Origin: Allobosea sp. Root381
GTDB lineage: Bacteria; Pseudomonadota; Alphaproteobacteria; Rhizobiales; Beijerinckiaceae
DNA: 64,000 bases
Direction of reading: 5' to 3'
Assembly (NCBI RefSeq): GCF_001429395.1
Contig: NZ_LMJT01000010.1
Location: 1-64,000 of the forward strand
Shown: piece after piece, positions 1-64,000 of the stretch
How positions within the stretch are numbered: position 1 is the first letter of the stretch
How the letters are laid out: each line of letters opens with the position of its first letter
Notes under the pieces: model-generated
Told to the model about the DNA's origin: nothing
Seen by the model: only the letters and a program-made list of their open reading frames with translations
The model's database searches: none
Position numbers and translations under genes: made by a program

Positions 1-239
1 TACAAGCCGCCAGCACCGCCCGCCGTGCTCTGGCCGGCTGCACAAACCCAACCCACTTCACGGGCCATCTCAACCGTGGCCGCCAAGCCCACCATGCATT
101 AGATTAAAACTGGGCCACCTGATGGGGGCAGGCCATGGGCCTGATAGCCCGCGATGTGATAAGCTCGCCTAGCAGGTATGATCCCCCCACTGAATTGGTC
201 CACCTTCAAGTATGTCTTGAGGCAAACAGAAGGACCAGA

Positions 240-617
240 ATGCCGAAGAAGCGTCATAAGCCCGAAGAGGTCGTCGCGAAGCTGCGGCAGGTCGATGTAC
301 TGATCTCGCAGGGCCAGCCCGTGGCGGACGCGATCCGCTCGGTCGGTGTGACGGAAGTTAGTTACTATCGCTGGCGCTGTGAGTTTGGCGGCCTGAAGAC
401 GGATCAGGTGAAGCGGATGACGGAGCTCGAGGCCGAGAATGCCCGGTTGTGCCGCGCTGTCGCCGACCTGACACTCGATAAGCTCATCCCGAAGGAAGCC
501 GCGTCGGGAAACTGGTTCTCTAGTCGGGATCATAGGTTAACTCCCTTGCGTGCGCATCCTGGATCGGCGCGTGAACGGTCTGCGGAGCTCTTGCTTCTCT
601 CCGAGGTCACTCGCTGA
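240..617 (+). pseudogene. IS3-family transposase OrfA, 3' end replaced
   Basis: The first 91 codons (to about 512) read as the small helix-turn-helix OrfA of an IS3-family element: MPKKRHKPEEVVAKLRQ start, a QPVADAIRSVGVTEVSYYRWR recognition helix region, then a leucine-rich TELEAENARL coiled segment and LDKLIPKEAASGN, which is close to the normal OrfA end. After that the frame runs on into unrelated residues until a stop at 617, so the true OrfA stop and the whole front of OrfB are missing. A terminal-repeat-like stretch (191-205) lies 35 bases upstream. The piece is one of several IS3 remnants here and cannot make an active transposase. Confidence 0.8.
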
Positions 618-805
618 AGCGAAAAACGTCGTCGAAAGCTGGCGGCGGCACTTCAGCTCCTGCGCCTCATGGTTCGCTCGGCTACATGGCCACCAGCGCT
701 GGAGTCCTTCGTGCCCGCTCTTACCGCGCGGGCGGCTGCGCAATCCAAGCCGGCCCCGCCGCCCGCGCTGGCGCCGAGGCCGATCTTTCACTATCAATCG
801 GCTCC
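560..805 (+). pseudogene. IS3-family transposase OrfB, C-terminal scrap
   Basis: Read across frames, this stretch resembles the end of an IS3 OrfB integrase: a NGLRSSCF / LAEAKNVVESWRRHF piece in one frame, then PHGSLGYMATSAGVL in a second and PPALESFVPALTARAAAQ in a third. These correspond to the usual family ending (arginine-rich helix, RPHSSLGY, PPAPE). At least two frameshifts separate the blocks and the DDE catalytic core is absent. It sits downstream of the OrfA remnant in the same direction, so both probably come from one insertion that lost its centre. Confidence 0.6.
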
Positions 806-842
806 GACCTCTCGGTGGGGCGCATCAGATGGCGTCGGCGTG

Positions 843-925
843 ACGGATTAGCCCTGCGAAACCAGTACATCGGCCTGACGCAGCTTCGCGACGATCTCTT
901 CGGGTTTATGACGCTTCTTCGGCAT
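843..925 (-). pseudogene. IS3-family OrfA, inverted 5' fragment
   Basis: The minus strand from 925 begins with the same codons as the OrfA at 240 (MPKKRHKPEEIVAKLRQADVLVSQG) and then hits a stop in the position of QPV. Its upstream flank (959-973) is the exact reverse complement of 191-205. This is therefore the left end of a second, closely related IS3 copy lying in inverted orientation, cut off after about 27 codons. Confidence 0.7.
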
Positions 926-1148
926 TGCGGTCCTCCTGCCGCCAAAAGACCTGCTTCAGGTGGACCAATTCAACGAGGGTGTTGGCGGGTATCGGCGAAT
1001 GCTCCTTGATAAGAGGTGCTTTATGCCGCTTGCACAACCAAGATCGGGTCGATCGCTTTGCGCAGACCGTCACAGCAGTCAATCATAGAAATCTATCGGC
1101 GACCCTGAACCGGGAGCCAGAGAATCAGCCATTTTGCCCCGCTCTTAA

Positions 1149-2053
1149 AGCCTGTTTGGAAATTCATGGATGGGCGTTTCTTCGCATGAGGTTTGCGCCC
1201 ATCGCGACGAGGATCATGGTTTTTGAGACGTCGATGCGCCGCTCGTAGTCTCGCACGAGGCGGCGCCAGCGGATCATCCACCCGAAGGTTCGCTCGACGA
1301 CCCAGCGCCGGGGCAGGACCTCGAAGTCTTTGGCGCCGTCACGGCGACGGATGATCTCGACGACGAAGTCGAGCCATGCGGCCTTGTCCATCAGCTTGAG
1401 ACGGTCGTAGCGGCATCGGCGACGAGATATTTCACCCAGAGGGCCAGCGGTTGCGGATCGCGTCGAGGATGGTCAGTGCGCCGGCCCTGTCGGAGATGTC
1501 GGCGGGCCTCAGATTGACCATCAGCAGGCGCCCATCGGTGTCGACCGCGATATGGCGCTTGCGCCCGACGGATCCTCTTGTTCGCGTCGTAACCCCTTGT
1601 CGCGGCGTGCGGAGCCTTGATCTACTGGCTGTCGATGGCCGCGGCTGTCGGGCTCGCCTCACGGCCGGCCCGCTCGCGATCCAGCATCAGTTCGATGTCG
1701 TGGATCGTCTGGAACAGGAAGCGCCGCGCAAGCTCCCGGAACCAGACATAGACCGTGCGCCAATGCCCGAAATGAACCGGCAGCATCCGCCAGCCACAGC
1801 CCGAACGAACCAGATAGCGTACAGCGTTGATCACCTCGCGGAGCTCGACCTCCGGCGGACGGCCACGCCGTCCGGGCTTCGGCATCAGCGGCGCCAGCCG
1901 ATCCCATTCCTCGTCCGTCAGGTTAGACGGATAACGCTTCGTCTTTCGGGCGATCTCGGCCATCCGCCTGCGATGCTCTGCCGTCCACATCCACAGCTTG
2001 GATCACAGCCAGTCGATCCGAGGAATCCCAAAACTCGAATTTCCAAACAGGCT
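1149..2053 (-). mobile_element. IS5-family insertion sequence, inactive
   Basis: A perfect 17-bp inverted repeat bounds the element: 1149-1165 and 2037-2053 (sequence AGCCTGTTTGGAAATTC and its complement). The 905-bp size and the single DDE transposase inside fit the short IS5-family groups (IS1031/IS427 type). The bases just outside the repeats (TAA and CTG) do not form an obvious target duplication, so the flanks may have been rearranged. The element sits beside IS3 remnants and directly downstream of the phosphomannomutase gene, marking this edge as an insertion hot spot. Confidence 0.8.
1164..1990 (-). pseudogene. IS5-family transposase, stop and frameshifts
   Basis: Three consecutive minus-strand blocks make up one transposase. 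Block 1 (1990-1622) starts with MWTAEHRRRMAEIARK and carries the DUF4096-type N-terminus (LTDEEWDRLAPLMPKPGRRGRPP), ending in AAAIDSQ at a stop where the family continues S(V/I)KAPHAATRGYDA. Block 2 continues GRKRHIAVDTDGRLLMVNL after a one-base shift near 1570. Block 3 (1391-1164) holds the C-terminal VERTFGWMIRWRRL with the catalytic glutamate, after another shift near 1435. One nonsense codon plus about two frameshifts make it non-functional. The blocks are collinear, which argues for decay in place rather than assembly from separate copies. Confidence 0.85.
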
Positions 2054-2110
2054 CTGACAAGCCAATGTTGGAATGAACGAGATTGTGTAGCACTTGACCG
2101 GATCGTCCTT

Positions 2111-3598
2111 TCATTTCATGCAATTCGTCGATTGCTGTGTCACGATTTCATTTTCCCCAGACAAGGACTGATCATATTCAGCAAGTGCTGTCTGAGCGAT
2201 ATTGAGTCCATCAATAAGAAGCGCTTCGGCGTCACTCCGCTCCACCGCTTCAACGTAAACACGTAATTCCGGCGCGTTGCCCGATGCGCGGAAATATACC
2301 GTCGTGCCGTCGCCGAGCGTGAGACGCAGCCCATCGCGTCTGTCGCGAGCAGCGACTCCACCACGTGCGGCGAAGACTGCATCGCGATAGGCCGAGTCTC
2401 CGGCGTCGAGCCTTGCGATCAGCGCCGCGGTCTTCTCCTGCGGCACCTCCTGCAAACGGTTCGACAGAGCGACGGCGAATTTCTGCTCGGCAGCGAGTTG
2501 GCTGAGCGGCTTTTTTGCGCGCACCGCGGATGTCAGTGTGGCCAGGATCGGCAGCATCGCGTCGCGCGTCGGCAGGGCAGCGAGCTTGCGCCCTTCCCGA
2601 TTGACATCCGAGCCGAGCAGCACGCCGCCATTGGCCTCGAAGCCGACGACGAGCCGTGCACCCTCAGCCCTCGCCGCCGCCATGCCGGCAATGACATAGG
2701 GAGAACCGACCCTGGTGCGCACGACCTGCCGGAACAACCCAGGACGTTCCAGCGCCGAGTTCGAGGTCACGGGGGTCACGATCGCGTCTGCGCCCAGGAA
2801 GGCTGCCGTCAGCGCGCCGACGAGATCGCCGCGCAGGAACAGGCCCGACTCGTCCGCGACCAGCGGTCGGTCGGCGTCGCCATCGGTCGAAACGATGGCG
2901 TCCAGCGGCTGGCTGCTGGCCCAATCTCTTGCAAGCGTCGCGTCCTCCGGGCGCAGCGCCTCGGTGTCGACCGGAATGAAGCGTTCGGCACGCCCGAGCG
3001 CGACAGGCTGGGCACCGAGCGCGGCCAGCAGGTCGCAGATCACGTCGCGCCCGACCGAGGAATGCTGGTAAACGCCGACCGTCAGGCCGCGCAGCGCATC
3101 GGGGCCGAAGAAGTCGAGATAGCGCGCCCGATACGCCACCAGTGCATCATATACGCGCGCCGGGGCCGGTTCGGTGGGGAGGGCGGACAGAGCGAGGTTC
3201 TCATGCCAGGCAAGGATGCGCGCCTCGTCGGCTTTGTCGATCTCACCCTGGCTGCGATAGAATTTCAGCCCGTTGCGGTCGTCCGGGATGTGGCTGCCCG
3301 TAACCATGATGGCCGGCGCGGTCACCTGCACGGCGGCCAGGGCCAAGGCTGGCGTCGGCACGTCGCCGCAATCCACCGGGACGAGCCCGGCATCGGCGAT
3401 GGCGCGGGCACATTGTGCAGCGATCAGGGGGCTCGACGAGCGCAGATCCTGCCCAATCAGCACCTCGCCGCCGGGTCCGGCTGCGCCATCTTCATCGATC
3501 ATCGCGCAGAAGGCGCGAGCATGACTGTACACCGGCAGCCCGACCAGATCGGTCACGAGCCCGCGCAGGCCAGAGGTTCCAAATTTGAGACTTGTCAT
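2111..3598 (-). CDS. phosphomannomutase / phosphoglucomutase family protein
   Basis: Alpha-D-phosphohexomutase, 495 aa, converting hexose-6-phosphate to hexose-1-phosphate in the cytoplasm. Landmarks: GTSGLRG at residues 7-13, catalytic serine in TGSHIP (Ser102), metal site DGDADR (239-244), sugar-specificity loop GFEANGG and a C-terminal phosphate-binding RASGNAPELRVY. The start chosen is the ATG one base after the manC stop (TGA-G-ATG), so the two are translationally coupled; a longer frame to 3718 would lie inside manC. With ManC it supplies GDP-mannose from mannose-6-phosphate, probably for exopolysaccharide or LPS. Phosphoglucomutase or phosphoglucosamine activity cannot be excluded from sequence, but the manC partner favours ManB. 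Confidence 0.9.
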   Translation of the reverse strand: MTSLKFGTSGLRGLVTDLVGLPVYSHARAFCAMIDEDGAAGPGGEVLIGQDLRSSSPLIAAQCARAIADAGLVPVDCGDVPTPALALAAVQVTAPAIMVTGSHIPDDRNGLKFYRSQGEIDKADEARILAWHENLALSALPTEPAPARVYDALVAYRARYLDFFGPDALRGLTVGVYQHSSVGRDVICDLLAALGAQPVALGRAERFIPVDTEALRPEDATLARDWASSQPLDAIVSTDGDADRPLVADESGLFLRGDLVGALTAAFLGADAIVTPVTSNSALERPGLFRQVVRTRVGSPYVIAGMAAARAEGARLVVGFEANGGVLLGSDVNREGRKLAALPTRDAMLPILATLTSAVRAKKPLSQLAAEQKFAVALSNRLQEVPQEKTAALIARLDAGDSAYRDAVFAARGGVAARDRRDGLRLTLGDGTTVYFRASGNAPELRVYVEAVERSDAEALLIDGLNIAQTALAEYDQSLSGENEIVTQQSTNCMK

Positions 3599-3599
3599 C

Positions 3600-5012
3600 T
3601 CATGACCGCCTGTAAATGTCTTCGATGCGGATGATGTCGTCCTCCCCCAGATAGGAGCCGACCTGAACCTCGATGATTTCGAGCGGAATCCTGCCGGGAT
3701 TGGCCATGCGGTGGACACATCCGATCGGGAGATAGATCGACTCGTTCTCGTGCACGACGATGGTTTCCTCGTTGCGCGTCACCTCGGCGGTACCGCGGAC
3801 CACGACCCAGTGCTCGGCGCGATGAAAATGCTTTTGGAGGGAGAGAACGCCGCCGGGCTTGACCGTGATACGCTTGACCTGATGGCGTATGCCAAGATCG
3901 ATCGACAGGTATCTGCCCCAGGGTCGCTGGACCTCGCGGTGGGCTCCGGCTTCCGATTCGCCTTTGGCGGTGATGAGCGCGACCATGTCCTTGACCTTGT
4001 CGGCCTTGGACTTGGGCGTCACCAGCACGGCGTCGCGCGTCGAGATCACGGCGATATCGTCGAGGCCGATCACGGCCACGAGTGCTTCCTCCGAGCGGAT
4101 GAGATTGTTGGAGCCATCGAGCACATAGCCGCGCCCGTCGATGGCGTTGCCGTTCTCCTTCTTGTCCGACAGATCCCAGACGGCGGCCCAGCCTCCGACA
4201 TCGGACCAGCCGAAGTGGCCGGCGACGACGGCCGCTTTCTGCGTCCGTTCCATCACGGCATAGTCGATGGAGATCTTCTTCGCCGTGGCGAATGACTCAG
4301 CATCGAGAAGCAGGAAGTCGAGGTCCCGCTTGGCCTTCGCAACGGCCTCCGCCACGGGCGCGACGATCCCGGGCTCGAACGCTTCGAGCTCGGCGCGCAT
4401 CGTCGCGGCGTCGAAGATGAAATTGCCGGAATTCCAGAGATAGCCATCGAGCAGATATTGGGCGGCGCGCACCGCGTCCGGCTTCTCGACGAAGGCAGCG
4501 ACCTGCCGCGCTCCGTCGCCAAGGTCCATGCCCGGACGGATATAGCCATAGCCCGTGGCCGGATTGGTCGGCGGAATGCCGATGGTGACGATGCGCCCCT
4601 GCGCCGCGACCACGCCTGCCTGTCGGCACGTCTCGACGAAAAGCGCGCCGTCCTGGACCACTTGATCGGCGGCGAAGACGCCGACGATCGCGCCATCGTC
4701 GCGTGCAAGGGCCAGCTCCGTCGCCGTGGCGACCGCAGCCGCGGAATCGCGACGCGTGGGTTCGAGCACGATCTCCGCCGCGATCCCGATCGCCTGCAGC
4801 TGGTCCAGCACGGTGAAGCGATATTCGGCGTTGGTGACGACAATGGCATGGCCGAAAACGGATGCATCCGACAACAGTCGGATCGTGCGCTGGAAGGTCG
4901 ACTCCTGCCTCAGCAACGGGATGAACTGCTTGGGCATCGTGTCGCGCGACACCGGCCACAGCCGCGTACCCGCACCGCCGCACATCACGACAGGGATGAT
5001 CTTGGATGACAT
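3600..5012 (-). CDS. manC: mannose-1-phosphate guanylyltransferase / mannose-6-phosphate isomerase
   Basis: Type II ManC/CpsB, 470 aa. The N-terminal nucleotidyltransferase has the signature GGAGTRLWPVSR with PKQF following (residues about 12-29), FVEKPD and the YLWNSG(N)F region; the C-terminal cupin (from about 355) has VQRPWG, a metal-site QKHFHRAEHW and VHENESIYLP, the isomerase half. The usual LSLQ-HHHRAEHW motif has Phe in place of the middle His. The protein makes mannose-1-phosphate into GDP-mannose and may isomerise fructose-6-phosphate. A good AGGAG lies 9-10 bases before the ATG. First gene of a two-gene operon with the mutase. Confidence 0.93.
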   Translation of the reverse strand: MSSKIIPVVMCGGAGTRLWPVSRDTMPKQFIPLLRQESTFQRTIRLLSDASVFGHAIVVTNAEYRFTVLDQLQAIGIAAEIVLEPTRRDSAAAVATATELALARDDGAIVGVFAADQVVQDGALFVETCRQAGVVAAQGRIVTIGIPPTNPATGYGYIRPGMDLGDGARQVAAFVEKPDAVRAAQYLLDGYLWNSGNFIFDAATMRAELEAFEPGIVAPVAEAVAKAKRDLDFLLLDAESFATAKKISIDYAVMERTQKAAVVAGHFGWSDVGGWAAVWDLSDKKENGNAIDGRGYVLDGSNNLIRSEEALVAVIGLDDIAVISTRDAVLVTPKSKADKVKDMVALITAKGESEAGAHREVQRPWGRYLSIDLGIRHQVKRITVKPGGVLSLQKHFHRAEHWVVVRGTAEVTRNEETIVVHENESIYLPIGCVHRMANPGRIPLEIIEVQVGSYLGEDDIIRIEDIYRRS

Positions 5013-5762
5013 CGGTCAACGGCTCCTAGCCTCAGGGTTCTTAGGCTAACGATGCTGTTGAAAGCAACGGCCGGGGCGAAGCGGCTTCAACGGCGTGGCA
5101 AGCCCTTTTCGTTGCAAGAAGCCGGGATGACCGGTCCAAGCCCTTGCCACGGCCCAAAACTGAGTGTCACGGGTTCGGCTCCGGTGCCGCGGCTCGTGTT
5201 GTTCCAGCGCGCCTTACCATGTTGTCGTCGCGTCTTTGCCGCTGCGTTCTGCCGCGACCGACTGCAGACATATGCCCACCCTCCAAGCGAGATTACGATC
5301 TCGATTTTTCGCGAAACGGACTTGTCTGCACTGCATTACGGAGCTAATCGTCTACCTATTGAAGAATATGTATGTATAAATTCCCAAGAACAACTGCATC
5401 GATGGGATCAGATTTCGCTCAGTGTTCAAAAATTCACCTTCAAAGTATACATTCAGAACTCACTACTCGACCCGCACCAGGTTACGGCACCGCAATAAAA
5501 TGATGCACCTTAGAACTGCACTCAAACTCGATACCTTCAGCATTTCCTCCCTGTCCGCCACCTCAGCCTTTGCAACCGGTGATCCCACTGCCCATTTTTA
5601 GGCTCTAACAGCCCCCTTTCGCCTTGGCTAAGCAGCCAAAACCACCCGCTTAGCCGCTCGTTTTGACACGCACAAACTGATTTCCCCCTCGCCCGGATCA
5701 GCCCGGAGCGAGATCGACGATGCGCGCCTGTTTTCCACCTTTGGCCTGACATGGAGAGACCA
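5013..5762. other. 750-base intergenic region upstream of manC and the prophage genes
   Basis: No convincing gene is seen. The stretch 5320-5520 is clearly more AT-rich than its neighbours and contains runs such as ATATGTATGTATAAAT; it lies between the divergent manC and ERF genes and probably marks the left junction of the prophage block and holds promoters for both sides. A plus-strand open frame (5052-5498) crosses it, but its residues look random and it overlaps the manC leader, so it is not called. Confidence 0.5.
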
Positions 5763-6482
5763 ATGACGCGATTAGCCCGCAGCAACCGCCTGATTGAGGC
5801 GCCCTCGCCCATCCCGCCACCGGCACTGAGCTTGTTAAGCGCCGCATTGGCCCGCGGCGCCGATGGCGAGATGCTGGAGCGCCTGATCGGCTTCCACGAA
5901 CGCTCGCAAGCTCTTGAGGCGCGCAAAGCCTTCGAGAAGGCGCTCGCTGCAGCCAAGGCCAAGATCCCGGTGATTGTCAAAAACCGCCAGGCGATGGTGG
6001 GCCGACAGCCCTATCGCCATGAGGATCTGGCCGAGATCGTCCGCACGATCACACCGATACTGGCCCGGAACGGGCTGTCCTATCGCTTCCGTTCGCAAAC
6101 CACAGGCGCCCTCGTCACGGTGGTCTGCGTGATCTCGCATCGCGACGGCCATAGCGAAGAGAACAGCCTTTCAGCGAGCCCCGATGAGAGCGGCGAGAAG
6201 AATAGCATCCAGGCGATTGGCTCGGCCCTGACCTACCTGCAGCGGATGACGTTGAAGGCGGCCCTGGGTCTTGCCGCCTCCGATGACGATGATGGTCAGG
6301 CCGCAGGCTCATCCGCGCTGATCTCACGCCAGCAGGCGCGCGAACTGCTCGACCTGATCGAGGAAATCGGCGCCGACAAGAATGCCCTGCTGCAGTTCTT
6401 TCAGATCAAGGGCGTCACCGACCTGCCGGCAGCGCGGTTTCGGCAGGCGCTCACCATGCTCAACTCCAGGAGGAGCAACTGA
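5763..6482 (+). CDS. ERF family single-strand annealing protein
   Basis: Phage recombinase of the ERF superfamily, 239 aa, which anneals complementary single strands during phage recombination. The core runs from about residue 45: LEARKAFEKALAAAKAKIPV, then YRHEDLAEIVRTITPILARNGLSY, a conserved family block, and a GSALTYLQRMTLKAALGL helix, followed by an acidic DDDDGQA linker and a C-terminal helix region. Of two nearby ATGs (5751, 5763) the second has GGAGA at the right spacing. The stop overlaps the start of the YqaJ nuclease gene by one base (TGATG), so the two are one transcription unit forming a Red-like annealase-exonuclease pair. Confidence 0.88.
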   Translation: MTRLARSNRLIEAPSPIPPPALSLLSAALARGADGEMLERLIGFHERSQALEARKAFEKALAAAKAKIPVIVKNRQAMVGRQPYRHEDLAEIVRTITPILARNGLSYRFRSQTTGALVTVVCVISHRDGHSEENSLSASPDESGEKNSIQAIGSALTYLQRMTLKAALGLAASDDDDGQAAGSSALISRQQARELLDLIEEIGADKNALLQFFQIKGVTDLPAARFRQALTMLNSRRSN

Positions 6483-7114
6483 TGAGCAACCAGCTCGAGA
6501 TCATCGCTTGCGAGCAAGGCTCGCCCGAATGGATCCAAAGCCGCCTCGGTATCGCGACGGCCTCCGAGTTCGCCACGATCCTGACTAAAGGACGCGGCGG
6601 CGCCGAGAGCAGGACCCGCCTCAGCTATCTCTACAAGCTCGCCGGCGAACGCCTCACCGGCGAGCCGATGGACACGATCAGCACCTTCCACATGGAACGC
6701 GGCAAGCTGATGGAGGATGAAGCCCGCAGCGTCTACGCTTTCGTCACCGGGGCGGTTTGTGAGCGTGTCGGCTTCCTGCGCCGCGGGCGTGCCGGCGCCT
6801 CCCCCGATGCGCTGATCGGCCACGACGGCTTGCTTGAGATCAAGACCAAGCTGCCGCATCTAATGATCGAGACCATCCTGCGCGGCGAGTTCCCGCCTGA
6901 GCATAAGGCGCAATGCCAGGCGCAACTCTGGATCGCGGGACGCGAATGGATCGACATCGCGGTCTATTGGCCTGGCCTGCCGATCTTCATCACCCGCGCC
7001 CACCGGGACGAGAGCTATATCCGCGAGCTGGCTGAGGCGGTCGACACCTTCAACGCCGAACTCGATCTAATCGTCGACAGGGTCAAATTCTATGGCCTGG
7101 CCAAGGCGGCATGA
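6482..7114 (+). CDS. YqaJ-family viral exonuclease
   Basis: Lambda-exonuclease-like PD-(D/E)XK nuclease, 210 aa, expected to resect double-strand ends for the ERF annealase. Visible family motifs: SPEWIQSRLGIATASEF at the N-terminus, HMERGKLMEDEARSVYAF (the acidic helix), SPDALIGHDGLLEIKTK carrying the D...ExK catalytic residues (about 106-118), and QCQAQLWIAGREWIDIAVY. The length is normal for a compact phage version. It is coupled to the upstream ERF gene and overlaps the next open frame by 4 bases (ATGA-type junction at 7111-7114). Confidence 0.9.
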   Translation: MSNQLEIIACEQGSPEWIQSRLGIATASEFATILTKGRGGAESRTRLSYLYKLAGERLTGEPMDTISTFHMERGKLMEDEARSVYAFVTGAVCERVGFLRRGRAGASPDALIGHDGLLEIKTKLPHLMIETILRGEFPPEHKAQCQAQLWIAGREWIDIAVYWPGLPIFITRAHRDESYIRELAEAVDTFNAELDLIVDRVKFYGLAKAA

Positions 7115-7573
7115 TGCCGATCCGCTCGGGACCGATCCATCCATGCGGAGCGGGTCTGGACCCGAAGCGCTCCGCCACACGGCGCGAGCTCTCGCGTGCT
7201 CAGAAGGTTGCGATGATCAAGCGTGCCATGACCGGAGCAGGTCGGATCCTCTGCGAAGGCTGCGGGCTCAATATCACCGGCAAGGCGCTCGAGTTCGATC
7301 ACATCATCCCGGAAGCCCTGATCCTCGAAGAGCGCGGAGCTCGACATCTCGGACGGCCGCGTCCTCGGGCGCGACTGTTGTCACCGCCGGCCCGGCGGCA
7401 AGACGGCCACCGACCTCGCCGACATCGCTGAGGCCAAGCGGCGGGAAGCGAAGCATTTGGGCATCCGCTCCAAGCCGCGGCTGACGGGGCCAAGCTTTGT
7501 CCTGTCAGAACCCCAGCGCTCCGCCTCCCGGCCACTTAGCAAGCCAGCGGCCTGGCGCCGCGACGATCTGTGA
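7111..7573 (+). pseudogene. HNH endonuclease, frameshifted
   Basis: The first half reads AQKVAMIKRAM...CEGCGLNITGKALEFDHIIPEAL, the typical zinc-ribbon plus DH of small phage HNH nucleases. Near 7330-7338 the match moves by one base into another frame, which continues AELDISDGRVLGRDCCH, then GGKTATDLADIAEAKRREAKHLGI and ends at a TGA at 7571-7573. The second half has the second metal-binding cluster (DCCHRRPGGK) and the family tail. Read as one protein it would be about 150 aa. Either the gene is dead or one base is wrong in this sequence. It overlaps the YqaJ gene by 4 bases, so it belonged to the same phage operon. Confidence 0.72.
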
Positions 7574-7599
7574 CCCCCATTCTTCAGGAACCCATCACG

Positions 7600-7968
7600 A
7601 TGACGACCTTCTATCCCGCCATGCCTTACAAAGCCTTCGCTCAGCGGTGGCGGCACGTTGTTGGCGCGGTTCTGTTGAGCGTGGCGATCCCCGCCTGCAC
7701 GACGCGGTCCGTGATGAACTTCAACCGCTTCGATGGCCGCACCGATCAGGCGGCTGCGGCCCAGTTCCAGCAGGACGATGCGATCTGCAAGGGTGAAGTC
7801 GCCAAGGCGCAAGCCATGGCCGCGCCGATCTATATGGGACACAGTCTGGCGGACGCGATGGAAGCGGGCATGCTGGAAGGTCAACGCACCAATGCGCTGA
7901 GGCAGATCATGGTCGGCTGCATGGCGCAGCGCGGCTATTCGGTGACGATGGTGACGGTGCCCAGTTGA
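7600..7968 (+). CDS. putative small lipoprotein
   Basis: Predicted 122-aa exported protein of unknown role. A basic start (KAFAQRWR) is followed by a hydrophobic run VVGAVLLSVAIPAC that ends in a lipobox-like cysteine, so it is probably acylated. The mature part is rich in Gln, Ala and Met (AAAQFQQDDAICKGEVAKAQAMAAP) and finishes with CMAQRGYSVTMVTV, an ending seen in many short alphaproteobacterial lipoproteins. Starts at 7600 and 7621 are both possible. It sits between the phage nuclease and the convergent terminase, so it may be phage-borne (lysis or superinfection role is only a guess). Confidence 0.6.
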   Translation: MTTFYPAMPYKAFAQRWRHVVGAVLLSVAIPACTTRSVMNFNRFDGRTDQAAAAQFQQDDAICKGEVAKAQAMAAPIYMGHSLADAMEAGMLEGQRTNALRQIMVGCMAQRGYSVTMVTVPS

Positions 7969-8031
7969 ACGCCCCGCTGGACGACAGGATCGATGCTCAT
8001 CGTCCACCTCCAGGCACCTCGTCCGGGCCGG

Positions 8032-9483
8032 CTACGCGCCGGCCCCCCGAAACCGCGACTGCGGCCGTACGATCTTCTGTGGCCTAACGGGAACCACCGG
8101 CGTGCGGGCAGTCAGATACTTCAGCGCCTGGCTGGTGGCATCGACCTGGTCATCATGGCGTCCCGTCGGAAAGGCCAGCAGCTCGGAAAGGTAATCGGCA
8201 AGCCATTCGGCCTCTTGCGGCAAGAACACCTGCCCGGCCTCGAACCGCGCCGCCTGTGCCAGCAACCGCGCCGTCTTGTCGAACCGTGCGCGCTGCAGCA
8301 GCGGATAGAGCTGATGGGTCCGGCGCAGGTCCTGCGACAGCGCCCGGCCGAGCTCGGTATCCTCGATCAGCGTCGCATCGACCTCATGCTCCTCGGCAAC
8401 CGCGATCATCTTGCGCCTGAGCTCTGGGCTCTCCCAACGTCCGCGCACCACGTCCAACAGATAGTATTGCTGGCCTCGCGCGCCCCAGACGGTGCCGACC
8501 GACCAATCCGAGGTCTCCGCCAGCGTCGAGGCGGTATCCCAGGATGCGATCACCATCTCGAACCCTTCGGGCCGGTGCTCGTAAGAACGGATCCAGTCAC
8601 GCTTGATCGCATTGCCTTCCGCCGGCAGCGGGTTCTGCTGGTACTGGGCTGAGAAGTTCAGGGTCCCTAAATTTCGTTTGGTCGCCTCTAACCAGGCGAT
8701 GGATTCGCGCCCCGGATGCAGGATCTCGCCTGCCCTGCGACGATAGACCCCGTCCTGTCCCTCCCCGATGCGATAGCTCATATCCTCCATGGCGATCGCG
8801 GGGATCGACAGGACCTCCCACTCTTCCTTCTCCAGGACGTGACCGACGAGGTCGTCCTGGTGAAGCCGCTGCATCACGATGATGATGGCGCCGTTGATCC
8901 GGTCGTTCAGGCGCGAATACAGCGTCGCATCATAAAACTCGGTCACGCGGCGGCGCTCAGCCGCCGAGAGGACCGCGTCGAGTCCGTTGATGGGATCATC
9001 GATGACGATGAGATCGGCGCCGCGCCCGAGCACAGCGCCCCCGACCGAACCGGCAAAGCGCGAACCACGTTCGCTGGTCTCGATTTCGTTCTTGCGGCTG
9101 GTCTTGATTTTGAAGCCGGGAAAGAGCCGCCGGAACCAGGGGCTGATCACCACGCTGCGGAAATCCGCAGCGTGCTTGAGCGAGAGCTCGTTAGCATAGC
9201 TGACCGCCATGATCCGCTTGCGCGGATCATGGCCCATCACCCAGGCGGTATATGCGATCGTGACACAGATCGACTTGGCCGAGCGTGGCGGCACATTGAT
9301 GATGAGCCGCTTGCACTCGCCGCGCCAGACCCGCATCAACTGATAGGCAATCGCATCGATATGCCAGTTCGGCAGATAGGGCGTTCCCGGATCCAGTGTC
9401 ATGAAGCTGCGCGCAATGAAGCTCGACAGATCCTGACGCAGGATCGCATTAAGCAGCAGCCGGTCACGCATCCCAGCCTCCAC
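8032..9483 (-). CDS. phage terminase large subunit
   Basis: DNA-packaging ATPase-nuclease, 483 aa, of the terminase_6C type. The ATPase half has a Walker A-like NVPPRSAKS (about 63-71), Walker B LIVIDDP and a following coupling region MQRLHQDDLVGHVL; the C-terminal RNase H-like nuclease has ASWDTASTLAETSDWSV and LIEDTELGRAL, then FPTGRHDDQVDATSQAL. Length and motifs are complete, so the gene may still be expressed. It overlaps the preceding DUF5681 gene by 20 bases. No portal, protease or capsid gene follows; downstream the block ends in a convergent lipoprotein gene. Confidence 0.92.
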   Translation of the reverse strand: MEAGMRDRLLLNAILRQDLSSFIARSFMTLDPGTPYLPNWHIDAIAYQLMRVWRGECKRLIINVPPRSAKSICVTIAYTAWVMGHDPRKRIMAVSYANELSLKHAADFRSVVISPWFRRLFPGFKIKTSRKNEIETSERGSRFAGSVGGAVLGRGADLIVIDDPINGLDAVLSAAERRRVTEFYDATLYSRLNDRINGAIIIVMQRLHQDDLVGHVLEKEEWEVLSIPAIAMEDMSYRIGEGQDGVYRRRAGEILHPGRESIAWLEATKRNLGTLNFSAQYQQNPLPAEGNAIKRDWIRSYEHRPEGFEMVIASWDTASTLAETSDWSVGTVWGARGQQYYLLDVVRGRWESPELRRKMIAVAEEHEVDATLIEDTELGRALSQDLRRTHQLYPLLQRARFDKTARLLAQAARFEAGQVFLPQEAEWLADYLSELLAFPTGRHDDQVDATSQALKYLTARTPVVPVRPQKIVRPQSRFRGAGA

Positions 9484-9862
9484 CGGACCTGCGTTCGCGC
9501 GCGAGGAAGCGCGCGATCAGCTGTGCCTCCTCCTCGCTTGTGATCTCCGGCGTGGCTGCCTCGGAAACGGACGTCATCAAGCCGAGCAACTTGATGACAT
9601 CCTTTCGCGCCGCTGCATCGCCCTTGAGTGCGGCCTCGGTCGTCTTCTGCAGGAAGGCTTCGAGGACCGAAACTGTCCGCAGTTTGCCCTTCTTCATCAT
9701 CTGGATCGGTTCGGACATCAGCTTGGCGAACTCATCGGCCAAATTGAGTTGTGGCTTGACCTTACGGCGACCAGAGGGATTGCCGCTTCGGCCTTTCTGA
9801 AAACGGCTGTGCTGCGGCGGGTTCTTGTACCCGACAGGGGGCTGATCGTTGTTGCGAGACAT
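9464..9862 (-). CDS. DUF5681 domain protein, terminase partner
   Basis: A 132-aa basic protein with the DUF5681 N-terminal signature: VGYKNPP...SRFQKGRSGNPSGRRK at residues about 10-35. The remainder is helical (LADEFAKLMSEPIQMMKKGKL, DVIKLLGLM). This domain is found beside large terminases in alphaproteobacterial prophages and is often taken as a small-terminase-like or accessory DNA-binding protein; that role is inferred from position. It starts 15 bases after the methyltransferase stop and its end overlaps the large terminase start by 20 bases, so the three form one minus-strand operon. Confidence 0.85.
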   Translation of the reverse strand: MSRNNDQPPVGYKNPPQHSRFQKGRSGNPSGRRKVKPQLNLADEFAKLMSEPIQMMKKGKLRTVSVLEAFLQKTTEAALKGDAAARKDVIKLLGLMTSVSEAATPEITSEEEAQLIARFLARERRSGGGWDA

Positions 9863-9877
9863 ATTCGCCTCCCACCA

Positions 9878-11308
9878 TCACTGCCCGACCGCCGGCGAGC
9901 TGTGCCCACGCTGCATCGCCATCTCTGCAAAACTCTGTCCCGTCTCGGCGTGGCGCGCCTCGCGCTTGAACAGCTTCTCCCAGCGCCGGATCGCCACATC
10001 GACATAAAGCGGGTCGAGCTCCATCAAATAGCCCCGCCGCTTGGTTTTGGCCGCCGCGATCAGCGTCGTGCCGGAACCGCCGAACGGATCGAGCACGATA
10101 CCTTTCAGCTTCGAACCATCCTTGATCGCATCCATGACCATGGTGCAGGGCTTGACCGTCGGGTGAGCGGCCAGGTCCTCCATCCGTCCCCGGCCAAAGC
10201 CATTGGCACCGGCATAGCTCCAAAGCGTGGTGCGGTACCGGCCGTGGCGGCCGAGCTCGATGTTGTTGATGTGCGGCACCTTACCCTTCTTCCAGAGCGG
10301 GATCAGCTCGGTCTGCGACCGATAGAGCGAGCCCATCCCTGCATTGGTCTTGGCCCAGGTGATCACCGCCTTCAGCTCGTCGAAAGCGGCGTATCCGGCG
10401 TTGAGCATCTCGTGGAGATGCGGGCCGTCGATGCAGGTGAAGATCAGAGCTCCGTCCTGGGAAGCGGCGGCAATTTCACCGCAGACGCCCGTCAGGAACC
10501 CCCCGTACTCGGGCTTGCTCATCTCGCCCGAGGCCATCGGGAACGGGCGGTGCTTGATCTTGCCGAGCCCGCTGACATGGCCATCGATCCGAACATTGTA
10601 GGGCGGATCCGTGAAGCTCATCTGGGCGAACTCGCCGCCCATCAGCCTCTCATAGTCGGCGCGTTCGCGGGCATCGCCGCAGAGGATCCGGTGGTCGCCG
10701 AGCAGCCAGAGATCACCACGCTGCGTCACCGCTTCCGCACCGGTCGGCCCGACCGCATCAGCCGGATCGGCCTTCGGAGCCAGCGCCTCATCCGCGCTCA
10801 GGATCAGGTCGATCTGGGGCGTCTCGAACCCGGTCAGATCGACCAGGAAATCGATCTCGATCAGCGCACCCAGCTCGATCCGGAGGATATCCTGATCCCA
10901 GCCCGCGAGCTCGGCCAGGCGGTTATCAGCCAACGCGAAAGCCCGAACCTGATTGGCGTCGAGGTGGTCCAGGGAAATCGTCGGAACCGCCGACAAGCCC
11001 AGGAGCTTGGCGGCTTCAAATCGCCCGTGGCCGGCCACAATGACGCTGTCCCTGTCGACCAGGACAGGTGTCACAAAGCCGAACGCGCTGATGCTCCCAG
11101 CGATCTGATGAATCTGCTTTTTGGAATGCGTGCGAGCGTTGCGCGGCGAAGGCGTCAGCTCGCCGAGCGGCCGCTCAACGATTTTTGCTGCGAAGCACGC
11201 CACAGCGCTCGTCAACTGGGCGGCCGAGCGCTGAACAACCGTCGAGGCGGGAGGTCGGCAGCGGTGACGCACTTGAGCCGGGATGGTGGAAGTAGCATTC
11301 GAGGTCAT
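9878..11308 (-). CDS. ParB-like nuclease / DNA methyltransferase fusion
   Basis: Two-domain phage protein, about 476 aa from the ATG at 11308. The N-terminal ParB/sulfiredoxin-like domain reads LTPSPRNARTHSKKQIHQIAGSI and VIVAGHGRFEAAKLLGL. The C-terminal beta-class amino-methyltransferase has DPPYN (motif IV) and, near the C-terminus, LDPFGGSGTTLIAA (AdoMet motif I) followed by RRGYLMELD. The order DPPYN before FGGSG fits N6-adenine or N4-cytosine enzymes. Such fusions are common in alphaproteobacterial prophages, probably to protect phage DNA from host restriction. First gene of the terminase operon; an alternative start at 11347 adds 13 unremarkable residues. Confidence 0.9.
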   Translation of the reverse strand: MTSNATSTIPAQVRHRCRPPASTVVQRSAAQLTSAVACFAAKIVERPLGELTPSPRNARTHSKKQIHQIAGSISAFGFVTPVLVDRDSVIVAGHGRFEAAKLLGLSAVPTISLDHLDANQVRAFALADNRLAELAGWDQDILRIELGALIEIDFLVDLTGFETPQIDLILSADEALAPKADPADAVGPTGAEAVTQRGDLWLLGDHRILCGDARERADYERLMGGEFAQMSFTDPPYNVRIDGHVSGLGKIKHRPFPMASGEMSKPEYGGFLTGVCGEIAAASQDGALIFTCIDGPHLHEMLNAGYAAFDELKAVITWAKTNAGMGSLYRSQTELIPLWKKGKVPHINNIELGRHGRYRTTLWSYAGANGFGRGRMEDLAAHPTVKPCTMVMDAIKDGSKLKGIVLDPFGGSGTTLIAAAKTKRRGYLMELDPLYVDVAIRRWEKLFKREARHAETGQSFAEMAMQRGHSSPAVGQ

Positions 11309-12205
11309 GATCGACTCCATCTGGAAATCGATCGGATCAACGAGCACCCGCGTTACTCCTCTCCCACAGCGCGGTACGCCGTAGGTTGGGGGAGCAACGA
11401 GGGCTGCTCACTGATGTGAAATGCCTCGTTAGATGCCTCGACCCGATCAGGGTTGGGGGCTGAAGTTCGCGACGAATCGCGAACAATCTACATTTAGAAG
11501 ATGCGCGCGAAGATTGCAATGCGAGAATCAAGGTCGTAAACGGACGCTGTTTTTGTCAGCTGCCGCGTTCTTGCCCGAGCACAAGCCCTTGCTGGATGTT
11601 TCGCTGCCAGGCTCATCGATCCCTGTTTCCAAGGTCGAAATTCCCTGCCAATGCAAAATTCCTTCCCTGCTCAACGCAACAGAGTTAATGCAGCCTGAAC
11701 AGCCGCGCCTTGGTTTAACTATGTGCAAACGCACAGAATGTTTGGCCCACGGCAGCGCGTCCGCCATGGGCGGATTGGGGAATTCCGCTGATCATTCCCT
11801 GATCAATCCCTGATACCAGGGATTGAGGAGCTTCCGCGTCGGAGGCCGCTATCCTGGCAGCTCACCTGTGAACCGCCAGCGCTTCATCCTGCGGAACGCC
11901 CCCCATCAAGCGTGGGTTGGAAATCATCTACTTTGCCAATCCGGGTGCCTACTCCGGTAAGTCCTATTGTCACCCGACTTGCTTGAGGTCGCACCGCACC
12001 GGCAGGCTCCCCTCTCTGCCGTATCATTCATTGCCGGGATGCAGACGGCATGTTGTGCCCGATCCGCCGGCGCTACGATGATGCAGCGCAGGCTCGGGCC
12101 GCGCGCGATATAGGCCAGAACAATGAGCGGCCCGCCCTGTCGCGCGACAGGCGCCGGTCGACAGTTACCGCTGTTTCTGGCCTTGCCGGTGAGCAGCTTG
12201 TAGGC
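11309..12205. other. long intergenic region at the prophage right edge
   Basis: About 900 bases without a credible gene. It contains at least five copies of the hexamer/heptamer (A/T)TCCCTG between 11615 and 11812 and, at 11793-11824, a tandem repeat and hairpin listed separately. No integrase, tRNA or clear attachment-site pair was seen. Short open frames on both strands (such as 11433-11813) have no recognisable domain. The stretch most likely marks the junction between phage-derived DNA and the chromosomal hydroxy-acid oxidase locus. Confidence 0.45.
11793..11824. repeat. 11-bp tandem repeat overlapping an 8-bp-arm palindrome
   Basis: CATTCCCTGAT (11793-11803) is followed at once by CAATCCCTGAT (11804-11814). 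The second unit also forms the left arm of a perfect palindrome, AATCCCTG-ATAC-CAGGGATT (11805-11824). No T-run follows, so a simple terminator is unlikely; an operator or recombinase-related site is possible. Arrays of similar TTCCCTG/CAGGGAA motifs occur in mobile regions of alphaproteobacteria from general recollection, not from any search made here. Confidence 0.6.
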
Positions 12206-13426
12206 ATGACGCCTTCAAGGCCGCACGAACAGGCCATCGAGGGAGGATCGGGATTCTTGGCGACCGGACGCATCTTTACGACCGCACAAATGGCCGGCGC
12301 CGCCCGCAGGCGGCTGCCGCGGGCGATCTTCGACTTCATCGAGGGAGGGGCGGGGGCCGAGATCGCGATCGCGCGCAATCGGTCCCGCTTCGAGCAGATC
12401 GCGCTGATGCCGCAGGCGCTGCGCGACTGCGCGGCGGCGAGTGCCGAGGTGACGATCTTCGGCCGCCGCTATGCGGCGCCCTTCGGCGTCGCCCCGATGG
12501 GATTTGCCGATCTGGTTCGCCCCGGAACCGACTGCGCCCTGGCTCGCACAGCCAAGGCGCAGAACATTCCCTATGTCCTCTCCACGGCGGCGACGACATC
12601 GATCGAGACGATCCAGCCCATTGCGCAGGACAATCTCTGGTTCCAGCTCTACCCGGGAGCCGATGAAGCCATCGCCGCCGGCCTGATCGAGCGCGCGCTC
12701 AAGGCCGGCGTCACCACGCTGGTGGTGACCATCGACATCCCCGTTCCGGCCAAGCGCGTTCGCGATCTGAGCAACGGTCTCGCCATCCCCTTGCGGCCTT
12801 CGCTGCGCACGATCCTCGATGTCAGCCGGCATCCCGCCTGGCTTCTGCGGGCGGCTTTGGGCGGGCGGCCGGGCATGGCGAATTTCATCGGCGACAAGGG
12901 CTCGATGAGCGGCCTGGCCCATGCCGAGTTCGTCTCCCGGCAGCTCTCCTGCCCGGCGCTGGACTGGGGTCGGATCGAGCGCATCCGCAAGGCGTGGCCG
13001 CATCATCTGGTGATCAAGGGCATCCTCAATCCGAGCGACGCCCTGGCCGCAGCCCGGATCGGCGCTGACGGCATCGTCGTCTCCAATCATGGCGGCCGCC
13101 AGCTCGATGCGGCGCCCGCTCCGATCGAGGTCCTGCCCGTCATCCGTGAGGCCTGCGGCGATAGCCTGACGCTCCTGCTCGACAGCGGCGTGCGCACAGG
13201 CGACGACATCGCGCGCAGCCTCGCCAGCGGAGCCGATTTCGTGCTGCTGGGCCGGTCGTTCCTGTTTGCGGTTGCCGCCCTCGGCCTGTCGCAGGGGCCA
13301 ACGGCGATCATCGACATGCTGAAGGCCGAGCTGGTCAACACCATGATCCATCTCGGCTGCTCCGATCCTGCCGAGCTTGGCCAGGATTTCCTGTGGCCGC
13401 AGCCGAGTCTGGGAGCAAACCGATGA
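12206..13426 (+). CDS. FMN-dependent alpha-hydroxy-acid oxidase/dehydrogenase
   Basis: Member of the LldD / glycolate oxidase / mandelate dehydrogenase family, 406 aa, oxidising an L-2-hydroxy acid to the 2-keto acid. Family features: RRRLPRAIFDFIEGGAG at the N-terminus, YAAPFGVAPMGF, active-site LVIKGILNPSDAL, SNHGGRQLD with the catalytic His, and the FMN phosphate site DSGVRTGDDIARSLASGAD...LLGRSF. The ATG at 12206 is chosen because residues before it show no family similarity. It overlaps the PanE-like gene by 4 bases (ATGA) and a TRAP binding protein follows, pointing to uptake and oxidation of a hydroxy acid. Which acid is not clear. Confidence 0.88.
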   Translation: MTPSRPHEQAIEGGSGFLATGRIFTTAQMAGAARRRLPRAIFDFIEGGAGAEIAIARNRSRFEQIALMPQALRDCAAASAEVTIFGRRYAAPFGVAPMGFADLVRPGTDCALARTAKAQNIPYVLSTAATTSIETIQPIAQDNLWFQLYPGADEAIAAGLIERALKAGVTTLVVTIDIPVPAKRVRDLSNGLAIPLRPSLRTILDVSRHPAWLLRAALGGRPGMANFIGDKGSMSGLAHAEFVSRQLSCPALDWGRIERIRKAWPHHLVIKGILNPSDALAAARIGADGIVVSNHGGRQLDAAPAPIEVLPVIREACGDSLTLLLDSGVRTGDDIARSLASGADFVLLGRSFLFAVAALGLSQGPTAIIDMLKAELVNTMIHLGCSDPAELGQDFLWPQPSLGANR

Positions 13427-14319
13427 AGATCGCAGTCATGGGAGCCGGTGCAGTCGGCTGCTATTACGGTGCCATGCTGGCGCGCGCCGGTCATCAGGTC
13501 ACGCTCGTTGCGCGGCCGCCGCATGTGCAGGCAATCGCGGCCCGTGGCCTGGTCCTCGAGACGAAGGATTTCACCGAAACCCTGCCGGCGACGGCGACGC
13601 CCGATCCTTCGGGCGTGGCGGGAGCCGACCTCGTGCTGTTCTGCGTGAAGTCCGGCGATACCGCGGCGGCCGGCGCGGCCATCGCGCCGCATCTCGCATC
13701 GGGAGCCGCGATCCTGAGCCTTCAGAACGGCGTCGACAACGCCGAACGCCTGCAGGAGATCCTCGGGCGTCCGGTGATCGCGACGGCGGTCTATGTCGCG
13801 GCCGAGATGTCGCAGCCGGGCCATGTCAGGCATCACGGCCGCGGCGAGCTGGTTTTGGGCGCCAGCCCGGCGAGCCCGGCGCTCGTTGAGCTCTTCGCAC
13901 AGGCCGGGATCGCAGCCGAGATTTCCGACAATGTCGTCGGCACGCTCTGGAACAAGCTGATCGTCAACTGCGCCTACAACGCGTTTTCGGCGATCCCACA
14001 GCTGCCCTATGGCCGGATGGTCGCGGTGGAGGGCGTCGAGGCCTGCATGAGAGATATTGTGGCCGAATGCCTCGCCGTCGCGAAGGCCAGCGCGGTCCGC
14101 GTCGACGAAGGCATCCTGGAGAAGGTCATGGCCCTGGCCTCGGCGATGCCGGATCAGTCCTCCTCGACCGCTCAGGATCTTGCGCGCGGCAAGCGTACCG
14201 AGATCGATCATCTCAACGGCTATGTCGTGAGGGCAGGCGCGAAGCTCGGCATCGCCACGCCCGCCAACCGCCTGCTGACGACGGTCGTCAAGCTGATGGA
14301 GGAGAGCAGCCGGCGCTGA
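13423..14319 (+). CDS. 2-dehydropantoate 2-reductase family protein
   Basis: NADPH-dependent ketopantoate reductase family, 298 aa. The Rossmann start is immediate and complete: MKIAVMGAGAVGCYYGAMLARAGH (GxGxxG). Further family blocks are FCVKSGDT, LSLQNGVDNAE, the catalytic-lysine-region TLWNKLIVNCAYNAFSAI and the C-terminal SSTAQDLARGKRTEIDHLNGYVV. The ATG overlaps the previous stop (ATGA). Because the gene is tied to a hydroxy-acid oxidase and a TRAP binding protein, it may act on a different 2-keto acid rather than in pantothenate synthesis; many genomes carry several such paralogues. The name panE is therefore withheld. Confidence 0.87.
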   Translation: MKIAVMGAGAVGCYYGAMLARAGHQVTLVARPPHVQAIAARGLVLETKDFTETLPATATPDPSGVAGADLVLFCVKSGDTAAAGAAIAPHLASGAAILSLQNGVDNAERLQEILGRPVIATAVYVAAEMSQPGHVRHHGRGELVLGASPASPALVELFAQAGIAAEISDNVVGTLWNKLIVNCAYNAFSAIPQLPYGRMVAVEGVEACMRDIVAECLAVAKASAVRVDEGILEKVMALASAMPDQSSSTAQDLARGKRTEIDHLNGYVVRAGAKLGIATPANRLLTTVVKLMEESSRR

Positions 14320-14451
14320 GGAAAGGCGGAGTTCCCGCCTGCTGCCCGGTCCGCTTATGCGGCCCCGTGTTCCTTGTCCTGCCCGAACACCACGTGCCAT
14401 CCTGTCCGCAAGCCGACCACGGTAACCAAGAAACGGGCAGGAAACGATTTC

Positions 14452-15549
14452 ATGAAGCGCAGAGCATTCCTCAAGGGCGCCGGCGTCGGCGCGGCAGCCG
14501 GCATCGCCTCCCCGGCGATCGCCCAGAGCACGCCGTCCATCACCTGGCGCCTGGCTTCGAGCTATCCGAAGTCGCTCGATACGCTTTATGGCGCCTGCAG
14601 CTATCTGTCGGATGCCGTCTCGGCGGTGACGGACGGCAAGTTCAAGATCCAGGTCTTCGCCACCGGCGAGATCGTGCCGGCTCTCCAGGTTGCGGATGCG
14701 GTCACCACCGGGACCGTCGAGATGGGTCATTCCGGCTCGTATTTCTACACCGGCAAGGACACGGCCTTCGCCTTTGGAACGATCGTTCCCTGGGGGCCGA
14801 ACAGCCGGCAGATGCAGGCCTGGCTGTTTCATGCCGGCGGGCTGGAGCTGCTCAACGAGTTCTATGCCAAGTTCAACATCTACAACCTGCCGGCCGGCAA
14901 TACCGGCGCGCAGATGGGCGGCTGGTTCCGTAAGGAGCTGAAATCGGCAGCGGATCTGCAGGGCCTCAAGATGCGGATCGGCGGCCTCGGCGGCAACGTC
15001 CTGCAGAAGATGGGCGTGGTGCCGCAGCAGCTTGGAGCCGGCGACATCTACCCGGCGCTGGAGCGCGGCGTCCTCGATGCTGTGGAGTTCGTCGGGCCCT
15101 ATGACGACGAGAAGCTCGGCTTCGCCAAGGTCGCTCCATATTACTATTATCCCGGCTTCTGGGATGGCAGCGCCGAACTCAGCTTCTTCATCAATCTGGA
15201 GAAATGGCAGAGCCTGCCGAAGGTCTACCAGCACGCGCTGAAGACCTGCGCCATGGCGGCGGGGCACGACATGCAGGCGAAATACGACGTCCTGAATCCG
15301 GCGTCCCTGAAGCGGCTCGTCGCCGGCGGCGCCCAGCTTCGACCCTTGCCCAACGACATCCTCAAGACCAGCTACAAGGTCACCAAGGACCTCTATGCCG
15401 AGATGTCGGCCGCCAATCCCAGCTTCAAGAAGATCTACGACCACCTCTGGGCCTTCCAGCAGGACAGCCTGCGCTACTGGGCGATCTCGGATCTTTCCTA
15501 CGACTACATGTCGGTCACTGCGCTCCAACAGCGTTGGGCTGACGGCTGA
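14452..15549 (+). CDS. TRAP transporter substrate-binding protein (DctP type)
   Basis: Periplasmic binding protein, 365 aa. The N-terminus is a Tat-type signal (KRRAFLKGAGVGAAAGIASPAIAQ, split here as KRRAFLKG ... SPAIAQ), cleavage likely after AIAQ. The mature protein begins ITWRLASSYPKSLDTLYGA, and the middle holds LKMRIGGLGGNVLQKMG with the conserved substrate-carboxylate arginine, then AGDIYPALERGVLDAVEFVGPYDD. The WRLASSYPKS start and VEFVGPYDD block resemble the keto-acid/lactate-binding subgroup (TakP-like). The matching DctQ and DctM permease genes are not next to it. The upstream oxidase and reductase suggest a hydroxy- or keto-acid ligand. Confidence 0.88.
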   Translation: MKRRAFLKGAGVGAAAGIASPAIAQSTPSITWRLASSYPKSLDTLYGACSYLSDAVSAVTDGKFKIQVFATGEIVPALQVADAVTTGTVEMGHSGSYFYTGKDTAFAFGTIVPWGPNSRQMQAWLFHAGGLELLNEFYAKFNIYNLPAGNTGAQMGGWFRKELKSAADLQGLKMRIGGLGGNVLQKMGVVPQQLGAGDIYPALERGVLDAVEFVGPYDDEKLGFAKVAPYYYYPGFWDGSAELSFFINLEKWQSLPKVYQHALKTCAMAAGHDMQAKYDVLNPASLKRLVAGGAQLRPLPNDILKTSYKVTKDLYAEMSAANPSFKKIYDHLWAFQQDSLRYWAISDLSYDYMSVTALQQRWADG

Positions 15550-15625
15550 TCGACGCTCCTCCAGGCCACGGCCTGCGGCGCGGAGGCCGCTTTCGGCTGC
15601 GGTGCCGGCGCGCTATCATGGGTCC

Positions 15626-15802
15626 ATGACGGAAGCGCCGGATCATCGCGATTTCGAGGCTCCGGCGCCATCGCGCCTGGGCATTGCCTTGCTCGCTGGT
15701 GGCGCCTCCCTGCTGCTGCTGACCGGCCTGCTGCTCTGGTGGCGCGAGGGCGACCGTCTCTTCACCGACGGCCTGATCGCCGCCATCGTCGCTTGCTTCT
15801 GA
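15626..15802 (+). CDS. small single-pass membrane protein
   Basis: A 58-aa frame starting ATGACGGAAGCG. The first 18 residues are polar (TEAPDHRDFEAPAPSR), then a strong hydrophobic helix LGIALLAGGASLLLLTGLLLWW, a short charged loop REGDRLF and a second weakly hydrophobic end LIAAIVACF. It lies between the TRAP binding protein and SCO1 and ends 49 bases before the SCO1 start, so it could be co-transcribed with SCO1. No function is recognised. Confidence 0.55.
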   Translation: MTEAPDHRDFEAPAPSRLGIALLAGGASLLLLTGLLLWWREGDRLFTDGLIAAIVACF

Positions 15803-15851
15803 ACATGCCAGCCGGCCTGTCCCCGCGCGAGCCGCAACCAGGACTCCTCCC

Positions 15852-16439
15852 GTGAACCGCCGCCTCATCCTGCCCGTCCTCGTCTTCCTCATCGGCGCGC
15901 TCGCGCTCGCCGCGGCAGCGATCCTGACCTTTGCGCCGGCCCGCCAGGGGCAGTCCGGCACGGCAAGCGTCGGCGGACCGTTCACGCTGACCACGCAGGA
16001 CGGCAAGCCGCTGACCGACAAGGACCTTCGCGGTGCGCCCTTCCTCGTCTTCTTCGGCTTCACCCATTGCCCGGACATCTGTCCGACCAAGCTGTTCGAG
16101 ATCTCGGAGGTGCTGCGCGCCGCCGGTCCGAAGGGCGAGAAGCTGCGCGCCCTCTTCGTGACGGTCGATCCCGAGCGCGACACGGCCGAGGTCATGAAGA
16201 GCTATATCGGCTCCTTCGACCCGCGCATCGTCGGCCTGACCGGTGACAGGGCCGCGATCGACGCCGTGGTCAAGGCCTATCGCGCCTATGCCCGCAAGGT
16301 GCCGCTGAAGGACGACGACTATACCATGGACCACACCGCGCTGGTCTATCTGATGGGCAAGGACGGCAGCTTCGTCGGCGCCTTCAATATCGAGCAGCCG
16401 CCGGCCCAGGCGGCGCAGGAATGGCTTCGGCATCTGTGA
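15852..16439 (+). CDS. SCO1/SenC family copper protein
   Basis: Thioredoxin-fold protein, 195 aa, that helps deliver copper to cytochrome c oxidase on the periplasmic side of the membrane. An N-terminal membrane anchor (LILPVLVFLIGALALAAAAIL) precedes the domain. The copper ligands are present: CPDIC (CxxxC, about residues 74-78) and the distal His in MDHTALVYL; FGFTHCPDICPT and VTVDPERDT are diagnostic. The last 56 bases overlap the end of the convergent glycosyltransferase gene on the other strand. No cytochrome oxidase gene is in the window. Confidence 0.92.
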   Translation: MNRRLILPVLVFLIGALALAAAAILTFAPARQGQSGTASVGGPFTLTTQDGKPLTDKDLRGAPFLVFFGFTHCPDICPTKLFEISEVLRAAGPKGEKLRALFVTVDPERDTAEVMKSYIGSFDPRIVGLTGDRAAIDAVVKAYRAYARKVPLKDDDYTMDHTALVYLMGKDGSFVGAFNIEQPPAQAAQEWLRHL

Positions 16440-18339
16440 GGCCTGCCCCCGGGGCGTGCCCCGGGCGCTGCTGGGCTACGCCATGCGTCGTCTTGTTCCA
16501 GGAGAAGCGGCGCGCCCGATATTCGTGCAGCGCCATCCAGGCGGCGATGCAGACGAGCCCGTAATAGAGCGGCAGCCAGGGCAGCAGCCTGAGCAGGCGC
16601 GGCTGCCCACGCCGCAGTGCCCCGACCGCGGGCGGCAGGAACAGCGCGATCGCCCCGAATATCCATACGACCGCCGCCAGCGTCGAGGAGACGCTGAAGA
16701 AGCCGGTAGCAGCGAAGAGCGTGCCCTCGCAGCAGGCCAGGAAGGCGACGATCGCGAAGACGGGATAGGCCAGCGCACTGACCACCGTGCCGAAGCCGAG
16801 CGTCAGGAAGGTGAAGGTCGCTGGCAGCCCGGCCTCGCGGACCAGCCGGACCGGATGGCGTGAATGCGTCACCAGCGTCTGCATGTAGCCCTTGATCCAG
16901 CGCGAGCGCTGCTTCAGCCAGGCGCGCAGCGTCAGAGGCGCCTCCTCGTAGGTGTCCGACGGCAGGTCGCCCATGCGATAGCCGGCCCGCGCCAGCCGCA
17001 AGCCTAGATCGGCATCCTCGGTGACGTTCCAGGCGTCCCAGCCGCCGACCGCCCGCAAGGCATCGGTGCGGAAATGGTTGGAGGTGCCGCCCAGCATGAT
17101 CGGCAAGCCGGACTGCAGCAGGCCGGGATTGAGCACGTCGAACAGCGCTGCATATTCGAGCGCGAACAGCGCCGGCAGCCGGCCTTCCGCGGCGTGGTCG
17201 ATCACCAGCCTCGCCTGCAGGCAGACGAGGTCCTCGGGCTCCTTGAGGAAGTGCGCCGCGGCCATCCGCAATTGCTGCGGATCGGGGATGTCCTCCGCAT
17301 CGAAGATCGTGAACAGCGAGCCGCGTGCCTCGGCCAAGGCGAGGTTGAGCGCTCGCGGCTTGGTGCGCGGTTGGCCGGGCGGCACGACCGTGACGGCGAT
17401 ATGGGCCGGCAGCGAGACCCGTGCCAGCGCGGCCTGGAGGCCAAGATCGTCGGCCTCGATCAGCAGGCGGATGTCGAGCTTGGCGGCGGGGTAGTCGAGG
17501 TTCGCGAGCGCGCCCAGCAATTGGTGGAGGACCGCCTCCTCGCGATAGAGCGGCACTGCGACGGTATAGACCGGCAGGCGGCTGTCATCGATCCGCCAGC
17601 GATGCTTGCGCCAGAGATCGGGCTCGGGTTGCTCGATCACGGCGGCGAGCCGCAGAAAGATCAGGCCGAGGAAGAGCGGGCCGAGCAGCAGTGCCATCGC
17701 GAAGAAGGTTTCCAGCGGCACAAAAATCCCGCCGGCCGCAGCGGCCGCCGCCGCACCCCCCGCCGTGATGCGCTGGCCACGGCTTGCCCCGGTGCGGGCG
17801 CTGTCGCGGGCGAGCCCCGCGGCGTCGAGATTGGCGGCATGAATGGCCAGGTCGACACCATTGGCGAGACGCAGTGCTGCACCGAAGCGCCGCGGCGTGA
17901 CGACGCCGATGTCGTCGCGCTGCCGTGGCCCGGCTTCGAGCATCCGCCGCAATGCAGGCCCCTCCGGCGCCAGCATAAAGCGAAAGCGCCGGTCTGCATC
18001 GCCCGTCACCGGCGCGATGCCGCCGTTGAGGATCGCGCCGTAATCGCCGCCGGCCACGAACGCGAACGCGCCGGCATGGAAGGGCAGGCCCAGTTCTGCG
18101 GCCAAGGCGCGATAGAAACCCTCCTCGTCGATCAGCCCGCTGGCGAGGAGTTCCCGGGCGACTTCGGTACGCCGGCGCTCGGCGCGCCGCGCCACCCTCG
18201 TGAGCTCGGAGAGGGCGATGTCGTGGTGCGCAAGGAAAGCGATCTCGATCGGCAGGCCCGCATAGGCCTCGCCGCCGCCAGATCCGGATCTGTCGCTACC
18301 GCTGCCCCCCACTGGCCCGGCCCGCCCCACGCAACGCAA
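16384..18339 (-). CDS. GT2 glycosyltransferase with N-terminal T2SSE_N-like domain
   Basis: Membrane processive-type family 2 glycosyltransferase, up to 651 aa. Residues about 35-85 (IALSELTRVARRAERRRTEVARELLASGLI, ALAAELGLPF; shown in parts) resemble the N-terminal domain of GspE-like proteins. A membrane segment pair precedes the GT-A domain (VAVPLYREEAVLHQLL, FDAEDIPDPQQL, TEDADLGLRL and QRSRWIKGYMQT, the D/DxD/TED/QxxRW set), then several C-terminal membrane helices. The set matches cellulose/beta-glucan synthase-like enzymes in Rhizobiales. Start is uncertain: 18339 is a TTG in a low-complexity Gly/Ser leader. Its 3' end overlaps SCO1 by 56 bases tail to tail. Confidence 0.85.
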   Translation of the reverse strand: MRCVGRAGPVGGSGSDRSGSGGGEAYAGLPIEIAFLAHHDIALSELTRVARRAERRRTEVARELLASGLIDEEGFYRALAAELGLPFHAGAFAFVAGGDYGAILNGGIAPVTGDADRRFRFMLAPEGPALRRMLEAGPRQRDDIGVVTPRRFGAALRLANGVDLAIHAANLDAAGLARDSARTGASRGQRITAGGAAAAAAAGGIFVPLETFFAMALLLGPLFLGLIFLRLAAVIEQPEPDLWRKHRWRIDDSRLPVYTVAVPLYREEAVLHQLLGALANLDYPAAKLDIRLLIEADDLGLQAALARVSLPAHIAVTVVPPGQPRTKPRALNLALAEARGSLFTIFDAEDIPDPQQLRMAAAHFLKEPEDLVCLQARLVIDHAAEGRLPALFALEYAALFDVLNPGLLQSGLPIMLGGTSNHFRTDALRAVGGWDAWNVTEDADLGLRLARAGYRMGDLPSDTYEEAPLTLRAWLKQRSRWIKGYMQTLVTHSRHPVRLVREAGLPATFTFLTLGFGTVVSALAYPVFAIVAFLACCEGTLFAATGFFSVSSTLAAVVWIFGAIALFLPPAVGALRRGQPRLLRLLPWLPLYYGLVCIAAWMALHEYRARRFSWNKTTHGVAQQRPGHAPGAGLTDAEAIPAPPGPAAARY

Positions 18340-18435
18340 ATTCCCGGGACGCTCGCCCGAGTTGACCTATGGTCATATATCTTGCGCGCGGAGTCGAGGG
18401 GGCGCAGCGGACCCAGAGGGCTGGCCTCCCGGCCG

Positions 18436-19653
18436 TCAGGCCTTGGCGAGGATTTCCGCCACCTGCGGGATGTCCTTGTCGCCGCGTCCCGAAAGATTGA
18501 CCACCATCAGGTGATCCTTCGGCTTCTTCGGAGCGAGGTCGGCGATGCGGGCGAGCGCATGGGCGCTCTCGAGCGCGGGAATGATGCCCTCCAGCCGCGA
18601 GATCAGCTGGAAGGCTTCGAGCGCCTCGTCGTCGGTGGCAGAGAGATAGGTCGCACGGCCGGTCTCGTGTAGCCAGGAATGCTCCGGGCCAATGCCGGGA
18701 TAGTCGAGCCCGGCCGAGATCGAATGCGCGTCGTTGATCTGGCCGTCCTCGTCCATCAGCAGATAGGTGCGGTTGCCGTGCAGAACGCCGGGGCGGCCGC
18801 CGGTCAGCGACGCCGCGTGCAGCCCGCTGGGAATGCCGTGCCCGGCCGCCTCGACACCGTAGATCTCGACCGACGGATCGTCGAGGAAGGGATGGAACAG
18901 TCCCATCGCGTTCGAGCCGCCGCCGATACAGGCGACGAGCGAATCCGGCAAACGACCTTCCAGCTCCTGCATCTGCTCGCGCGTCTCGTTGCCGATCACG
19001 CATTGGAAATCGCGGACCATCGCCGGGTAGGGGTGCGGCCCCGCGACCGTGCCGATGCAGTAGAAGGTGTTGGCGACGTTGGTGACCCAGTCGCGCAGCG
19101 CCTCGTTCATCGCATCCTTGAGCGTCTTGGTGCCGGATTCGACCGGCACGACCTTGGCGCCGAGCATCTGCATGCGGAAGACGTTGGGCGCCTGCCGGGC
19201 GACGTCGACCGCGCCCATATAGACGATGCATTCCAGCCCGTAGCGGGCGCAGAGCGTCGCGGTGGCGACGCCGTGCTGGCCGGCGCCGGTTTCGGCGATG
19301 ATGCGCTTTTTCCCCATCCGCCGCGCCAGCAGGATCTGGCCGAGCACGTTGTTCACCTTGTGCGAGCCGGTGTGGTTCAGCTCCTCGCGCTTCAGGTAGA
19401 TCTTGGCGCCGCTGAAGTGCTCGGTCAGGCGCTCGGCGAAATAGAGCGGCGAGGGCCGGCCGACATAATGCTTCAGCCCGTAGGCGGTCTCGGCGTGATA
19501 GGCCGGATCGGCCTTGGCCGCCTCATAGGCCTGTTCGAGCTCGAGGATCAGCGGCATCAGCGTCTCGGCGACGAAACGCCCGCCGAACAGCCCGAAGCGG
19601 CCGTTCTCGTCCGGCCCGCTGCGGTAGGTGTTGGGGGTCTGGGGCGCGTTCAT
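18436..19653 (-). CDS. trpB: tryptophan synthase beta chain
   Basis: PLP enzyme, 405 aa, joining indole and serine to make tryptophan. Complete and typical: [21 protein letters not shown] at the front (in parts), [16 protein letters not shown] with the PLP lysine, EPAGH-type [11 protein letters not shown], and the phosphate loop [10 protein letters not shown]. Its ATG overlaps the trpF stop by 4 bases (ATGA). The usual next gene, trpA, is not here: after trpB come 96 bases and a glycosyltransferase in the same direction. Confidence 0.96.
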
Positions 19654-20339
19654 GTCCGGCCTGCCTCTGTTGTCGCTGCCGCCGCCGCGGCCCGTGCCGC
19701 TGCGACGAAATCCCTGATCTTGCCGATGTCCTTGACGCCCGGCGCGCTTTCGACCCCGGAGGAGACGTCGACGCCCCAGGGCCGCGTTGCCGCGATCGCC
19801 TGGCCGACATTCGCCGGATCGAGGCCGCCCGATAGCATGAAGCCCAAAGCCGGGTCGAGCGCGGCCAGCAGGCTCCAGTCGAAGGCCTTGCCATGGCCGC
19901 CGGGATAGGCTGCGTCCTTCGGCGGCTTGGCGTCGAGCAGGATGCGGTCGGCGGCCTCAGAGTAGTCCGCGACTGCGGCCAGATCATGCGCCGCGGCGAT
20001 GCCCAGCGCCTTGATGACGGGAAGGCCGGTCGCCGCCTTGAGGCTGCGGATCTGCTCGGGCGTCTCGCGCCCATGCAGTTGCAGCCAGTCCGGCTTCAGC
20101 CTTTCGGCCAGTTCGGCGGCCTGTTCCTGCGAGGGGTCGACGAGGAGCGCGACGATCGCTGTCCTGCCGCGCGCCATCGCAGCCAGCTCGGTGGCCCGCT
20201 CCAGGGTGACGAAGCGCGGGCTCCTGGGATGGAAGTTGAGGCCGATCATGTCGGCACCCGCGTCCAAGGCGGCCGCTACCGTTTCGGGCGTGGAGAGCCC
20301 GCAGATCTTGATCATCAGGGAGGGACCGGATCGTGACAT
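19650..20339 (-). CDS. trpF: phosphoribosylanthranilate isomerase
   Basis: TIM-barrel isomerase of tryptophan synthesis, 229 aa from the ATG at 20339 (an ATG at 20315, just before IKICGL, is an alternative; the upstream one has GGCGGGGG close by). Motifs: [13 protein letters not shown] with the catalytic cysteine, [31 protein letters not shown] with catalytic Asp, [11 protein letters not shown] and [10 protein letters not shown]. Coupled to trpB. The TAXI gene lies divergently 134 bases away. Confidence 0.95.
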
Positions 20340-20473
20340 GCCCCCGCCATACACGAAGACGCGCCGCGCCGCACTTGCGACATGATGCGGGACGAAGCAA
20401 AGCTAGTGAGATCAGGTAGCGGCCCGGGTCAGCGGGCCAGCGCTGCGGCGAGGCGGGCGGACGTAGGTTCGGC

Positions 20474-21766
20474 ATGGGGCGGCGCGGTTTCACGATCCTG
20501 GCTGGGTTGCTGGCGATGTTCGGCATCACCGCGGCCGGGTTCTACGTCGCCAACCAGCCCCATACGCTGCGCCTCGCAGTCGGCCCGCTCGGCTCCGAGG
20601 ACGCCCGCATGGCGGCCGGCTTCGTACAGGGGCTCAACCGCGAGAAGGCGCCGGTCAGGCTGAGGCTGATCCTCACCGAGGGCTCGCAGGAGAGCGCGCG
20701 CAAGGTCGACGATGGCGAGGCGGATCTGGCGATCCTGCGCCCCGACATCGCCTTGCCTGCAAAGGCGGATACGGCGCTGATCACCCGCCGCACCTTCCCG
20801 TTCTTCATCACCGGCAAGGAGACGGCGATCGGCCGGATCGCCGATCTGCGCGGCAAGCGGATCGGGGTGGTCCGCAATCCGCCCGGAAACATCCCCCTGC
20901 TCAGGCTCGTTCTCGAGCAATACGAGGTCAGGGCCGAGGATGTGACGATCGTCGGGCTGACGCCGGACGAGATCGTGCCGGCGGCGAGGGAGAAGCGCAT
21001 CGACGCCTTCTTCTCGGTCAATGCCGTCGGCGCCCGTACCAGCGGCGACGGCACCGGCCGGCTGCGCTCGGCCTGGGGCGAGGATCCCGTGCTGATCCCG
21101 ATCCGCGAGGCCGATGCGCTGGCAGCCCGCGTCCGCGCCATCGAGACCGGCGAGATCGTCAGGGGCGCGCTCGGCGGTGACCCGCCGCGGCCCTCCGAGA
21201 ACCTGCCGACCATCGCGATCACCTCGCGGCTCTTTGCTGCCCAGGATCTCGACGAGGACGTCGTCGGCAGCCTCGTCAGCGCCCTGCTCGGGCTGCGTGT
21301 GACGCTGGCGGCCGAACTGCCGCAGATCCAGGGGTTGGAGGCGCCGGCGACCGACAAGGACGCGCCCTTGCCGGTGCATATCGGCGCGGCCGCCTTCATC
21401 GATGGCGAGCAGAAGACCTTCTTCGAGCGCTATGGCGACTGGTTCTATCTCGGCGTGATGGGGTTGTCCCTGCTCGGCACCGGCGCCGCCGGCGTGCTCG
21501 GCCGCGAGAGCGCGGTGCGGCGCAAGCGGGCGATGGCGGGGCTTGACCGGCTGCTGGCGCTGCTGCCGAAGATCCGCGCCACCTCGGACGTCGCGGCGCT
21601 CAATCTCTATCGTGCCGAGGCCGATGCGATCCTTCTCGAAGTGCTGGGCGATTTCGGCCAGGGCGATCTTGATTCATCCGCGATAGCTGCGTACCGCTTG
21701 GTCTTCGATCAGGTCAGCCGCGCTGTCGTCGAAGCGAAGATCAGGACGACCACCGCGAAGCTCTGA
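20474..21766 (+). CDS. membrane-anchored TAXI family TRAP solute receptor
   Basis: TAXI-type solute receptor, 430 aa. One N-terminal helix (FTILAGLLAMFGITAAGFYVA) and a C-terminal helix near residues 318-340 (YLGVMGLSLLGTGAAGVLG) bracket a periplasmic-binding fold with LRLAVGPLGSEDARMAAGF, LTEGSQESARKVDDGEADLAILRPD and LRGKRIGVVRNPPGNIPLLRLVL. After the second helix is a charged cytoplasmic tail of about 80 residues (RKRAMAGLDRLLALLPKIRA). The ligand pocket family usually binds carboxylates. No TRAP permease is adjacent, and the tethering plus cytoplasmic tail hint at a sensing rather than plain transport role; this is inference. Confidence 0.8.
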   Translation: MGRRGFTILAGLLAMFGITAAGFYVANQPHTLRLAVGPLGSEDARMAAGFVQGLNREKAPVRLRLILTEGSQESARKVDDGEADLAILRPDIALPAKADTALITRRTFPFFITGKETAIGRIADLRGKRIGVVRNPPGNIPLLRLVLEQYEVRAEDVTIVGLTPDEIVPAAREKRIDAFFSVNAVGARTSGDGTGRLRSAWGEDPVLIPIREADALAARVRAIETGEIVRGALGGDPPRPSENLPTIAITSRLFAAQDLDEDVVGSLVSALLGLRVTLAAELPQIQGLEAPATDKDAPLPVHIGAAAFIDGEQKTFFERYGDWFYLGVMGLSLLGTGAAGVLGRESAVRRKRAMAGLDRLLALLPKIRATSDVAALNLYRAEADAILLEVLGDFGQGDLDSSAIAAYRLVFDQVSRAVVEAKIRTTTAKL

Positions 21767-21833
21767 AAGGCATGGCGGAACGGTCGCCTGGACTGGCCGC
21801 GCCGGTCGGGATGGAATTCCGCGGGGGACGTTC

Positions 21834-23033
21834 TTGGCTCGGCACCATACTTTCTTGAACCGGCTCCTGGACCCGAAACCGCACGCGTTCACGCTCAGCA
21901 ATGCCCTGCTCGGGTGGCATCCCGGTGTCAGGCGGCTCGCGGGCTTCTTCCCGGACTTCGTCTGGCCCGACCCGGGTCGCGTGAGAATGTTCGAGGACAG
22001 GCTCTGGAGGCACAGCCTGTCTGCTGCGGCGTATGACGATGTCCGGCCGCAAGTCTGCGATGACAATGTCGATACGCTGAATCCGCTCGATACGGCATGC
22101 GAAGCTGGTTTTTCCCGCACCGTCATCGCGGAGATTTCCGGCGTCGTCGTGCCCGGTCATACACTGACTGCCGTCGATGCCGCTTCGGGAAGCCAGATAT
22201 CACTGGGTCAGCAAGGCAAGGCGCGCTGGTCGTTCGCCTATCCCGGTTTCGTTGCAATGAAGCGGATCACGGTCGACCAACCCTGCCTGGCAATCCCGCC
22301 GATCCGCCACTACGGTCATTTGATGACCGACGTGCTGATGCCGATCTGCGAGGCCATCCGGATCGGCGCGATCAGCGGGCGCGAGGAGCTTGTGATTTTC
22401 ACCGGAGACCATCCGCCGCTGGTCTCTTCGTTCATTGAGGGCATCCGCGCTTCAGGGCTGCGCGTCCGGCAAATGCCGCTGAGCCCGACCGAACACGTCG
22501 TCACAGACCGCTACCTCTACGCACGCAGTCATTCGCCGAATATCGAGCAGATCTTTGGCGTGCCCGAGGCCTGCGGGACCGCGCTGGCGCTGTTTCAGGC
22601 GGCATATCGCGGAAAGCCCGCCATGGTCGCGCCGCGGCGGCTCTATCTCAAGAGAAAAGGTCACCGCCAGAGAGTCGTCGCTGGCGAGGACGAACTGGTT
22701 GCGCTGCTCCAGAAGGCTGGATTTGTGGTGCTGGAACCGGAGTGGGCCAACCACCCGGACCAGATCGCAGCGTGCTCGGGCGCTGACGTCATCGCGGCTG
22801 TTCACGGCGCTGCACTGGCCAGTGTGCTGTTTTGCAAGCCTGGCGCTACAGTGATCGAACTGATGGCGACCGATGGCCGTAAATCGACGGGGCTCCACTG
22901 GGCGGCGGCGGCAGGCGCGCGCTACGTCCCGGTGTTCGGTGGCAAGGAGGGCGGCAAGCAGTCTTTCGCCATTGATCCGGTCAAGACCGCTCGTGCGATC
23001 ATCGCAGCGGCGGATAGCGCCCAGCCGCGATGA
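21834..23033 (+). CDS. glycosyltransferase family 61 protein
   Basis: DUF563/GT61 protein, about 399 aa from a TTG at 21834; no better ATG is in frame near the front, so the start is uncertain. The family signatures are PPIRHYGHLMTDVLMP in the first half and, near the C-terminus, DVIAAVHGAALASVLFCKPGATVIELM, the usual HGAGL...P-V-E block. An RRLYLKRKG stretch sits between them. It probably adds a sugar to a cell-surface polysaccharide or lipid. Its stop overlaps the ATG of the O-antigen-ligase gene by 4 bases, so the two form one unit. Confidence 0.85.
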   Translation: MARHHTFLNRLLDPKPHAFTLSNALLGWHPGVRRLAGFFPDFVWPDPGRVRMFEDRLWRHSLSAAAYDDVRPQVCDDNVDTLNPLDTACEAGFSRTVIAEISGVVVPGHTLTAVDAASGSQISLGQQGKARWSFAYPGFVAMKRITVDQPCLAIPPIRHYGHLMTDVLMPICEAIRIGAISGREELVIFTGDHPPLVSSFIEGIRASGLRVRQMPLSPTEHVVTDRYLYARSHSPNIEQIFGVPEACGTALALFQAAYRGKPAMVAPRRLYLKRKGHRQRVVAGEDELVALLQKAGFVVLEPEWANHPDQIAACSGADVIAAVHGAALASVLFCKPGATVIELMATDGRKSTGLHWAAAAGARYVPVFGGKEGGKQSFAIDPVKTARAIIAAADSAQPR

Positions 23034-24268
23034 TCGCAGGGATGACGATGAGACGCATTGGCGTTCCGGCGCGCGACCTCATTTGCATGGCGGCTTTCCA
23101 GAGCTTCCTTGTGTTCGCCTATTTCGTCAGCAAGAACACCTCGGCGAAGCTGATGATCGCCGCTCTGGTGGTCGTCGTCGCGACGGATGCGACGCTGTTT
23201 CGCGAGCGCTTGCCTCGGGCCGTAATGGCCGGCCTGATCGGGGTGGCCGCCTTCGGCCTGTGGTCGGTCGTCGGCCTGATCGTCAACGCGATCCCCTGGT
23301 CGCGCGCCGGCGAAACGATGGCGAGCTTCCTGCTGCTCGGGCTCGTCATCCTGGCCGGCCGCCGCCTCTTGGCCTGCTGCGATATGCGCCTGATCTACCT
23401 TTCGATCATTGCGATCGCCTGCCTGAGTGCGCTCGCCTCGGTGATGCTGCATCTTGCGGAAGGTCAGGGTTGGGGTGACAGGCTGGTTCCGCTGGGGCGC
23501 CCCGGCAACTCCATTCCCGGCGCCGCCGGGTTCTGCATCGCGTTGATCGCGGCGGCGGCGCTCATGCGGGGCGATTTCGCGCTGTCCCGCGTGCAGAAGG
23601 CCCTGCTCCTCACGGCACTGGTGCCGCTCCTGACGGCCGTCGTGATGACCCAGAGTCGAGGGCCTATGATCGCAGCGGCGGTCGCTCTTGCCGCGATGCT
23701 GGCGCCATGGAGGCTTTCCAGCGGCAGGCTGGCTGCTCTGGCACTGGCGAACTGGGCGCTCGTGACGGGCCTGGTCTTCGCGGATCCCTATCTGCGATCC
23801 TTGTTTTGCACAGATCAAGCCAGCTTCTGCCGGCCCTCCGAACGACTCCAGATCTGGGGCTGGGTCGTCGAGAATGTCGCCAAGCATCCGATCAGCGGGC
23901 TGACGCCGGTCTATCGCTTCACGGATTCCATTTTCAATCATCCCCATAACGGGCTGCTCGGCACGATGATGTTCTTCGGCGTTCCGGGGCTGGTGCTGTT
24001 GCTGGGGCTGGCGTTCGTCTACGGCCGCCACCTCTCCGGCCGCAGCGGCGAGATCGGCCTTTTTGCCTCGGGCGCACTGATCTTCAGCTTCGGCTATATG
24101 GGCTCGGACCTCTCGAACCCCTTCGCCTTCGCCAACATGCATTATCTGTTTCTCTGGCTGCCCATCGCCTTCGCCCTTGCGGCTCCGTCCGGGCACGCTT
24201 CGCAGACTGCGGGAGCCGCCGCCCGTCAGAGCATTGCGGGAAAAAGTGGGAACCGGTTTTTCGCATAA
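23030..24268 (+). CDS. O-antigen ligase / polymerase family membrane protein
   Basis: Multi-pass membrane protein, 412 aa, with about ten hydrophobic segments. The Wzy_C/O-antigen ligase signature lies in the middle: PGNSIPGAAGFCIALIAAA, then MTQSRGPMIAAAVALAAML (TxSRG motif) and, after a periplasmic loop, HPHNGLLGTMMFFGVPGLVLLL (split: FNHPHNGLLG). Likely role is joining or polymerising surface glycan, matching the coupled GT61 gene. The last 13 residues (SIAGKSGNRFFA) are encoded by a palindromic intergenic-type repeat that has moved into the 3' end. Confidence 0.86.
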   Translation: MIAGMTMRRIGVPARDLICMAAFQSFLVFAYFVSKNTSAKLMIAALVVVVATDATLFRERLPRAVMAGLIGVAAFGLWSVVGLIVNAIPWSRAGETMASFLLLGLVILAGRRLLACCDMRLIYLSIIAIACLSALASVMLHLAEGQGWGDRLVPLGRPGNSIPGAAGFCIALIAAAALMRGDFALSRVQKALLLTALVPLLTAVVMTQSRGPMIAAAVALAAMLAPWRLSSGRLAALALANWALVTGLVFADPYLRSLFCTDQASFCRPSERLQIWGWVVENVAKHPISGLTPVYRFTDSIFNHPHNGLLGTMMFFGVPGLVLLLGLAFVYGRHLSGRSGEIGLFASGALIFSFGYMGSDLSNPFAFANMHYLFLWLPIAFALAAPSGHASQTAGAAARQSIAGKSGNRFFA

Positions 24269-24278
24269 GCAATGCTCT
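24228..24278. repeat. intergenic palindromic repeat with AGTGGGAACCGGTTTT core
   Basis: Arms AGAGCATTGC (24228-24237) and GCAATGCTCT (24269-24278) are perfect 10-bp complements around the core AAAGTGGGAACCGGTTTTTCG. From general knowledge, very similar units (GAGCATTTT...AAGTGGGAACCGGTTT) are dispersed in Rhizobiales genomes. It overlaps the end of the O-antigen ligase gene, supplying its stop codon (TAA at 24266-24268). Confidence 0.8.
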
Positions 24279-24293
24279 AAACTTTATAGAGCC

Positions 24294-24337
24294 GATCACG
24301 TCGCACTCGGACGATTCCGTCTGAGTGCGACGTGATC
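24294..24337. repeat. 15-bp-arm inverted repeat upstream of typA
   Basis: GATCACGTCGCACTC (24294-24308) and GAGTGCGACGTGATC (24323-24337) are perfect complements with a 14-base spacer. It directly follows the other palindrome and looks like a second dispersed rhizobial intergenic element rather than a terminator, since no T-run follows. It lies 165 bases before typA and could fold in the transcript of the upstream glycan operon. Confidence 0.82.
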
Positions 24338-24501
24338 GAGGGAAGTTGCCTTTGGGATTGCCTAATTCCGCCGTTGCGGTTGCCCAAACGGCCTCCAGCG
24401 TTTATGTGCAGCGCAACGAAATCCAGATCTCGATCCAATGGGCTGCGCCGACGGGGCTTCGATCCCCGCCGGCTTGTGGCCATGAAAAAGGCCCTGCCCG
24501 C

Positions 24502-26325
24502 ATGTCCATGCGCAATATCGCCATCATCGCCCACGTCGACCATGGCAAGACCACGCTCGTCGACAAGCTGCTGCAGCAGTCCGGTTCGTTCCGCGAGAAC
24601 CAGCGCGTCGCCGAGCGCGTGATGGATTCCAACGACCTTGAGAAGGAGCGCGGCATCACCATCCTGGCCAAGGCGACCTCGGTCGTCTGGAAGGACACGC
24701 GCATCAACATCGTCGACACCCCCGGCCACGCCGATTTCGGCGGCGAGGTCGAGCGCATCCTGAACATGGTCGATTCCGCCATCGTGCTGGTCGATGCGGC
24801 CGAAGGCCCGATGCCGCAGACCAAGTTCGTGGTCTCCAAGGCGCTGAAGCTCGGCCTTCGGCCGATCGTCGCGATCAACAAGGTCGACAAGCCCGACGCC
24901 CGCGTCCAGGAGGTCATCAACGAGGTCTTCGACCTCTTCGCCGCCCTCGACGCCAATGACGAGCAGCTCGATTTCCCGATCCTCTACGGCTCGGGCAAGC
25001 AGGGCTGGATGGCGCATGATCCCGCCGGCCCGCAGGATCAGGGCCTGGCCCCGATGTACGACCTCATCCTCAAGCATGTGCCGGAGCCCCGCATCGAGGA
25101 GGGGCCGTTCCGCATGATCGGCACCCTGCTCGAAGCCAACCCCTATCTCGGCCGCATCATCACCGGCCGCGTCGTCTCCGGCACGGCCAAGCCGAACCAG
25201 ACGATCAAGGTGCTCGCCGGCGACGGCTCGACCGTCGAGACCGGTCGCATCACCAAGATCCTCGCCTTCCGCGGGCTCGAGCGCACGCCGATCGAGGAAG
25301 CGATTCCCGGCGACATCGTCTCGATCGCCGGTCTGGTGAAGGGCTCGGTCGCCGATACCTTCTGCGACCCGTCCGTGACAGAGCCGATCGAGGCCCAGCC
25401 GATCGACCCGCCGACCGTCTCGATGACCTTCATGGTCAATGATTCCCCGCTCGCCGGCACCGAAGGCGACAAGGTCACGACCCGCGTCATCCGCGACCGC
25501 CTGCTCAAGGAGGCGGAAGGCAATGTCGCGCTCAAGATCGAGGAGGCTTCCGACAAGGACAGCTACATCGTCTCGGGCCGCGGCGAACTGCAGCTGGCGA
25601 TCCTGATCGAGACCATGCGCCGCGAGGGCTTCGAGCTCGGCGTCTCGCGTCCGCGTGTCGTGCTGAAGCGCGATGAGGGCGGGCAGCTGCTGGAGCCGAT
25701 CGAGGAGGTCGTCATCGACGTCGACGAGGAGCATTCCGGCGTCGTCGTGCAGAAGATGTCCGAGCGCAAGGCCGACATGCTGGAGATGCGGCCGTCGGGC
25801 GGCAACCGCCTGCGCCTCGTCTTCCACGCCCCCACCCGCGGCCTGATCGGCTATCAGGGCGAGCTTTTGACCGATACGCGCGGCACGGCGATCATGAACC
25901 GCCTGTTCCACGACTATCTCCCCTACAAGGGCGAGATCGGCGGCCGCCGCAACGGCGTGCTGATCGCGATGGAGACCGGCGAGGCCGTGGCCTACGCGCT
26001 GTGGAACCTCGAGGATCGCGGCCCGATGATGATCGAGCCCGGCTGGAAGGTCTATCAGGGCATGATCGTCGGCGAGCATACCCGCGAGAACGATCTCGAG
26101 GTGAACGTGCTCAAGGGCAAGAAGCTCACCAACATCCGCACCACCTCGAAGGACGAGGCGGTGCGCCTGACCCCGCCGATCCGCATGACGCTGGAGCGTT
26201 CGCTGGCCTGGATCGACGACGACGAGCTCGTCGAGGTCACCCCGAAGTCGATCCGCCTGCGCAAGGGCGTGCTCGACCCCAACGAGCGCAAGCGTTCGCA
26301 GAAGCAGAAGGCCGAAGTGGCCTGA
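24502..26325 (+). CDS. typA: translational GTPase TypA/BipA
   Basis: Ribosome-associated GTPase, 607 aa, full length. The true start is the ATG at 24502, which gives the family N-terminus [19 protein letters not shown] with the G1 loop; a frame extending upstream to 24325 is unrelated. Other G motifs: [27 protein letters not shown] (G3), NKVDKPDAR (G4) and GSGKQGW. Domain [22 protein letters not shown] and the C-terminal TypA domain ([27 protein letters not shown], in parts) follow. It acts in ribosome assembly and stress adaptation. Confidence 0.97.
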
Positions 26326-26331
26326 GCCTCT

Positions 26332-26907
26332 TTGGCTGACGATCGGGTAGAGATTCTCCTGATCACCGGCCCGGCCGGCATCGGAAAGTCGACGCTGTGC
26401 TGGGCGATCGGCGATCTGCTGGCCGCGTCGGGCATTCCGCATGCCGCGATCGAGACCGACGAGCTCGACCGCGTCTTCCCCAAGCCAGGCGCCGAGGACC
26501 TAGCGGTGTTGGCGCCGGGTGCGCGCGATGTCAGCCAGCTCAATCTGGCGGCGCTCTGGAGCATCTATCGCGCGCTGGGACACAGGCGCCTGCTGATGTC
26601 GGGCGTCATGGCTCATGCCGCCTTCGACAAGCGCTGGATTCTCGCGGCCATTCCCGATGCACTGATCACGATCGTTCGACTTCGCGCTGCCGACGAGACG
26701 CTGTTGGCACGCCTGGACCGGCGCGAGCACGGCGCCGGTCGCGACGCCCAGATCGAGCGCAGCCTCAGACAGTCGCAGCGGATGCGTCAGGAAGCCGGTG
26801 ACGGCTTCATCATCGTCGATACCGATGGGCGCGCCCCGGCAGAGCTCGCGCGCAGCATCATCGCAGAGAGCGGCTGGCTCGAAGCGGGCAGCGCTCCCGC
26901 GCCATAA
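26332..26907 (+). CDS. small P-loop nucleotide kinase-like protein
   Basis: 191-aa ATP-binding protein starting at a TTG six bases after the typA stop. Walker A is GPAGIGKSTLCW (about 13-24), followed by AIETDELDRVFPKP, reminiscent of the adenylylsulfate kinase / gluconate kinase fold, and a C-terminal lid with RLDRREHGAGRDAQIERSL. The substrate cannot be named. The close spacing suggests read-through from typA. Confidence 0.75.
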   Translation: MADDRVEILLITGPAGIGKSTLCWAIGDLLAASGIPHAAIETDELDRVFPKPGAEDLAVLAPGARDVSQLNLAALWSIYRALGHRRLLMSGVMAHAAFDKRWILAAIPDALITIVRLRAADETLLARLDRREHGAGRDAQIERSLRQSQRMRQEAGDGFIIVDTDGRAPAELARSIIAESGWLEAGSAPAP

Positions 26908-26913
26908 GCCCGG

Positions 26914-27753
26914 TCAGCGGCTCATCAGCAGCGGCAGCGGCGTCGACTGCAGCAGCGAATGCGTGACGCCGCCGAGCAGCCACTCGCGCAGGCGAGAGTG
27001 CTTGTAGGCGCCGCAGACGATGAGGTCGGCACCGAAATCGGCGGCGGCCTCGCGGATCACGCCGGCCACGCTGCTGGCCCCTGACAGGGCGACGTTGCGG
27101 ACCGTGACGGCAGCGCCGTGCCGGGCCAGATGCGGCGCCAGCTCCGCGCCCGGAATCAAGCGCGAAAGCTCCTTCTCGCCGGTGACAGAGAGAATTTCGA
27201 CCTCGGCGCCCGGCAGGAACGCCCGCGCTTCCGCGACGGTGCGTGCCGCGGGCGCACTGCCGTCCCAGGCGATCAGGAGGCGTTTGGCCGAGAAGGTCTC
27301 GGACCCCGGCGGCACGATGATCACTGGCCGGCCGCTGCTGAACAGGGCTGCTTCGATCAGCCCGCGGTCGCGTTCCGCCGCGTCCTGTTCCTGATCGATG
27401 ATGCTGAGGTCGTGAACGCGGGCCTGGGCGAGCAGCCGATCGCTGAGTTCGGCATAGACCAGTTCCGGTGTCTCGATCGTGCTGTTGACGCCGGCGAGGT
27501 CGGCACTCGTCTTGGCGACCTGGGCGAAGCGCTCGGCCAGGGCGGTGATGCGCGCGTTCTCGCTGTTGACGAAGGCCGCTCCGAAATCGCCGACGACCGA
27601 GGCCGGCACGGTATAACGCATCGCGGCGGCCTGAATCGTCAGATGGGCGCCGGCCTGCTGGGCGAGCGACAGAGCATAGCCGAGTGCCGCGCTCAGCTCC
27701 CCCTGGCCTTCCTCGGTGAAGGCGGTGAAGACGCTCTTGATCGACGGGGTCAT
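26914..27753 (-). CDS. universal stress protein, tandem UspA domains
   Basis: Two-domain UspA-family protein of 279 aa from the ATG at 27753 (MTPSIKSVFTAFTEEGQGE). The first domain (about 1-145) is divergent; the second has LLIAWDGSAPAARTVAEARAFL (in parts) and the ATP-binding GAYKHSRLREWLLGGVTHSLL pattern (GxxG-S near the end). It converges with the P-loop kinase gene, ends six bases apart. Such proteins bind nucleotides and respond to starvation or oxygen stress. Confidence 0.9.
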   Translation of the reverse strand: MTPSIKSVFTAFTEEGQGELSAALGYALSLAQQAGAHLTIQAAAMRYTVPASVVGDFGAAFVNSENARITALAERFAQVAKTSADLAGVNSTIETPELVYAELSDRLLAQARVHDLSIIDQEQDAAERDRGLIEAALFSSGRPVIIVPPGSETFSAKRLLIAWDGSAPAARTVAEARAFLPGAEVEILSVTGEKELSRLIPGAELAPHLARHGAAVTVRNVALSGASSVAGVIREAAADFGADLIVCGAYKHSRLREWLLGGVTHSLLQSTPLPLLMSR

Positions 27754-27965
27754 GGGATCTCCGTTGTTTGACGGTGGCCGAATGACGATCTTGCCAGACC
27801 ATTGTGCCGGTGCGTTGCGCTGGGTCAAATCTCGGCCGCCGGAAGGCCTTGCCCATGACGGCTTGGCGATCTGCGCCTGACGCAGTGCGACGATGACGGC
27901 GGCCGCGCTTGCAGGTTTCAGCCCGCTCTGGTCCTGTGGGCGACGTCCGGAGGAAGATTACCGCC

Positions 27966-28898
27966 ATGCAATTCCGAAATCTCGGCCGTTCCGGCCTGCG
28001 CGTCTCGCTCGTCGGTCTCGGCTGCAACAATTTCGGGGGGCGGATCGATCTGGAGGCGACGCGCAAGGTCGTCGATGCCGCCATCGAGCATGGCATCACC
28101 CTGTTCGACACGGCCGACATCTATGGCGAGAAGGCGGGTTCGGAGCTGGCGCTCGGCCAGCTCCTGGGTGCGCGCCGCAAGGACATCGTGCTCGCCACCA
28201 AGTTCGGCATGAAGATGTTCCATGGCGGGCAGGGCGGCTCGCGCCGCTACATCGTCAGCGCGCTCGAGGACTCGCTCACGCGGCTGAAGACCGACTGGAT
28301 CGACCTCTATCAGTTCCACACGCCCGACCCGCTGACGCCGATCGACGAGACGCTGCGCGCCCTCGAGGATCTCGTGACCTCGGGCAAGGTCCGCTATATC
28401 GGCTGCTCCAACATGCCGGGCTGGCAGGTTGCGGATGCGCAGTGGACGGCGCGCGACCTCAGGATCGGCGGCTTCGCTTCCGCGCAGGACGAGTACAGCC
28501 TGCTCAAGCGCGGCGCCGAGAAGGACCTGATCCCGGCCATCGCCCATTACGGCATGGGGCTGCTGCCCTATTTCCCGCTCGCCAACGGCGCGCTCACCGG
28601 CAAGTACAAGCGCAACGCGCCGATGCCGGAAGGCGCGCGCCTGACGAAGCTGCCCGAGCGCGCCGGCCAGATCTTCAGCGAGGCGAACTGGACGAAGATC
28701 GAGGCGCTCACGGCCTTCTGCGAGGCGCGCGGCAAGACGCTGATCGAGCTCGCCTTCTCCTGGCTCGCGGCGCAGCCCGTCGTTTCCAGCGTCATCGCAG
28801 GTGCGACCAGGCCGGAACAGATCGCCGCCAACGTCAAGGCCGCCGAATGGGCGCTCACCACCGAAGAGCTGGCCGAGATCGACGCCATCACGAAATAG
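27966..28898 (+). CDS. aldo/keto reductase
   Basis: NADPH-dependent oxidoreductase of the AKR superfamily, 310 aa. The catalytic tetrad is visible: Asp and Tyr in LFDTADIYG (about 45-53), Lys in LATKFGMKM and His in LYQFHTPDP. The coenzyme-binding end VVSSVIAGATRPEQIAANVKA is present (in parts). The ATG at 27966 gives the family start MQFRNLGRSGLRVS. The sequence class resembles the general-stress / pyridoxal-type AKRs acting on small aldehydes. No operon partner is evident. Confidence 0.92.
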   Translation: MQFRNLGRSGLRVSLVGLGCNNFGGRIDLEATRKVVDAAIEHGITLFDTADIYGEKAGSELALGQLLGARRKDIVLATKFGMKMFHGGQGGSRRYIVSALEDSLTRLKTDWIDLYQFHTPDPLTPIDETLRALEDLVTSGKVRYIGCSNMPGWQVADAQWTARDLRIGGFASAQDEYSLLKRGAEKDLIPAIAHYGMGLLPYFPLANGALTGKYKRNAPMPEGARLTKLPERAGQIFSEANWTKIEALTAFCEARGKTLIELAFSWLAAQPVVSSVIAGATRPEQIAANVKAAEWALTTEELAEIDAITK

Positions 28899-28983
28899 CA
28901 GACGCTCCGGGCCGGGTGGCGCCTCATGACATCGCGGCCCGCACGATGCTAGGTATCGCTCATACCGGCCGGGGAGCTCGATC

Positions 28984-30255
28984 TTGTCCGCATCACGCTC
29001 GATCCTGTTGATCATAGGCGGCGGCATCGCCGCCTATAAGTGCCTGGAGCTGATCCGTCGGCTCAAGGATCGCGGGATCGCCTCGCGCTGCATCCTGACC
29101 AAGGCCGGCGCGGAGTTCGTGACACCGCTCGCCGTCTCCTCGCTTGCCGGCGAGCGCTGCTTCACCGAGCTGTTCTCGCTGACGGACGAGGCCGATATCG
29201 GCCATATCGCGCTGTCGCGCTCGACCGATCTCATCGTCGTCGCGCCTGCGACGGCCGACCTGATCGCCAAGATGGCGACCGGGCTCGCCAATGATCTGGC
29301 CTCGACGGCGCTGCTCGCCACCGACAAGCGCATCCTGATCGCGCCGGCGATGAACCCACGGATGTGGCAGCATCCGGCGACGCGGCGGAACATGGCCCAG
29401 CTCGAGAAGGACGGCGTACTCGTCGTCGGCCCGAACGCGGGCGCCATGGCCGAGCGCGGCGAGAGCGGGCCCGGCCGCATGGCCGAGCCGCCCGAGATCA
29501 TCGCCGCGATCGAGCTTGCGCTCGCGGGCGAGGTCACGCCGCCGCAGCGCGCCATCGGCTTCCTCGGCCGGCTGCCCGGCGCTTCCGGCGCGAATGGCGC
29601 GCTCGCGGGCCGCCATGTGCTGGTGACCTCGGGCCCGACCCATGAGGCGATCGATCCGGTGCGCTACATCGCCAACCGCTCCTCCGGAAAGCAGGGGCAT
29701 GCCATCGCGGCCGCCGCGGCCGCCGCCGGCGCGCGGGTGACGCTGGTCTCCGGCCCCGTCTCGCTTCCCGATCCCGACGGGGTCGAGACGATCCATGTCG
29801 AGTCCGCCCGCGAGATGCTGGCGACCGTGGAGGCTGCGTTGCCGGCCGATATCGCGATCTTCACGGCCGCCGTCGCCGACTGGCGCGCCGCGGATGCGGC
29901 GCCCGAAAAGATGAAGAAGGACGGCGGTGCCCTGCCGCCGCTCGCTCTCGTCGAGAACCCCGACATCCTCGCGACGATCGCGCAGCGAAGGGCCGGACGC
30001 CCGGCGCTGGTCGTCGGTTTTGCGGCGGAGACCGAGAACGTCATCGCCTATGCCCAGGCCAAGCTCGCCAGGAAGGGTTGCGACCTGATCGTCGCCAATG
30101 ACGTCGGCGGCACGGGCGTGATGGGCGGCGACGCCAACACCGTGCATCTGGTGACGCGCGACAAGGTCGAGAGCTGGCCGACGCTGGCCAAGCAGGAGGT
30201 GGCGGACCGCCTGATCGCGCATCTCGTCCAGCTGGCGGCGCCGGTCGGCGTTTGA
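28984..30255 (+). CDS. coaBC: bifunctional phosphopantothenoylcysteine decarboxylase / phosphopantothenate-cysteine ligase
   Basis: Coenzyme A synthesis enzyme, 423 aa. N-terminal CoaC (FMN) domain: ILLIIGGGIAAYKCLELIRRL, HIALSRSTDLIVVAPATAD, and the substrate clamp APAMNPRMWQHPAT. C-terminal CoaB domain: VLVTSGPTHEAIDPVRYIANRSSGKQG (in parts), TAAVADWRA, the lysine pair PEKMKKDGG and FAAETEN. It starts at a TTG (28984), since no in-frame ATG precedes the conserved strand. In many alphaproteobacteria dut is the neighbour of coaBC; here the dut-like gene is 33 kb away. Confidence 0.95.
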   Translation: MSASRSILLIIGGGIAAYKCLELIRRLKDRGIASRCILTKAGAEFVTPLAVSSLAGERCFTELFSLTDEADIGHIALSRSTDLIVVAPATADLIAKMATGLANDLASTALLATDKRILIAPAMNPRMWQHPATRRNMAQLEKDGVLVVGPNAGAMAERGESGPGRMAEPPEIIAAIELALAGEVTPPQRAIGFLGRLPGASGANGALAGRHVLVTSGPTHEAIDPVRYIANRSSGKQGHAIAAAAAAAGARVTLVSGPVSLPDPDGVETIHVESAREMLATVEAALPADIAIFTAAVADWRAADAAPEKMKKDGGALPPLALVENPDILATIAQRRAGRPALVVGFAAETENVIAYAQAKLARKGCDLIVANDVGGTGVMGGDANTVHLVTRDKVESWPTLAKQEVADRLIAHLVQLAAPVGV

Positions 30256-30289
30256 ACGCCATGCTGACTTTTCCCGGGAACACGACGTC

Positions 30290-30326
30290 ATCCCGGGCAA
30301 GCTGCGCAGCAGCGCCGATCCGGGAT
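30290..30326. repeat. short palindromic intergenic element after coaBC
   Basis: Arms ATCCCGG (30290-30296) and CCGGGAT (30320-30326) enclose a GC-rich spacer GCAAGCTGCGCAGC. The TCATCCCGGG...CCGGGATC pattern is like dispersed intergenic repeats of Hyphomicrobiales. It lies 35 bases after the coaBC stop and may also serve as a transcription end signal, though no T-run follows. Confidence 0.5.
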
Positions 30327-30349
30327 CCGTCTTAGAGCTCCGGAGTCTA

Positions 30350-30470
30350 CCCGTGGCGTAAGTTTCTGTCTTGATGTTTATGGTTTAGATTTAATATAAC
30401 TTGCAGAAATAGACTTCTAGTCAATTTTTGAATTATAATAATATTAAAAGATATTATTAGTATCTCTACG
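30350..30470 (+). promoter_or_regulatory. AT-rich promoter region of the heme-use operon with palindrome
   Basis: A 100-base AT-rich island in otherwise GC-rich DNA lies directly before hutW. Within it TAATAATAT (30436-30444) and ATATTATTA (30451-30459) are perfect 9-bp arms around TAAAAG. A second, weaker dyad AGAA-6-TTCT lies near 30400. The position suits an iron- or heme-responsive operator (Fur, Irr or RirA type), but no exact consensus for any of these was matched by eye. Confidence 0.55.
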
Positions 30471-30565
30471 GCAACTTGCGCTGGCGCAAATATCTCGGCC
30501 TCTTGATCCATTACATCCGGCCCTGTCGCGCCCCACTGCCGGGGGCGCCCGTGCCGGACGCCCAG

Positions 30566-31918
30566 ATGGATATCGCCACCGACATCGGTCAGCACTTCGC
30601 CAAGATCGGTGTCGATCCGCTCAGGCGGGCCTTCCTGTCGCGCCGGGCCGTGATGCCGTTTCGGGGCAAGCGGCGGGTCGCGGCGGAGGACGTGCCGGAG
30701 CGCTGGCGGGCCCTGATGGCGGCGGCGAGCCCGCCGCGAAAGCGCCTCGTCTATCTCCACATCCCCTTCTGCGCCAATCACTGCCTCTTCTGCGGTTTCT
30801 ACCGCAACGCCTACACCGCGCCGCGCGCCGCGGATTACGTCGAGATGGTCCTGGCCGAGATCGCGCGCGAGGCCGGGGCGCCTGCGATCGCCGGCAACCC
30901 CGTCCATGCGGTCTATTTCGGCGGCGGCACGCCGAGCGCGCTGACGGCTGACGAGCTCTCCCGGCTGCTGCGCAGCGTCCGTGGCAGCCTGCCGCTCGCG
31001 CCCGACTGCGAGATCACGGTCGAGGGGCGGATCGTCCATTTCGATCCGGAGAAGATCGATGCCTGCCTGGAAGCCGGCGCGAACCGTTTCTCGATCGGCG
31101 TGCAGAGCTTCGACAGCGAGGTCAGGCGCCGGCAGGGTCGACGCTCGACGAAGCAGGAGGCAATCCGCTTTCTCGAGGATCTGCGGGCGCGCGACCGTGC
31201 CGCGGTGGTGATCGACCTGATCTACGGCTTGCCGGGCCAGAGCCCCGAGATCTGGCGCCAGGACCTGGAAACCGCCGCGGCGCTCGAGCCCGACGGCATC
31301 GATCTCTACGGGCTGAACGTCATTCCCGGCACACCGCTGTTCACGGCCATCGCGGCCGGCAAATTCCCGACCGCCTCCCGCCTCGACGATCTCGGCCCCT
31401 TCTACGAAGCCGGCGCGGCCTTCTTCCGGCGCCGGAACTGGCGGCAGGTCAGCAACAACCACTGGGCGCGCACGACGCGCGAGCGGAACCTGTACAATCT
31501 CCTGATCAAGGACGGGGCGGATTGCCTGGCCTATGGCTCAGGCGCGGGCGGTTCGATCGGCCAGACCAGCTACGCGCTGTCGGGCGACATCGAGCTCTAT
31601 GCCGCGGATATCGGCGCCGGCGCCAAGCCTATCGGGATGATGCTGGAATCCGACGGGCTCGAACTCCTGCGCAACCGCGTGACGGCGGGATTCGAGGTCG
31701 GCCATCTCGACCTCGCCGGGCTCGACAGCGCGGCATCGACGCCCGTCACGCCCCTCGTCGCGCCCCTGCTGGCGCAGTGGCAGAAGGCCGGCCTGCTGAC
31801 CTTCGATGACGGCGTCGTCGAACTCAAGGTCGCCGGCCGCTTCTGGTACGGCAACCTGATCAGCGCCTTCCACGACATCCTGAACGACAGACTGCTCCCC
31901 AGGCGGGAAGCGGCCTGA
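30566..31918 (+). CDS. hutW: HutW/ChuW-type heme-utilisation radical SAM enzyme
   Basis: HemN-like radical SAM protein, about 450 aa from the ATG at 30566 (in-frame GTG 30551 and TTG 30476 are alternatives). The iron-sulfur motif is CANHCLFC within YLHIPFCANHCLFCGFYRN (CxxxCxxC). AdoMet-binding YFGGGTPSAL, ANRFSIGVQSFD and VVIDLIYGLPGQ follow, and the C-terminal half has NNHWARTTRERNLYNLL and GSGAGGSIG. The HutX and ChuY-like genes just downstream identify it as the heme-operon class rather than HemN. ChuW of enteric bacteria opens heme anaerobically to a linear tetrapyrrole by methyl transfer; that activity is known for the family and inferred here. Confidence 0.88.
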   Translation: MDIATDIGQHFAKIGVDPLRRAFLSRRAVMPFRGKRRVAAEDVPERWRALMAAASPPRKRLVYLHIPFCANHCLFCGFYRNAYTAPRAADYVEMVLAEIAREAGAPAIAGNPVHAVYFGGGTPSALTADELSRLLRSVRGSLPLAPDCEITVEGRIVHFDPEKIDACLEAGANRFSIGVQSFDSEVRRRQGRRSTKQEAIRFLEDLRARDRAAVVIDLIYGLPGQSPEIWRQDLETAAALEPDGIDLYGLNVIPGTPLFTAIAAGKFPTASRLDDLGPFYEAGAAFFRRRNWRQVSNNHWARTTRERNLYNLLIKDGADCLAYGSGAGGSIGQTSYALSGDIELYAADIGAGAKPIGMMLESDGLELLRNRVTAGFEVGHLDLAGLDSAASTPVTPLVAPLLAQWQKAGLLTFDDGVVELKVAGRFWYGNLISAFHDILNDRLLPRREAA

Positions 31919-31962
31919 CGCCGTTCCAGCGACTTCATCACAACGGAAAACGAGACGAGACC

Positions 31963-32496
31963 ATGCAGACTTCCGATCATGCCGCGAAACTCGATCGCGT
32001 CCGGCAGGCGCTGGCGCAGAAGCCCGACGGCATCCTCGAACAGGTGGCGGCGGAGCACGGCGTCCCGCTCCAGGCGGTGATCGAACGCGTCCCCGGAGAT
32101 GGCACGTCGCAGATCGACGGCGCGCATTTCGTCGATGTGCTGACCGACATTGCCAGCTGGGGCGACATCACCTTCATCTGCCATTCGAAGGATGCGGTGG
32201 TCGAGTTCTCCGGCCCGGTGCCGAACGGCAAGATCGGGCACGGCATGTACAATCTTCACGGCGCCGGGGGAGGCCTCAGCGGCCATCTGCGTCACGAGAA
32301 CTGCAAGGCGATCTTCTTCGTGCGGCGACCCTTCATGGGCGTGGACACGCTGTCCGTGCAGTTCTTCAACGCCGAGGGCGAGGCGATCTTCAAGATCTAT
32401 GTCGGCCGCGACGCGCAGCGCCAGCTGAAGGCGGAGCAGGTCGAGCGCTTCGCCCGGCTCGAGCGCCGCTTTCCGGCGAGCGCGAAGGGCCTTTGA
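31963..32496 (+). CDS. hutX: heme utilisation cytosolic carrier HutX/ChuX
   Basis: 177-aa member of the ChuX/HutX family that carries heme in the cytoplasm. Visible blocks: LAQKPDGILEQVAAEHGVPL near the start, FVDVLTDIASWGDITFICHSKDAVVEF, NGKIGHGMYNLHG, LSGHLRHENCKAIFFVRRPFMG and SVQFFNAEGEAIFKIYVGRD (each read in parts). The hydrophobic/basic pocket segment GxGYYNL-like is GMYNLH here. It lies 44 bases after hutW and 1 base before the reductase gene, so one operon. Confidence 0.92.
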   Translation: MQTSDHAAKLDRVRQALAQKPDGILEQVAAEHGVPLQAVIERVPGDGTSQIDGAHFVDVLTDIASWGDITFICHSKDAVVEFSGPVPNGKIGHGMYNLHGAGGGLSGHLRHENCKAIFFVRRPFMGVDTLSVQFFNAEGEAIFKIYVGRDAQRQLKAEQVERFARLERRFPASAKGL

Positions 32497-32497
32497 G

Positions 32498-33184
32498 ATG
32501 CGACCGCTGCTGATCTTCGGCGCGACCAGGGGCGTCGGCCTCGAACTGGGGCGGCAGGAGCGCCAGGGTGGACGGCGGGTCTTCGCCTTTGTGCGGCCTG
32601 GGTCTGAAAGCGGGCCCCTGTCGGATCTCGGCGTCGAGATCGTTACCGGCGATGCGCTCGATCGCGAGACCGTCGCGGCGGCCTTCGGGCTCGTTCCGGA
32701 AGGCGCGGAAGTGGTCTCGACCATCGGCGGGCGGGCGGCGGACGGCCGGCGGGCCGATGACGAGGGCAATCTCAACCTGATCACCGAGGCGCAGCGCGCG
32801 GGAGGTATCGCGCGCTTCGTCCTCGTCACCTCGATCGGCTGCGGCGAGATGGCGCCGTTCCGCTCCGCGCGCGCGATCGCGGTCTTCGGCGAGGCGGTCG
32901 ACGCCAAGACGAAGGCGGAGGAAGCCCTGCGCGCCAGCAGCCTCGCCTGGACGATCATCCGGCCCGGCGGGCTGCTCTCGGAGCCGGCGACGGGGCAGGG
33001 TATCCTCTCCACCGATGCGCGGATGCACGGCTTCATCCATCGCTCCGACGTGGCCGAGCTGATCCGCCGCGTGCTGCGCGACCCCGCCACGATCGGCGGC
33101 GCTTTCGCCGCCGTCGATGCCGGCAGCGCCCGCACCGTCAATCCCGTCGAGCCCTTTCCGCTGGCCGGCGCGCCGGCACGCTGA
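32498..33184 (+). CDS. NAD(P)H-binding reductase, ChuY-like
   Basis: 228-aa short-chain/NmrA-like Rossmann protein. GATRGVGLELGRQ (TGxxGxxG-like, residues 8-20) is the nucleotide site, then VVSTIGGRAAD, FVLVTSIGCGE with the conserved Ser, and TIIRPGGLLSEPATG. It begins 1 base after the hutX stop. In enteric bacteria chuY lies with chuW and chuX and encodes an NADPH reductase of the linear tetrapyrrole that ChuW makes; the same order and fold here support the same role, but sequence alone does not prove it. Confidence 0.78.
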   Translation: MRPLLIFGATRGVGLELGRQERQGGRRVFAFVRPGSESGPLSDLGVEIVTGDALDRETVAAAFGLVPEGAEVVSTIGGRAADGRRADDEGNLNLITEAQRAGGIARFVLVTSIGCGEMAPFRSARAIAVFGEAVDAKTKAEEALRASSLAWTIIRPGGLLSEPATGQGILSTDARMHGFIHRSDVAELIRRVLRDPATIGGAFAAVDAGSARTVNPVEPFPLAGAPAR

Positions 33185-33238
33185 CGAGGCGGCGACGCCG
33201 CCCCGGCCCATGCCGAGACCCACGAAGGGAACGATGCG

Positions 33239-33622
33239 ATGAATGCTCAGATCCTGATGGTCGTGCTGACCACGATGTCCGGTGGCGGCCTCTCATCGGC
33301 CTTCGTCGGGACGGGAACCCTGACCGAGTGTCAGGAGCGGCTCGAGCGCGTGCGCCTGATCATAAACCAGGGCAGCGGGGCGGGTCCCTCCAGCCTCGCC
33401 AGATCGGGCTGCTTCTCGTCCGCGCAGTCCTTCGAGGATTTCAGCCACGGCCTGCCGGAGGACGCGCCATCCTACGTCTACCGGGTCGTGCTCTCGGGCG
33501 AGCGCGCGACCATGACGAAACATGACAGCGCGGCCGAATGCCTGCGGGCCGCCGCCTCCGGCGAAACCGGGGACCAGTACTGCACGCAGTCCAGGCAGAA
33601 TTTCAGAGAGAACGCCCGATGA
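33239..33622 (+). CDS. small cysteine-containing hypothetical protein in heme locus
   Basis: 127 aa, no family recognised. The N-terminus (NAQILMVVLTTMSGGG) is a weak signal-like hydrophobic stretch; four cysteines (TECQE, SGCFS, AECLR, QYCTQ) could form two disulfides in the periplasm. It lies between the reductase and the TonB receptor and overlaps the receptor start by 4 bases, so it belongs to the operon. A periplasmic role linked to heme uptake is a guess from position only. Confidence 0.6.
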   Translation: MNAQILMVVLTTMSGGGLSSAFVGTGTLTECQERLERVRLIINQGSGAGPSSLARSGCFSSAQSFEDFSHGLPEDAPSYVYRVVLSGERATMTKHDSAAECLRAAASGETGDQYCTQSRQNFRENAR

Positions 33623-35723
33623 GATCGCGAAACCTGCCCCTCCTCGCCCTGCTGGCGAGCGTCTCGCCCTGCGCGCTCGCCCAGGCGGAGGAGGTGACCT
33701 TCCTAGACACCATCACCGTGCTTGGCACGCGTACCGCCATGCCCGTGCGCGACAATCCGCGCTCGGTCAGCGTCATCGACCAGGCCACGATCGAGCGCCG
33801 GGCGCCGGAGAGCATAGCCGAACTGCTGCGCGACGTGCCCGGCGTCCAGGTTGCGGATGAATCCGTCGCCGGCATGAAGCGCGTCCGGATCCGCGGCGAG
33901 TCCTCGCGGCGCGTGACGATCCTGGTCGACGGGCAGGAGATCACCGATCACAGCACGTATGGCACGCCTCTGCTGGTCGATCCGGCCGGGATCGAGCGTA
34001 TCGAGGTGGTCCGTGGGCCGTCCTCCGTGCTCTTCGGCGCCAAGGCGATCGGCGGCGTGGTCAACATCGTGACCAAGCGAGGGGCCGACAAGCCGATCCA
34101 GTTCGAGACAGGCGGCAGCTACTATTCGGCGAGCGAGGGCTGGCAAGGTTTTGGAGCCGTTTCCGGCACGCTCGGCAATTTCGATTATCGCTTCTCCGGC
34201 GGCGCCGACCGCCATTCCGACCGCAGCGTGGCGAAGAGCCGCTGGGCGCCGACCGGCAAGCTCGAGGACACCGCGTTCCGGAACGACAATCTCTATGCCC
34301 ATCTCGGCTACAGGTTCGGAGCCGACAACAACCACTACCTGGCAATGAAGCTGGAACGGCACCGGCTGGAGAGCGAGGGCTGGCCGGGCCGGTCGCCGGG
34401 CAGGACTTCAGGATCAACCTGCCCCGGCGCGACCGGACCAAGGTCGGGCTCTTCTACGATGTCGACAACATCAGCGCGACGATCGCGAAGATCCACGCCG
34501 ACACCTATGTCCAGACCATCGATCGCCTGTTCGAGAACAGGGTGACGGTCCGCTCCGCGGGCGGCCGCAGCGTCGCGGTGAATTCGACCTCGGACGACCG
34601 CATCAGCAATATCGGCGGCAACTTCCAGATCGACCTGACGGCCTTCGACCAGCACCGCACGATTCTCGGGCTGCAGTTCCTTGCCGACAAGCTCGACACG
34701 AAGAAGGGCAGCACCACGGTGATGACGGGCTACGCGCCGCGCCCGGTCACGACCGCCGGCAGGAGCCGCGACAAGGCCAGCATCAACACGGCCTCTGTCT
34801 ATGTCCAGGACGAATGGACGCTGCCCTATGACTTCAAGTTCACGGCGGGCGCGCGTCTCTATCACACCCGCACATCCCTCGACGAAACCACCGTCGCCGC
34901 CAGGGGCAACCTGCCGTCCAAGGACGATACGGCGGCGGTCAAGTCCTTCGGGCTGACCTGGTCGGGCCTCACCAATACCGTGCTGCGCGCCAGCTATTCG
35001 GAGGGTTACATCACGCCGACGCTGCTGCAGATGTTCAGCTCGACCACGGCGGGCGGCCAGGGCGTCACCTATGGCAACCCGGCGCTCAAGCCGGAGACGT
35101 CCCGCAATATCGAAGCCGGCGTCCGCTACGAGCATAACGGACTGGTTCTCGATGCCGCGGCCTTCCTGGCCAGGTCGAAGGACTATATCGGCACCACGCG
35201 CTGCCTTTCGGTCGGCGCGGCCTGCGTCACGGCCGCGACCGCCTCGAGCGCCGCAAGCTATTATGTCAACGCCGACCAGGCCACGAGCTACGGCCTGGAA
35301 CTCGTGGCCGAATACAATATCACGGATACCGGCTTTACGCCCTATGCCTCGGCGGCGCTGATCCGCCGCGAGCTGGAATACGCGACCTTCTCGACCTTCA
35401 ACTCCGATACGCCACTGCTGAGCGGCCGCTTCGGCCTGCGCTATGAGGGCAACTGGCAGTCGCTGCCGTTCTGGACCGACCTCTATGTGCGCGCCGCCAG
35501 CGGCAGCCGCCAAACCTATCAGGGGACGGCCGGGCTGGTGACGGATTCGGTCCCGAGCTGGGCCACGCTGAACCTGGCTCTGGGCACGAATTTCGGATCG
35601 AACGGCCGCTACTCGCTCGCCGTCGCGGTCAACAACATCCTCGATACGCCCTACAGGCCGACGCTGGGCGAGCTGCCCGGCCCCGGACGCAGCGTCGAGC
35701 TGACCGCGAAGATGACGTTCTGA
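33619..35723 (+). pseudogene. TonB-dependent heme/hemoglobin-type receptor, one frameshift
   Basis: Outer membrane receptor, about 700 aa if read across one shift. Frame 1 (from ATG 33619) gives a signal peptide ending LAQAEE, the TonB box region VTFLDTITVLGTR, a full plug (RDVPGVQVADES, VLVDGQEI-like, RIEVVRGPSSVLFGAKAIGGVVNIVTKRG in parts) and the first strands, up to ESEGW near 34383. The match then continues one base earlier in another frame (GPVAGQDFRINLPRRD...) through the whole barrel to SVELTAKMTF, ending in the expected C-terminal Phe. No other defect is seen, so this is either a very recent pseudogene or a base-call error. Last gene of the hut operon. Confidence 0.85.
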
Positions 35724-35909
35724 CGGAGGTGGAGGGTCCATAGCGCCCTCCTGCTCGGCTCAGGCCCCGCTTGCAGGCGGTGTCTGCCCGCCGTGGCCCG
35801 GCAGAGGGGCGATAGGCGCTTCCCGGCCCCCGGCGACAGGCATCGCAAATGTTATTGACGCGCCTTCCGTTGCACCATCACCGTCATGCCCAGGGGAAAC
35901 GGGGCGGGC

Positions 35910-36059
35910 ATGATGAAGAAGCGGTCGATGGCCTCTTACATGAGGCGCGCGAAACTTCGTGATCTCATCGCAAAAAGAAACCACGAACGGAAGATTGCCG
36001 ACCGCCTGGCGAAACCAGCAAACGAAAATATCCGAGCGCGGCCGGCCGAGCGCGGATAG
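35910..36059 (+). CDS. small basic hypothetical protein
   Basis: A 49-aa frame, starting MMKKRSMASYMRRAKLRD and continuing with a run of basic helical residues to ANENIRARPAERG. GGGCGGG lies just before the ATG. The composition (Lys/Arg about one third) suggests nucleic acid contact. It is the only candidate in the 400 bases after the heme receptor; too short for certainty. Confidence 0.4.
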   Translation: MMKKRSMASYMRRAKLRDLIAKRNHERKIADRLAKPANENIRARPAERG

Positions 36060-36125
36060 CCGCCGCGGGGCGGCTTAAAAGCCCGTCTGACCGAGCGTCC
36101 CCCGCCTCCCACGGATCAATGCCGC

Positions 36126-36539
36126 TTGCTCGTCGCGAGCTTTCGGTTCGCTGTTTCCGAGGCAGAAGCCGTTGCAGCTGCGCGAGATATTGGGGCTACC
36201 CCGCTTGCCCGAAGCAATGCCCCTTCGGGGTGCTGGACGGAAGCTCGGCAGCGGCAGCTATTCGATGTCCGGGGGCGGACGAGAACGGTCCGGACGGTCG
36301 TCATGGGAGCTTTCAGCCCGCTCATCGGATGCGAGGACTGCGGCGTGCTCGCCGTTCGAATCCGATACCTGGATGGGGCTGCGACGGTGGTGTGCCTGGG
36401 GTGTGGAAAGCCTCTGGGAACGGTCTTGGAACTGCGTACCATGCTTCGTGCGGCGCTGGTGGACAAGGAGCAGCAAAACCCCGACGAGCCCGGGCAGCCC
36501 ATCCGGATTCCGGACCCGAAACCACGGGACGGCGGCTGA
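36126..36539 (+). CDS. hypothetical protein with two CxxC motifs
   Basis: Up to 137 aa from a TTG at 36126; an internal ATG at 36303 would give 78 aa starting MGAFSPLIGCEDCG. Two CxxC pairs, GCEDCG and CLGCG, about 20 residues apart, look like a zinc ribbon. The tail is charged and proline-rich (NPDEPGQPIRIPDPKP). No family is recognised. It sits in a cluster of short genes with a DksA-like zinc-finger protein just downstream. Confidence 0.45.
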   Translation: MLVASFRFAVSEAEAVAAARDIGATPLARSNAPSGCWTEARQRQLFDVRGRTRTVRTVVMGAFSPLIGCEDCGVLAVRIRYLDGAATVVCLGCGKPLGTVLELRTMLRAALVDKEQQNPDEPGQPIRIPDPKPRDGG

Positions 36540-36639
36540 AACCAGCTGACTGGAGCCAGCCTGCCGACGAGAGCTGCTTCGGGGGCCGCTTGCACGTCGC
36601 GCGTGCACATCCCATGTCCGATAGCTGGGAGATGGGCTA

Positions 36640-36903
36640 ATGGCGAGTGGCTGGGCTCCGGACGGAGCGGTGCAGGATCAGATCGACGTGTCTGTCGCCG
36701 ATGCGGTGCAACTGGCGCGATCGCGGCTGCCGACCGGCCCAGGCGAGATCCACTGCCAGGAATGTGGCGAGGAGATCGCGGAGGGGCGGCGGAAAGCGAT
36801 GCCGGGCGCCCGGCTGTGCATAACCTGTCAGTCGGGCCATGACCGGCCCGCATCGGCGTCGAGCTATAATCGCCGCGGCAGCAAGGACAGCCAGTTGCGT
36901 TAA
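36640..36903 (+). CDS. TraR/DksA-family zinc-finger protein
   Basis: 87-aa protein with a clear C4 zinc finger of the DksA/TraR type: IHCQECGEEIAEGRRKAMPG followed by RLCITCQ (CxxC-17-CxxC, residues about 38-63). The N-terminal 35 residues are a short helix (VQDQIDVSVADAVQLARSR) far shorter than in DksA itself, like the small TraR forms carried by phages and plasmids, which bind RNA polymerase's secondary channel. Its presence marks 35.9-37.7 kb as accessory DNA. Confidence 0.78.
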   Translation: MASGWAPDGAVQDQIDVSVADAVQLARSRLPTGPGEIHCQECGEEIAEGRRKAMPGARLCITCQSGHDRPASASSYNRRGSKDSQLR

Positions 36904-36913
36904 GCCGAATGTT

Positions 36914-37336
36914 TCAAGGGGATTTCGTCTGGTTGGCGTCGGGCTCCGGCCGTGTCGCGCGCTGCTCGAGCAGGCAGTTGAGCAAGTCCTGTTGGTCGGA
37001 AAGCAGATTCGCCAGGCGCTCTTCGGCTGCCGCACCATTCGCAACCGCAGCCCTCTCCGTCAGCTCCGAGATGTTTCTCCGCGTCAGGGCGATCCGTTCT
37101 TCGAGGTTGTATTTGACGTCAGCCATCGCCTCTCCGTCCTTCCTCATGCTCAAGGCCGCCTGGACGAGCGCTCTTGCGACTGTGGCGCGTTGGACGGCCC
37201 CAGCATCATCCCACGGCGCTGGTATCGCGGTCTCGATCTCTTTGGGATGAGTGTCGGGATGGTCGATCGTCTGGAAGACTAGGGGCGCGGGTGCATCCAC
37301 CTCTGCGCAGACTTCTGCGGGCATGATGCTGCCCAT
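36914..37336 (-). CDS. hypothetical coiled-coil protein
   Basis: About 140 aa from an ATG at 37336; the frame is open further to 37567 and an internal ATG near 37120 would give a 69-aa product. The C-terminal half (YNLEERIALTRRNISELTER, then AAAEERLANLLSDQQDLLNC, LLEQRA) is a strong amphipathic helix, probably a coiled coil. The N-terminal half (PAEVCAEVDAPAPLVFQTID) shows no known domain. It converges with the zinc-finger gene, 10 bases apart. Function unknown. Confidence 0.5.
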   Translation of the reverse strand: MGSIMPAEVCAEVDAPAPLVFQTIDHPDTHPKEIETAIPAPWDDAGAVQRATVARALVQAALSMRKDGEAMADVKYNLEERIALTRRNISELTERAAVANGAAAEERLANLLSDQQDLLNCLLEQRATRPEPDANQTKSP

Positions 37337-37465
37337 GGCCTTCGCTGCGCCGAGGCGAGCCTGCCTCAATGTGACCCCGATCACAGACGTTGCGCCTGCA
37401 AAACCGCACCAAGAGCGGACCACCGGCCGATCACGGCCGGGAATCGTCATCAGCCGGAGCGCAAC

Positions 37466-37702
37466 ATGCTCACTCCAATCCGCGGCTTCCTTGGTTTCAT
37501 CCAACGCATCTGGTGCGCGCTGGCGCTCGGACAGATTCTGCGCGAAGAGTACATCTACGAGGTTCACGGCCCCTTCGTGGCCGTCGCACCGGCGCGACCC
37601 AAACGCTCATTCTTCGGGCGGCTGATCGCTCGGCTGGCGGCCTCGATCGGCGGCCTCGCCTTTTGGAGCAGTCGGCACCGCGGGGTTTCCAGCACACGCT
37701 GA
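37466..37702 (+). CDS. hypothetical small membrane-associated protein
   Basis: A 78-aa frame, MLTPIRGFLGFIQRIWCALA at the front, with a hydrophobic/aromatic helix and a second one near LIARLAASIGGLAFW. If the minus-strand frame is read from its far upstream end these two genes would overlap, so only one of the long versions can be right. No family recognised. Confidence 0.4.
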   Translation: MLTPIRGFLGFIQRIWCALALGQILREEYIYEVHGPFVAVAPARPKRSFFGRLIARLAASIGGLAFWSSRHRGVSSTR

Positions 37703-37797
37703 TGGGGTGACACGCGCCGCGATCGTCAGCTGGATGGTCGCCAGGCGGCGGGCCTCGCTCCGAGCGGGATCGTTCGGTCGCGGTTGCAGCGTTCCCC

Positions 37798-38856
37798 TCA
37801 GGGCAGGTTTTCTCGCAGCACGATCTCCGTCCGCGGCCGCTCGACCCCTTGCGAAGCGGGGCGCCCGGCGCGGAGATTGGCGAAGATCGAGACGCAGTCC
37901 ATCATGGCCGCCTGCGGGTTCTGGGTGATCACCGCATCCATGGCGCCCTCGATCAGCAGGCTGCGCGTATCGGGCGTCAGGCCGTGTCCGACGACGACGA
38001 CGTCATGCTGGCGCCCCGCCTCCTTCAGCGCCCGTGCGATGCCCTCCGGTCCGCCGCCGATATTGTAGATGCCGGCGAGGTCCGGGTGCTGCGCCAGCAA
38101 TGTCTTGGTCTGGCGGTAGTTGCGCGCTTCCTCATCATGGCCCTCGCGCAGGCCAACCACCTGGATCATCGGAAAGAGGTCCTGAAACAGGTGGAGGAAG
38201 CCCATCTCCCGCTCCTCATGGGCGCGATAGCTCAGGCTTCCGGCGATCATCGCGACCTTGGCCGGCCGCGGCCCGATGAAGCGGGCGAGCAGATAGCCGG
38301 CCGTGCGCCCGGCCGAGCGGTTGTCGAGCCCGACATAGGCGACGCGCTTCGTGTTCGCGATGTCGGAGATCAGGGTCACTGCCGGCACGCCGCGCTCGGC
38401 CAGCCAGTCCACCGCCTCGCGCACCATGGGATGCTCCAGCGCCATGAAGGCGACGCCGTCGACATCGCGCCCGGCCTGCTTGAGGTGCTGCGCGAGCAGC
38501 TCCGGCTTGAAGCTCTCGATGTACTCGACGCGCGCGCGCATGTTGAAGGACGCGAGCTGCTCCTGCGAGCTGGCGATCAACCGGCCCAGCATGGTCAGGA
38601 ACCGGTTTCTGCCGGCTGGCAGCAGGAAGGCCAGCCGCAGCGGCTTCAGCGCGCTCGCGGGCTGTGCGTCGTCAATGACATAGCCGATCTCCGAAGCGGC
38701 TTTCAGCACCCGCTGGACCGTGACGGCGCGCACGCCGGGACGGCGATTGAGCACCCGGTCCACGGTCGCCGTCGAGACGCCGGCACGTTCCGCCACATCG
38801 TCGATCCGCATCGAACGGCGACGCTTCGGCAAGTTCTCAGCTTCGCCCAGTGTCAT
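37798..38856 (-). CDS. LacI family transcriptional regulator
   Basis: 352 aa (or 337 aa from the ATG at 38811, which gives the more usual start MRIDDVAERAG). The N-terminal helix-turn-helix is textbook: IDDVAERAGVSTATVDRVLNRRPGV, with the hinge helix EIGYVIDD. The effector domain is a periplasmic-binding fold (LRLAFLLPAGRNRF, VDGVAFMALEHPMV, AYVGLDNRSAGRTAGYLLARF; in parts). It is transcribed away from the TRAP-RuBisCO-like cluster and is its probable repressor; tandem 10-bp repeats lie at its 5' end. Confidence 0.92.
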   Translation of the reverse strand: MTLGEAENLPKRRRSMRIDDVAERAGVSTATVDRVLNRRPGVRAVTVQRVLKAASEIGYVIDDAQPASALKPLRLAFLLPAGRNRFLTMLGRLIASSQEQLASFNMRARVEYIESFKPELLAQHLKQAGRDVDGVAFMALEHPMVREAVDWLAERGVPAVTLISDIANTKRVAYVGLDNRSAGRTAGYLLARFIGPRPAKVAMIAGSLSYRAHEEREMGFLHLFQDLFPMIQVVGLREGHDEEARNYRQTKTLLAQHPDLAGIYNIGGGPEGIARALKEAGRQHDVVVVGHGLTPDTRSLLIEGAMDAVITQNPQAAMMDCVSIFANLRAGRPASQGVERPRTEIVLRENLP

Positions 38857-38882
38857 TCAAAAACCATCAAAAGCCATCAAAA
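38853..38882. promoter_or_regulatory. three tandem 10-bp repeats between lacI-type gene and TRAP operon
   Basis: TCATTCAAAA, ACCATCAAAA and GCCATCAAAA follow one another without a gap, consensus NCATCAAAA with exact 10-base spacing, so the same face of the helix is repeated. They lie 90 bases before the TRAP binding-protein start and at the first codon of the longer version of the regulator. A site for the LacI-type regulator is possible, although LacI operators are usually palindromes. Confidence 0.55.
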
Positions 38883-38972
38883 ATTGAGTTTGCACCCATC
38901 ATGGCTGCTTCCTATCGTTTGGGGAAGAACACCGCAAACAATCAGATCGCAGAGCGATCCAGGGAGGTAGAG

Positions 38973-39989
38973 ATGACTGTTCTGACCCGTCGCACGGTGC
39001 TGCGTACCCTTGCGGCCACGCCGGCCGTCTCGCTGATCGGCATGCCGCACATCGCCCGCGCCGCCGAGTTCGAGCTGAAATACGGCAACAACCTGCCGCT
39101 CAGCCACCCGCTCAACATCCGCGCCCATGAGGCCGCCGAGCGCGTCGCCAAGGAAACCAACGGCCGGGTCGAGATCAAGATCTTCCCGAACAACCAGCTC
39201 GGTGGCGACACCGACATGCTGAGCCAGGTCCGCAATGGCGGCATCACCTTCTTCACGCCGTCCGCGCTGGTCATCGCGACGCTGGTGCCGGTCGCGGCGA
39301 TCAACGCCGTCGGCTTCGCCTTCGCCGATTACGACCAGGTCTGGAAGGCGATGGACGGCAAGCTCGGCGCCCATGTCCGCGAGGCGATCTCCAAGGTGAA
39401 TCTCTTCGCCTTCGAGAAGATGTGGGACAACGGCTTCCGCCAGATGACGACCTCGGGCAAGCCGATCGAGCAGGCCAAGGACATGTCCGGCCTCAAGATC
39501 CGCGTGCCGGTCTCACCCCTCTCGATCTCGATGTTCAAGGCGCTCGACGCTGCCCCCGCCAGCCTGCAGTTCTCGGAAGTCTATTCCGCGCTCCAAACCA
39601 AGGTGGTCGACGCACAGGAGAACCCGCTGCCGATCATCCAGGTCGCCAAGCTGTTCGAGGTGCAGAAAAACTGCGCCGTCTCGAACCATATCTGGGACGG
39701 CTTCTGGTTCATCGCCAACGGCCGCGCCTGGCGCGGCCTGCCGGCCGACATCCAGAAGATCGTCGGCGACGCCATCAACGATGCCGGCGTGAAGCAGCGC
39801 GGCGACATCAAGGCGCTGAACGAGACGGTCCAGGCCGATCTCCAGTCCAAGGGCCTGGCCTTCAACAAGACCAATCCGGAGACGTTCCGCGCCAAGCTGC
39901 GCGAAGCCGGCTTCTACAAGGAATGGCAGGAGCGCTTCGGTGCCGACGCCTGGTCCCTGCTCGAAGGCGCCGTCGGCAAGCTCGCCTGA
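38973..39989 (+). CDS. TRAP transporter substrate-binding protein (DctP family)
   Basis: 338-aa periplasmic binding protein. A strong GGGAGG ribosome site precedes the ATG at 38973; TRRTVLRTLAATPAVSLIGMPHIARA is a Tat-type signal (RR then hydrophobic core). The mature protein has the DctP pattern FELKYGNNLPLSHPLNIRAHEAAERV, then IFPNNQLGGDTDMLSQVRNGGI and LKIRVPVSPLSISMFKALDAAP with the conserved Arg (in parts). First gene of the catabolic operon with DctQM, VOC protein, RuBisCO-like protein and acid-sugar kinase; probable ligand is an acid sugar. Confidence 0.93.
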   Translation: MTVLTRRTVLRTLAATPAVSLIGMPHIARAAEFELKYGNNLPLSHPLNIRAHEAAERVAKETNGRVEIKIFPNNQLGGDTDMLSQVRNGGITFFTPSALVIATLVPVAAINAVGFAFADYDQVWKAMDGKLGAHVREAISKVNLFAFEKMWDNGFRQMTTSGKPIEQAKDMSGLKIRVPVSPLSISMFKALDAAPASLQFSEVYSALQTKVVDAQENPLPIIQVAKLFEVQKNCAVSNHIWDGFWFIANGRAWRGLPADIQKIVGDAINDAGVKQRGDIKALNETVQADLQSKGLAFNKTNPETFRAKLREAGFYKEWQERFGADAWSLLEGAVGKLA

Positions 39990-40042
39990 GGGCTCTCCCG
40001 GGCCTGCACGGCGCAAAACGCATCACAGAAAGCGCCGTTGCC

Positions 40043-41929
40043 ATGGCAGGCCACACCGCGATATCGCCCGACGCCCTGCCGATCCCGACCACCGGGATCG
40101 GCAGGATGGCTAACCGCCTCGACCACGTTGTCGGCACCGCCGTCGAGGCCATCGCCGCGACGCTCGTGCTGGTCGAGATCTGCATCCTCGCGGCGGGCGT
40201 CACCGCCCGCTACGTCTTCCACGCGCCGCTGGTCTGGTCGGACGAGCTGGCCTCGATCCTGTTTCTCTGGCTTTCGATGCTGGGCGCCGTGGTCGCGCTC
40301 AGGCGGGGCGAGCACATGCGCATGACCGGCCTCGTGTCGCGCGTATCGCCTCAGAGCCGCGCGCTGCTCGAGGTCCTGGCGATCACCGCTGCTATCGCCT
40401 TCCTGCTGCTCATCCTGCCGCATGCGCTCGAATATGCGGAGGATGAGGTGTTCATCGTCACCCCGGCGCTCGAGATCACCAATGCCTGGCGCGCGGCGGC
40501 GCTTCCTGTCGGCATCGGCCTGATGCTGCTGGCGGCTTCCTTCCGCCTGCTGCGCTGCGGCTCGCTGCGCCTGGCCCTGACGGCGATCGCCATCACGGCA
40601 GGGTTCGTGCTGCTGTTCTGGCTGGCGGGCCCCGTGCTCAAGCCGCTCGGCAAGCTCAACCTGATCGTCTTCTTCGTCGGCGTCGTCGCGCTCAACGTCT
40701 TCTCCGGCGTGCCGATCGCATTTTCCTTCGCGCTCGCCACCTTCGGCTATCTCGCCTGCACCACGACGACGCCGCTGGTGGTGATGGTCGGCCGCCTCGA
40801 CGAGGGCATGAGCCACCTCATCCTGCTCGCCGTGCCGCTCTTCATCTTCTTGGGCGCGCTGATCGAGATGACCGGCATGGCCAAGGCGATGATCCAGTTC
40901 CTCGCCTCGCTGCTCGGCCATGTCCGCGGCGGGCTGTCCTATGTGCTGATCGGCGCGATGTATCTTGTTTCGGGCATTTCGGGCTCGAAGATCGCCGACA
41001 TGGCGGCCATTGCCCCGATCCTGTTCCCCGAGATGACGAAGCGTGGCGCCGAACCCGGCGATCTCGTCGCCCTGCTCTCGGCCACCGGCGCGCAGACCGA
41101 GACGATTCCGCCCTCGATCGTGCTGATCACCATCGGCTCCGTCACCGGCGTCTCGATCGCGGCGCTGTTCACCGGCGGCATGCTGCCGGCGCTGGTACTC
41201 GGCATCGCGCTCTGCTTCGTCGTCTGGTGGCGCTATCGGGCTGAGGACCTCAGCCAGGCCGTGCGCTATTCCTGGCGCCAGATCGGCAGGCTCAGCCTGA
41301 TCGCGCTACCGGCTATCGCCCTGCCTTTCGTCATTCGCGCCGCGGTGGTCGAGGGCGTGGCGACCGCGACCGAGGTCTCGACCATCGGCATCGCCTATTC
41401 AGTGCTGGCTGGCCTGCTGCTCTACCGCCAGTTCGACTGGCGCCGCCTGCCGCGCATGCTCGCCGATACGGCGTCGCTCACGGGCGCGATCATCTTCATC
41501 GTCGGCTGTGCGACCGCGATGGCCTGGGGCCTGACGCAATCCGGTTTCTCGCAGGACCTCGCCCGCGCCATGGCGGCGGTGCCGGGCGGCACCTGGGGTT
41601 TCCTCGCGATCTCGATCGTAGCCTTCATCATCCTTGGCAGCGTGCTCGAGGGCATTCCGGCGATCGTGCTGTTCGGCCCGCTGCTGTTCCCGATCGCCAA
41701 GCAGGTCGGCGTGCACGAGGTCCACTACGCGATGGTGGTGATCTTCGCGATGGGCATCGGCCTTTTCGCCCCGCCCTTTGGCGTCGGCTATTACGGCGCC
41801 TGCGCGATCAGCAAGGTCAATCCCGACGACGGCCTGAAACACATCGGCGGCTACATGCTCGCCTTGTTCCTGGGCCTGATCCTCGTCGCGGCCGTGCCAT
41901 GGATCTCCATCGGCTTCCTGAAATCCTGA
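40043..41929 (+). CDS. TRAP transporter permease, DctQ-DctM fusion
   Basis: 628-aa membrane protein. Residues about 25-190 form the four-helix DctQ domain (ETARYVFHAPLVWSDELASILFLWL-like: TARYVFHAPLVWSDELA), joined directly to the large DctM permease with LNVFSGVPIAFSFALATFGYL, LAVPLFIFLGALIEMTGMA, SGISGSKIADMAAIAPILFPEM, TIPPSIVLITIGSVTG and FAPPFGVGYYGACA (in parts). Fusion of the small and large subunits is a known arrangement. The start is the ATG at 40043, 53 bases after the binding protein; open frame further upstream is a shadow of that gene. Confidence 0.93.
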   Translation: MAGHTAISPDALPIPTTGIGRMANRLDHVVGTAVEAIAATLVLVEICILAAGVTARYVFHAPLVWSDELASILFLWLSMLGAVVALRRGEHMRMTGLVSRVSPQSRALLEVLAITAAIAFLLLILPHALEYAEDEVFIVTPALEITNAWRAAALPVGIGLMLLAASFRLLRCGSLRLALTAIAITAGFVLLFWLAGPVLKPLGKLNLIVFFVGVVALNVFSGVPIAFSFALATFGYLACTTTTPLVVMVGRLDEGMSHLILLAVPLFIFLGALIEMTGMAKAMIQFLASLLGHVRGGLSYVLIGAMYLVSGISGSKIADMAAIAPILFPEMTKRGAEPGDLVALLSATGAQTETIPPSIVLITIGSVTGVSIAALFTGGMLPALVLGIALCFVVWWRYRAEDLSQAVRYSWRQIGRLSLIALPAIALPFVIRAAVVEGVATATEVSTIGIAYSVLAGLLLYRQFDWRRLPRMLADTASLTGAIIFIVGCATAMAWGLTQSGFSQDLARAMAAVPGGTWGFLAISIVAFIILGSVLEGIPAIVLFGPLLFPIAKQVGVHEVHYAMVVIFAMGIGLFAPPFGVGYYGACAISKVNPDDGLKHIGGYMLALFLGLILVAAVPWISIGFLKS

Positions 41930-41963
41930 CCTCTCAGCAACCGACAATCACAAGGGAATTCCC

Positions 41964-42518
41964 ATGAGCCGCTTCTTCGGCCAGATCCGCCAGGCGGGCT
42001 ATGTCGTCCCTGATATCGAGGAGGCGATGGATTATTGGAGCCGCGTGCTCGGCGTCGGCCCCTTCTTCTACAACCCGAAGGTCCCGATCAGGAACTATCG
42101 CTACAAGGGCGAGGCCTATGAGCCGCACAACTCGGTCGCGCTGGCCAATTCCGGCCCGCTGCAGATCGAGCTGATCCAGTGCCGTAACGCTGTGCCGTCT
42201 ATGTACAAGGACTTCACCGATGCCGGCCTGACCGGCCTGCAGCACGTCGCCTACTGGACCTCGGACTACGACGCCGATCTCGAGCGCCTGACGAACCAGG
42301 GCTTCAAGGCGGTGATGTCGGGCGAGGTCGGCGAGCGCGGGCGCTTCGTCTATTTCGACACGCATTACCATCCGGGCACCGTGATCGAGCTCTCCGAGGT
42401 CGCCGGCCCCAAGGGCGAGATGTTCCGCCTGATCCGCGAGGCCGCCGAGACCTGGGACGGCAGCGACCCTGTGCGCCCCTTCCCGGACCTGAGCAAGCTC
42501 GTCGCCGCGGCGGGTTGA
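41964..42518 (+). CDS. VOC / glyoxalase-fold protein
   Basis: 184-aa vicinal-oxygen-chelate protein with two beta-alpha-beta-beta-beta units: QIRQAGYVVPDIEEAMDYW...LGVGPFFY and, after residue 95, LQHVAYWTSDYDADLERLTNQG then FDTHYHPGTVIELSEV with a Glu ligand. A first His is found in LQHVAYW and a Glu in IELIQC, so a divalent metal site is plausible. The second half resembles methylmalonyl-CoA epimerase-like and lactoylglutathione-lyase-like proteins. It lies between the permease and the RuBisCO-like gene, so it may epimerise, isomerise or open the imported acid sugar; the exact job is not known. Confidence 0.86.
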   Translation: MSRFFGQIRQAGYVVPDIEEAMDYWSRVLGVGPFFYNPKVPIRNYRYKGEAYEPHNSVALANSGPLQIELIQCRNAVPSMYKDFTDAGLTGLQHVAYWTSDYDADLERLTNQGFKAVMSGEVGERGRFVYFDTHYHPGTVIELSEVAGPKGEMFRLIREAAETWDGSDPVRPFPDLSKLVAAAG

Positions 42519-42539
42519 AACCACTGCATGCCGCGCGTC

Positions 42540-42613
42540 ATGGTCGGGCTTACCCGACCATCTTTGACACCAGCGCCCTCTGGTCATCAGATTCTCGGGT
42601 CAAGCCCGAGAAT
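42540..42613. repeat. pair of 9-bp-arm hairpins before the RuBisCO-like gene
   Basis: Two perfect hairpins: ATGGTCGGG/CCCGACCAT (42540-42548, 42553-42561) and ATTCTCGGG/CCCGAGAAT (42591-42599, 42605-42613), within CGTCATGG...GAATGACGC. This is the form of a dispersed intergenic element of Hyphomicrobiales. It splits the operon between the VOC gene and the RuBisCO-like gene (126-base gap) and could attenuate or stabilise the transcript there. Confidence 0.7.
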
Positions 42614-42644
42614 GACGCTCCATGAACGGCCAGGATGACATCCG

Positions 42645-43919
42645 ATGACCGCCGAACGCTTCGAAGCGACCTACCTGATCGAAACCCCGCTTGATCCGGC
42701 CAAGGTCGCCGAGATCATGGCCGGGGAACAGTCGAGCGGCACCTTCACCCGCGTCGCCGGCGAAACCGACGAACTGCGGTCGCGCACCCGTGCCGTGGTG
42801 ACGGCCGTCGAGGAGCTTGAACCGGCGCAAGCGCCGAGCCTGCCCAATGCCTGGCTCGCCCGCCGGGGAACCGCCGGGCCGTGGCGCCGGGCGCGCGTCG
42901 CGATCTCCTTCCCCGTGGACAATGTCGGCGCGAATCTGGCGACGCTGGCTTCGATCGTCGCCGGCAATCTCTACGACCTCGGCGAGGTCACGGGTCTGCG
43001 GCTCGACACGATCTCCATTCCCGCTTCCTTCCGTCGCCGCTTCCAGATGCCGCGCCAGGGCATCAGTGGGACGCGCACGCTCACCGGCGTGATGGAAGGG
43101 CCGATGGTGGGCTCGATCATCAAGCCCAATGTCGGTCTGAGCCCGCAGGAGACCGCGGCCCTCGTCGGCAAGCTCTGCGAGGCCGGCCTCGATTTCATCA
43201 AGGACGACGAAATCTCCGCCGATCCGGTCCATGCCCCGCTGTCGAAGCGCGTGCCGGCGGTGATGGAGGTGGTGCGACGCCATCAGGACCGTACCGGCAA
43301 GGCCGTGATGGTGGCCTTCAACATCACCGACGAGACCGACGCGATGAAGTGCCATGCCGATCTGGTGGCTCGCGAGGGCGGCACCTGCGTCATGGCCAGC
43401 CTGAACTGGTGCGGCTTCTCCGCGGTCGAGACGCTGCGCCGGTCCACCGATCTCGCCTTGCACGGCCATCGCAATGGCTACGGCGCCTTGTCGCGTCATC
43501 CGCTGCTCGGGATTTCCTTCCAGGCCTACCAGACGCTCTGGCGGCTTGCCGGTGTCGACCACATGCATGTCCACGGGTTGCAAGGGAAATTCGCTCAGGA
43601 GGACGAAGAGGTCGTCTCCTCCGCCCGCGACTGCGTCACGCCGCTCGGCGTAGGCCTCGACGACCGCGTCCTGCCGGCCTTCTCTTCCGGGCAATGGGCC
43701 GGCACGGCACAGCCGACCTGGGACGCCATCGGCCATGCCGACCTGCTCTTCATGGCCGGCGGCGGCATCCTTGCCCATCCGGGCGGCCCGGCGGCCGGCG
43801 TCGCCAGCATCCGCCAGGCCTGGGAAGCGGTCGCCGCCGGTCAATCGCTCGCGGAGGCGGCCACGACGCATCCGGAGCTGCGGCAGGCGCTCGATTTCTT
43901 CGGCAAGCTCGCGAAGTGA
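42645..43919 (+). CDS. RuBisCO-like protein (form IV type)
   Basis: 424-aa member of the RuBisCO large-chain superfamily. The carbamylatable lysine and metal ligands are intact in GLDFIKDDEISADP (Lys186, Asp188, Glu189). Lys160 sits in SIIKPNVGLSP, but the usual next lysine of true RuBisCO (KPK) is Asn here, and the loop-6 region reads HVHGLQGKFAQEDEE. It is therefore a RuBisCO-like protein, not a CO2-fixing enzyme. Such proteins beside a DUF1537 kinase are known from D-apionate breakdown, where they decarboxylate or transcarboxylate 3-oxo-isoapionate-4-phosphate; the same pairing is here (kinase starts 8 bases downstream). The actual substrate is inferred. Confidence 0.92.
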   Translation: MTAERFEATYLIETPLDPAKVAEIMAGEQSSGTFTRVAGETDELRSRTRAVVTAVEELEPAQAPSLPNAWLARRGTAGPWRRARVAISFPVDNVGANLATLASIVAGNLYDLGEVTGLRLDTISIPASFRRRFQMPRQGISGTRTLTGVMEGPMVGSIIKPNVGLSPQETAALVGKLCEAGLDFIKDDEISADPVHAPLSKRVPAVMEVVRRHQDRTGKAVMVAFNITDETDAMKCHADLVAREGGTCVMASLNWCGFSAVETLRRSTDLALHGHRNGYGALSRHPLLGISFQAYQTLWRLAGVDHMHVHGLQGKFAQEDEEVVSSARDCVTPLGVGLDDRVLPAFSSGQWAGTAQPTWDAIGHADLLFMAGGGILAHPGGPAAGVASIRQAWEAVAAGQSLAEAATTHPELRQALDFFGKLAK

Positions 43920-43927
43920 CTTCGGCC

Positions 43928-45217
43928 ATGACAGCGGCCCGTCCGTCCTATGGTTGGTATGGCGACGACTTCACCGGCGCGACCGATACGCTGGCCTCGC
44001 TGGCGGAGCGCGACATCCGGGCGCTGCTCTTCCTGCGCATCCCGACAGCGGAGCAGCTGAGCGCCGCAGGCCCACTCGACGCGATCGGCATCGCGGGCGC
44101 GACGCGGTCCATGGCGCCGGAGGCCATGGCGACGGAACTGTCCGCTGCCGGCGGGTTCTTCGCCCAAACCGGCGTGCGCCTCCTCCACTACAAATGCTGC
44201 TCGACCTTCGACAGCGCCCCGCGTGTCGGCAGCCTCGGCGCGGCTGCGCAGTCGCTGCGGCCGCATTTCGCCAACCCCTTCCTGCCGATCGTCGGCGGGC
44301 AACCCAATCTCGGGCGCTACTGCCTGTTCGGCAATCTCTTCGCCGCCGCCGGCAGCGGCGGGCCGGTCCACCGGATCGACCGCCACCCGACCATGAGCGC
44401 CCATCCGGTCACCCCGATGGCCGAGGCCGATCTGCGTCGGCATCTGGCGGTGCAGGGTTTTGAGCACATCGAGCTCGTCGATTACCGCGGTTATGAGGGC
44501 ACGGACCCGCAGGAGGCTCTCGCCGCGCGCCTCGGCTCCGATCCGGGCGCAGTCCTTTTCGATGTCTCCCGGATCGAGGACCTCGCCATCATCGGCAAGC
44601 TGATGCGGCGGCAGATGGACAAGGCACCGATGCTCGCCATCGGCCCGAGCAGCGTGGCGCAGGCTCTGGCGACAGCCTGGCCGGGCACCCGGCACGGCAC
44701 CGCCATGCCGGAAGCGACGGCCCGGCGGTCCGGCCCGGTCCTCGCGCTCGTCGGCAGCCTTTCGCCGGTGACGCGGGCGCAGGTCGAGGCGTCATCGAGC
44801 TATGAGTGCATCGGCATCGACACGGCGAGCCTGCTTTCCGAGCCGGCCTATAGGCTGGCGCTCCAACAGGACGCCCTTGCAGGCCTCGCAGCAGGCAGCA
44901 ACGTCATGCTCGTCACGGATCGGCCCTCACAGGCACCCGGCAATGCCGAAAGCGTCGCGCTGGCGACAGGCCGCCTTCTGCGGGACATCATGGGCGCGGC
45001 GGCCATCCGCCGCCTGATCGTCGCCGGCGGCGACACCTCGAGCCTCGCGGTCAAGTCGCTCGACATCTGGGGGCTGTCCTACCGCGCCGCGCTCGTCCCG
45101 GGCGCACCGCTCTGCCGCGCGCATAGCGAAGACCCGAACCTCGATGGGCTCGAGCTTGTGCTGAAGGGCGGGCAGATGGGCCCGGTCGGGTTCTTCGACG
45201 CGGTCGCTGCCTTGTAG
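43928..45217 (+). CDS. four-carbon acid sugar kinase family protein (DUF1537)
   Basis: 429-aa kinase of the OtnK/DtnK/OiaK family that phosphorylates acid sugars. N-terminal signature YGWYGDDFTGATDTLASLAE (DDFTGA, residues about 11-16), DFS-type ligand region YKCCSTFDSAPRVGS, and the C-terminal nucleotide-binding part VLALVGSLSPVTRAQVE, IVAGGDTSSLAVKSL and LKGGQMGPVGFF. The ATG at 43928 follows the RuBisCO-like stop by 8 bases. The phosphorylated product is probably the substrate of the RuBisCO-like protein. An OiaK-like role is the closest precedent. Confidence 0.92.
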   Translation: MTAARPSYGWYGDDFTGATDTLASLAERDIRALLFLRIPTAEQLSAAGPLDAIGIAGATRSMAPEAMATELSAAGGFFAQTGVRLLHYKCCSTFDSAPRVGSLGAAAQSLRPHFANPFLPIVGGQPNLGRYCLFGNLFAAAGSGGPVHRIDRHPTMSAHPVTPMAEADLRRHLAVQGFEHIELVDYRGYEGTDPQEALAARLGSDPGAVLFDVSRIEDLAIIGKLMRRQMDKAPMLAIGPSSVAQALATAWPGTRHGTAMPEATARRSGPVLALVGSLSPVTRAQVEASSSYECIGIDTASLLSEPAYRLALQQDALAGLAAGSNVMLVTDRPSQAPGNAESVALATGRLLRDIMGAAAIRRLIVAGGDTSSLAVKSLDIWGLSYRAALVPGAPLCRAHSEDPNLDGLELVLKGGQMGPVGFFDAVAAL

Positions 45218-45260
45218 CGCGTACGGCGCGGAGGAGCGCTGCGCGCGGTCCTCGTTTGAC

Positions 45261-46181
45261 TCAATTCTGCGGCAGGGTACCGCGCAGGCCGCGCGAGTCG
45301 GGCATCAGCGCGGCAAGACGGGCGCCGCCCTGCGGCGGTGCGACGAAGGCGCGGAGCGGCTTCTTCGGCAGGTCGAGATCGAGCGGCCGGCTGGGCGGCA
45401 GCGGCGCATTGCTGACGAGATGCACGACCGAAGCTGCAGCCGGGCTGACAGTCGGCTTCGGAGCCGCTGGCGCGAAGGCGAGCGGCGCGGCGGCGAAGGA
45501 GGTCTGCACGGTGGAGGCGGCGGTGGCGAGAGGAGCTGGTGCAGGTGCGGAGACCGAAGCCAGCTGATAGCTAGGCTCCTCGATGCGACGCCGCTCGGGA
45601 CGTTCGCCCTTCACATAGAAAGCGTTGCCGCCCGCCACCGTCACGTAATGCATGTTCTTGTAGGAGAACCGCAGCCCGGCCATGTGGAAGTGCTTGGCAT
45701 TGGCGACGGCCTCGTGGCGCTTGCCGTCGAGGACGTTGTCCGCGATCGCCTCGATCTTCGGCAGGTCGCGCTGCGCCATCTGGCGAGTCAGCACACCGGG
45801 GGCGAATTGGCGCGGTGCGCCGACGACGCCGCAGATCGTCTCGGGATAGCGGGGTGATTCCACCCGGTTCATCACCACCGTGCCGACGCCGAGCAGGCCC
45901 GATTCGCTCGAGCGGTTCGATTCGAAATACATCGCGCGGACAAGGCATTCCCTCTCGCGCGGATCGGCCTTCGCCAGGGCGACGGCGCGCTTGCGAGCCT
46001 CGTGGGGCTGCTTTGCCGCGGGCGCGGCGGCCGAGGCAGTCGAGGCGGTCTCGACGGGCGACATGCTGCAGGCGCCGAGAGCCGGCGCAGCGAGTGCGAT
46101 CAGAAGCGGGATCGCCTTGCGGCCGTAGCGGCTCTTATCGATGGAACGGACAGTTTTTGCAGCGATCACGGCCCGCTTCAT
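45261..46181 (-). CDS. cell wall hydrolase SleB family lipoprotein
   Basis: 306 aa. The signal region IPLLIALAAPALGAC ends in a lipobox cysteine. The Hydrolase_2 (SleB) domain spans about residues 75-195: RECLVRAMYFESNRSSESGLLGVGTVVMNRV (in parts; Glu in AMYFES is the likely catalytic residue), YPETICGVVGAPRQFAPG and AVANAKHFHM...YVTVAGGNAFY. After that comes a 110-residue low-complexity Ala/Pro tail. It likely cuts peptidoglycan in the periplasm. Monocistronic; convergent with the DUF1537 kinase. Confidence 0.9.
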   Translation of the reverse strand: MKRAVIAAKTVRSIDKSRYGRKAIPLLIALAAPALGACSMSPVETASTASAAAPAAKQPHEARKRAVALAKADPRERECLVRAMYFESNRSSESGLLGVGTVVMNRVESPRYPETICGVVGAPRQFAPGVLTRQMAQRDLPKIEAIADNVLDGKRHEAVANAKHFHMAGLRFSYKNMHYVTVAGGNAFYVKGERPERRRIEEPSYQLASVSAPAPAPLATAASTVQTSFAAAPLAFAPAAPKPTVSPAAASVVHLVSNAPLPPSRPLDLDLPKKPLRAFVAPPQGGARLAALMPDSRGLRGTLPQN

Positions 46182-46399
46182 GCGGCAATCTCCTGATTAC
46201 GGGATCTGGGCTGCCGCAGACGGCGGACCGTAGTCACCGGAAAGGAATCCTGAATGTCTTACCAGAAAGTTAATTTCGGATGAAAGAGGCAAAGATGCGT
46301 GATCTCGGGTCGGCCATCGCTCGCGAGGCTGGAGGCCTGTTCCTGCTCATGCACGCATCTCGCGGTTGCCCCCGGGCAGGCCGGCTCCCGGACATGATC

Positions 46400-46768
46400 C
46401 TACGAAGTCGGCGGTCGGCGCAGGACGGAGCGCGGAGGAACGTCCCCATGTCCCTCCGTCCGGTCCCGGTAGAGGGCGGCGCGCGCAAGCAGCATCAGCG
46501 TGACCGGCGTCGTGACGCTGATGAAGACGCCGATGAGGATCTCCTGCACCACGGGGCGCGATTCGAGGACCGTGAAACAGATGATCGAGGCGAGCAGGAT
46601 CGAACCTGTCCCCCAGCTCGTGCCGAGCGTCGGCGCATGCACCCGCTCGAAGAAACTGCGGAAGCGCAGCGTACCGATCGCCCCGAGCAGCGTCAGCCCC
46701 GCGCCAATGAGGACCAGAGCGGACGTCAGCAAGGCCGCCCAGGCGGGCAGGTTCTCGGCATGGCTCAT
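46400..46768 (-). CDS. mnhG: Mrp-type Na+/H+ antiporter subunit G
   Basis: 122 aa, three membrane helices: LLTSALVLIGAGLTLLGAIG, then ERVHAPTLGTSWGTGSILLASII with the family HAPT motif, and IGVFISVTTPVTLMLLARAAL. Starts with ATG at 46768 overlapping the subunit F stop by 4 bases. Last gene of the Mrp operon. A polar tail (DRTEGHGDVPPRSVLRR) follows the last helix. Confidence 0.92.
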   Translation of the reverse strand: MSHAENLPAWAALLTSALVLIGAGLTLLGAIGTLRFRSFFERVHAPTLGTSWGTGSILLASIICFTVLESRPVVQEILIGVFISVTTPVTLMLLARAALYRDRTEGHGDVPPRSVLRRPPTS

Positions 46769-47046
46769 TCGATCACCTCGCCGCGCATGAGGAACTTGGC
46801 GAGCGCGATGCTCGAGGCGAAGCCGAGCACGCTGATGATCAAGGCGGCCTCGAAATACAGGGAATTGCCGGAGCGGATGCCGATCGTCAGGATCAGCAGC
46901 ATGGCGCTGACATACATGGCGTCCAGGCAGAGCACGCGGTCCTGCGCACGCGGCCCGCGGATCAGCCTGTAGGCGCTGCACCCCATCGCGCCGACCAGCA
47001 TCGTCTGGGCGGCGGTCACCGACCACAACAGGATCGCCGCGGTCAT
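46765..47046 (-). CDS. mnhF: Mrp-type Na+/H+ antiporter subunit F
   Basis: 93 aa, three helices, with the family motif RLIRGPRAQDRVLCLDAM (RGP...DR...D) between the first two. Overlaps subunits E (upstream) and G (downstream) by 4 bases each. Small size and position in the A-B-C-D-E-F-G order identify it. Confidence 0.93.
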   Translation of the reverse strand: MTAAILLWSVTAAQTMLVGAMGCSAYRLIRGPRAQDRVLCLDAMYVSAMLLILTIGIRSGNSLYFEAALIISVLGFASSIALAKFLMRGEVIE

Positions 47047-47528
47047 TCGAAAATCTCCATGAGCGGCGCCTCATAGTGGTTCTTGATCAGGGAGACCCAC
47101 TCGGCCTCGTCGACGAGGTCGAGCACATGCAGCAGCAGGACACCGGAATCCGGAGCGTATTCGACCCAAGCCGTGCCAGGCGTGCTGGTGACGATGCAGG
47201 ACAATATGGCGAGGCCGGTCCGGTCGCGGAGCTCGATGGGTATGATGACGAAACCGGAGACACGGTCGGGGCGGTTTCTCCGGATGACGAGGCTGGCAAC
47301 GGCGAAGTTCGATCTCAGGATGTCCAGCATCACCATTCCCAGCAGCTTGGGAATGGGCTGCCATCGCCGGATCCGTGGCTTCGCCGGCTGGAGCGCCGCC
47401 ATGGCACGGGACGCTCCCATCGCGACGACGGTCCCGAGGAGGAACTGCCCGACCGAGAACGAGGTCAGCAGCAGCCACATCAGAAGCAGCGCGGCGGTCA
47501 GGAGCGGATAGGGCAGCACGCGGCTCAT
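47043..47528 (-). CDS. mnhE: Mrp-type Na+/H+ antiporter subunit E
   Basis: 161 aa. Two N-terminal helices (LPYPLLTAALLLMWLLLTSF) are followed by a cytoplasmic domain with LGMVMLDILRSNFAVASLVI and ILSCIVTSTPGTAWVEYAPDSGVLLLHVLD (in parts), the classic MnhE block. Start at ATG 47528, which overlaps the subunit D stop by 4 bases; the frame upstream of it is a shadow of subunit D. Confidence 0.93.
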   Translation of the reverse strand: MSRVLPYPLLTAALLLMWLLLTSFSVGQFLLGTVVAMGASRAMAALQPAKPRIRRWQPIPKLLGMVMLDILRSNFAVASLVIRRNRPDRVSGFVIIPIELRDRTGLAILSCIVTSTPGTAWVEYAPDSGVLLLHVLDLVDEAEWVSLIKNHYEAPLMEIFE

Positions 47529-49159
47529 CGGGATGCGCCCTGCGGTTGGCCCGTGCCCATGACGCCCTGGATATAGGTCGAGGGGGCGTGCAGGGCATCG
47601 GCCGCGGCATTGGTGTAGCTGAGCATCGCGCCGCCCTGCACCGCAAGGTACATGCACAACGCCAGCAGTGCGAGGATCGGCGCGACCTCGACCACGAGCA
47701 CGCGCGGAATGATCACCTCCAGCGGCGCCCAGAAGGTTCGGATACCGGTACGCATCATCGCGATCAGCGCGGCCAGGCCGGACAGGATGACCAGCGCGAC
47801 CAGCAGCCAGATATGCCCCGGAATCGCGGCCTGCGCCCCGAGCCCCCCCGGATTCAGCATTCCCGTCAGCATGGAGAACTTGGCGATGAAGCCGGACAGC
47901 GGCGGAAGGCCCGCGAGCAGGATCGCGACGCAGCCGAACGAGATACCGAGCACGGCGAGCGCTCCCGGCATAGCGACGCCGACCTCCTCGTCCTCATGCT
48001 CCTCGCTCTCGTCGGCCTCGCCGCCATAGGCCTCCAGGGTGACGGCCAGCACGTCCGCCGCAGGTTCGCGGGCGCGCTCGACCAGCTCGATCAGCATGAA
48101 GAAGGCCGCGACGCTGAGGGTCGAGCTGACGAGGTAGAACAGGGCTCCGGACACGACCGCGCTGTTGCCGATGCCGACGGCCGCGAGCAAGGTCCCCGAA
48201 GAGATCAGCACGCTGTAGCCGGCGAGCCTGCCCATCGCCTGGGAGGCGAGCACCCCGAATGTCGCAAAGGCGATCGTGGCCATGCCGCCCCACAGCAAGA
48301 CCGTGCCGCCGAAGCCGCCGGCATCCACCGTCGCGGGGCCGAACAGCAGGAGGGACAGGCGCAGCAGCACATAGGTCCCGACCTTGGTCAGCACGACGAA
48401 GATCGCGGCGACTGGGGCGGCCGCTGCCATATAGGCGGATGGGAGCCAGAAGCAGAGCGGCCACATCCCGGCCTTGACCAGGAAGGCGGTGCCGAGGATC
48501 GCGATGCCTGCGCGCAGCAGCGTCTGGTCCTCGGCGGGCACGGCCGGCAGGCGAACGGCCAGATCGGCCATGTTCAGCGTTCCGGCGGTGCCGTAGATCA
48601 GGCTGACGCCGATGAGGAAAAGCAGAGATGCGGCCAGGTTGATCGCAATATAATGCAGCCCGGCGCGAACCCGGAATGCGCCGGAACCGTGCAGCAGCAG
48701 GCCGTAGGACGCCGCCAGCGTGACCTCGAAGAACACGAAGAGGTTGAACAGGTCGCCCGTCAGGAAGGCGCCGCCCAGCCCCATCAGCATGAACTGCAGG
48801 AGCGTATGGAAATGCGGCCCGGCCGCGTGCCAGCGCGCCGTCGAGTAGACGAGCGAGGCCAGCGCCAGCACGGCCGTGAGCGCGAGCATCAGCGCCGACA
48901 GCCGGTCGAGCACGAGCACGATGGCGAATGGCGCGGGCCAGTCGGCAACGGCATAGGCGGTGGAAAGGGCCGGGCCGGCGTCCGGAGCCGCGTCCGCCAT
49001 GCGCAGCAGAGCGACGGCCGTCAGCAGGAGCAGCACGGTCGAGGCCACGCTGAGCAGCGCCTTCAGCGTATGGCGCAGTTCGTCGATCAGCAGCAGAGCC
49101 GCCCCCGTGATCATCGGGAGCAGGATCGGGACGATGAGAAGGTGCTTCGTCCACTCCAT
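47525..49159 (-). CDS. mnhD: Mrp-type Na+/H+ antiporter subunit D
   Basis: 544-aa proton-translocating-type membrane protein related to NuoM/NuoN, with about 14 helices. Key blocks: LLLHGSGAFRVRAGLHYIAINL, AFLVKAGMWPLCFWLPSAYMAAAAPVAAIF (the K-x-x-x-P-x-H/x-WLP antiporter helix, in parts), and LLAGLPPLSGFIAKFSML (GxPPxSGFxxK). An acidic insert (GGEADESEEHEDEEVG) in a loop near residue 380 is unusual for the family. Overlaps subunit C by one base and subunit E by 4. Confidence 0.94.
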   Translation of the reverse strand: MEWTKHLLIVPILLPMITGAALLLIDELRHTLKALLSVASTVLLLLTAVALLRMADAAPDAGPALSTAYAVADWPAPFAIVLVLDRLSALMLALTAVLALASLVYSTARWHAAGPHFHTLLQFMLMGLGGAFLTGDLFNLFVFFEVTLAASYGLLLHGSGAFRVRAGLHYIAINLAASLLFLIGVSLIYGTAGTLNMADLAVRLPAVPAEDQTLLRAGIAILGTAFLVKAGMWPLCFWLPSAYMAAAAPVAAIFVVLTKVGTYVLLRLSLLLFGPATVDAGGFGGTVLLWGGMATIAFATFGVLASQAMGRLAGYSVLISSGTLLAAVGIGNSAVVSGALFYLVSSTLSVAAFFMLIELVERAREPAADVLAVTLEAYGGEADESEEHEDEEVGVAMPGALAVLGISFGCVAILLAGLPPLSGFIAKFSMLTGMLNPGGLGAQAAIPGHIWLLVALVILSGLAALIAMMRTGIRTFWAPLEVIIPRVLVVEVAPILALLALCMYLAVQGGAMLSYTNAAADALHAPSTYIQGVMGTGQPQGASR

Positions 49160-49500
49160 CAGCTCGACTCGCGCCCATCGACATGGTCGTTGCGCGTCAG
49201 CCCGCGGGCGACGAGCAGCACGACCAAGAGAAGGGCGGTCGTGGCGAAGCCGATGACGATCGCAGTGAGCACGAGCGCCTGCGGAAGCGGGTCGGCATAA
49301 TCCGCAGGGTTAGCTGCGCTGGCGCCGTCGAGCACCGGGGCCGCGCCGACGCGCAGCCGGCCCATGCTGAAGATGAAGAGGTTCACTGCATAGGAGAGCA
49401 GCGAGAGGCCGATGACCAGCTGATAGGTGCGCGGGCGCAGCACGAGCCAGACGCCCGATCCGGTCAGAACTCCGATGGCGATCGCAAGCGTCAGTTCCAT
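49159..49500 (-). CDS. mnhC: Mrp-type Na+/H+ antiporter subunit C
   Basis: 113 aa, three helices, NuoK-like: GVLTGSGVWLVLRPRTYQLVIGLSLLSYAVNLFIF (in parts), then ADPLPQALVLTAIVIGFATTALLLVV. The DPLPQALVLTAIVI block with its conserved Pro-Gln-Ala is diagnostic. Start ATG 49500, overlapping the AB subunit stop by 10 bases. Confidence 0.94.
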   Translation of the reverse strand: MELTLAIAIGVLTGSGVWLVLRPRTYQLVIGLSLLSYAVNLFIFSMGRLRVGAAPVLDGASAANPADYADPLPQALVLTAIVIGFATTALLLVVLLVARGLTRNDHVDGRESS

Positions 49501-52400
49501 CTCTGGCGCTCCTCCTCGAGGCGGGCCGCCACACGCAGGCGGCGGATGGATTGGTGGGCGATGGCGATCAGCATCAGCACCGTGGCGCCGACCACGAGGC
49601 TGAACACGCCGAGATCGAACAGGGCGGCGCTCGCCATCGGTACCTTCCCGACGAACGGCACCTCCACATATCGGAAATAGGAGGTGAGGAAGGGGTCTCC
49701 CAGCAGGATCGAGGCCGTTCCGGTGAAGGCCGCCAGCAGCAGACCGCCGCCGATCCAGGCCACCGGAAGGATGCGGAGCCTGTCCTCGACCCAAACCGTG
49801 CCCCCGGCCATGTACTGCAGGATGAACCCTGCCGCCATCGCGACGCCGGCCGCGAAACCGCCGCCCGGCGCGTCGTGGCCGCGCAGGAAGAGATAGGCGG
49901 CCAGCACGATGACGACTGGGAACATCCACTGCATGATCACGGACGGCACGTAGAGATACTCGGCCTTGGTCGCTCCGGCCTCCACCTCGGGCTCGGCTTC
50001 CTCGGTGGACCGCTGGACGCGCTGCTGCTCGGGCCGCTCGATGCTGTCGGGGGCCGGGCGGAAACGCCGCAGCAGCGCGAAGACGGTCAGCGCCACGATG
50101 CCAAGCACCGTGATCTCGCCCAGCGTGTCGAAGCCGCGGAAATCGACGAGAATGACGTTGACGACGTTGCGGCCGCCGCCTTCGGCATAGGCCTTTTCGA
50201 CGAAGAAGTTCGCGATCGTCTCCGGCGGCGCGCGCGTCATCACGGCATAGGAGATCGCCGTCATGCCGAGCCCCGCGACGATGGCGATGGCGAGGTCGCG
50301 GAAGCGGCGCAGCCGCGGCATCCACCCCCCCGGTTCCGCGACGTCCTGCGAGCGCTTGGGCAGCCAGCGCAGGCCGAGCAGGATCAGCACCGTGGTGACG
50401 ATCTCGACGACGAGCTGGGTCGCCGCGAGGTCCGGCGCCGACAGCCAGACGAAGGTCACGCAGGTGACGAGCCCCGTCGCGCCGAGCAGGGCGAGCGCCG
50501 CGAGGCGGTGGAACTTGGCCTGATAGGCGGCCGCGACCGCGCAGATCATCCCGACCGACCAGAGCCCGGTGAAGGCGAAATCCGTCGCGCCATTGCCGAA
50601 GGTGCCGAAGGTGAGGCCCGAGGCGAGCAGCGGCACCGTCCCTGCGGCGACCGCGGCTGCGATCACCAGGCGCATCTGCGGCTGGAGACGCCTCGTGCCG
50701 AAGACGTCCTCGATGAGATGCGCCCAGCGCCAGGAGATCGCGACCATGACCCGCTCGAAGATGCGCTGTCCCTGGATCCGGCCAAGAAGCAGAGGACGCT
50801 CCGAACGTGCGAGATAAGCGCCGGCGCAGAGATAGAGCAGAGCGCCGCCGGCGAGCGCGACCACGCTCATCGCCAGCGGCAGGTTGAAGCCGTGCCAGAT
50901 CGCCAGGCTGTATTGCGGCGTTGCATCGCCCAGCACGGACGCGACGGCTACGTGAAGGAACGGGCCGATGGTCAGGGCGGGAATGATCCCGATGACGAGG
51001 CACGCGATGACCAGAAACATCACCGGAAACCGCATCCAGAACGGCGGCTCGTGCGGCTCGCGGGGGAGATCCTGGGGAGGCGCTCCCAGGAAGATCGAAT
51101 GGATCAGCCGCAGCGAATAGGTGACGGCGAGCGCGCTGCCGAGCACGGCCGCGTAGGGGGCGGCCGTGTCCAGCCAGGAATCGGCGTGCGTCTCCACGGC
51201 TTCCGCGAAGAACATCTCCTTCGAGAGGAAGCCGTTCAGCAGCGGCACGCCCGCCATCGCGGCGCTCGCCACCATCGCCAGCGTTGCCGTGATCGGCATG
51301 TAGCGGAACAGGCCCGAGAGCTTGCGCAGGTCGCGCGTGCCGGTCTCGTGGTCGATGATGCCGGCCGCCATGAACAACGATGCCTTGAAGGTCGCATGGT
51401 TTAGCATGTGGAAAATCGCCGCCACCGCAGCGAGCGGGCTGCCGAGGCTGAGCAGCAGCGTGATCAGGCCGAGATGGCTGATCGTGGAGTAGGCGAGGAG
51501 CCCCTTCAGGTCGTGCTGGAACATGGCGAGATAGGCGCCGAGCACGAACGACGCCATGCCCGCGATGCCCAGGATCATGAACCATTCTGGCGTGCCGGAG
51601 AGCACCGGCCAGAGCCGCGCCATCAGGAACACGCCGGCCTTCACCATCGTGGCCGAATGCAGGAAGGCCGAGACCGGCGTGGGGGCCGCCATGGCGTTGG
51701 GCAGCCAGAAATGGAAGGGAAATTGCGCGCTCTTGGTGAGCGTGCCGAGGAGGATCAGTACGAGCGCCGGGACGTACAGCTCATGCGAGCGGATGAGGTT
51801 GCCCGACCGGAGGACGGCGTCGAGGTCGTAGCTTCCGACGATATGGCCGAGGATCAGCACGCCGCCGAGCAGGGCGAGGCCTCCCATGCCGGTGATCGTC
51901 ATGGCCATGCGAGCGCCGTCGCGCGCCGCCTGGGTGTGGTGCCAGTAGCCGATCAGCAGGAAGGAGAAGATGCTGGTCAGTTCCCAGAACACGACCAGGA
52001 GGATCAGGTTGCCCGAGAGCACCACCCCCAGCATCGACCCGGTGAACGCCAGGAAGAACATGTAGAACCGGCGGACCGGATCCTCGGCCGAGATGTAGTA
52101 CCTGGCATAGATGACGACCAGGAGCCCGACGCCACTGACGAGCAGCGCGAAGATCCACGCAAACCCGTCCATCCTCAGGGTGAAGTTCAGCCCGAGAGAC
52201 GGAAGCCATTCGGCCTGGAGCCGGACCGCGTCCGTGGTGCTCACCGACGGATAGAGCGAGACGGCCAGGATCAGGCAGGCCAGCATGGTGAGCCCGGTGA
52301 TCCAGGTTGCCGGCTCGCGCGAGCCGCCCGGGGACAAGACCACGGCCAGGCTGCCGATGAACGGCAATGCGAGGATCAGCAGTAGCAGGAAGGGCTCCAT
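49491..52400 (-). CDS. mnhA: Mrp-type Na+/H+ antiporter fused subunits A and B
   Basis: 969 aa from the ATG at 52400. The front 750 residues are the NuoL-like A subunit: LLIGYWHHTQAARDGARMAM, TKSAQFPFHFWLPNAMAAPTPVSAFLHSATMVKAGVFL (in parts; the antiporter lysines and HSATMVKAG block), FKASLFMAAGIIDHETGTRD, and LNGFLSKEMFFAEA. A cytoplasmic linker of about 40 residues (RPAPDSIERPEQQRVQRSTEEAEPE in parts) joins it to the B domain, with APGGGFAAGVAMAAGFILQYMAGG. Fused AB (PhaAB) is the usual alphaproteobacterial form. First gene of the operon; its product handles Na+ or K+/H+ exchange and pH tolerance. Confidence 0.94.
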   Translation of the reverse strand: MEPFLLLLILALPFIGSLAVVLSPGGSREPATWITGLTMLACLILAVSLYPSVSTTDAVRLQAEWLPSLGLNFTLRMDGFAWIFALLVSGVGLLVVIYARYYISAEDPVRRFYMFFLAFTGSMLGVVLSGNLILLVVFWELTSIFSFLLIGYWHHTQAARDGARMAMTITGMGGLALLGGVLILGHIVGSYDLDAVLRSGNLIRSHELYVPALVLILLGTLTKSAQFPFHFWLPNAMAAPTPVSAFLHSATMVKAGVFLMARLWPVLSGTPEWFMILGIAGMASFVLGAYLAMFQHDLKGLLAYSTISHLGLITLLLSLGSPLAAVAAIFHMLNHATFKASLFMAAGIIDHETGTRDLRKLSGLFRYMPITATLAMVASAAMAGVPLLNGFLSKEMFFAEAVETHADSWLDTAAPYAAVLGSALAVTYSLRLIHSIFLGAPPQDLPREPHEPPFWMRFPVMFLVIACLVIGIIPALTIGPFLHVAVASVLGDATPQYSLAIWHGFNLPLAMSVVALAGGALLYLCAGAYLARSERPLLLGRIQGQRIFERVMVAISWRWAHLIEDVFGTRRLQPQMRLVIAAAVAAGTVPLLASGLTFGTFGNGATDFAFTGLWSVGMICAVAAAYQAKFHRLAALALLGATGLVTCVTFVWLSAPDLAATQLVVEIVTTVLILLGLRWLPKRSQDVAEPGGWMPRLRRFRDLAIAIVAGLGMTAISYAVMTRAPPETIANFFVEKAYAEGGGRNVVNVILVDFRGFDTLGEITVLGIVALTVFALLRRFRPAPDSIERPEQQRVQRSTEEAEPEVEAGATKAEYLYVPSVIMQWMFPVVIVLAAYLFLRGHDAPGGGFAAGVAMAAGFILQYMAGGTVWVEDRLRILPVAWIGGGLLLAAFTGTASILLGDPFLTSYFRYVEVPFVGKVPMASAALFDLGVFSLVVGATVLMLIAIAHQSIRRLRVAARLEEERQRWN

Positions 52401-52667
52401 CGTTCTCCTTCGCCTGGGCGGCACTGTCCGTTCTTAGGCCATGCAATGCGATCCGCACAACGCCGAGTGGACGGTGAAAACCAGAGATTGCGCGATTTCG
52501 CGCGTCGCCGGCGGGCCGACCGCCTCAGCTTCGACCCATGGCACGCGCAGATGTCAGTTCCGCTTGCGCGTAACCGACCGCCGGTTAACAGCCCGCGTAA
52601 CAAAATTCCACGAGGCGTGGCGACGCATGTGCCGCCCGGCGGCGCCGAGCTGGCCGGGGCGGACCCG

Positions 52668-53735
52668 TCAGGACGATTGCTGGCCGAGCCCCAGCATCCG
52701 CCGGGCCAACCCCGGGTCGCCGCCGCCGGCGAAATCGTCGAAGGCGGTCTCGGTGACGCGGATGATGTGGTCCGCGATGAAGCGCGCGCCCTCGCGGGCG
52801 CCGTCTTCCGGAGCCTTAAGCGCGCATTCCCATTCGAGCACGGCCCAACGGTCGTAGCCGTACTGCGCGAGCTTCGAGAAGATCGCCTTGAAATCGACCC
52901 GCCCGTCGCCGAGCGAGCGGAAACGCCCGGCCCGCTCGACCCAGGAAGCGAAGCCCGAATAGACGCCCTGCCGGCCGTTCGGCCGGAACTCGGCATCCTT
53001 CACATGGAAGGCGCTGATCCGTTCGTGATAGATGTCGATGAAGGCGAGATAGTCGAGCTGCTGCAGCAGGAAATGCGAGGGATCGTAGTTGATCCGGCAG
53101 CGCTTATGGCCACCCAGCCTGTCGAGGAAGAGCTCGAAGGTCGCGCCGTCGAACACGTCTTCGCCGGGATGAATCTCGAAGCCGACATCGACGCCATGCT
53201 CCTCATAGACGTCGAGGATCGGCCGCCAGCGTCTGGCCAGCTCGGTGAAGGCCTCGTCGACCAGCCCGGCCGGCCGCTGCGGCCAGGGATAGAGGAAGGG
53301 CCAGGCCAGCGCGCCGGTGAAGCTGACCGAGCCGTCGAGCCCGAGCCGGCGCGAGGCTTTCGCCGCTAGTTTCATCTGTGCCACCGCCCATTCCTGCCGC
53401 TCGGCCGGCTTGCCGCGCAGCTGCTCCGGCGCAAAAACGTCGAAGGCCGCGTCGTAGGCTGGATGCACCGCGACGAGCTGGCCCTGGATATGGGTCGAGA
53501 GCTCGGTGATGACGACGCCGTTCTCGTCCGCGATGCCGGCGATCTCGTCGCAGTAATCCTGCGAGGCTGCCGCCTTCTCGAGATCGAACAGGCGCCCGTC
53601 ATTCGAGGGCAGCTGCACGCCGCGATAGCCGAGCTCCGCCGCCCAGCGGGTGATGGCCGGCCAGCTGTCGAACGGCGCCTTGTCTCCCGCAAACTGCGCG
53701 AGAAAGATCGCGGGGCCCTGCATCGTCTTCGGCAT
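52668..53735 (-). CDS. sugar phosphate isomerase/epimerase family TIM-barrel protein
   Basis: 355 aa from ATG 53735 (KTMQGPAIFLAQFAGDKAPF). Xylose-isomerase-like TIM barrel with the metal set visible: GVDVGFEIHPGEDVFDG (Glu, His), RINYDPSHFLLQQ (Asp, His), ISAFHVKDAEF and a late Glu in VLEWECALK. Family members isomerise or epimerise sugars and inositol-type keto-polyols. It lies divergent from the ROK regulator and sugar ABC operon, so it likely acts on the imported compound after oxidation by the MocA-type dehydrogenase. Confidence 0.9.
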   Translation of the reverse strand: MPKTMQGPAIFLAQFAGDKAPFDSWPAITRWAAELGYRGVQLPSNDGRLFDLEKAAASQDYCDEIAGIADENGVVITELSTHIQGQLVAVHPAYDAAFDVFAPEQLRGKPAERQEWAVAQMKLAAKASRRLGLDGSVSFTGALAWPFLYPWPQRPAGLVDEAFTELARRWRPILDVYEEHGVDVGFEIHPGEDVFDGATFELFLDRLGGHKRCRINYDPSHFLLQQLDYLAFIDIYHERISAFHVKDAEFRPNGRQGVYSGFASWVERAGRFRSLGDGRVDFKAIFSKLAQYGYDRWAVLEWECALKAPEDGAREGARFIADHIIRVTETAFDDFAGGGDPGLARRMLGLGQQSS

Positions 53736-53826
53736 CTCGTCCTCCGGTTGGCCGGACGATGCCGCGATCGCCCCTGCTCGGTCCAGACCATGGCACTGCA
53801 ATTTTGCTCAACATCTTCCGCTATTC

Positions 53827-53847
53827 TTCAGCCTGAATTAAGCCGAA
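53827..53847. promoter_or_regulatory. imperfect palindrome between epimerase and ROK genes
   Basis: TTCAGCCTGAATTAAGCCGAA is a 21-bp near-palindrome (TTC-GC-T-AATT-A-GC-GAA positions match) in the divergent promoter region. Length, AT centre and location fit an operator for the ROK/NagC-type regulator encoded next door. Confidence 0.5.
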
Positions 53848-53956
53848 GTTCGGTCTTGAGCGGGTCGATGCCTCGCGGCAAGCTCCGGGCTAACGACCGC
53901 GACAAGGTCGAACGAGGAAACACAGGAGGCCCGTTATCGCTCTGCCCTGGCACGCC

Positions 53957-55134
53957 TTGAGTCCCGATGAGCTCGCGCTGCTGGAAGCGGCGTTCTGGGC
54001 CGGCGGGGTGGCGCGCCATTCGCTTGCGGATACCTTGCAGTTTTCCCGCAGCAAGACCAATGCGCTCGCCGCCGGACTGCTCGATCAGGGCCTGCTCGAC
54101 GAGGCCGGCGTGCAGCATTCCACCGGCGGCCGCCGCCCGGAAACCCTGCGCGTTCATGGCCGGATCGGCGTGCTGATCGGCGTCGATATCGGCGCGACCA
54201 GCCTCGACATCGCGCTGCTGCAGCCGGATCTGAGCGTGATCGCGCGCCATTCGCAGGAGGCCGACGTCCAGGCCGGGCCGGGGCCGATCATGGCGCGCCT
54301 GCGCGCGCTGTTGCCCGCCATGCTGGCGCAGAACGGCATCGCTCGCGAGAGCGTCCTGGCGGTCGGCATCGGCGTGCCCGGCCCGGTGAATTTCACGGCA
54401 GGCCAGCTCGTCAATCCGCCGCTGATGCCGGGCTGGGACAGTTACGCCATCCGCGACGACCTGCGCGAGATCCTCGACGCCCCGGTCTTCGTCGACAACG
54501 ACGTGAACCTGATGGCGCTCGGCGTGCTCTGGCGCCAGCGCCGCCAGATCGAAAACTTCCTTGTCATCAAGGTCGGCACCGGCATCGGCTGCGGCATCGT
54601 CTGCCATGGCGAGCTCTATCGCGGCGCCAGCGGGTCGGCCGGTGATATCGGCCATATCTGCGTCGACCCGGAGGGCCCGCTCTGCCGCTGCGGCAATCGC
54701 GGCTGCGTCGAAGCGATGGCGGCCGCTCCCGCGATCGTCGCCATGGGCGTCGAGGCAGCCGGGTCGGGCCGCAGCGAGGTTCTCTCCCGCAAGCTCGCCG
54801 AGCAGGGCGCGCTGCATGCGGGCGACATCGGTGCGGCCTGCCGCGACGGCGATGCCGAGGCCGACGCGATCGTGCGCCGCTCGGGCCGGCTGATCGGCCA
54901 GGTGCTGGCGGCGCTGGTGAATTTCTACAACCCCTCGCATGTCTTCATCGGCGGCGGCGTCGCCGCGATCGGCCCGATGTTCCTCGCCGCCATCCGCCAG
55001 AGCGTGAACCAGCGCTCGCTTGCGCTCTCGACACGCCATCTCGAGATCACCTCCGCGCCGCTCGGCCCGGAGACGGGGCTGATCGGCGCCGGTGTGCTGG
55101 CGATGCGCGAGGCGCTGCGTACGGGGAGCCCGGC

Positions 55135-55138
<4 letters not shown>
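53957..55138 (+). CDS. ROK family transcriptional regulator
   Basis: 393 aa with an N-terminal winged helix (LEAAFWAGGVARHSLADTLQFSRSKTNALAAGLL, in parts) fused to a ROK/sugar-kinase fold: GVDIGATSLDIALL (phosphate-1 loop), GVPGPVNF, PVFVDNDVNLMALG, VIKVGTGIGCGIVCHGELYRGASGSAGDIGHI and the zinc motif CRCGNRGCVEAM. NagC/XylR-type sensor-repressor for the ABC operon. Start uncertain: 53957 is a TTG lying 24 bases from a good AGGAGG (53927-53932) with no ATG/GTG at the ideal distance. Stop overlaps the ATPase start by 4 bases. Confidence 0.9.
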
Positions 55139-56647
<1,509 letters not shown>

Positions 56648-56661
<14 letters not shown>

Positions 56662-57667
56662 GACCGCAGCGGCGCAAGCCGCCGACGCGCGCCGCGCCGA
56701 GGCCGGCCCCTCCTTCGCGGACCGGCTCGCCAGCTTCGGCCCGGTGATCGGCCTCGTGCTGCTCTGTGCTGCAGGCGCCGGGCTGAACAGCGATTTCGCG
56801 ACGATGGACAATGCGCTGAACGTGCTCACCCGCACGGCGTTCATCGGCATCATCGCGGTCGGGATGTGCTTCGTCATCATCCTCGGCGGCATCGACCTCT
56901 CGGTCGGCTCGATGGCGGCCCTGATAGCCGGCTGCGTGATCATGTTCATCAACTGGGCGGCCGGCGCGGTGGGCTCGCCGCTGCTGGCGGTCATGCTCGG
57001 GGCCGGGCTCGCGATCCTGCTCGGCGGCGCCTTCGGCCTGATCCATGGCGTGCTGATCGCGAAGGGGCGGATCGAGCCCTTCATCGTCACGCTCGGCACG
57101 CTTGGCATCTACCGGGCGTACCTGACCTATTTCGCCGATGGCGGCGCGCTGACGCTGGAGAACAACCTCGCCGATCTCTATGCACCCGCCTATTACGGCA
57201 GCCTGCTCGGCGTGCCCGTGCCGGTGATCGCCTTCCTCGTCGTGGCCCTGATCGGTGCCGCGATCCTCAACAAGACGGCCTTCGGCCGGCATGTCCAGGC
57301 TATCGGTTCCAACGAGATGGTGGCGCGCTACGCGGCGGTTGACGTCGAGCGGGTCAAGATCCTGACCTATATGCTGCTCGGCATCTGCGTCGGCATCGCC
57401 ACGCTGTTCTACGTGCCGCGGCTGGGCTCGGCCTCGCCGACGACCGGCCTGCTCTGGGAGCTGGAGGCCATTGCCGCGGTCATCGTCGGCGGCGCCGCGC
57501 TCAAGGGCGGCCAGGGCAGCATCATCGGCACCGTTGTCGGCGCGATCCTGCTCTCGGTCATCAGCAACATCCTCAACCTGACGAGCCTGATCAGCGTTTA
57601 CCTCAACGCCGCCGTGCAGGGCTTCGTCATCATCACCGTCGCGTTTTTGCAGAAGGGCCGCCGCTGA
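56648..57667 (+). CDS. sugar ABC transporter permease (RbsC type)
   Basis: 339 aa, about 8-10 helices; conserved blocks [23 protein letters not shown] (in parts), [30 protein letters not shown] and [31 protein letters not shown] (in parts), then [36 protein letters not shown] (in parts), all typical of BPD_transp_2 permeases. A polar leader of about 30 residues precedes the first helix. Middle gene of the CUT2 transporter. Confidence 0.95.
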
Positions 57668-57694
57668 AAGCGGGGCTGTAAAGGGAGAGAAGCC

Positions 57695-58654
57695 ATGCTC
57701 AAGCAGACCAGACGCAGCCTCATGCTCGCCGCAGCGGGCCTCGCCTTCGCCGCAACCGGCGTCGCTGCCGAGCCGGTCAATCTCGGCGTCTCGATCCCGG
57801 CCGCGACGCACAGCTTCATGGGCGGCATCAACTACTGGGCGAACCAGGCGAAAAAGGAGCTTGAGGCCGCCCACAAAGACCTCAAGATCACGATCCGCAC
57901 CGCCGCCAACGCGACCGAGCAGGCCAACCAGCTGCAGGATCTCAGCACGGTCAACAAGATCAACGCGCTCGTGGTCTTCCCCTTCGAGTCGGCGGCGCTG
58001 ACGCGGCCGGTCGCCAATGTGAAGGCCAAGGGCACCTATGTCACCGTCGTCGACCGCGGCCTGACCGATACCGCGGCGCAGGATGCCTATGTCGCCGGCG
58101 ACAACACCGCCTTCGGCAGGATTCCGGCCGAGTACATCGTCAAGACGCTCGGCGGCAAGGGCAATGTCGTGGCGCTGCGTGGCATCCCGACGACGCTCGA
58201 CAACGAACGCATGGATGCCTTCAACGCCGTGCTCAAGGCCAATCCGGACGTCAAGCTGCTTGACGCGAAATACGCCAACTGGAACCGCGACGACGCCTAC
58301 AAGGTGACGCAGGATTTCCTGACCCGCTTCAAGGACATCGATGCGATCTGGGCGGCCGATGACGACATGGCCTTCGGCGCCATCCGCGCCATCGACCAGG
58401 CAAACCGCAAGGACATCAAGGTGATCTTCGGCGGCGCCGGCGCCAAGGACATGGTCAAGCTGATCATCGACGGCAAGGATCCGCGCATCCAGGCCAATGT
58501 CAGCTATTCGCCGAAATTCATCTACGACGCGATCAAGCTCACGGCCGAGGCCCGCCTGAAGGGCGAGAAGCTGCCGTCGACGACGATCATCCCCTCGGTG
58601 CTGATCGACAAGAGCAACGCCAAGGACTTCCACTTCCCCGACTCGCCGTTCTGA
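57695..58654 (+). CDS. sugar ABC transporter substrate-binding protein
   Basis: 319 aa. Signal peptide [20 protein letters not shown], cleavage before EPVNLGVS. The Peripla_BP_4 pattern: [27 protein letters not shown] (in parts), [67 protein letters not shown] (in parts) and [18 protein letters not shown]. Ribose/galactose-class binder; an AAGGGAGA site lies 9 bases before the ATG. Ligand is likely a monosaccharide or cyclitol. Confidence 0.94.
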
Positions 58655-58670
58655 ACCGGCGCTGACAAGC

Positions 58671-58767
58671 GCCCGTCATTGCGAACGGAGCGAAGCAATC
58701 CAGCGTCGTAGAGCGCTACGTCCCCCTGGATTGCTTCGTCGGCTCACGCCTCCTCGCAATGACGGGC
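58671..58767. repeat. long dispersed-type palindrome after the ABC operon
   Basis: GCCCGTCATTGCGAACGGAG (58671-58690) pairs with CTCCTCGCAATGACGGGC near 58750-58767, and CGAAGCAATCCAG with CTGGATTGCTTCG inside. The CGTCATTGCGA...GAAGCAATCCAG unit is a well-known alphaproteobacterial intergenic repeat form. It covers the ATG at 58759, which is therefore not the start of the next gene. Confidence 0.85.
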
Positions 58768-58797
58768 ATCGACGCCTTCCCCGACATGGACCAGCCG

Positions 58798-59970
58798 ATG
58801 ACCGATGAAGCCCCGCAACGCCTGCGCTACGCCATGGTCGGTGGTGGACACGGTGCCTTCATCGGTGCGGTGCATCGCCATGCCATCGCGCTGGACGGCC
58901 TGGCCGAGCTGGCCGCCGGGGCGCTGTCCTCGACAGCCGAGAAGGCCCTCGCCTCGGGCCGCGCGCTCGGCCTCGCGGACGAGCATAATCATGGCAGCTG
59001 GCAGGCACTGCTCGACGCCGAGCTGAAGCGCGGGCCTGGCGAGCGCGTCGACGCCGTCGTGATCGTGACGCCGACCGACAGCCATTTTCCGATCGCCCAG
59101 GCCTTTGCGGAGGCGGGCTTCAGCGTCGTCTGCGACAAGCCGCTGGTTCATACCGGCCAGCAGGCGGACGCACTCGTCGCGACGGTGAAGGCGCAGGGCG
59201 GCGTCTTCGGCGTCACCTACAACTACACCGGCTACCCGATGGTGCGGCAGGCGCGCGAAATGGTGCGGTCCGGCGCGCTCGGCGCCATCCGCAAGGTCGT
59301 CGTCGAGTACAATCAGGGCTGGCTCGCCACCGCGCTGGAGACCACCGGCAACAAGCAGGCCGGCTGGCGCACCGATCCGGCCCGCAGCGGCATCGCCGGC
59401 GCGCTCGGCGATATCGGTTCTCATGCCGAGAATCTGGTCTCGAGCGTGACGGGGCTGGAGATCGAGGAACTCGTCGCCGATCTCGGAGCGCTGGTGCCGG
59501 GCCGCGCGCTCGACGACGACGCCAGCATGCTGCTGCGCTTCACCGGGGGCGCGCGCGGCGTGCTCGTTGCCTCGCAGATCAATGCCGGCATGGAGAACGA
59601 CCTGCGCCTGCGTATCGCGGGCGAACTCGGCACGCTGGAATGGCGGCAGGAGGAGCCCAACCGTCTCGTCCACCATCGTCGCGACGGTGCGGCCGAGATT
59701 CTGACCCGCGGCTCGCCCTGGCTCGGCGAGGCGGCGCGGCGCGCCGTGCGCCTGCCCTCCGGCCACCCGGAAGGCTTCATCGAAGCCTTCGCCAATGTCT
59801 ATCGCGGCATCTTCGCCGATATCCGCGCCCGGCGCGCTGGCAGCATGGCCGATCCCCTGGACGCCGATTACCCGCGCGTGACCGACGGAGCACGCGGCGT
59901 GCACTTCATCGAATGCGCCGTCGCATCCTCGGCGGCGCGACGCTGGACACGCTTCGAGCAGGCAAATTGA
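58798..59970 (+). CDS. Gfo/Idh/MocA family oxidoreductase
   Basis: NAD(P)-dependent dehydrogenase of sugars or inositols, 390 aa from ATG 58798 (58786 also possible). Rossmann [20 protein letters not shown] (GxGxxxxxGxxH), [33 protein letters not shown] (in parts; DKP in place of EKP, Lys catalytic), and [23 protein letters not shown] with the substrate Asp and His (DxGSH). The upstream ABC transporter, ROK regulator and epimerase make this the oxidation step of the pathway. A palindromic repeat separates it from the ABC genes. Confidence 0.93.
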
Positions 59971-60020
59971 ACCCGAGGCGCTTCCACCGCGACTAGTGGT
60001 GGAAGCCCGGAGGGAACCAC

Positions 60021-60215
60021 ATGTCATCGGCGCGTCCCCCTGATCGGAAAACGGTCCGCGAACCGCCCGGGACGCACAGGGGCAGTGACAGCGCGATGTC
60101 GCCCGATGAATCCGGCGGCTCGAACCCCAGGCCGATTTCAGTGATCGAAATCAGCCTGCTGGTGCTGGCGCTGGTTCTGCTCTGCGACGTCCTCAAGACC
60201 GCGACCGGGTGGTGA
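60021..60215 (+). CDS. possible small membrane protein
   Basis: A 64-aa frame: polar N-terminal 40 residues, then one hydrophobic helix VIEISLLVLALVLLCDVL and a short polar end. It lies alone between the dehydrogenase and the flavoprotein gene. The helix is convincing but the leader is compositionally random, so a shorter product from an ATG near 60096 is equally likely. Confidence 0.35.
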   Translation: MSSARPPDRKTVREPPGTHRGSDSAMSPDESGGSNPRPISVIEISLLVLALVLLCDVLKTATGW

Positions 60216-60368
60216 TGGGGGCTCGCTCGGCCACGCGGATACTCCGTAGATCGACTGATCGAAGCTCCCGGCTGTGTGACCTGCATCACTGATGGGGGGC
60301 ATGAATGGGCGCATATTCCCGACAGCCGGGGGGCGAAAGCTCGACGCAACCGTTCGGGAGGGTTCACC

Positions 60369-61808
60369 ATGCCTGCATACGACCTGACGACACTGGCGGG
60401 CGGAAAGAAGACCATCGCGGCCCCGGTCATCGAAGCGCTCGCCTCGCAACTTCGCGGCAGCATCCTGGGCGCGAGTGACACGGATTACGACGGCGCACGC
60501 GCGATCTGGAATGGAATGATCGATCGCAGGCCCGGGCTGATCATACGCTGTCGGGACACAGGCGATGTCGTCGGCGCGGTTCGTTTCGCGAACGACAACG
60601 GGCTGCTCGTCTCGGTGCGTGGCGGTGGCCACGGCATTGCCGGAAATGCCGTCTGCGACGGCGGCGTGATGATCGATCTTTCGCAGATGAAATCGATCCG
60701 CGTCGATCCGGCCGCGCAGCGCGCTCGGGTCGAGCCGGGCGCGACGCTCGCCGATCTCGACAGGGAAACGCAGGCCGCCGGGCTGATCGTTCCGACGGGC
60801 GTCAACTCGACGACGGGTATCGCGGGGCTGACACTGGGGGGAGGCTTCGGCTGGATCACGCGGAAGTTCGGGCTGACGCTCGACAATCTGGTCTCGGTCG
60901 AGGTCGTGACCGCCGATGGCGAACTCCGGCGGGCGAGCGAGACCGAAGAACCCGATCTGTTCTGGGCCCTGCGCGGCGGCGGCGGCAATTTCGGGGTCGT
61001 GACGGCGTTCGAGTTCAGGCTTCACAAACTTGGGACGCAGGTGCTGGCGGGCCTGGTCGTGCATCCGCTCGAGGATGCCGAACGGGTTCTGAAGGAGTAT
61101 CGCGAGGCGCTTGAGGCCGCTCCGGACGAGCTGACATGCTGGGCCGTGATGCGGCAGGCGCCGCCTCTGCCTTTCCTGCCGGAGGCGTGGCACGGTAAGG
61201 GCGTGCTGATCCTCGCCATGTGCCATTGCGGTGACCTTGCCGAAGGCGAGAAGGCGACGGCCAGGCTGCGCTCGATCGGCAAGCCGATCGCCGATGTGGT
61301 GGCGCCGGCCCCCTTCACCGCTTGGCAGCAGGCTTTCGATCCCCTGCTCACGGAGGGCGCCCGCAACTACTGGAAGAGCCACGACTTCACCGAGCTCTCC
61401 GATGCGGCCATCGCAGTCCTGATCGGCGCGGCGCGCCGTCTGCCGGGCCCCGAATGCGAAATCTTCATCGCCCATATCGGCGGTGCGGCGGGCCGCGTCC
61501 CGGCCGCTGCGACGGCATTCCCCCAGCGCAGCTCCCATTTCGTCATGAACGTCCATGCGCGTTGGCGCGAGCACGACATGGATCAGGCCTGCATCGGCTG
61601 GGCCCGGGAGGTGTTCTACAACGCAAGGCCCTATGCGGCCGGGACGGCCTATATCAACTTCATGCCGGCGGACGAGCTGGATCGTGTCCCGGAGGCCTAT
61701 GGGGCCAGCTATCATCGCCTTGCCGCGCTGAAGCAGCGCTACGACCCGTCCAACCTGTTCCGCGTGAATCAGAATGTGATGCCGACGGCGAAGACAAGGG
61801 CCGCCTGA
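60369..61808 (+). CDS. FAD-binding oxidoreductase, BBE / 6-hydroxynicotine oxidase type
   Basis: 479-aa flavoprotein of the PCMH/BBE family. FAD site SVRGGGHGIAGNAVCDGG with the His that links covalently to FAD; second loop PTGVNSTTGIAGLTLGGGFG has Asn where bicovalent members carry Cys, so a single covalent link is expected. C-terminal BBE motif ASYHRLAALKQRYDPSNLFRVNQN is present (in parts). Family members oxidise alcohols, amines or sugars using O2. The ATG at 60369 is just after GGAGGG; neighbours give no clear pathway. Confidence 0.92.
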   Translation: MPAYDLTTLAGGKKTIAAPVIEALASQLRGSILGASDTDYDGARAIWNGMIDRRPGLIIRCRDTGDVVGAVRFANDNGLLVSVRGGGHGIAGNAVCDGGVMIDLSQMKSIRVDPAAQRARVEPGATLADLDRETQAAGLIVPTGVNSTTGIAGLTLGGGFGWITRKFGLTLDNLVSVEVVTADGELRRASETEEPDLFWALRGGGGNFGVVTAFEFRLHKLGTQVLAGLVVHPLEDAERVLKEYREALEAAPDELTCWAVMRQAPPLPFLPEAWHGKGVLILAMCHCGDLAEGEKATARLRSIGKPIADVVAPAPFTAWQQAFDPLLTEGARNYWKSHDFTELSDAAIAVLIGAARRLPGPECEIFIAHIGGAAGRVPAAATAFPQRSSHFVMNVHARWREHDMDQACIGWAREVFYNARPYAAGTAYINFMPADELDRVPEAYGASYHRLAALKQRYDPSNLFRVNQNVMPTAKTRAA

Positions 61809-61919
61809 ACCGCGTCGCGCGGGTCTATGGCAGATCGCGAATGACTGCCGATGCCGCAGGGTGGCGGACAAGCGCCCCCTGCGGCGGGGGGCAATTATCG
61901 GGAATCGTGGAACGCGGCG

Positions 61920-62759
61920 CTATTTGGGCACGCCGTTGATGACGAACAGGGCACGAATGAACTGATCCGGCGGGAAGCTGCCGAAACTGCGAGCATAAAT
62001 CTCCTTCACGCGATCCGTGCGATAGAGCTCTGCCAGCGTGGCATCGACAAGCAGGCGCAGCTTCTCGTCGCCACGCGGCAGGGCCAGCGCATAGGTCTCG
62101 AAGGTGAAATACTGGTCGGAAAGCTTCATGCCGGAGCGGTTCTGGCTGCTGCGCAGATGATAGTTCAGGATCCCGCGGTCGGCGAAATAGGCGTCGATCT
62201 TTCCCGCGGACAGGTTCCGGACCCCGTCGGGATGGGCCTGCATCGGAATGATCTCGGCCGCGATCCCGAGTTGCGCCAAGGTCGTCTTCAGGACCTCCTC
62301 GGTCGTGGTGCCGCCGAGCACGCCGATCTTCCTGCCGCGCAGATCCTCGAGCCGGTTGAACTCATTGACCCGGTGCAGGACTCCGGCGCCATCGATGAAG
62401 GTCGGCAGCGAAAAATCGACGACGGCGCGACGCGACATCGTCATCGAGGTCGGATCGCAAAGGATGTCGATCTTCCCATCCCGCAGCGCTTCCAGCCGCG
62501 CGGTAGAGGGGACCTCGACATAGTCGATCTTGAGCGAAGCGAGCCCCTGCGCATTCTTCACGCCAGCGGCGACTTCCCGGCAAAGATCGACGATGTAGCC
62601 GGCCGGATCGCCGTTGGCCGTGCGGTAGGAATATGGCGGCGCATCGATCCGGAAGCCGAGCCGCAATGTCCCTGTCTCGCGGGCCCGTTCCAGAGTGTCG
62701 GCCGCCACGCTCGCCGTCGACATCGCTATGCCGAGAACCGCTATCAAAAAAGCTCGCAT
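61920..62759 (-). CDS. amino-acid-type ABC transporter substrate-binding protein
   Basis: 279-aa SBP_bac_3 protein. Signal peptide MRAFLIAVLGIAMSTASVAA, then TLERARETGTLRLGFRIDAPPYSY, GYIVDLCREVAAGV, EALRDGKIDILCDPTSMTMSRRAVVDFSLPTF (in parts; the Arg and Asp carboxylate contacts) and RKIGVLGGTTTEEVLK. No permease or ATPase gene is adjacent, so it is an orphan binding protein in this window. It converges with the flavoprotein gene. Confidence 0.9.
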   Translation of the reverse strand: MRAFLIAVLGIAMSTASVAADTLERARETGTLRLGFRIDAPPYSYRTANGDPAGYIVDLCREVAAGVKNAQGLASLKIDYVEVPSTARLEALRDGKIDILCDPTSMTMSRRAVVDFSLPTFIDGAGVLHRVNEFNRLEDLRGRKIGVLGGTTTEEVLKTTLAQLGIAAEIIPMQAHPDGVRNLSAGKIDAYFADRGILNYHLRSSQNRSGMKLSDQYFTFETYALALPRGDEKLRLLVDATLAELYRTDRVKEIYARSFGSFPPDQFIRALFVINGVPK

Positions 62760-62981
62760 GGTCGCCTTCCGCCTTTAGGTCAGCGCGCACGATAGACCAG
62801 ATGGATGAATCGAAAAACGTTGCCGCAATAGGCTAAGGCTTGCGGGCGCGGAAGGCGCACGGCTGGGATGAAGATTGATCAGGTCTGAGACCCTGGAACC
62901 GCCGGGGCTGCTTGCTCCTGCTCGTGCCCTGGGGAACAATCTCCGCCGGGCAGATTTGACCGAGGAAGACGAGGTTCGACG

Positions 62982-63515
62982 TTGGACGTACCGTTTGAAA
63001 ATCCCCAATTCGAGATCAAGGTTCTGGACGGCCGCATATTTGATTGGGGGCTTCCCAGCTATCAGACCGACCTTTCAGCCGGAATCGACCTGTTCGCCTG
63101 TGTCGACACTCCGCTCGAAATCCAGCCGCAGGCTGCCGCCATTCTGATCCCATCCGGCATAGCCGTGCAGATGAACCATCCGAATATGGCGGCGTTCCTG
63201 CTGGCGCGCTCCGGGTTGGGCCACAAGAAGGGCTTGGTCCTGGGCCAGGGCGTCGGAACGATCGACGCCGACTATACCAATCAGATCTTCATCAGCGCCT
63301 GGCTGCGAAACGCGCCGGGCAGCGAACCGATCACGATCATGCCCGGAGACAGGATCGCGCAGCTCGTCTTCGTGCCGATCCTTCGTCCGACCTTCAAGGT
63401 CGTCGAGAGATTTTCGGCCTCGACCGGCCGCGGCGGCGGCGGTTTCGGCTCGACCGGCGTTTCCCACGGCGCATCGGGCGGCCCCGACACGACTCCAGAG
63501 GGAGCCAGCGCGTGA
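62982..63515 (+). CDS. dUTPase-family nucleotidohydrolase
   Basis: 177 aa, dUTPase fold. Five motifs: TDLSAGIDLFAC (motif 1), LLARSGLGHKKGLVLGQGVGTIDADYTNQI (motifs 2-3, in parts; YTN with Asp for base recognition), PGDRIAQLVFVPI (motif 4) and a glycine-rich GRGGGGFGSTG (motif 5). It removes dUTP, preventing uracil in DNA; a dCTP-deaminase-like activity is less likely. Starts at TTG 62982. The insertion at the motif 3 region and the polar tail make it somewhat divergent from classic Dut, so it may be a paralogue. Overlaps the Rrf2 gene by 4 bases. Confidence 0.87.
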   Translation: MDVPFENPQFEIKVLDGRIFDWGLPSYQTDLSAGIDLFACVDTPLEIQPQAAAILIPSGIAVQMNHPNMAAFLLARSGLGHKKGLVLGQGVGTIDADYTNQIFISAWLRNAPGSEPITIMPGDRIAQLVFVPILRPTFKVVERFSASTGRGGGGFGSTGVSHGASGGPDTTPEGASA

Positions 63516-63964
63516 TCCTACTCTCACGCCGCAGCCAGCTCGCCATCGCGGCGGTCGTCGATATCGCCCTCCATGCGAGGCCCTATCCCGTGGCGGCCAA
63601 GCTGCTGGCGGCGCGCCACCAACTGCCGCCGCGCCATCTCGAGACGCTGCTGCAGGCGCTGGTCCGGGCCGGCATCCTCAAGGGCGTCCGTGGCCCGCGC
63701 GGCGGTTATGAACTGGCGCGGGAACGGCGCCGCATCACCGCCGGCGACATCGCGCGCGCCGCTATGCAGGACGCCGGCGAGGAGGCGCTCGGCCCGGCGC
63801 CGCGCTCACGGCTTGTCGACGAGGTGATTGGGCCGGAGGTCATGCGGGCCTCCGAGGTTTTTCTCGCCGCGCTGGACGACGTCACGGTCGAGGAGCTTTG
63901 TAGGCGGGCGCAGCAGAGGAAGGTTCTGAGCGACACAGGGCTCGGTGCCGATTTTACAATATAG
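63512..63964 (+). CDS. Rrf2 family transcriptional regulator
   Basis: 150 aa from a GTG at 63512 that overlaps the dUTPase stop (GTGA). Winged helix SRRSQLAIAAVVDIALHARPYPVAAKLLAARHQLPPRHLETLLQALVRAGILKGVRGPRGGYELA (in parts): the LVRAGIL-VRGPRGGY wing is diagnostic. The cysteines that hold the iron-sulfur cluster in IscR/NsrR are absent (single Cys near the C-terminus), so it senses something else or acts as a simple repressor. The target may be the dUTPase operon itself. Confidence 0.9.
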   Translation: MILLSRRSQLAIAAVVDIALHARPYPVAAKLLAARHQLPPRHLETLLQALVRAGILKGVRGPRGGYELARERRRITAGDIARAAMQDAGEEALGPAPRSRLVDEVIGPEVMRASEVFLAALDDVTVEELCRRAQQRKVLSDTGLGADFTI

Positions 63965-64000
63965 GTCGTGAATTATTCTATTCATCGACAGTGCTCGTGT

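Follow-up and report, generated by a model that had tools for sequence, protein, structure and literature searches.

Anaerobic heme breakdown is established in enteric pathogens and oral bacteria. ChuW catalyses heme opening, yielding a product that ChuY reduces (PMC10035031, PMC10404700). ChuW-type loci have also been described in alphaproteobacteria, namely rcc00151 (hemN1) of R. capsulatus and Hden_0599-0601 of Hyphomicrobium denitrificans (PMC6395792, PMC12423496). On sequence grounds, the core genes studied here are of this ChuW-ChuX-ChuY kind, again in an alphaproteobacterium. Because such alphaproteobacterial loci have been described before, the core is not new in kind. New here are a small protein family linked to it and, likely, its control by oxygen.

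Gene content and operon structure

The window analysed in this study comprises 64,000 nucleotides of a contig from Allobosea sp. Root381. The original prediction placed a ChuW-ChuX-ChuY-like locus in this window, and all five of its genes were found within the predicted interval and in the same direction. They follow each other on the + strand from 30,566 to 35,723 in the order HutW, HutX, ChuY homologue, small four-cysteine protein and TonB-dependent receptor. The spacing is operon-like, with intergenic gaps of 44, 1, 54 and -4 bases. The features are:

30476..30489, + strand: FixK/FNR-type palindrome TTGCGCTGGCGCAA, a match to TTG[AC]-N6-[TG]CAA
30566..31918, + strand: hutW/chuW, predicted class C radical SAM methyltransferase (anaerobilin synthase), 450 aa; TIGR04107, tree, CX3CX2C
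31963..32496, + strand: hutX/chuX, predicted cytosolic heme carrier, 177 aa; TIGR04108, PF06228
32498..33184, + strand: chuY, putative NAD(P)H-dependent anaerobilin reductase homologue, 228 aa; PF13460, PDB 5guy/5ffq
33239..33622, + strand: small four-cysteine protein, 127 aa; 20-sequence alignment
33619..34545, + strand: TonB-dependent heme-type receptor, part 1 (plug and barrel start); PF07715
34542..35723, + strand: TonB-dependent receptor, part 2 (barrel), in the other frame; PF00593 2.1e-45

In the family model search, HutW scored 530 bits against TIGR04107 (cut-off 400), compared to 139 bits against the HemW model and 133 bits against the HemN model. The protein carries the radical SAM motif CANHCLFC (CX3CX2C) at residue 69 and GGGTP at residue 119. 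We place its start at ATG 30,566, because the matches to Shinella (L049) and to L051 begin there; TTG 30,476, the start given in the list of open reading frames, falls in the regulatory box.

A tree of 47 proteins, including 19 HutW/ChuW rows, was evaluated with 200 bootstrap trees. All 19 rows, among them E. coli ChuW (L138) and Vibrio HutW (L102), formed one group (100/100, in 200/200 bootstrap trees), and the HutW/ChuW clade amounts to one change in the tree. HemN- and HemW-type proteins, two of them from the host genome itself, fell outside this group, in agreement with the original prediction. Within the group, HutW of the window clustered with Shinella and two further Rhizobiales loci (100/99). 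Long branches were seen for L034, L023 and L102, and they did not affect the placement of the window protein.

Identification of this protein as HemN or HemW was rejected on the family scores together with the tree. HutW, HemN and HemW do belong to a common superfamily, and the weaker HemW and HemN matches noted above could be taken to mean that the window encodes another coproporphyrinogen dehydrogenase (HemN) or a HemW-type heme chaperone, in a locus for heme synthesis. This is extremely improbable. In addition to the TIGR04107 score and the HutW clade, the neighbouring HutX, ChuY homologue and TonB receptor argue against it, and the host genome encodes its HemN/HemW-like genes separately.

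HutX is a predicted cytosolic heme carrier, with matches to TIGR04108 (209 bits, cut-off 110) and PF06228 (1.7e-37). The ChuY homologue lies directly 3' of HutX in the HutW operon, at a gap of 1 base. It matches PF13460, has GATRGVG at residue 8, and is a putative NAD(P)H-dependent anaerobilin reductase. The prediction of a reductase in the ChuY place is supported: the nearest solved relatives are ChuY (5guy, 8e-34) and ShuY (5ffq, 1e-33), with the next PDB match at 1e-10.

Proposed heme uptake

The TonB receptor was present and co-oriented with the other genes, as predicted, but the prediction had overlooked that its gene lies in two frames. The gene spans 33619-35723, with one frame at 33619-34545 and the other at 34542-35723, and shares 4 bases with the small gene. 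For the intact relative at L051, matches stop at 34,392 and resume at 34,398 in the other frame, which puts the frame change at about 34393-34397. The plug and barrel domains (PF07715 and PF00593) are both present, yet not in one open frame. Scored apart against TIGR01785/TIGR01786, the two halves reached 107 and 109 bits (cut-off 317) and 95 and 120 bits (cut-off 324). Should the break be genuine, the strain may no longer take up heme by way of this receptor. The broken receptor in the assembly was counted against our best explanation of the locus.

Possibly, the entire locus is decaying. It would first have been acquired, after which the receptor was lost by the frame change, and no heme would be taken up through this receptor. 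The frame break favours such a decay, since relatives of the receptor are intact at about 720 aa, and so does the finding that HutW was not found in the 15 sampled congeners. An intact receptor is present, for example, in Shinella daejeonensis JCM 16236. However, the other four genes of the operon are intact, and one mistake in the sequencing or assembly of the 45-contig draft would give the same picture. Moreover, heme could enter via other TonB receptors. We therefore regard decay of the locus as rather doubtful.

A plug histidine (TDH in TDH-STYG) is shared by 13 of 13 members of the receptor clade and by the window receptor, and lies within a few residues of the plug histidine of ChuA. ChuA also has a histidine between its FRAP and NPNL motifs, of which no conserved equivalent was found in the receptor clade or the window receptor; this was likewise counted against our best explanation. 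Gene context suggests that the clade belongs to heme uptake. One relative (L158) has HutW, HutX, receptor, small gene, HmuT, HmuU and HmuV in a single line, and in two others (L156 and L157) the receptor-clade gene adjoins HmuTUV. An operon on a Providencia plasmid is arranged as receptor-HmuT-HutW-HutX-ChuY-HmuUV, although its receptor is a more distant relative.

As predicted, no HmuTUV genes accompany the locus in the window, and their lack in the operon itself was another point counted against our best explanation. A search of the host genome revealed eight strong FecCD-type permease places. At one of these, near 132 kb at G000:C42, the permease gene stands between those of a substrate-binding protein and an ATPase, in the HmuTUV order. 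A second HutX-like protein is encoded there, divergent from the HmuTUV genes, and a PF05171 match falls at the same place.

Alternatively, the function of the operon under low oxygen might be to detoxify heme or to recycle heme made by the cell itself, instead of taking up external heme. This would fit an operon without hmuTUV, and also the HutW loci L050 and L052, which have no such receptor nearby. Yet, the receptor gene of the window is co-oriented with the operon and overlaps the small gene, and relatives carry receptor, HutWX and HmuTUV in a single line. Hence, we consider detoxification or recycling unlikely.

Probable control by oxygen

The palindrome lies 90 bases upstream of the HutW start. 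It fits TTG[AC]-N6-[TG]CAA, with a chance of 0.009 for the 250-base stretch that contains it. This is the FixK/FNR form. A FixK/FNR-type box occurs upstream of HutW in 6 of the 7 loci of the HutW subclade, window included, with boxes at -61 to -85 in L049, L050, L051, L052 and L083. At a chance per locus of 1-4%, these boxes give good support, though not as independent cases, because the motif was chosen after inspection of the sequences and three of the loci have a near-identical box. The box is absent from the Myxococcaceae locus L053 and from most of the more distant HutW loci. Both the post hoc motif and these absences were counted against our best explanation. The host genome does contain Crp/FNR-type regulators. 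Given the box in 6 of the 7 subclade loci, the operon is likely controlled by oxygen.

The R. capsulatus ChuW homologue rcc00151 is induced in anaerobic phototrophic cells (PMC6395792), and its R. sphaeroides counterpart RSP0317 has an upstream FnrL site TTGCGCAGGATCAA (PMC4634722). A literature search for HutW in combination with FNR yielded nothing relevant among titles and the openings of abstracts. We also considered control through TGA-N9-TCA, an iron-rhodo-box-like motif. Sites were found in L049 and L051 but none in the window, and such control is therefore not claimed. No Nar-type nitrate reductase scored above cut-off in the host genome, which was counted against our best explanation.

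The small four-cysteine protein

The small protein indeed contains four cysteines (Cys 31, 58, 101 and 115), and although the original prediction gave no counterpart for it, homologues exist. In an alignment of 20 members, C31, C58, C115 and Q120 do not vary, and C101, H70 and S118 hardly vary; one family member found later has F instead of C115. We found no Pfam, NCBIfam or PHROG family for it and no PDB relative by sequence, where stray single low-score matches, each of one member, were disregarded. The small protein belongs to a real, unnamed family. A single-sequence search found homologues in 14 of the 397 genomes of the order, including the host genome. They also occur at the loci of Shinella and L051, on Cereibacter and Paracoccus plasmids, and in Pseudorhodobacter. 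In a class-level profile search the window was the sole match. A tblastn search of plasmids gave no match with the small protein of the window and three matches with the Cereibacter member.

Two AlphaFold2 models, built from three sequences each (pLDDT 80.5 and 86.5), agree in predicting a duplicated beta-beta-alpha-beta fold. In each unit, a cysteine stands where the helix begins and another lies in the final strand, and these positions suggest the pairs C31-C58 and C101-C115. The analysis gave no support to the periplasmic type proposed in the original prediction. Sec-dependent export was rejected, as 18 of the 20 members have no positive net charge at residues 1-8, that is, no positive n-region, and residues 4-12 form a predicted beta strand in both models. 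Export by a route other than Sec is possible.

Foldseek comparison of the models with PDB or BFVD gave no match with E < 0.001. In VIA-align, chlorite dismutase-like proteins ranked first for both models (Z 4.0-4.6 over 103-110 residues), followed for the second model by DyP peroxidases, all below the level at which the tool is trustworthy. For this reason, the likeness to the CDE superfamily (the heme-binding fold of chlorite dismutase, DyP and EfeB) is kept as a hint only.

The family is strongly linked to the receptor clade. Twelve of the 397 genomes of the order have a receptor of this clade. The independent search for the small protein had picked out 8 of these 12, compared to 6 of the other 385 (Fisher p ~1e-10). 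When two further small-protein genes, found by profile beside the receptor, are added, the count becomes 10 of 12 (p 2e-14); both p-values are too small, since the genomes are related and the host genome is one of the eight. Within the 12 receptor genomes, the small gene is adjacent or in the same operon in 8, apart in 2 and not found in 2. Gene order varied among HutW-X-Y-small-receptor, receptor-small, receptor-small-HutW and receptor-small-HmuTUV, and the adjacency recurs in two orders of bacteria. This variation speaks for a kept association of the small gene with the receptor.

Most likely, the small protein acts as an accessory of the receptor/heme-uptake module in the hand-over of heme or iron. 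Alternatively, it might be a general protein, for example thiol- or metal-binding, that stands beside the receptor but is unrelated to heme. Members of the family also occur without this receptor, beside EamA/LysE, ABC-ATPase or decarboxylase genes, which fits a general protein and was counted against our best explanation; the two receptor genomes without a small gene point the same way. Against it stand the enrichment in receptor genomes described above and the adjacency in several gene orders and two orders of bacteria. A general role seems less than likely.

More speculatively, and with clear reservation, the accessory role can be extended to a new family that would handle heme or iron on behalf of a single TonB heme receptor clade, in Rhizobiales and Rhodobacterales. 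This family would consist of a minimal duplicated beta-beta-alpha-beta protein, weakly CDE-like, that hands heme, ferrous iron or anaerobilin between the receptor or carrier and HutW. Although the family is unnamed in Pfam, NCBIfam and PHROGs, its linkage to the receptor is strong enough to be tested directly.

Distribution and origin

HutW exceeded the cut-off in 4 of the 248 genomes of the host's taxonomic family and in 2 of the 385 genomes of the class sample; among the 15 other congeners sampled it did so in none. In six congeners, the counterpart of 63.3-64 kb of the window begins no more than a few hundred bases after coaBC. In the window itself, about 33 kb separate coaBC from this sequence, and the locus opens that stretch. 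The part at 37.8-45.2 kb matches a stretch that is located elsewhere in congeners, and nothing corresponding to 30.3-37.8 kb was found in the congener stretches compared. This comparison around coaBC places the locus at a rearrangement or insertion border. The operon was probably acquired horizontally.

These results suggest that anaerobic heme breakdown is a patchy and probably mobile trait in environmental alphaproteobacteria, probably under the control of oxygen. Some of the genes involved may still carry the label hemN in older annotations, as rcc00151 did.

Proposed mechanism

We consider it quite likely that the locus is a ChuW-ChuX-ChuY heme-iron operon, probably acquired horizontally, with uptake through the receptor and HmuTUV, low-oxygen control and a small accessory protein. 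At low oxygen, a FixK/FNR-type regulator would switch the operon on. Heme would cross the outer membrane via the TonB-dependent receptor, be carried to the cytosol across the inner membrane by HmuTUV, encoded elsewhere in the genome, and be held there by HutX. With the gene set of the operon, heme could then be opened without oxygen and its iron freed, after which ChuY would use NAD(P)H to reduce the anaerobilin. The small protein would assist the receptor/heme-uptake module in handing over heme or iron. This proposal draws on sequence, through the gene identities and their order, the family linkage, the box, the hmuTUV genes elsewhere and the broken receptor; from these we infer the reaction, the substrate route, the oxygen control and the role of the small protein.

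Comparison with known systems

Compared to the chu locus of E. coli O157:H7, the window has the same three proteins, ChuW-ChuX-ChuY, in the same order, and identities to an E. coli chu locus are 47% for HutW, 42% for HutX and 44% for ChuY. Unlike the E. coli locus, the operon of the window lacks ChuS and HmuTUV, and it has a receptor of another clade, the small four-cysteine gene and a FixK/FNR-type box. The HutWXZ system of Vibrio shares homologues of HutW and HutX, each at 36% identity. In contrast to the window, Vibrio has HutZ and no ChuY; in the window, ChuY takes the place of HutZ.

Among the alphaproteobacterial loci, the portions of text on rcc00151 and Hden_0599-0601 make no mention of the small protein (PMC6395792, PMC12423496). 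On plasmids of Cereibacter azotoformans and Paracoccus methylovorus, where the small protein is annotated merely as hypothetical, the gene order differs from that of the window, being receptor-small-HutW or with HutW first, and HmuTUV is divergent at the Cereibacter locus. Like the window, however, these plasmids carry receptor, small protein, HutW, HutX and reductase in one block.

Genomic setting and related loci

About 33 kb of the window (30,250-63,316) separates coaBC from the sequence that comes straight after coaBC in six congeners, and the part of this stretch at 37.8-45.2 kb is located elsewhere in the same six genomes. Elsewhere in the window's own genome (G000:C42, locus L087, 6574-10,609), an HmuTUV-like cluster is accompanied by a divergent second HutX-like gene.

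The most complete heme cluster among those seen is that of locus L158 (2972-11,487), where the genes are all co-directional in the order HutW-HutX-receptor-small protein-HmuT-HmuU-HmuV. A gene of the small four-cysteine protein family also occurs without a receptor of the window's clade, in Pseudorhodobacter (L106, 5959-7117), where it is preceded by a decarboxylase gene and converges on a neighbouring gene for a Crp/FNR-type regulator. A relative of this receptor clade is carried by an E. coli conjugative plasmid (L105, 4896-7004), with no other heme genes annotated nearby.

Possible joint control by iron and oxygen

TGA-N9-TCA sites, none of which occur in the window, lie ~105 bases 5' of HutW in Shinella (L049) and in locus L051, adjoining a FixK/FNR-type box. 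The sites resemble the iron-rhodo box, and this pairing would couple iron with oxygen control.
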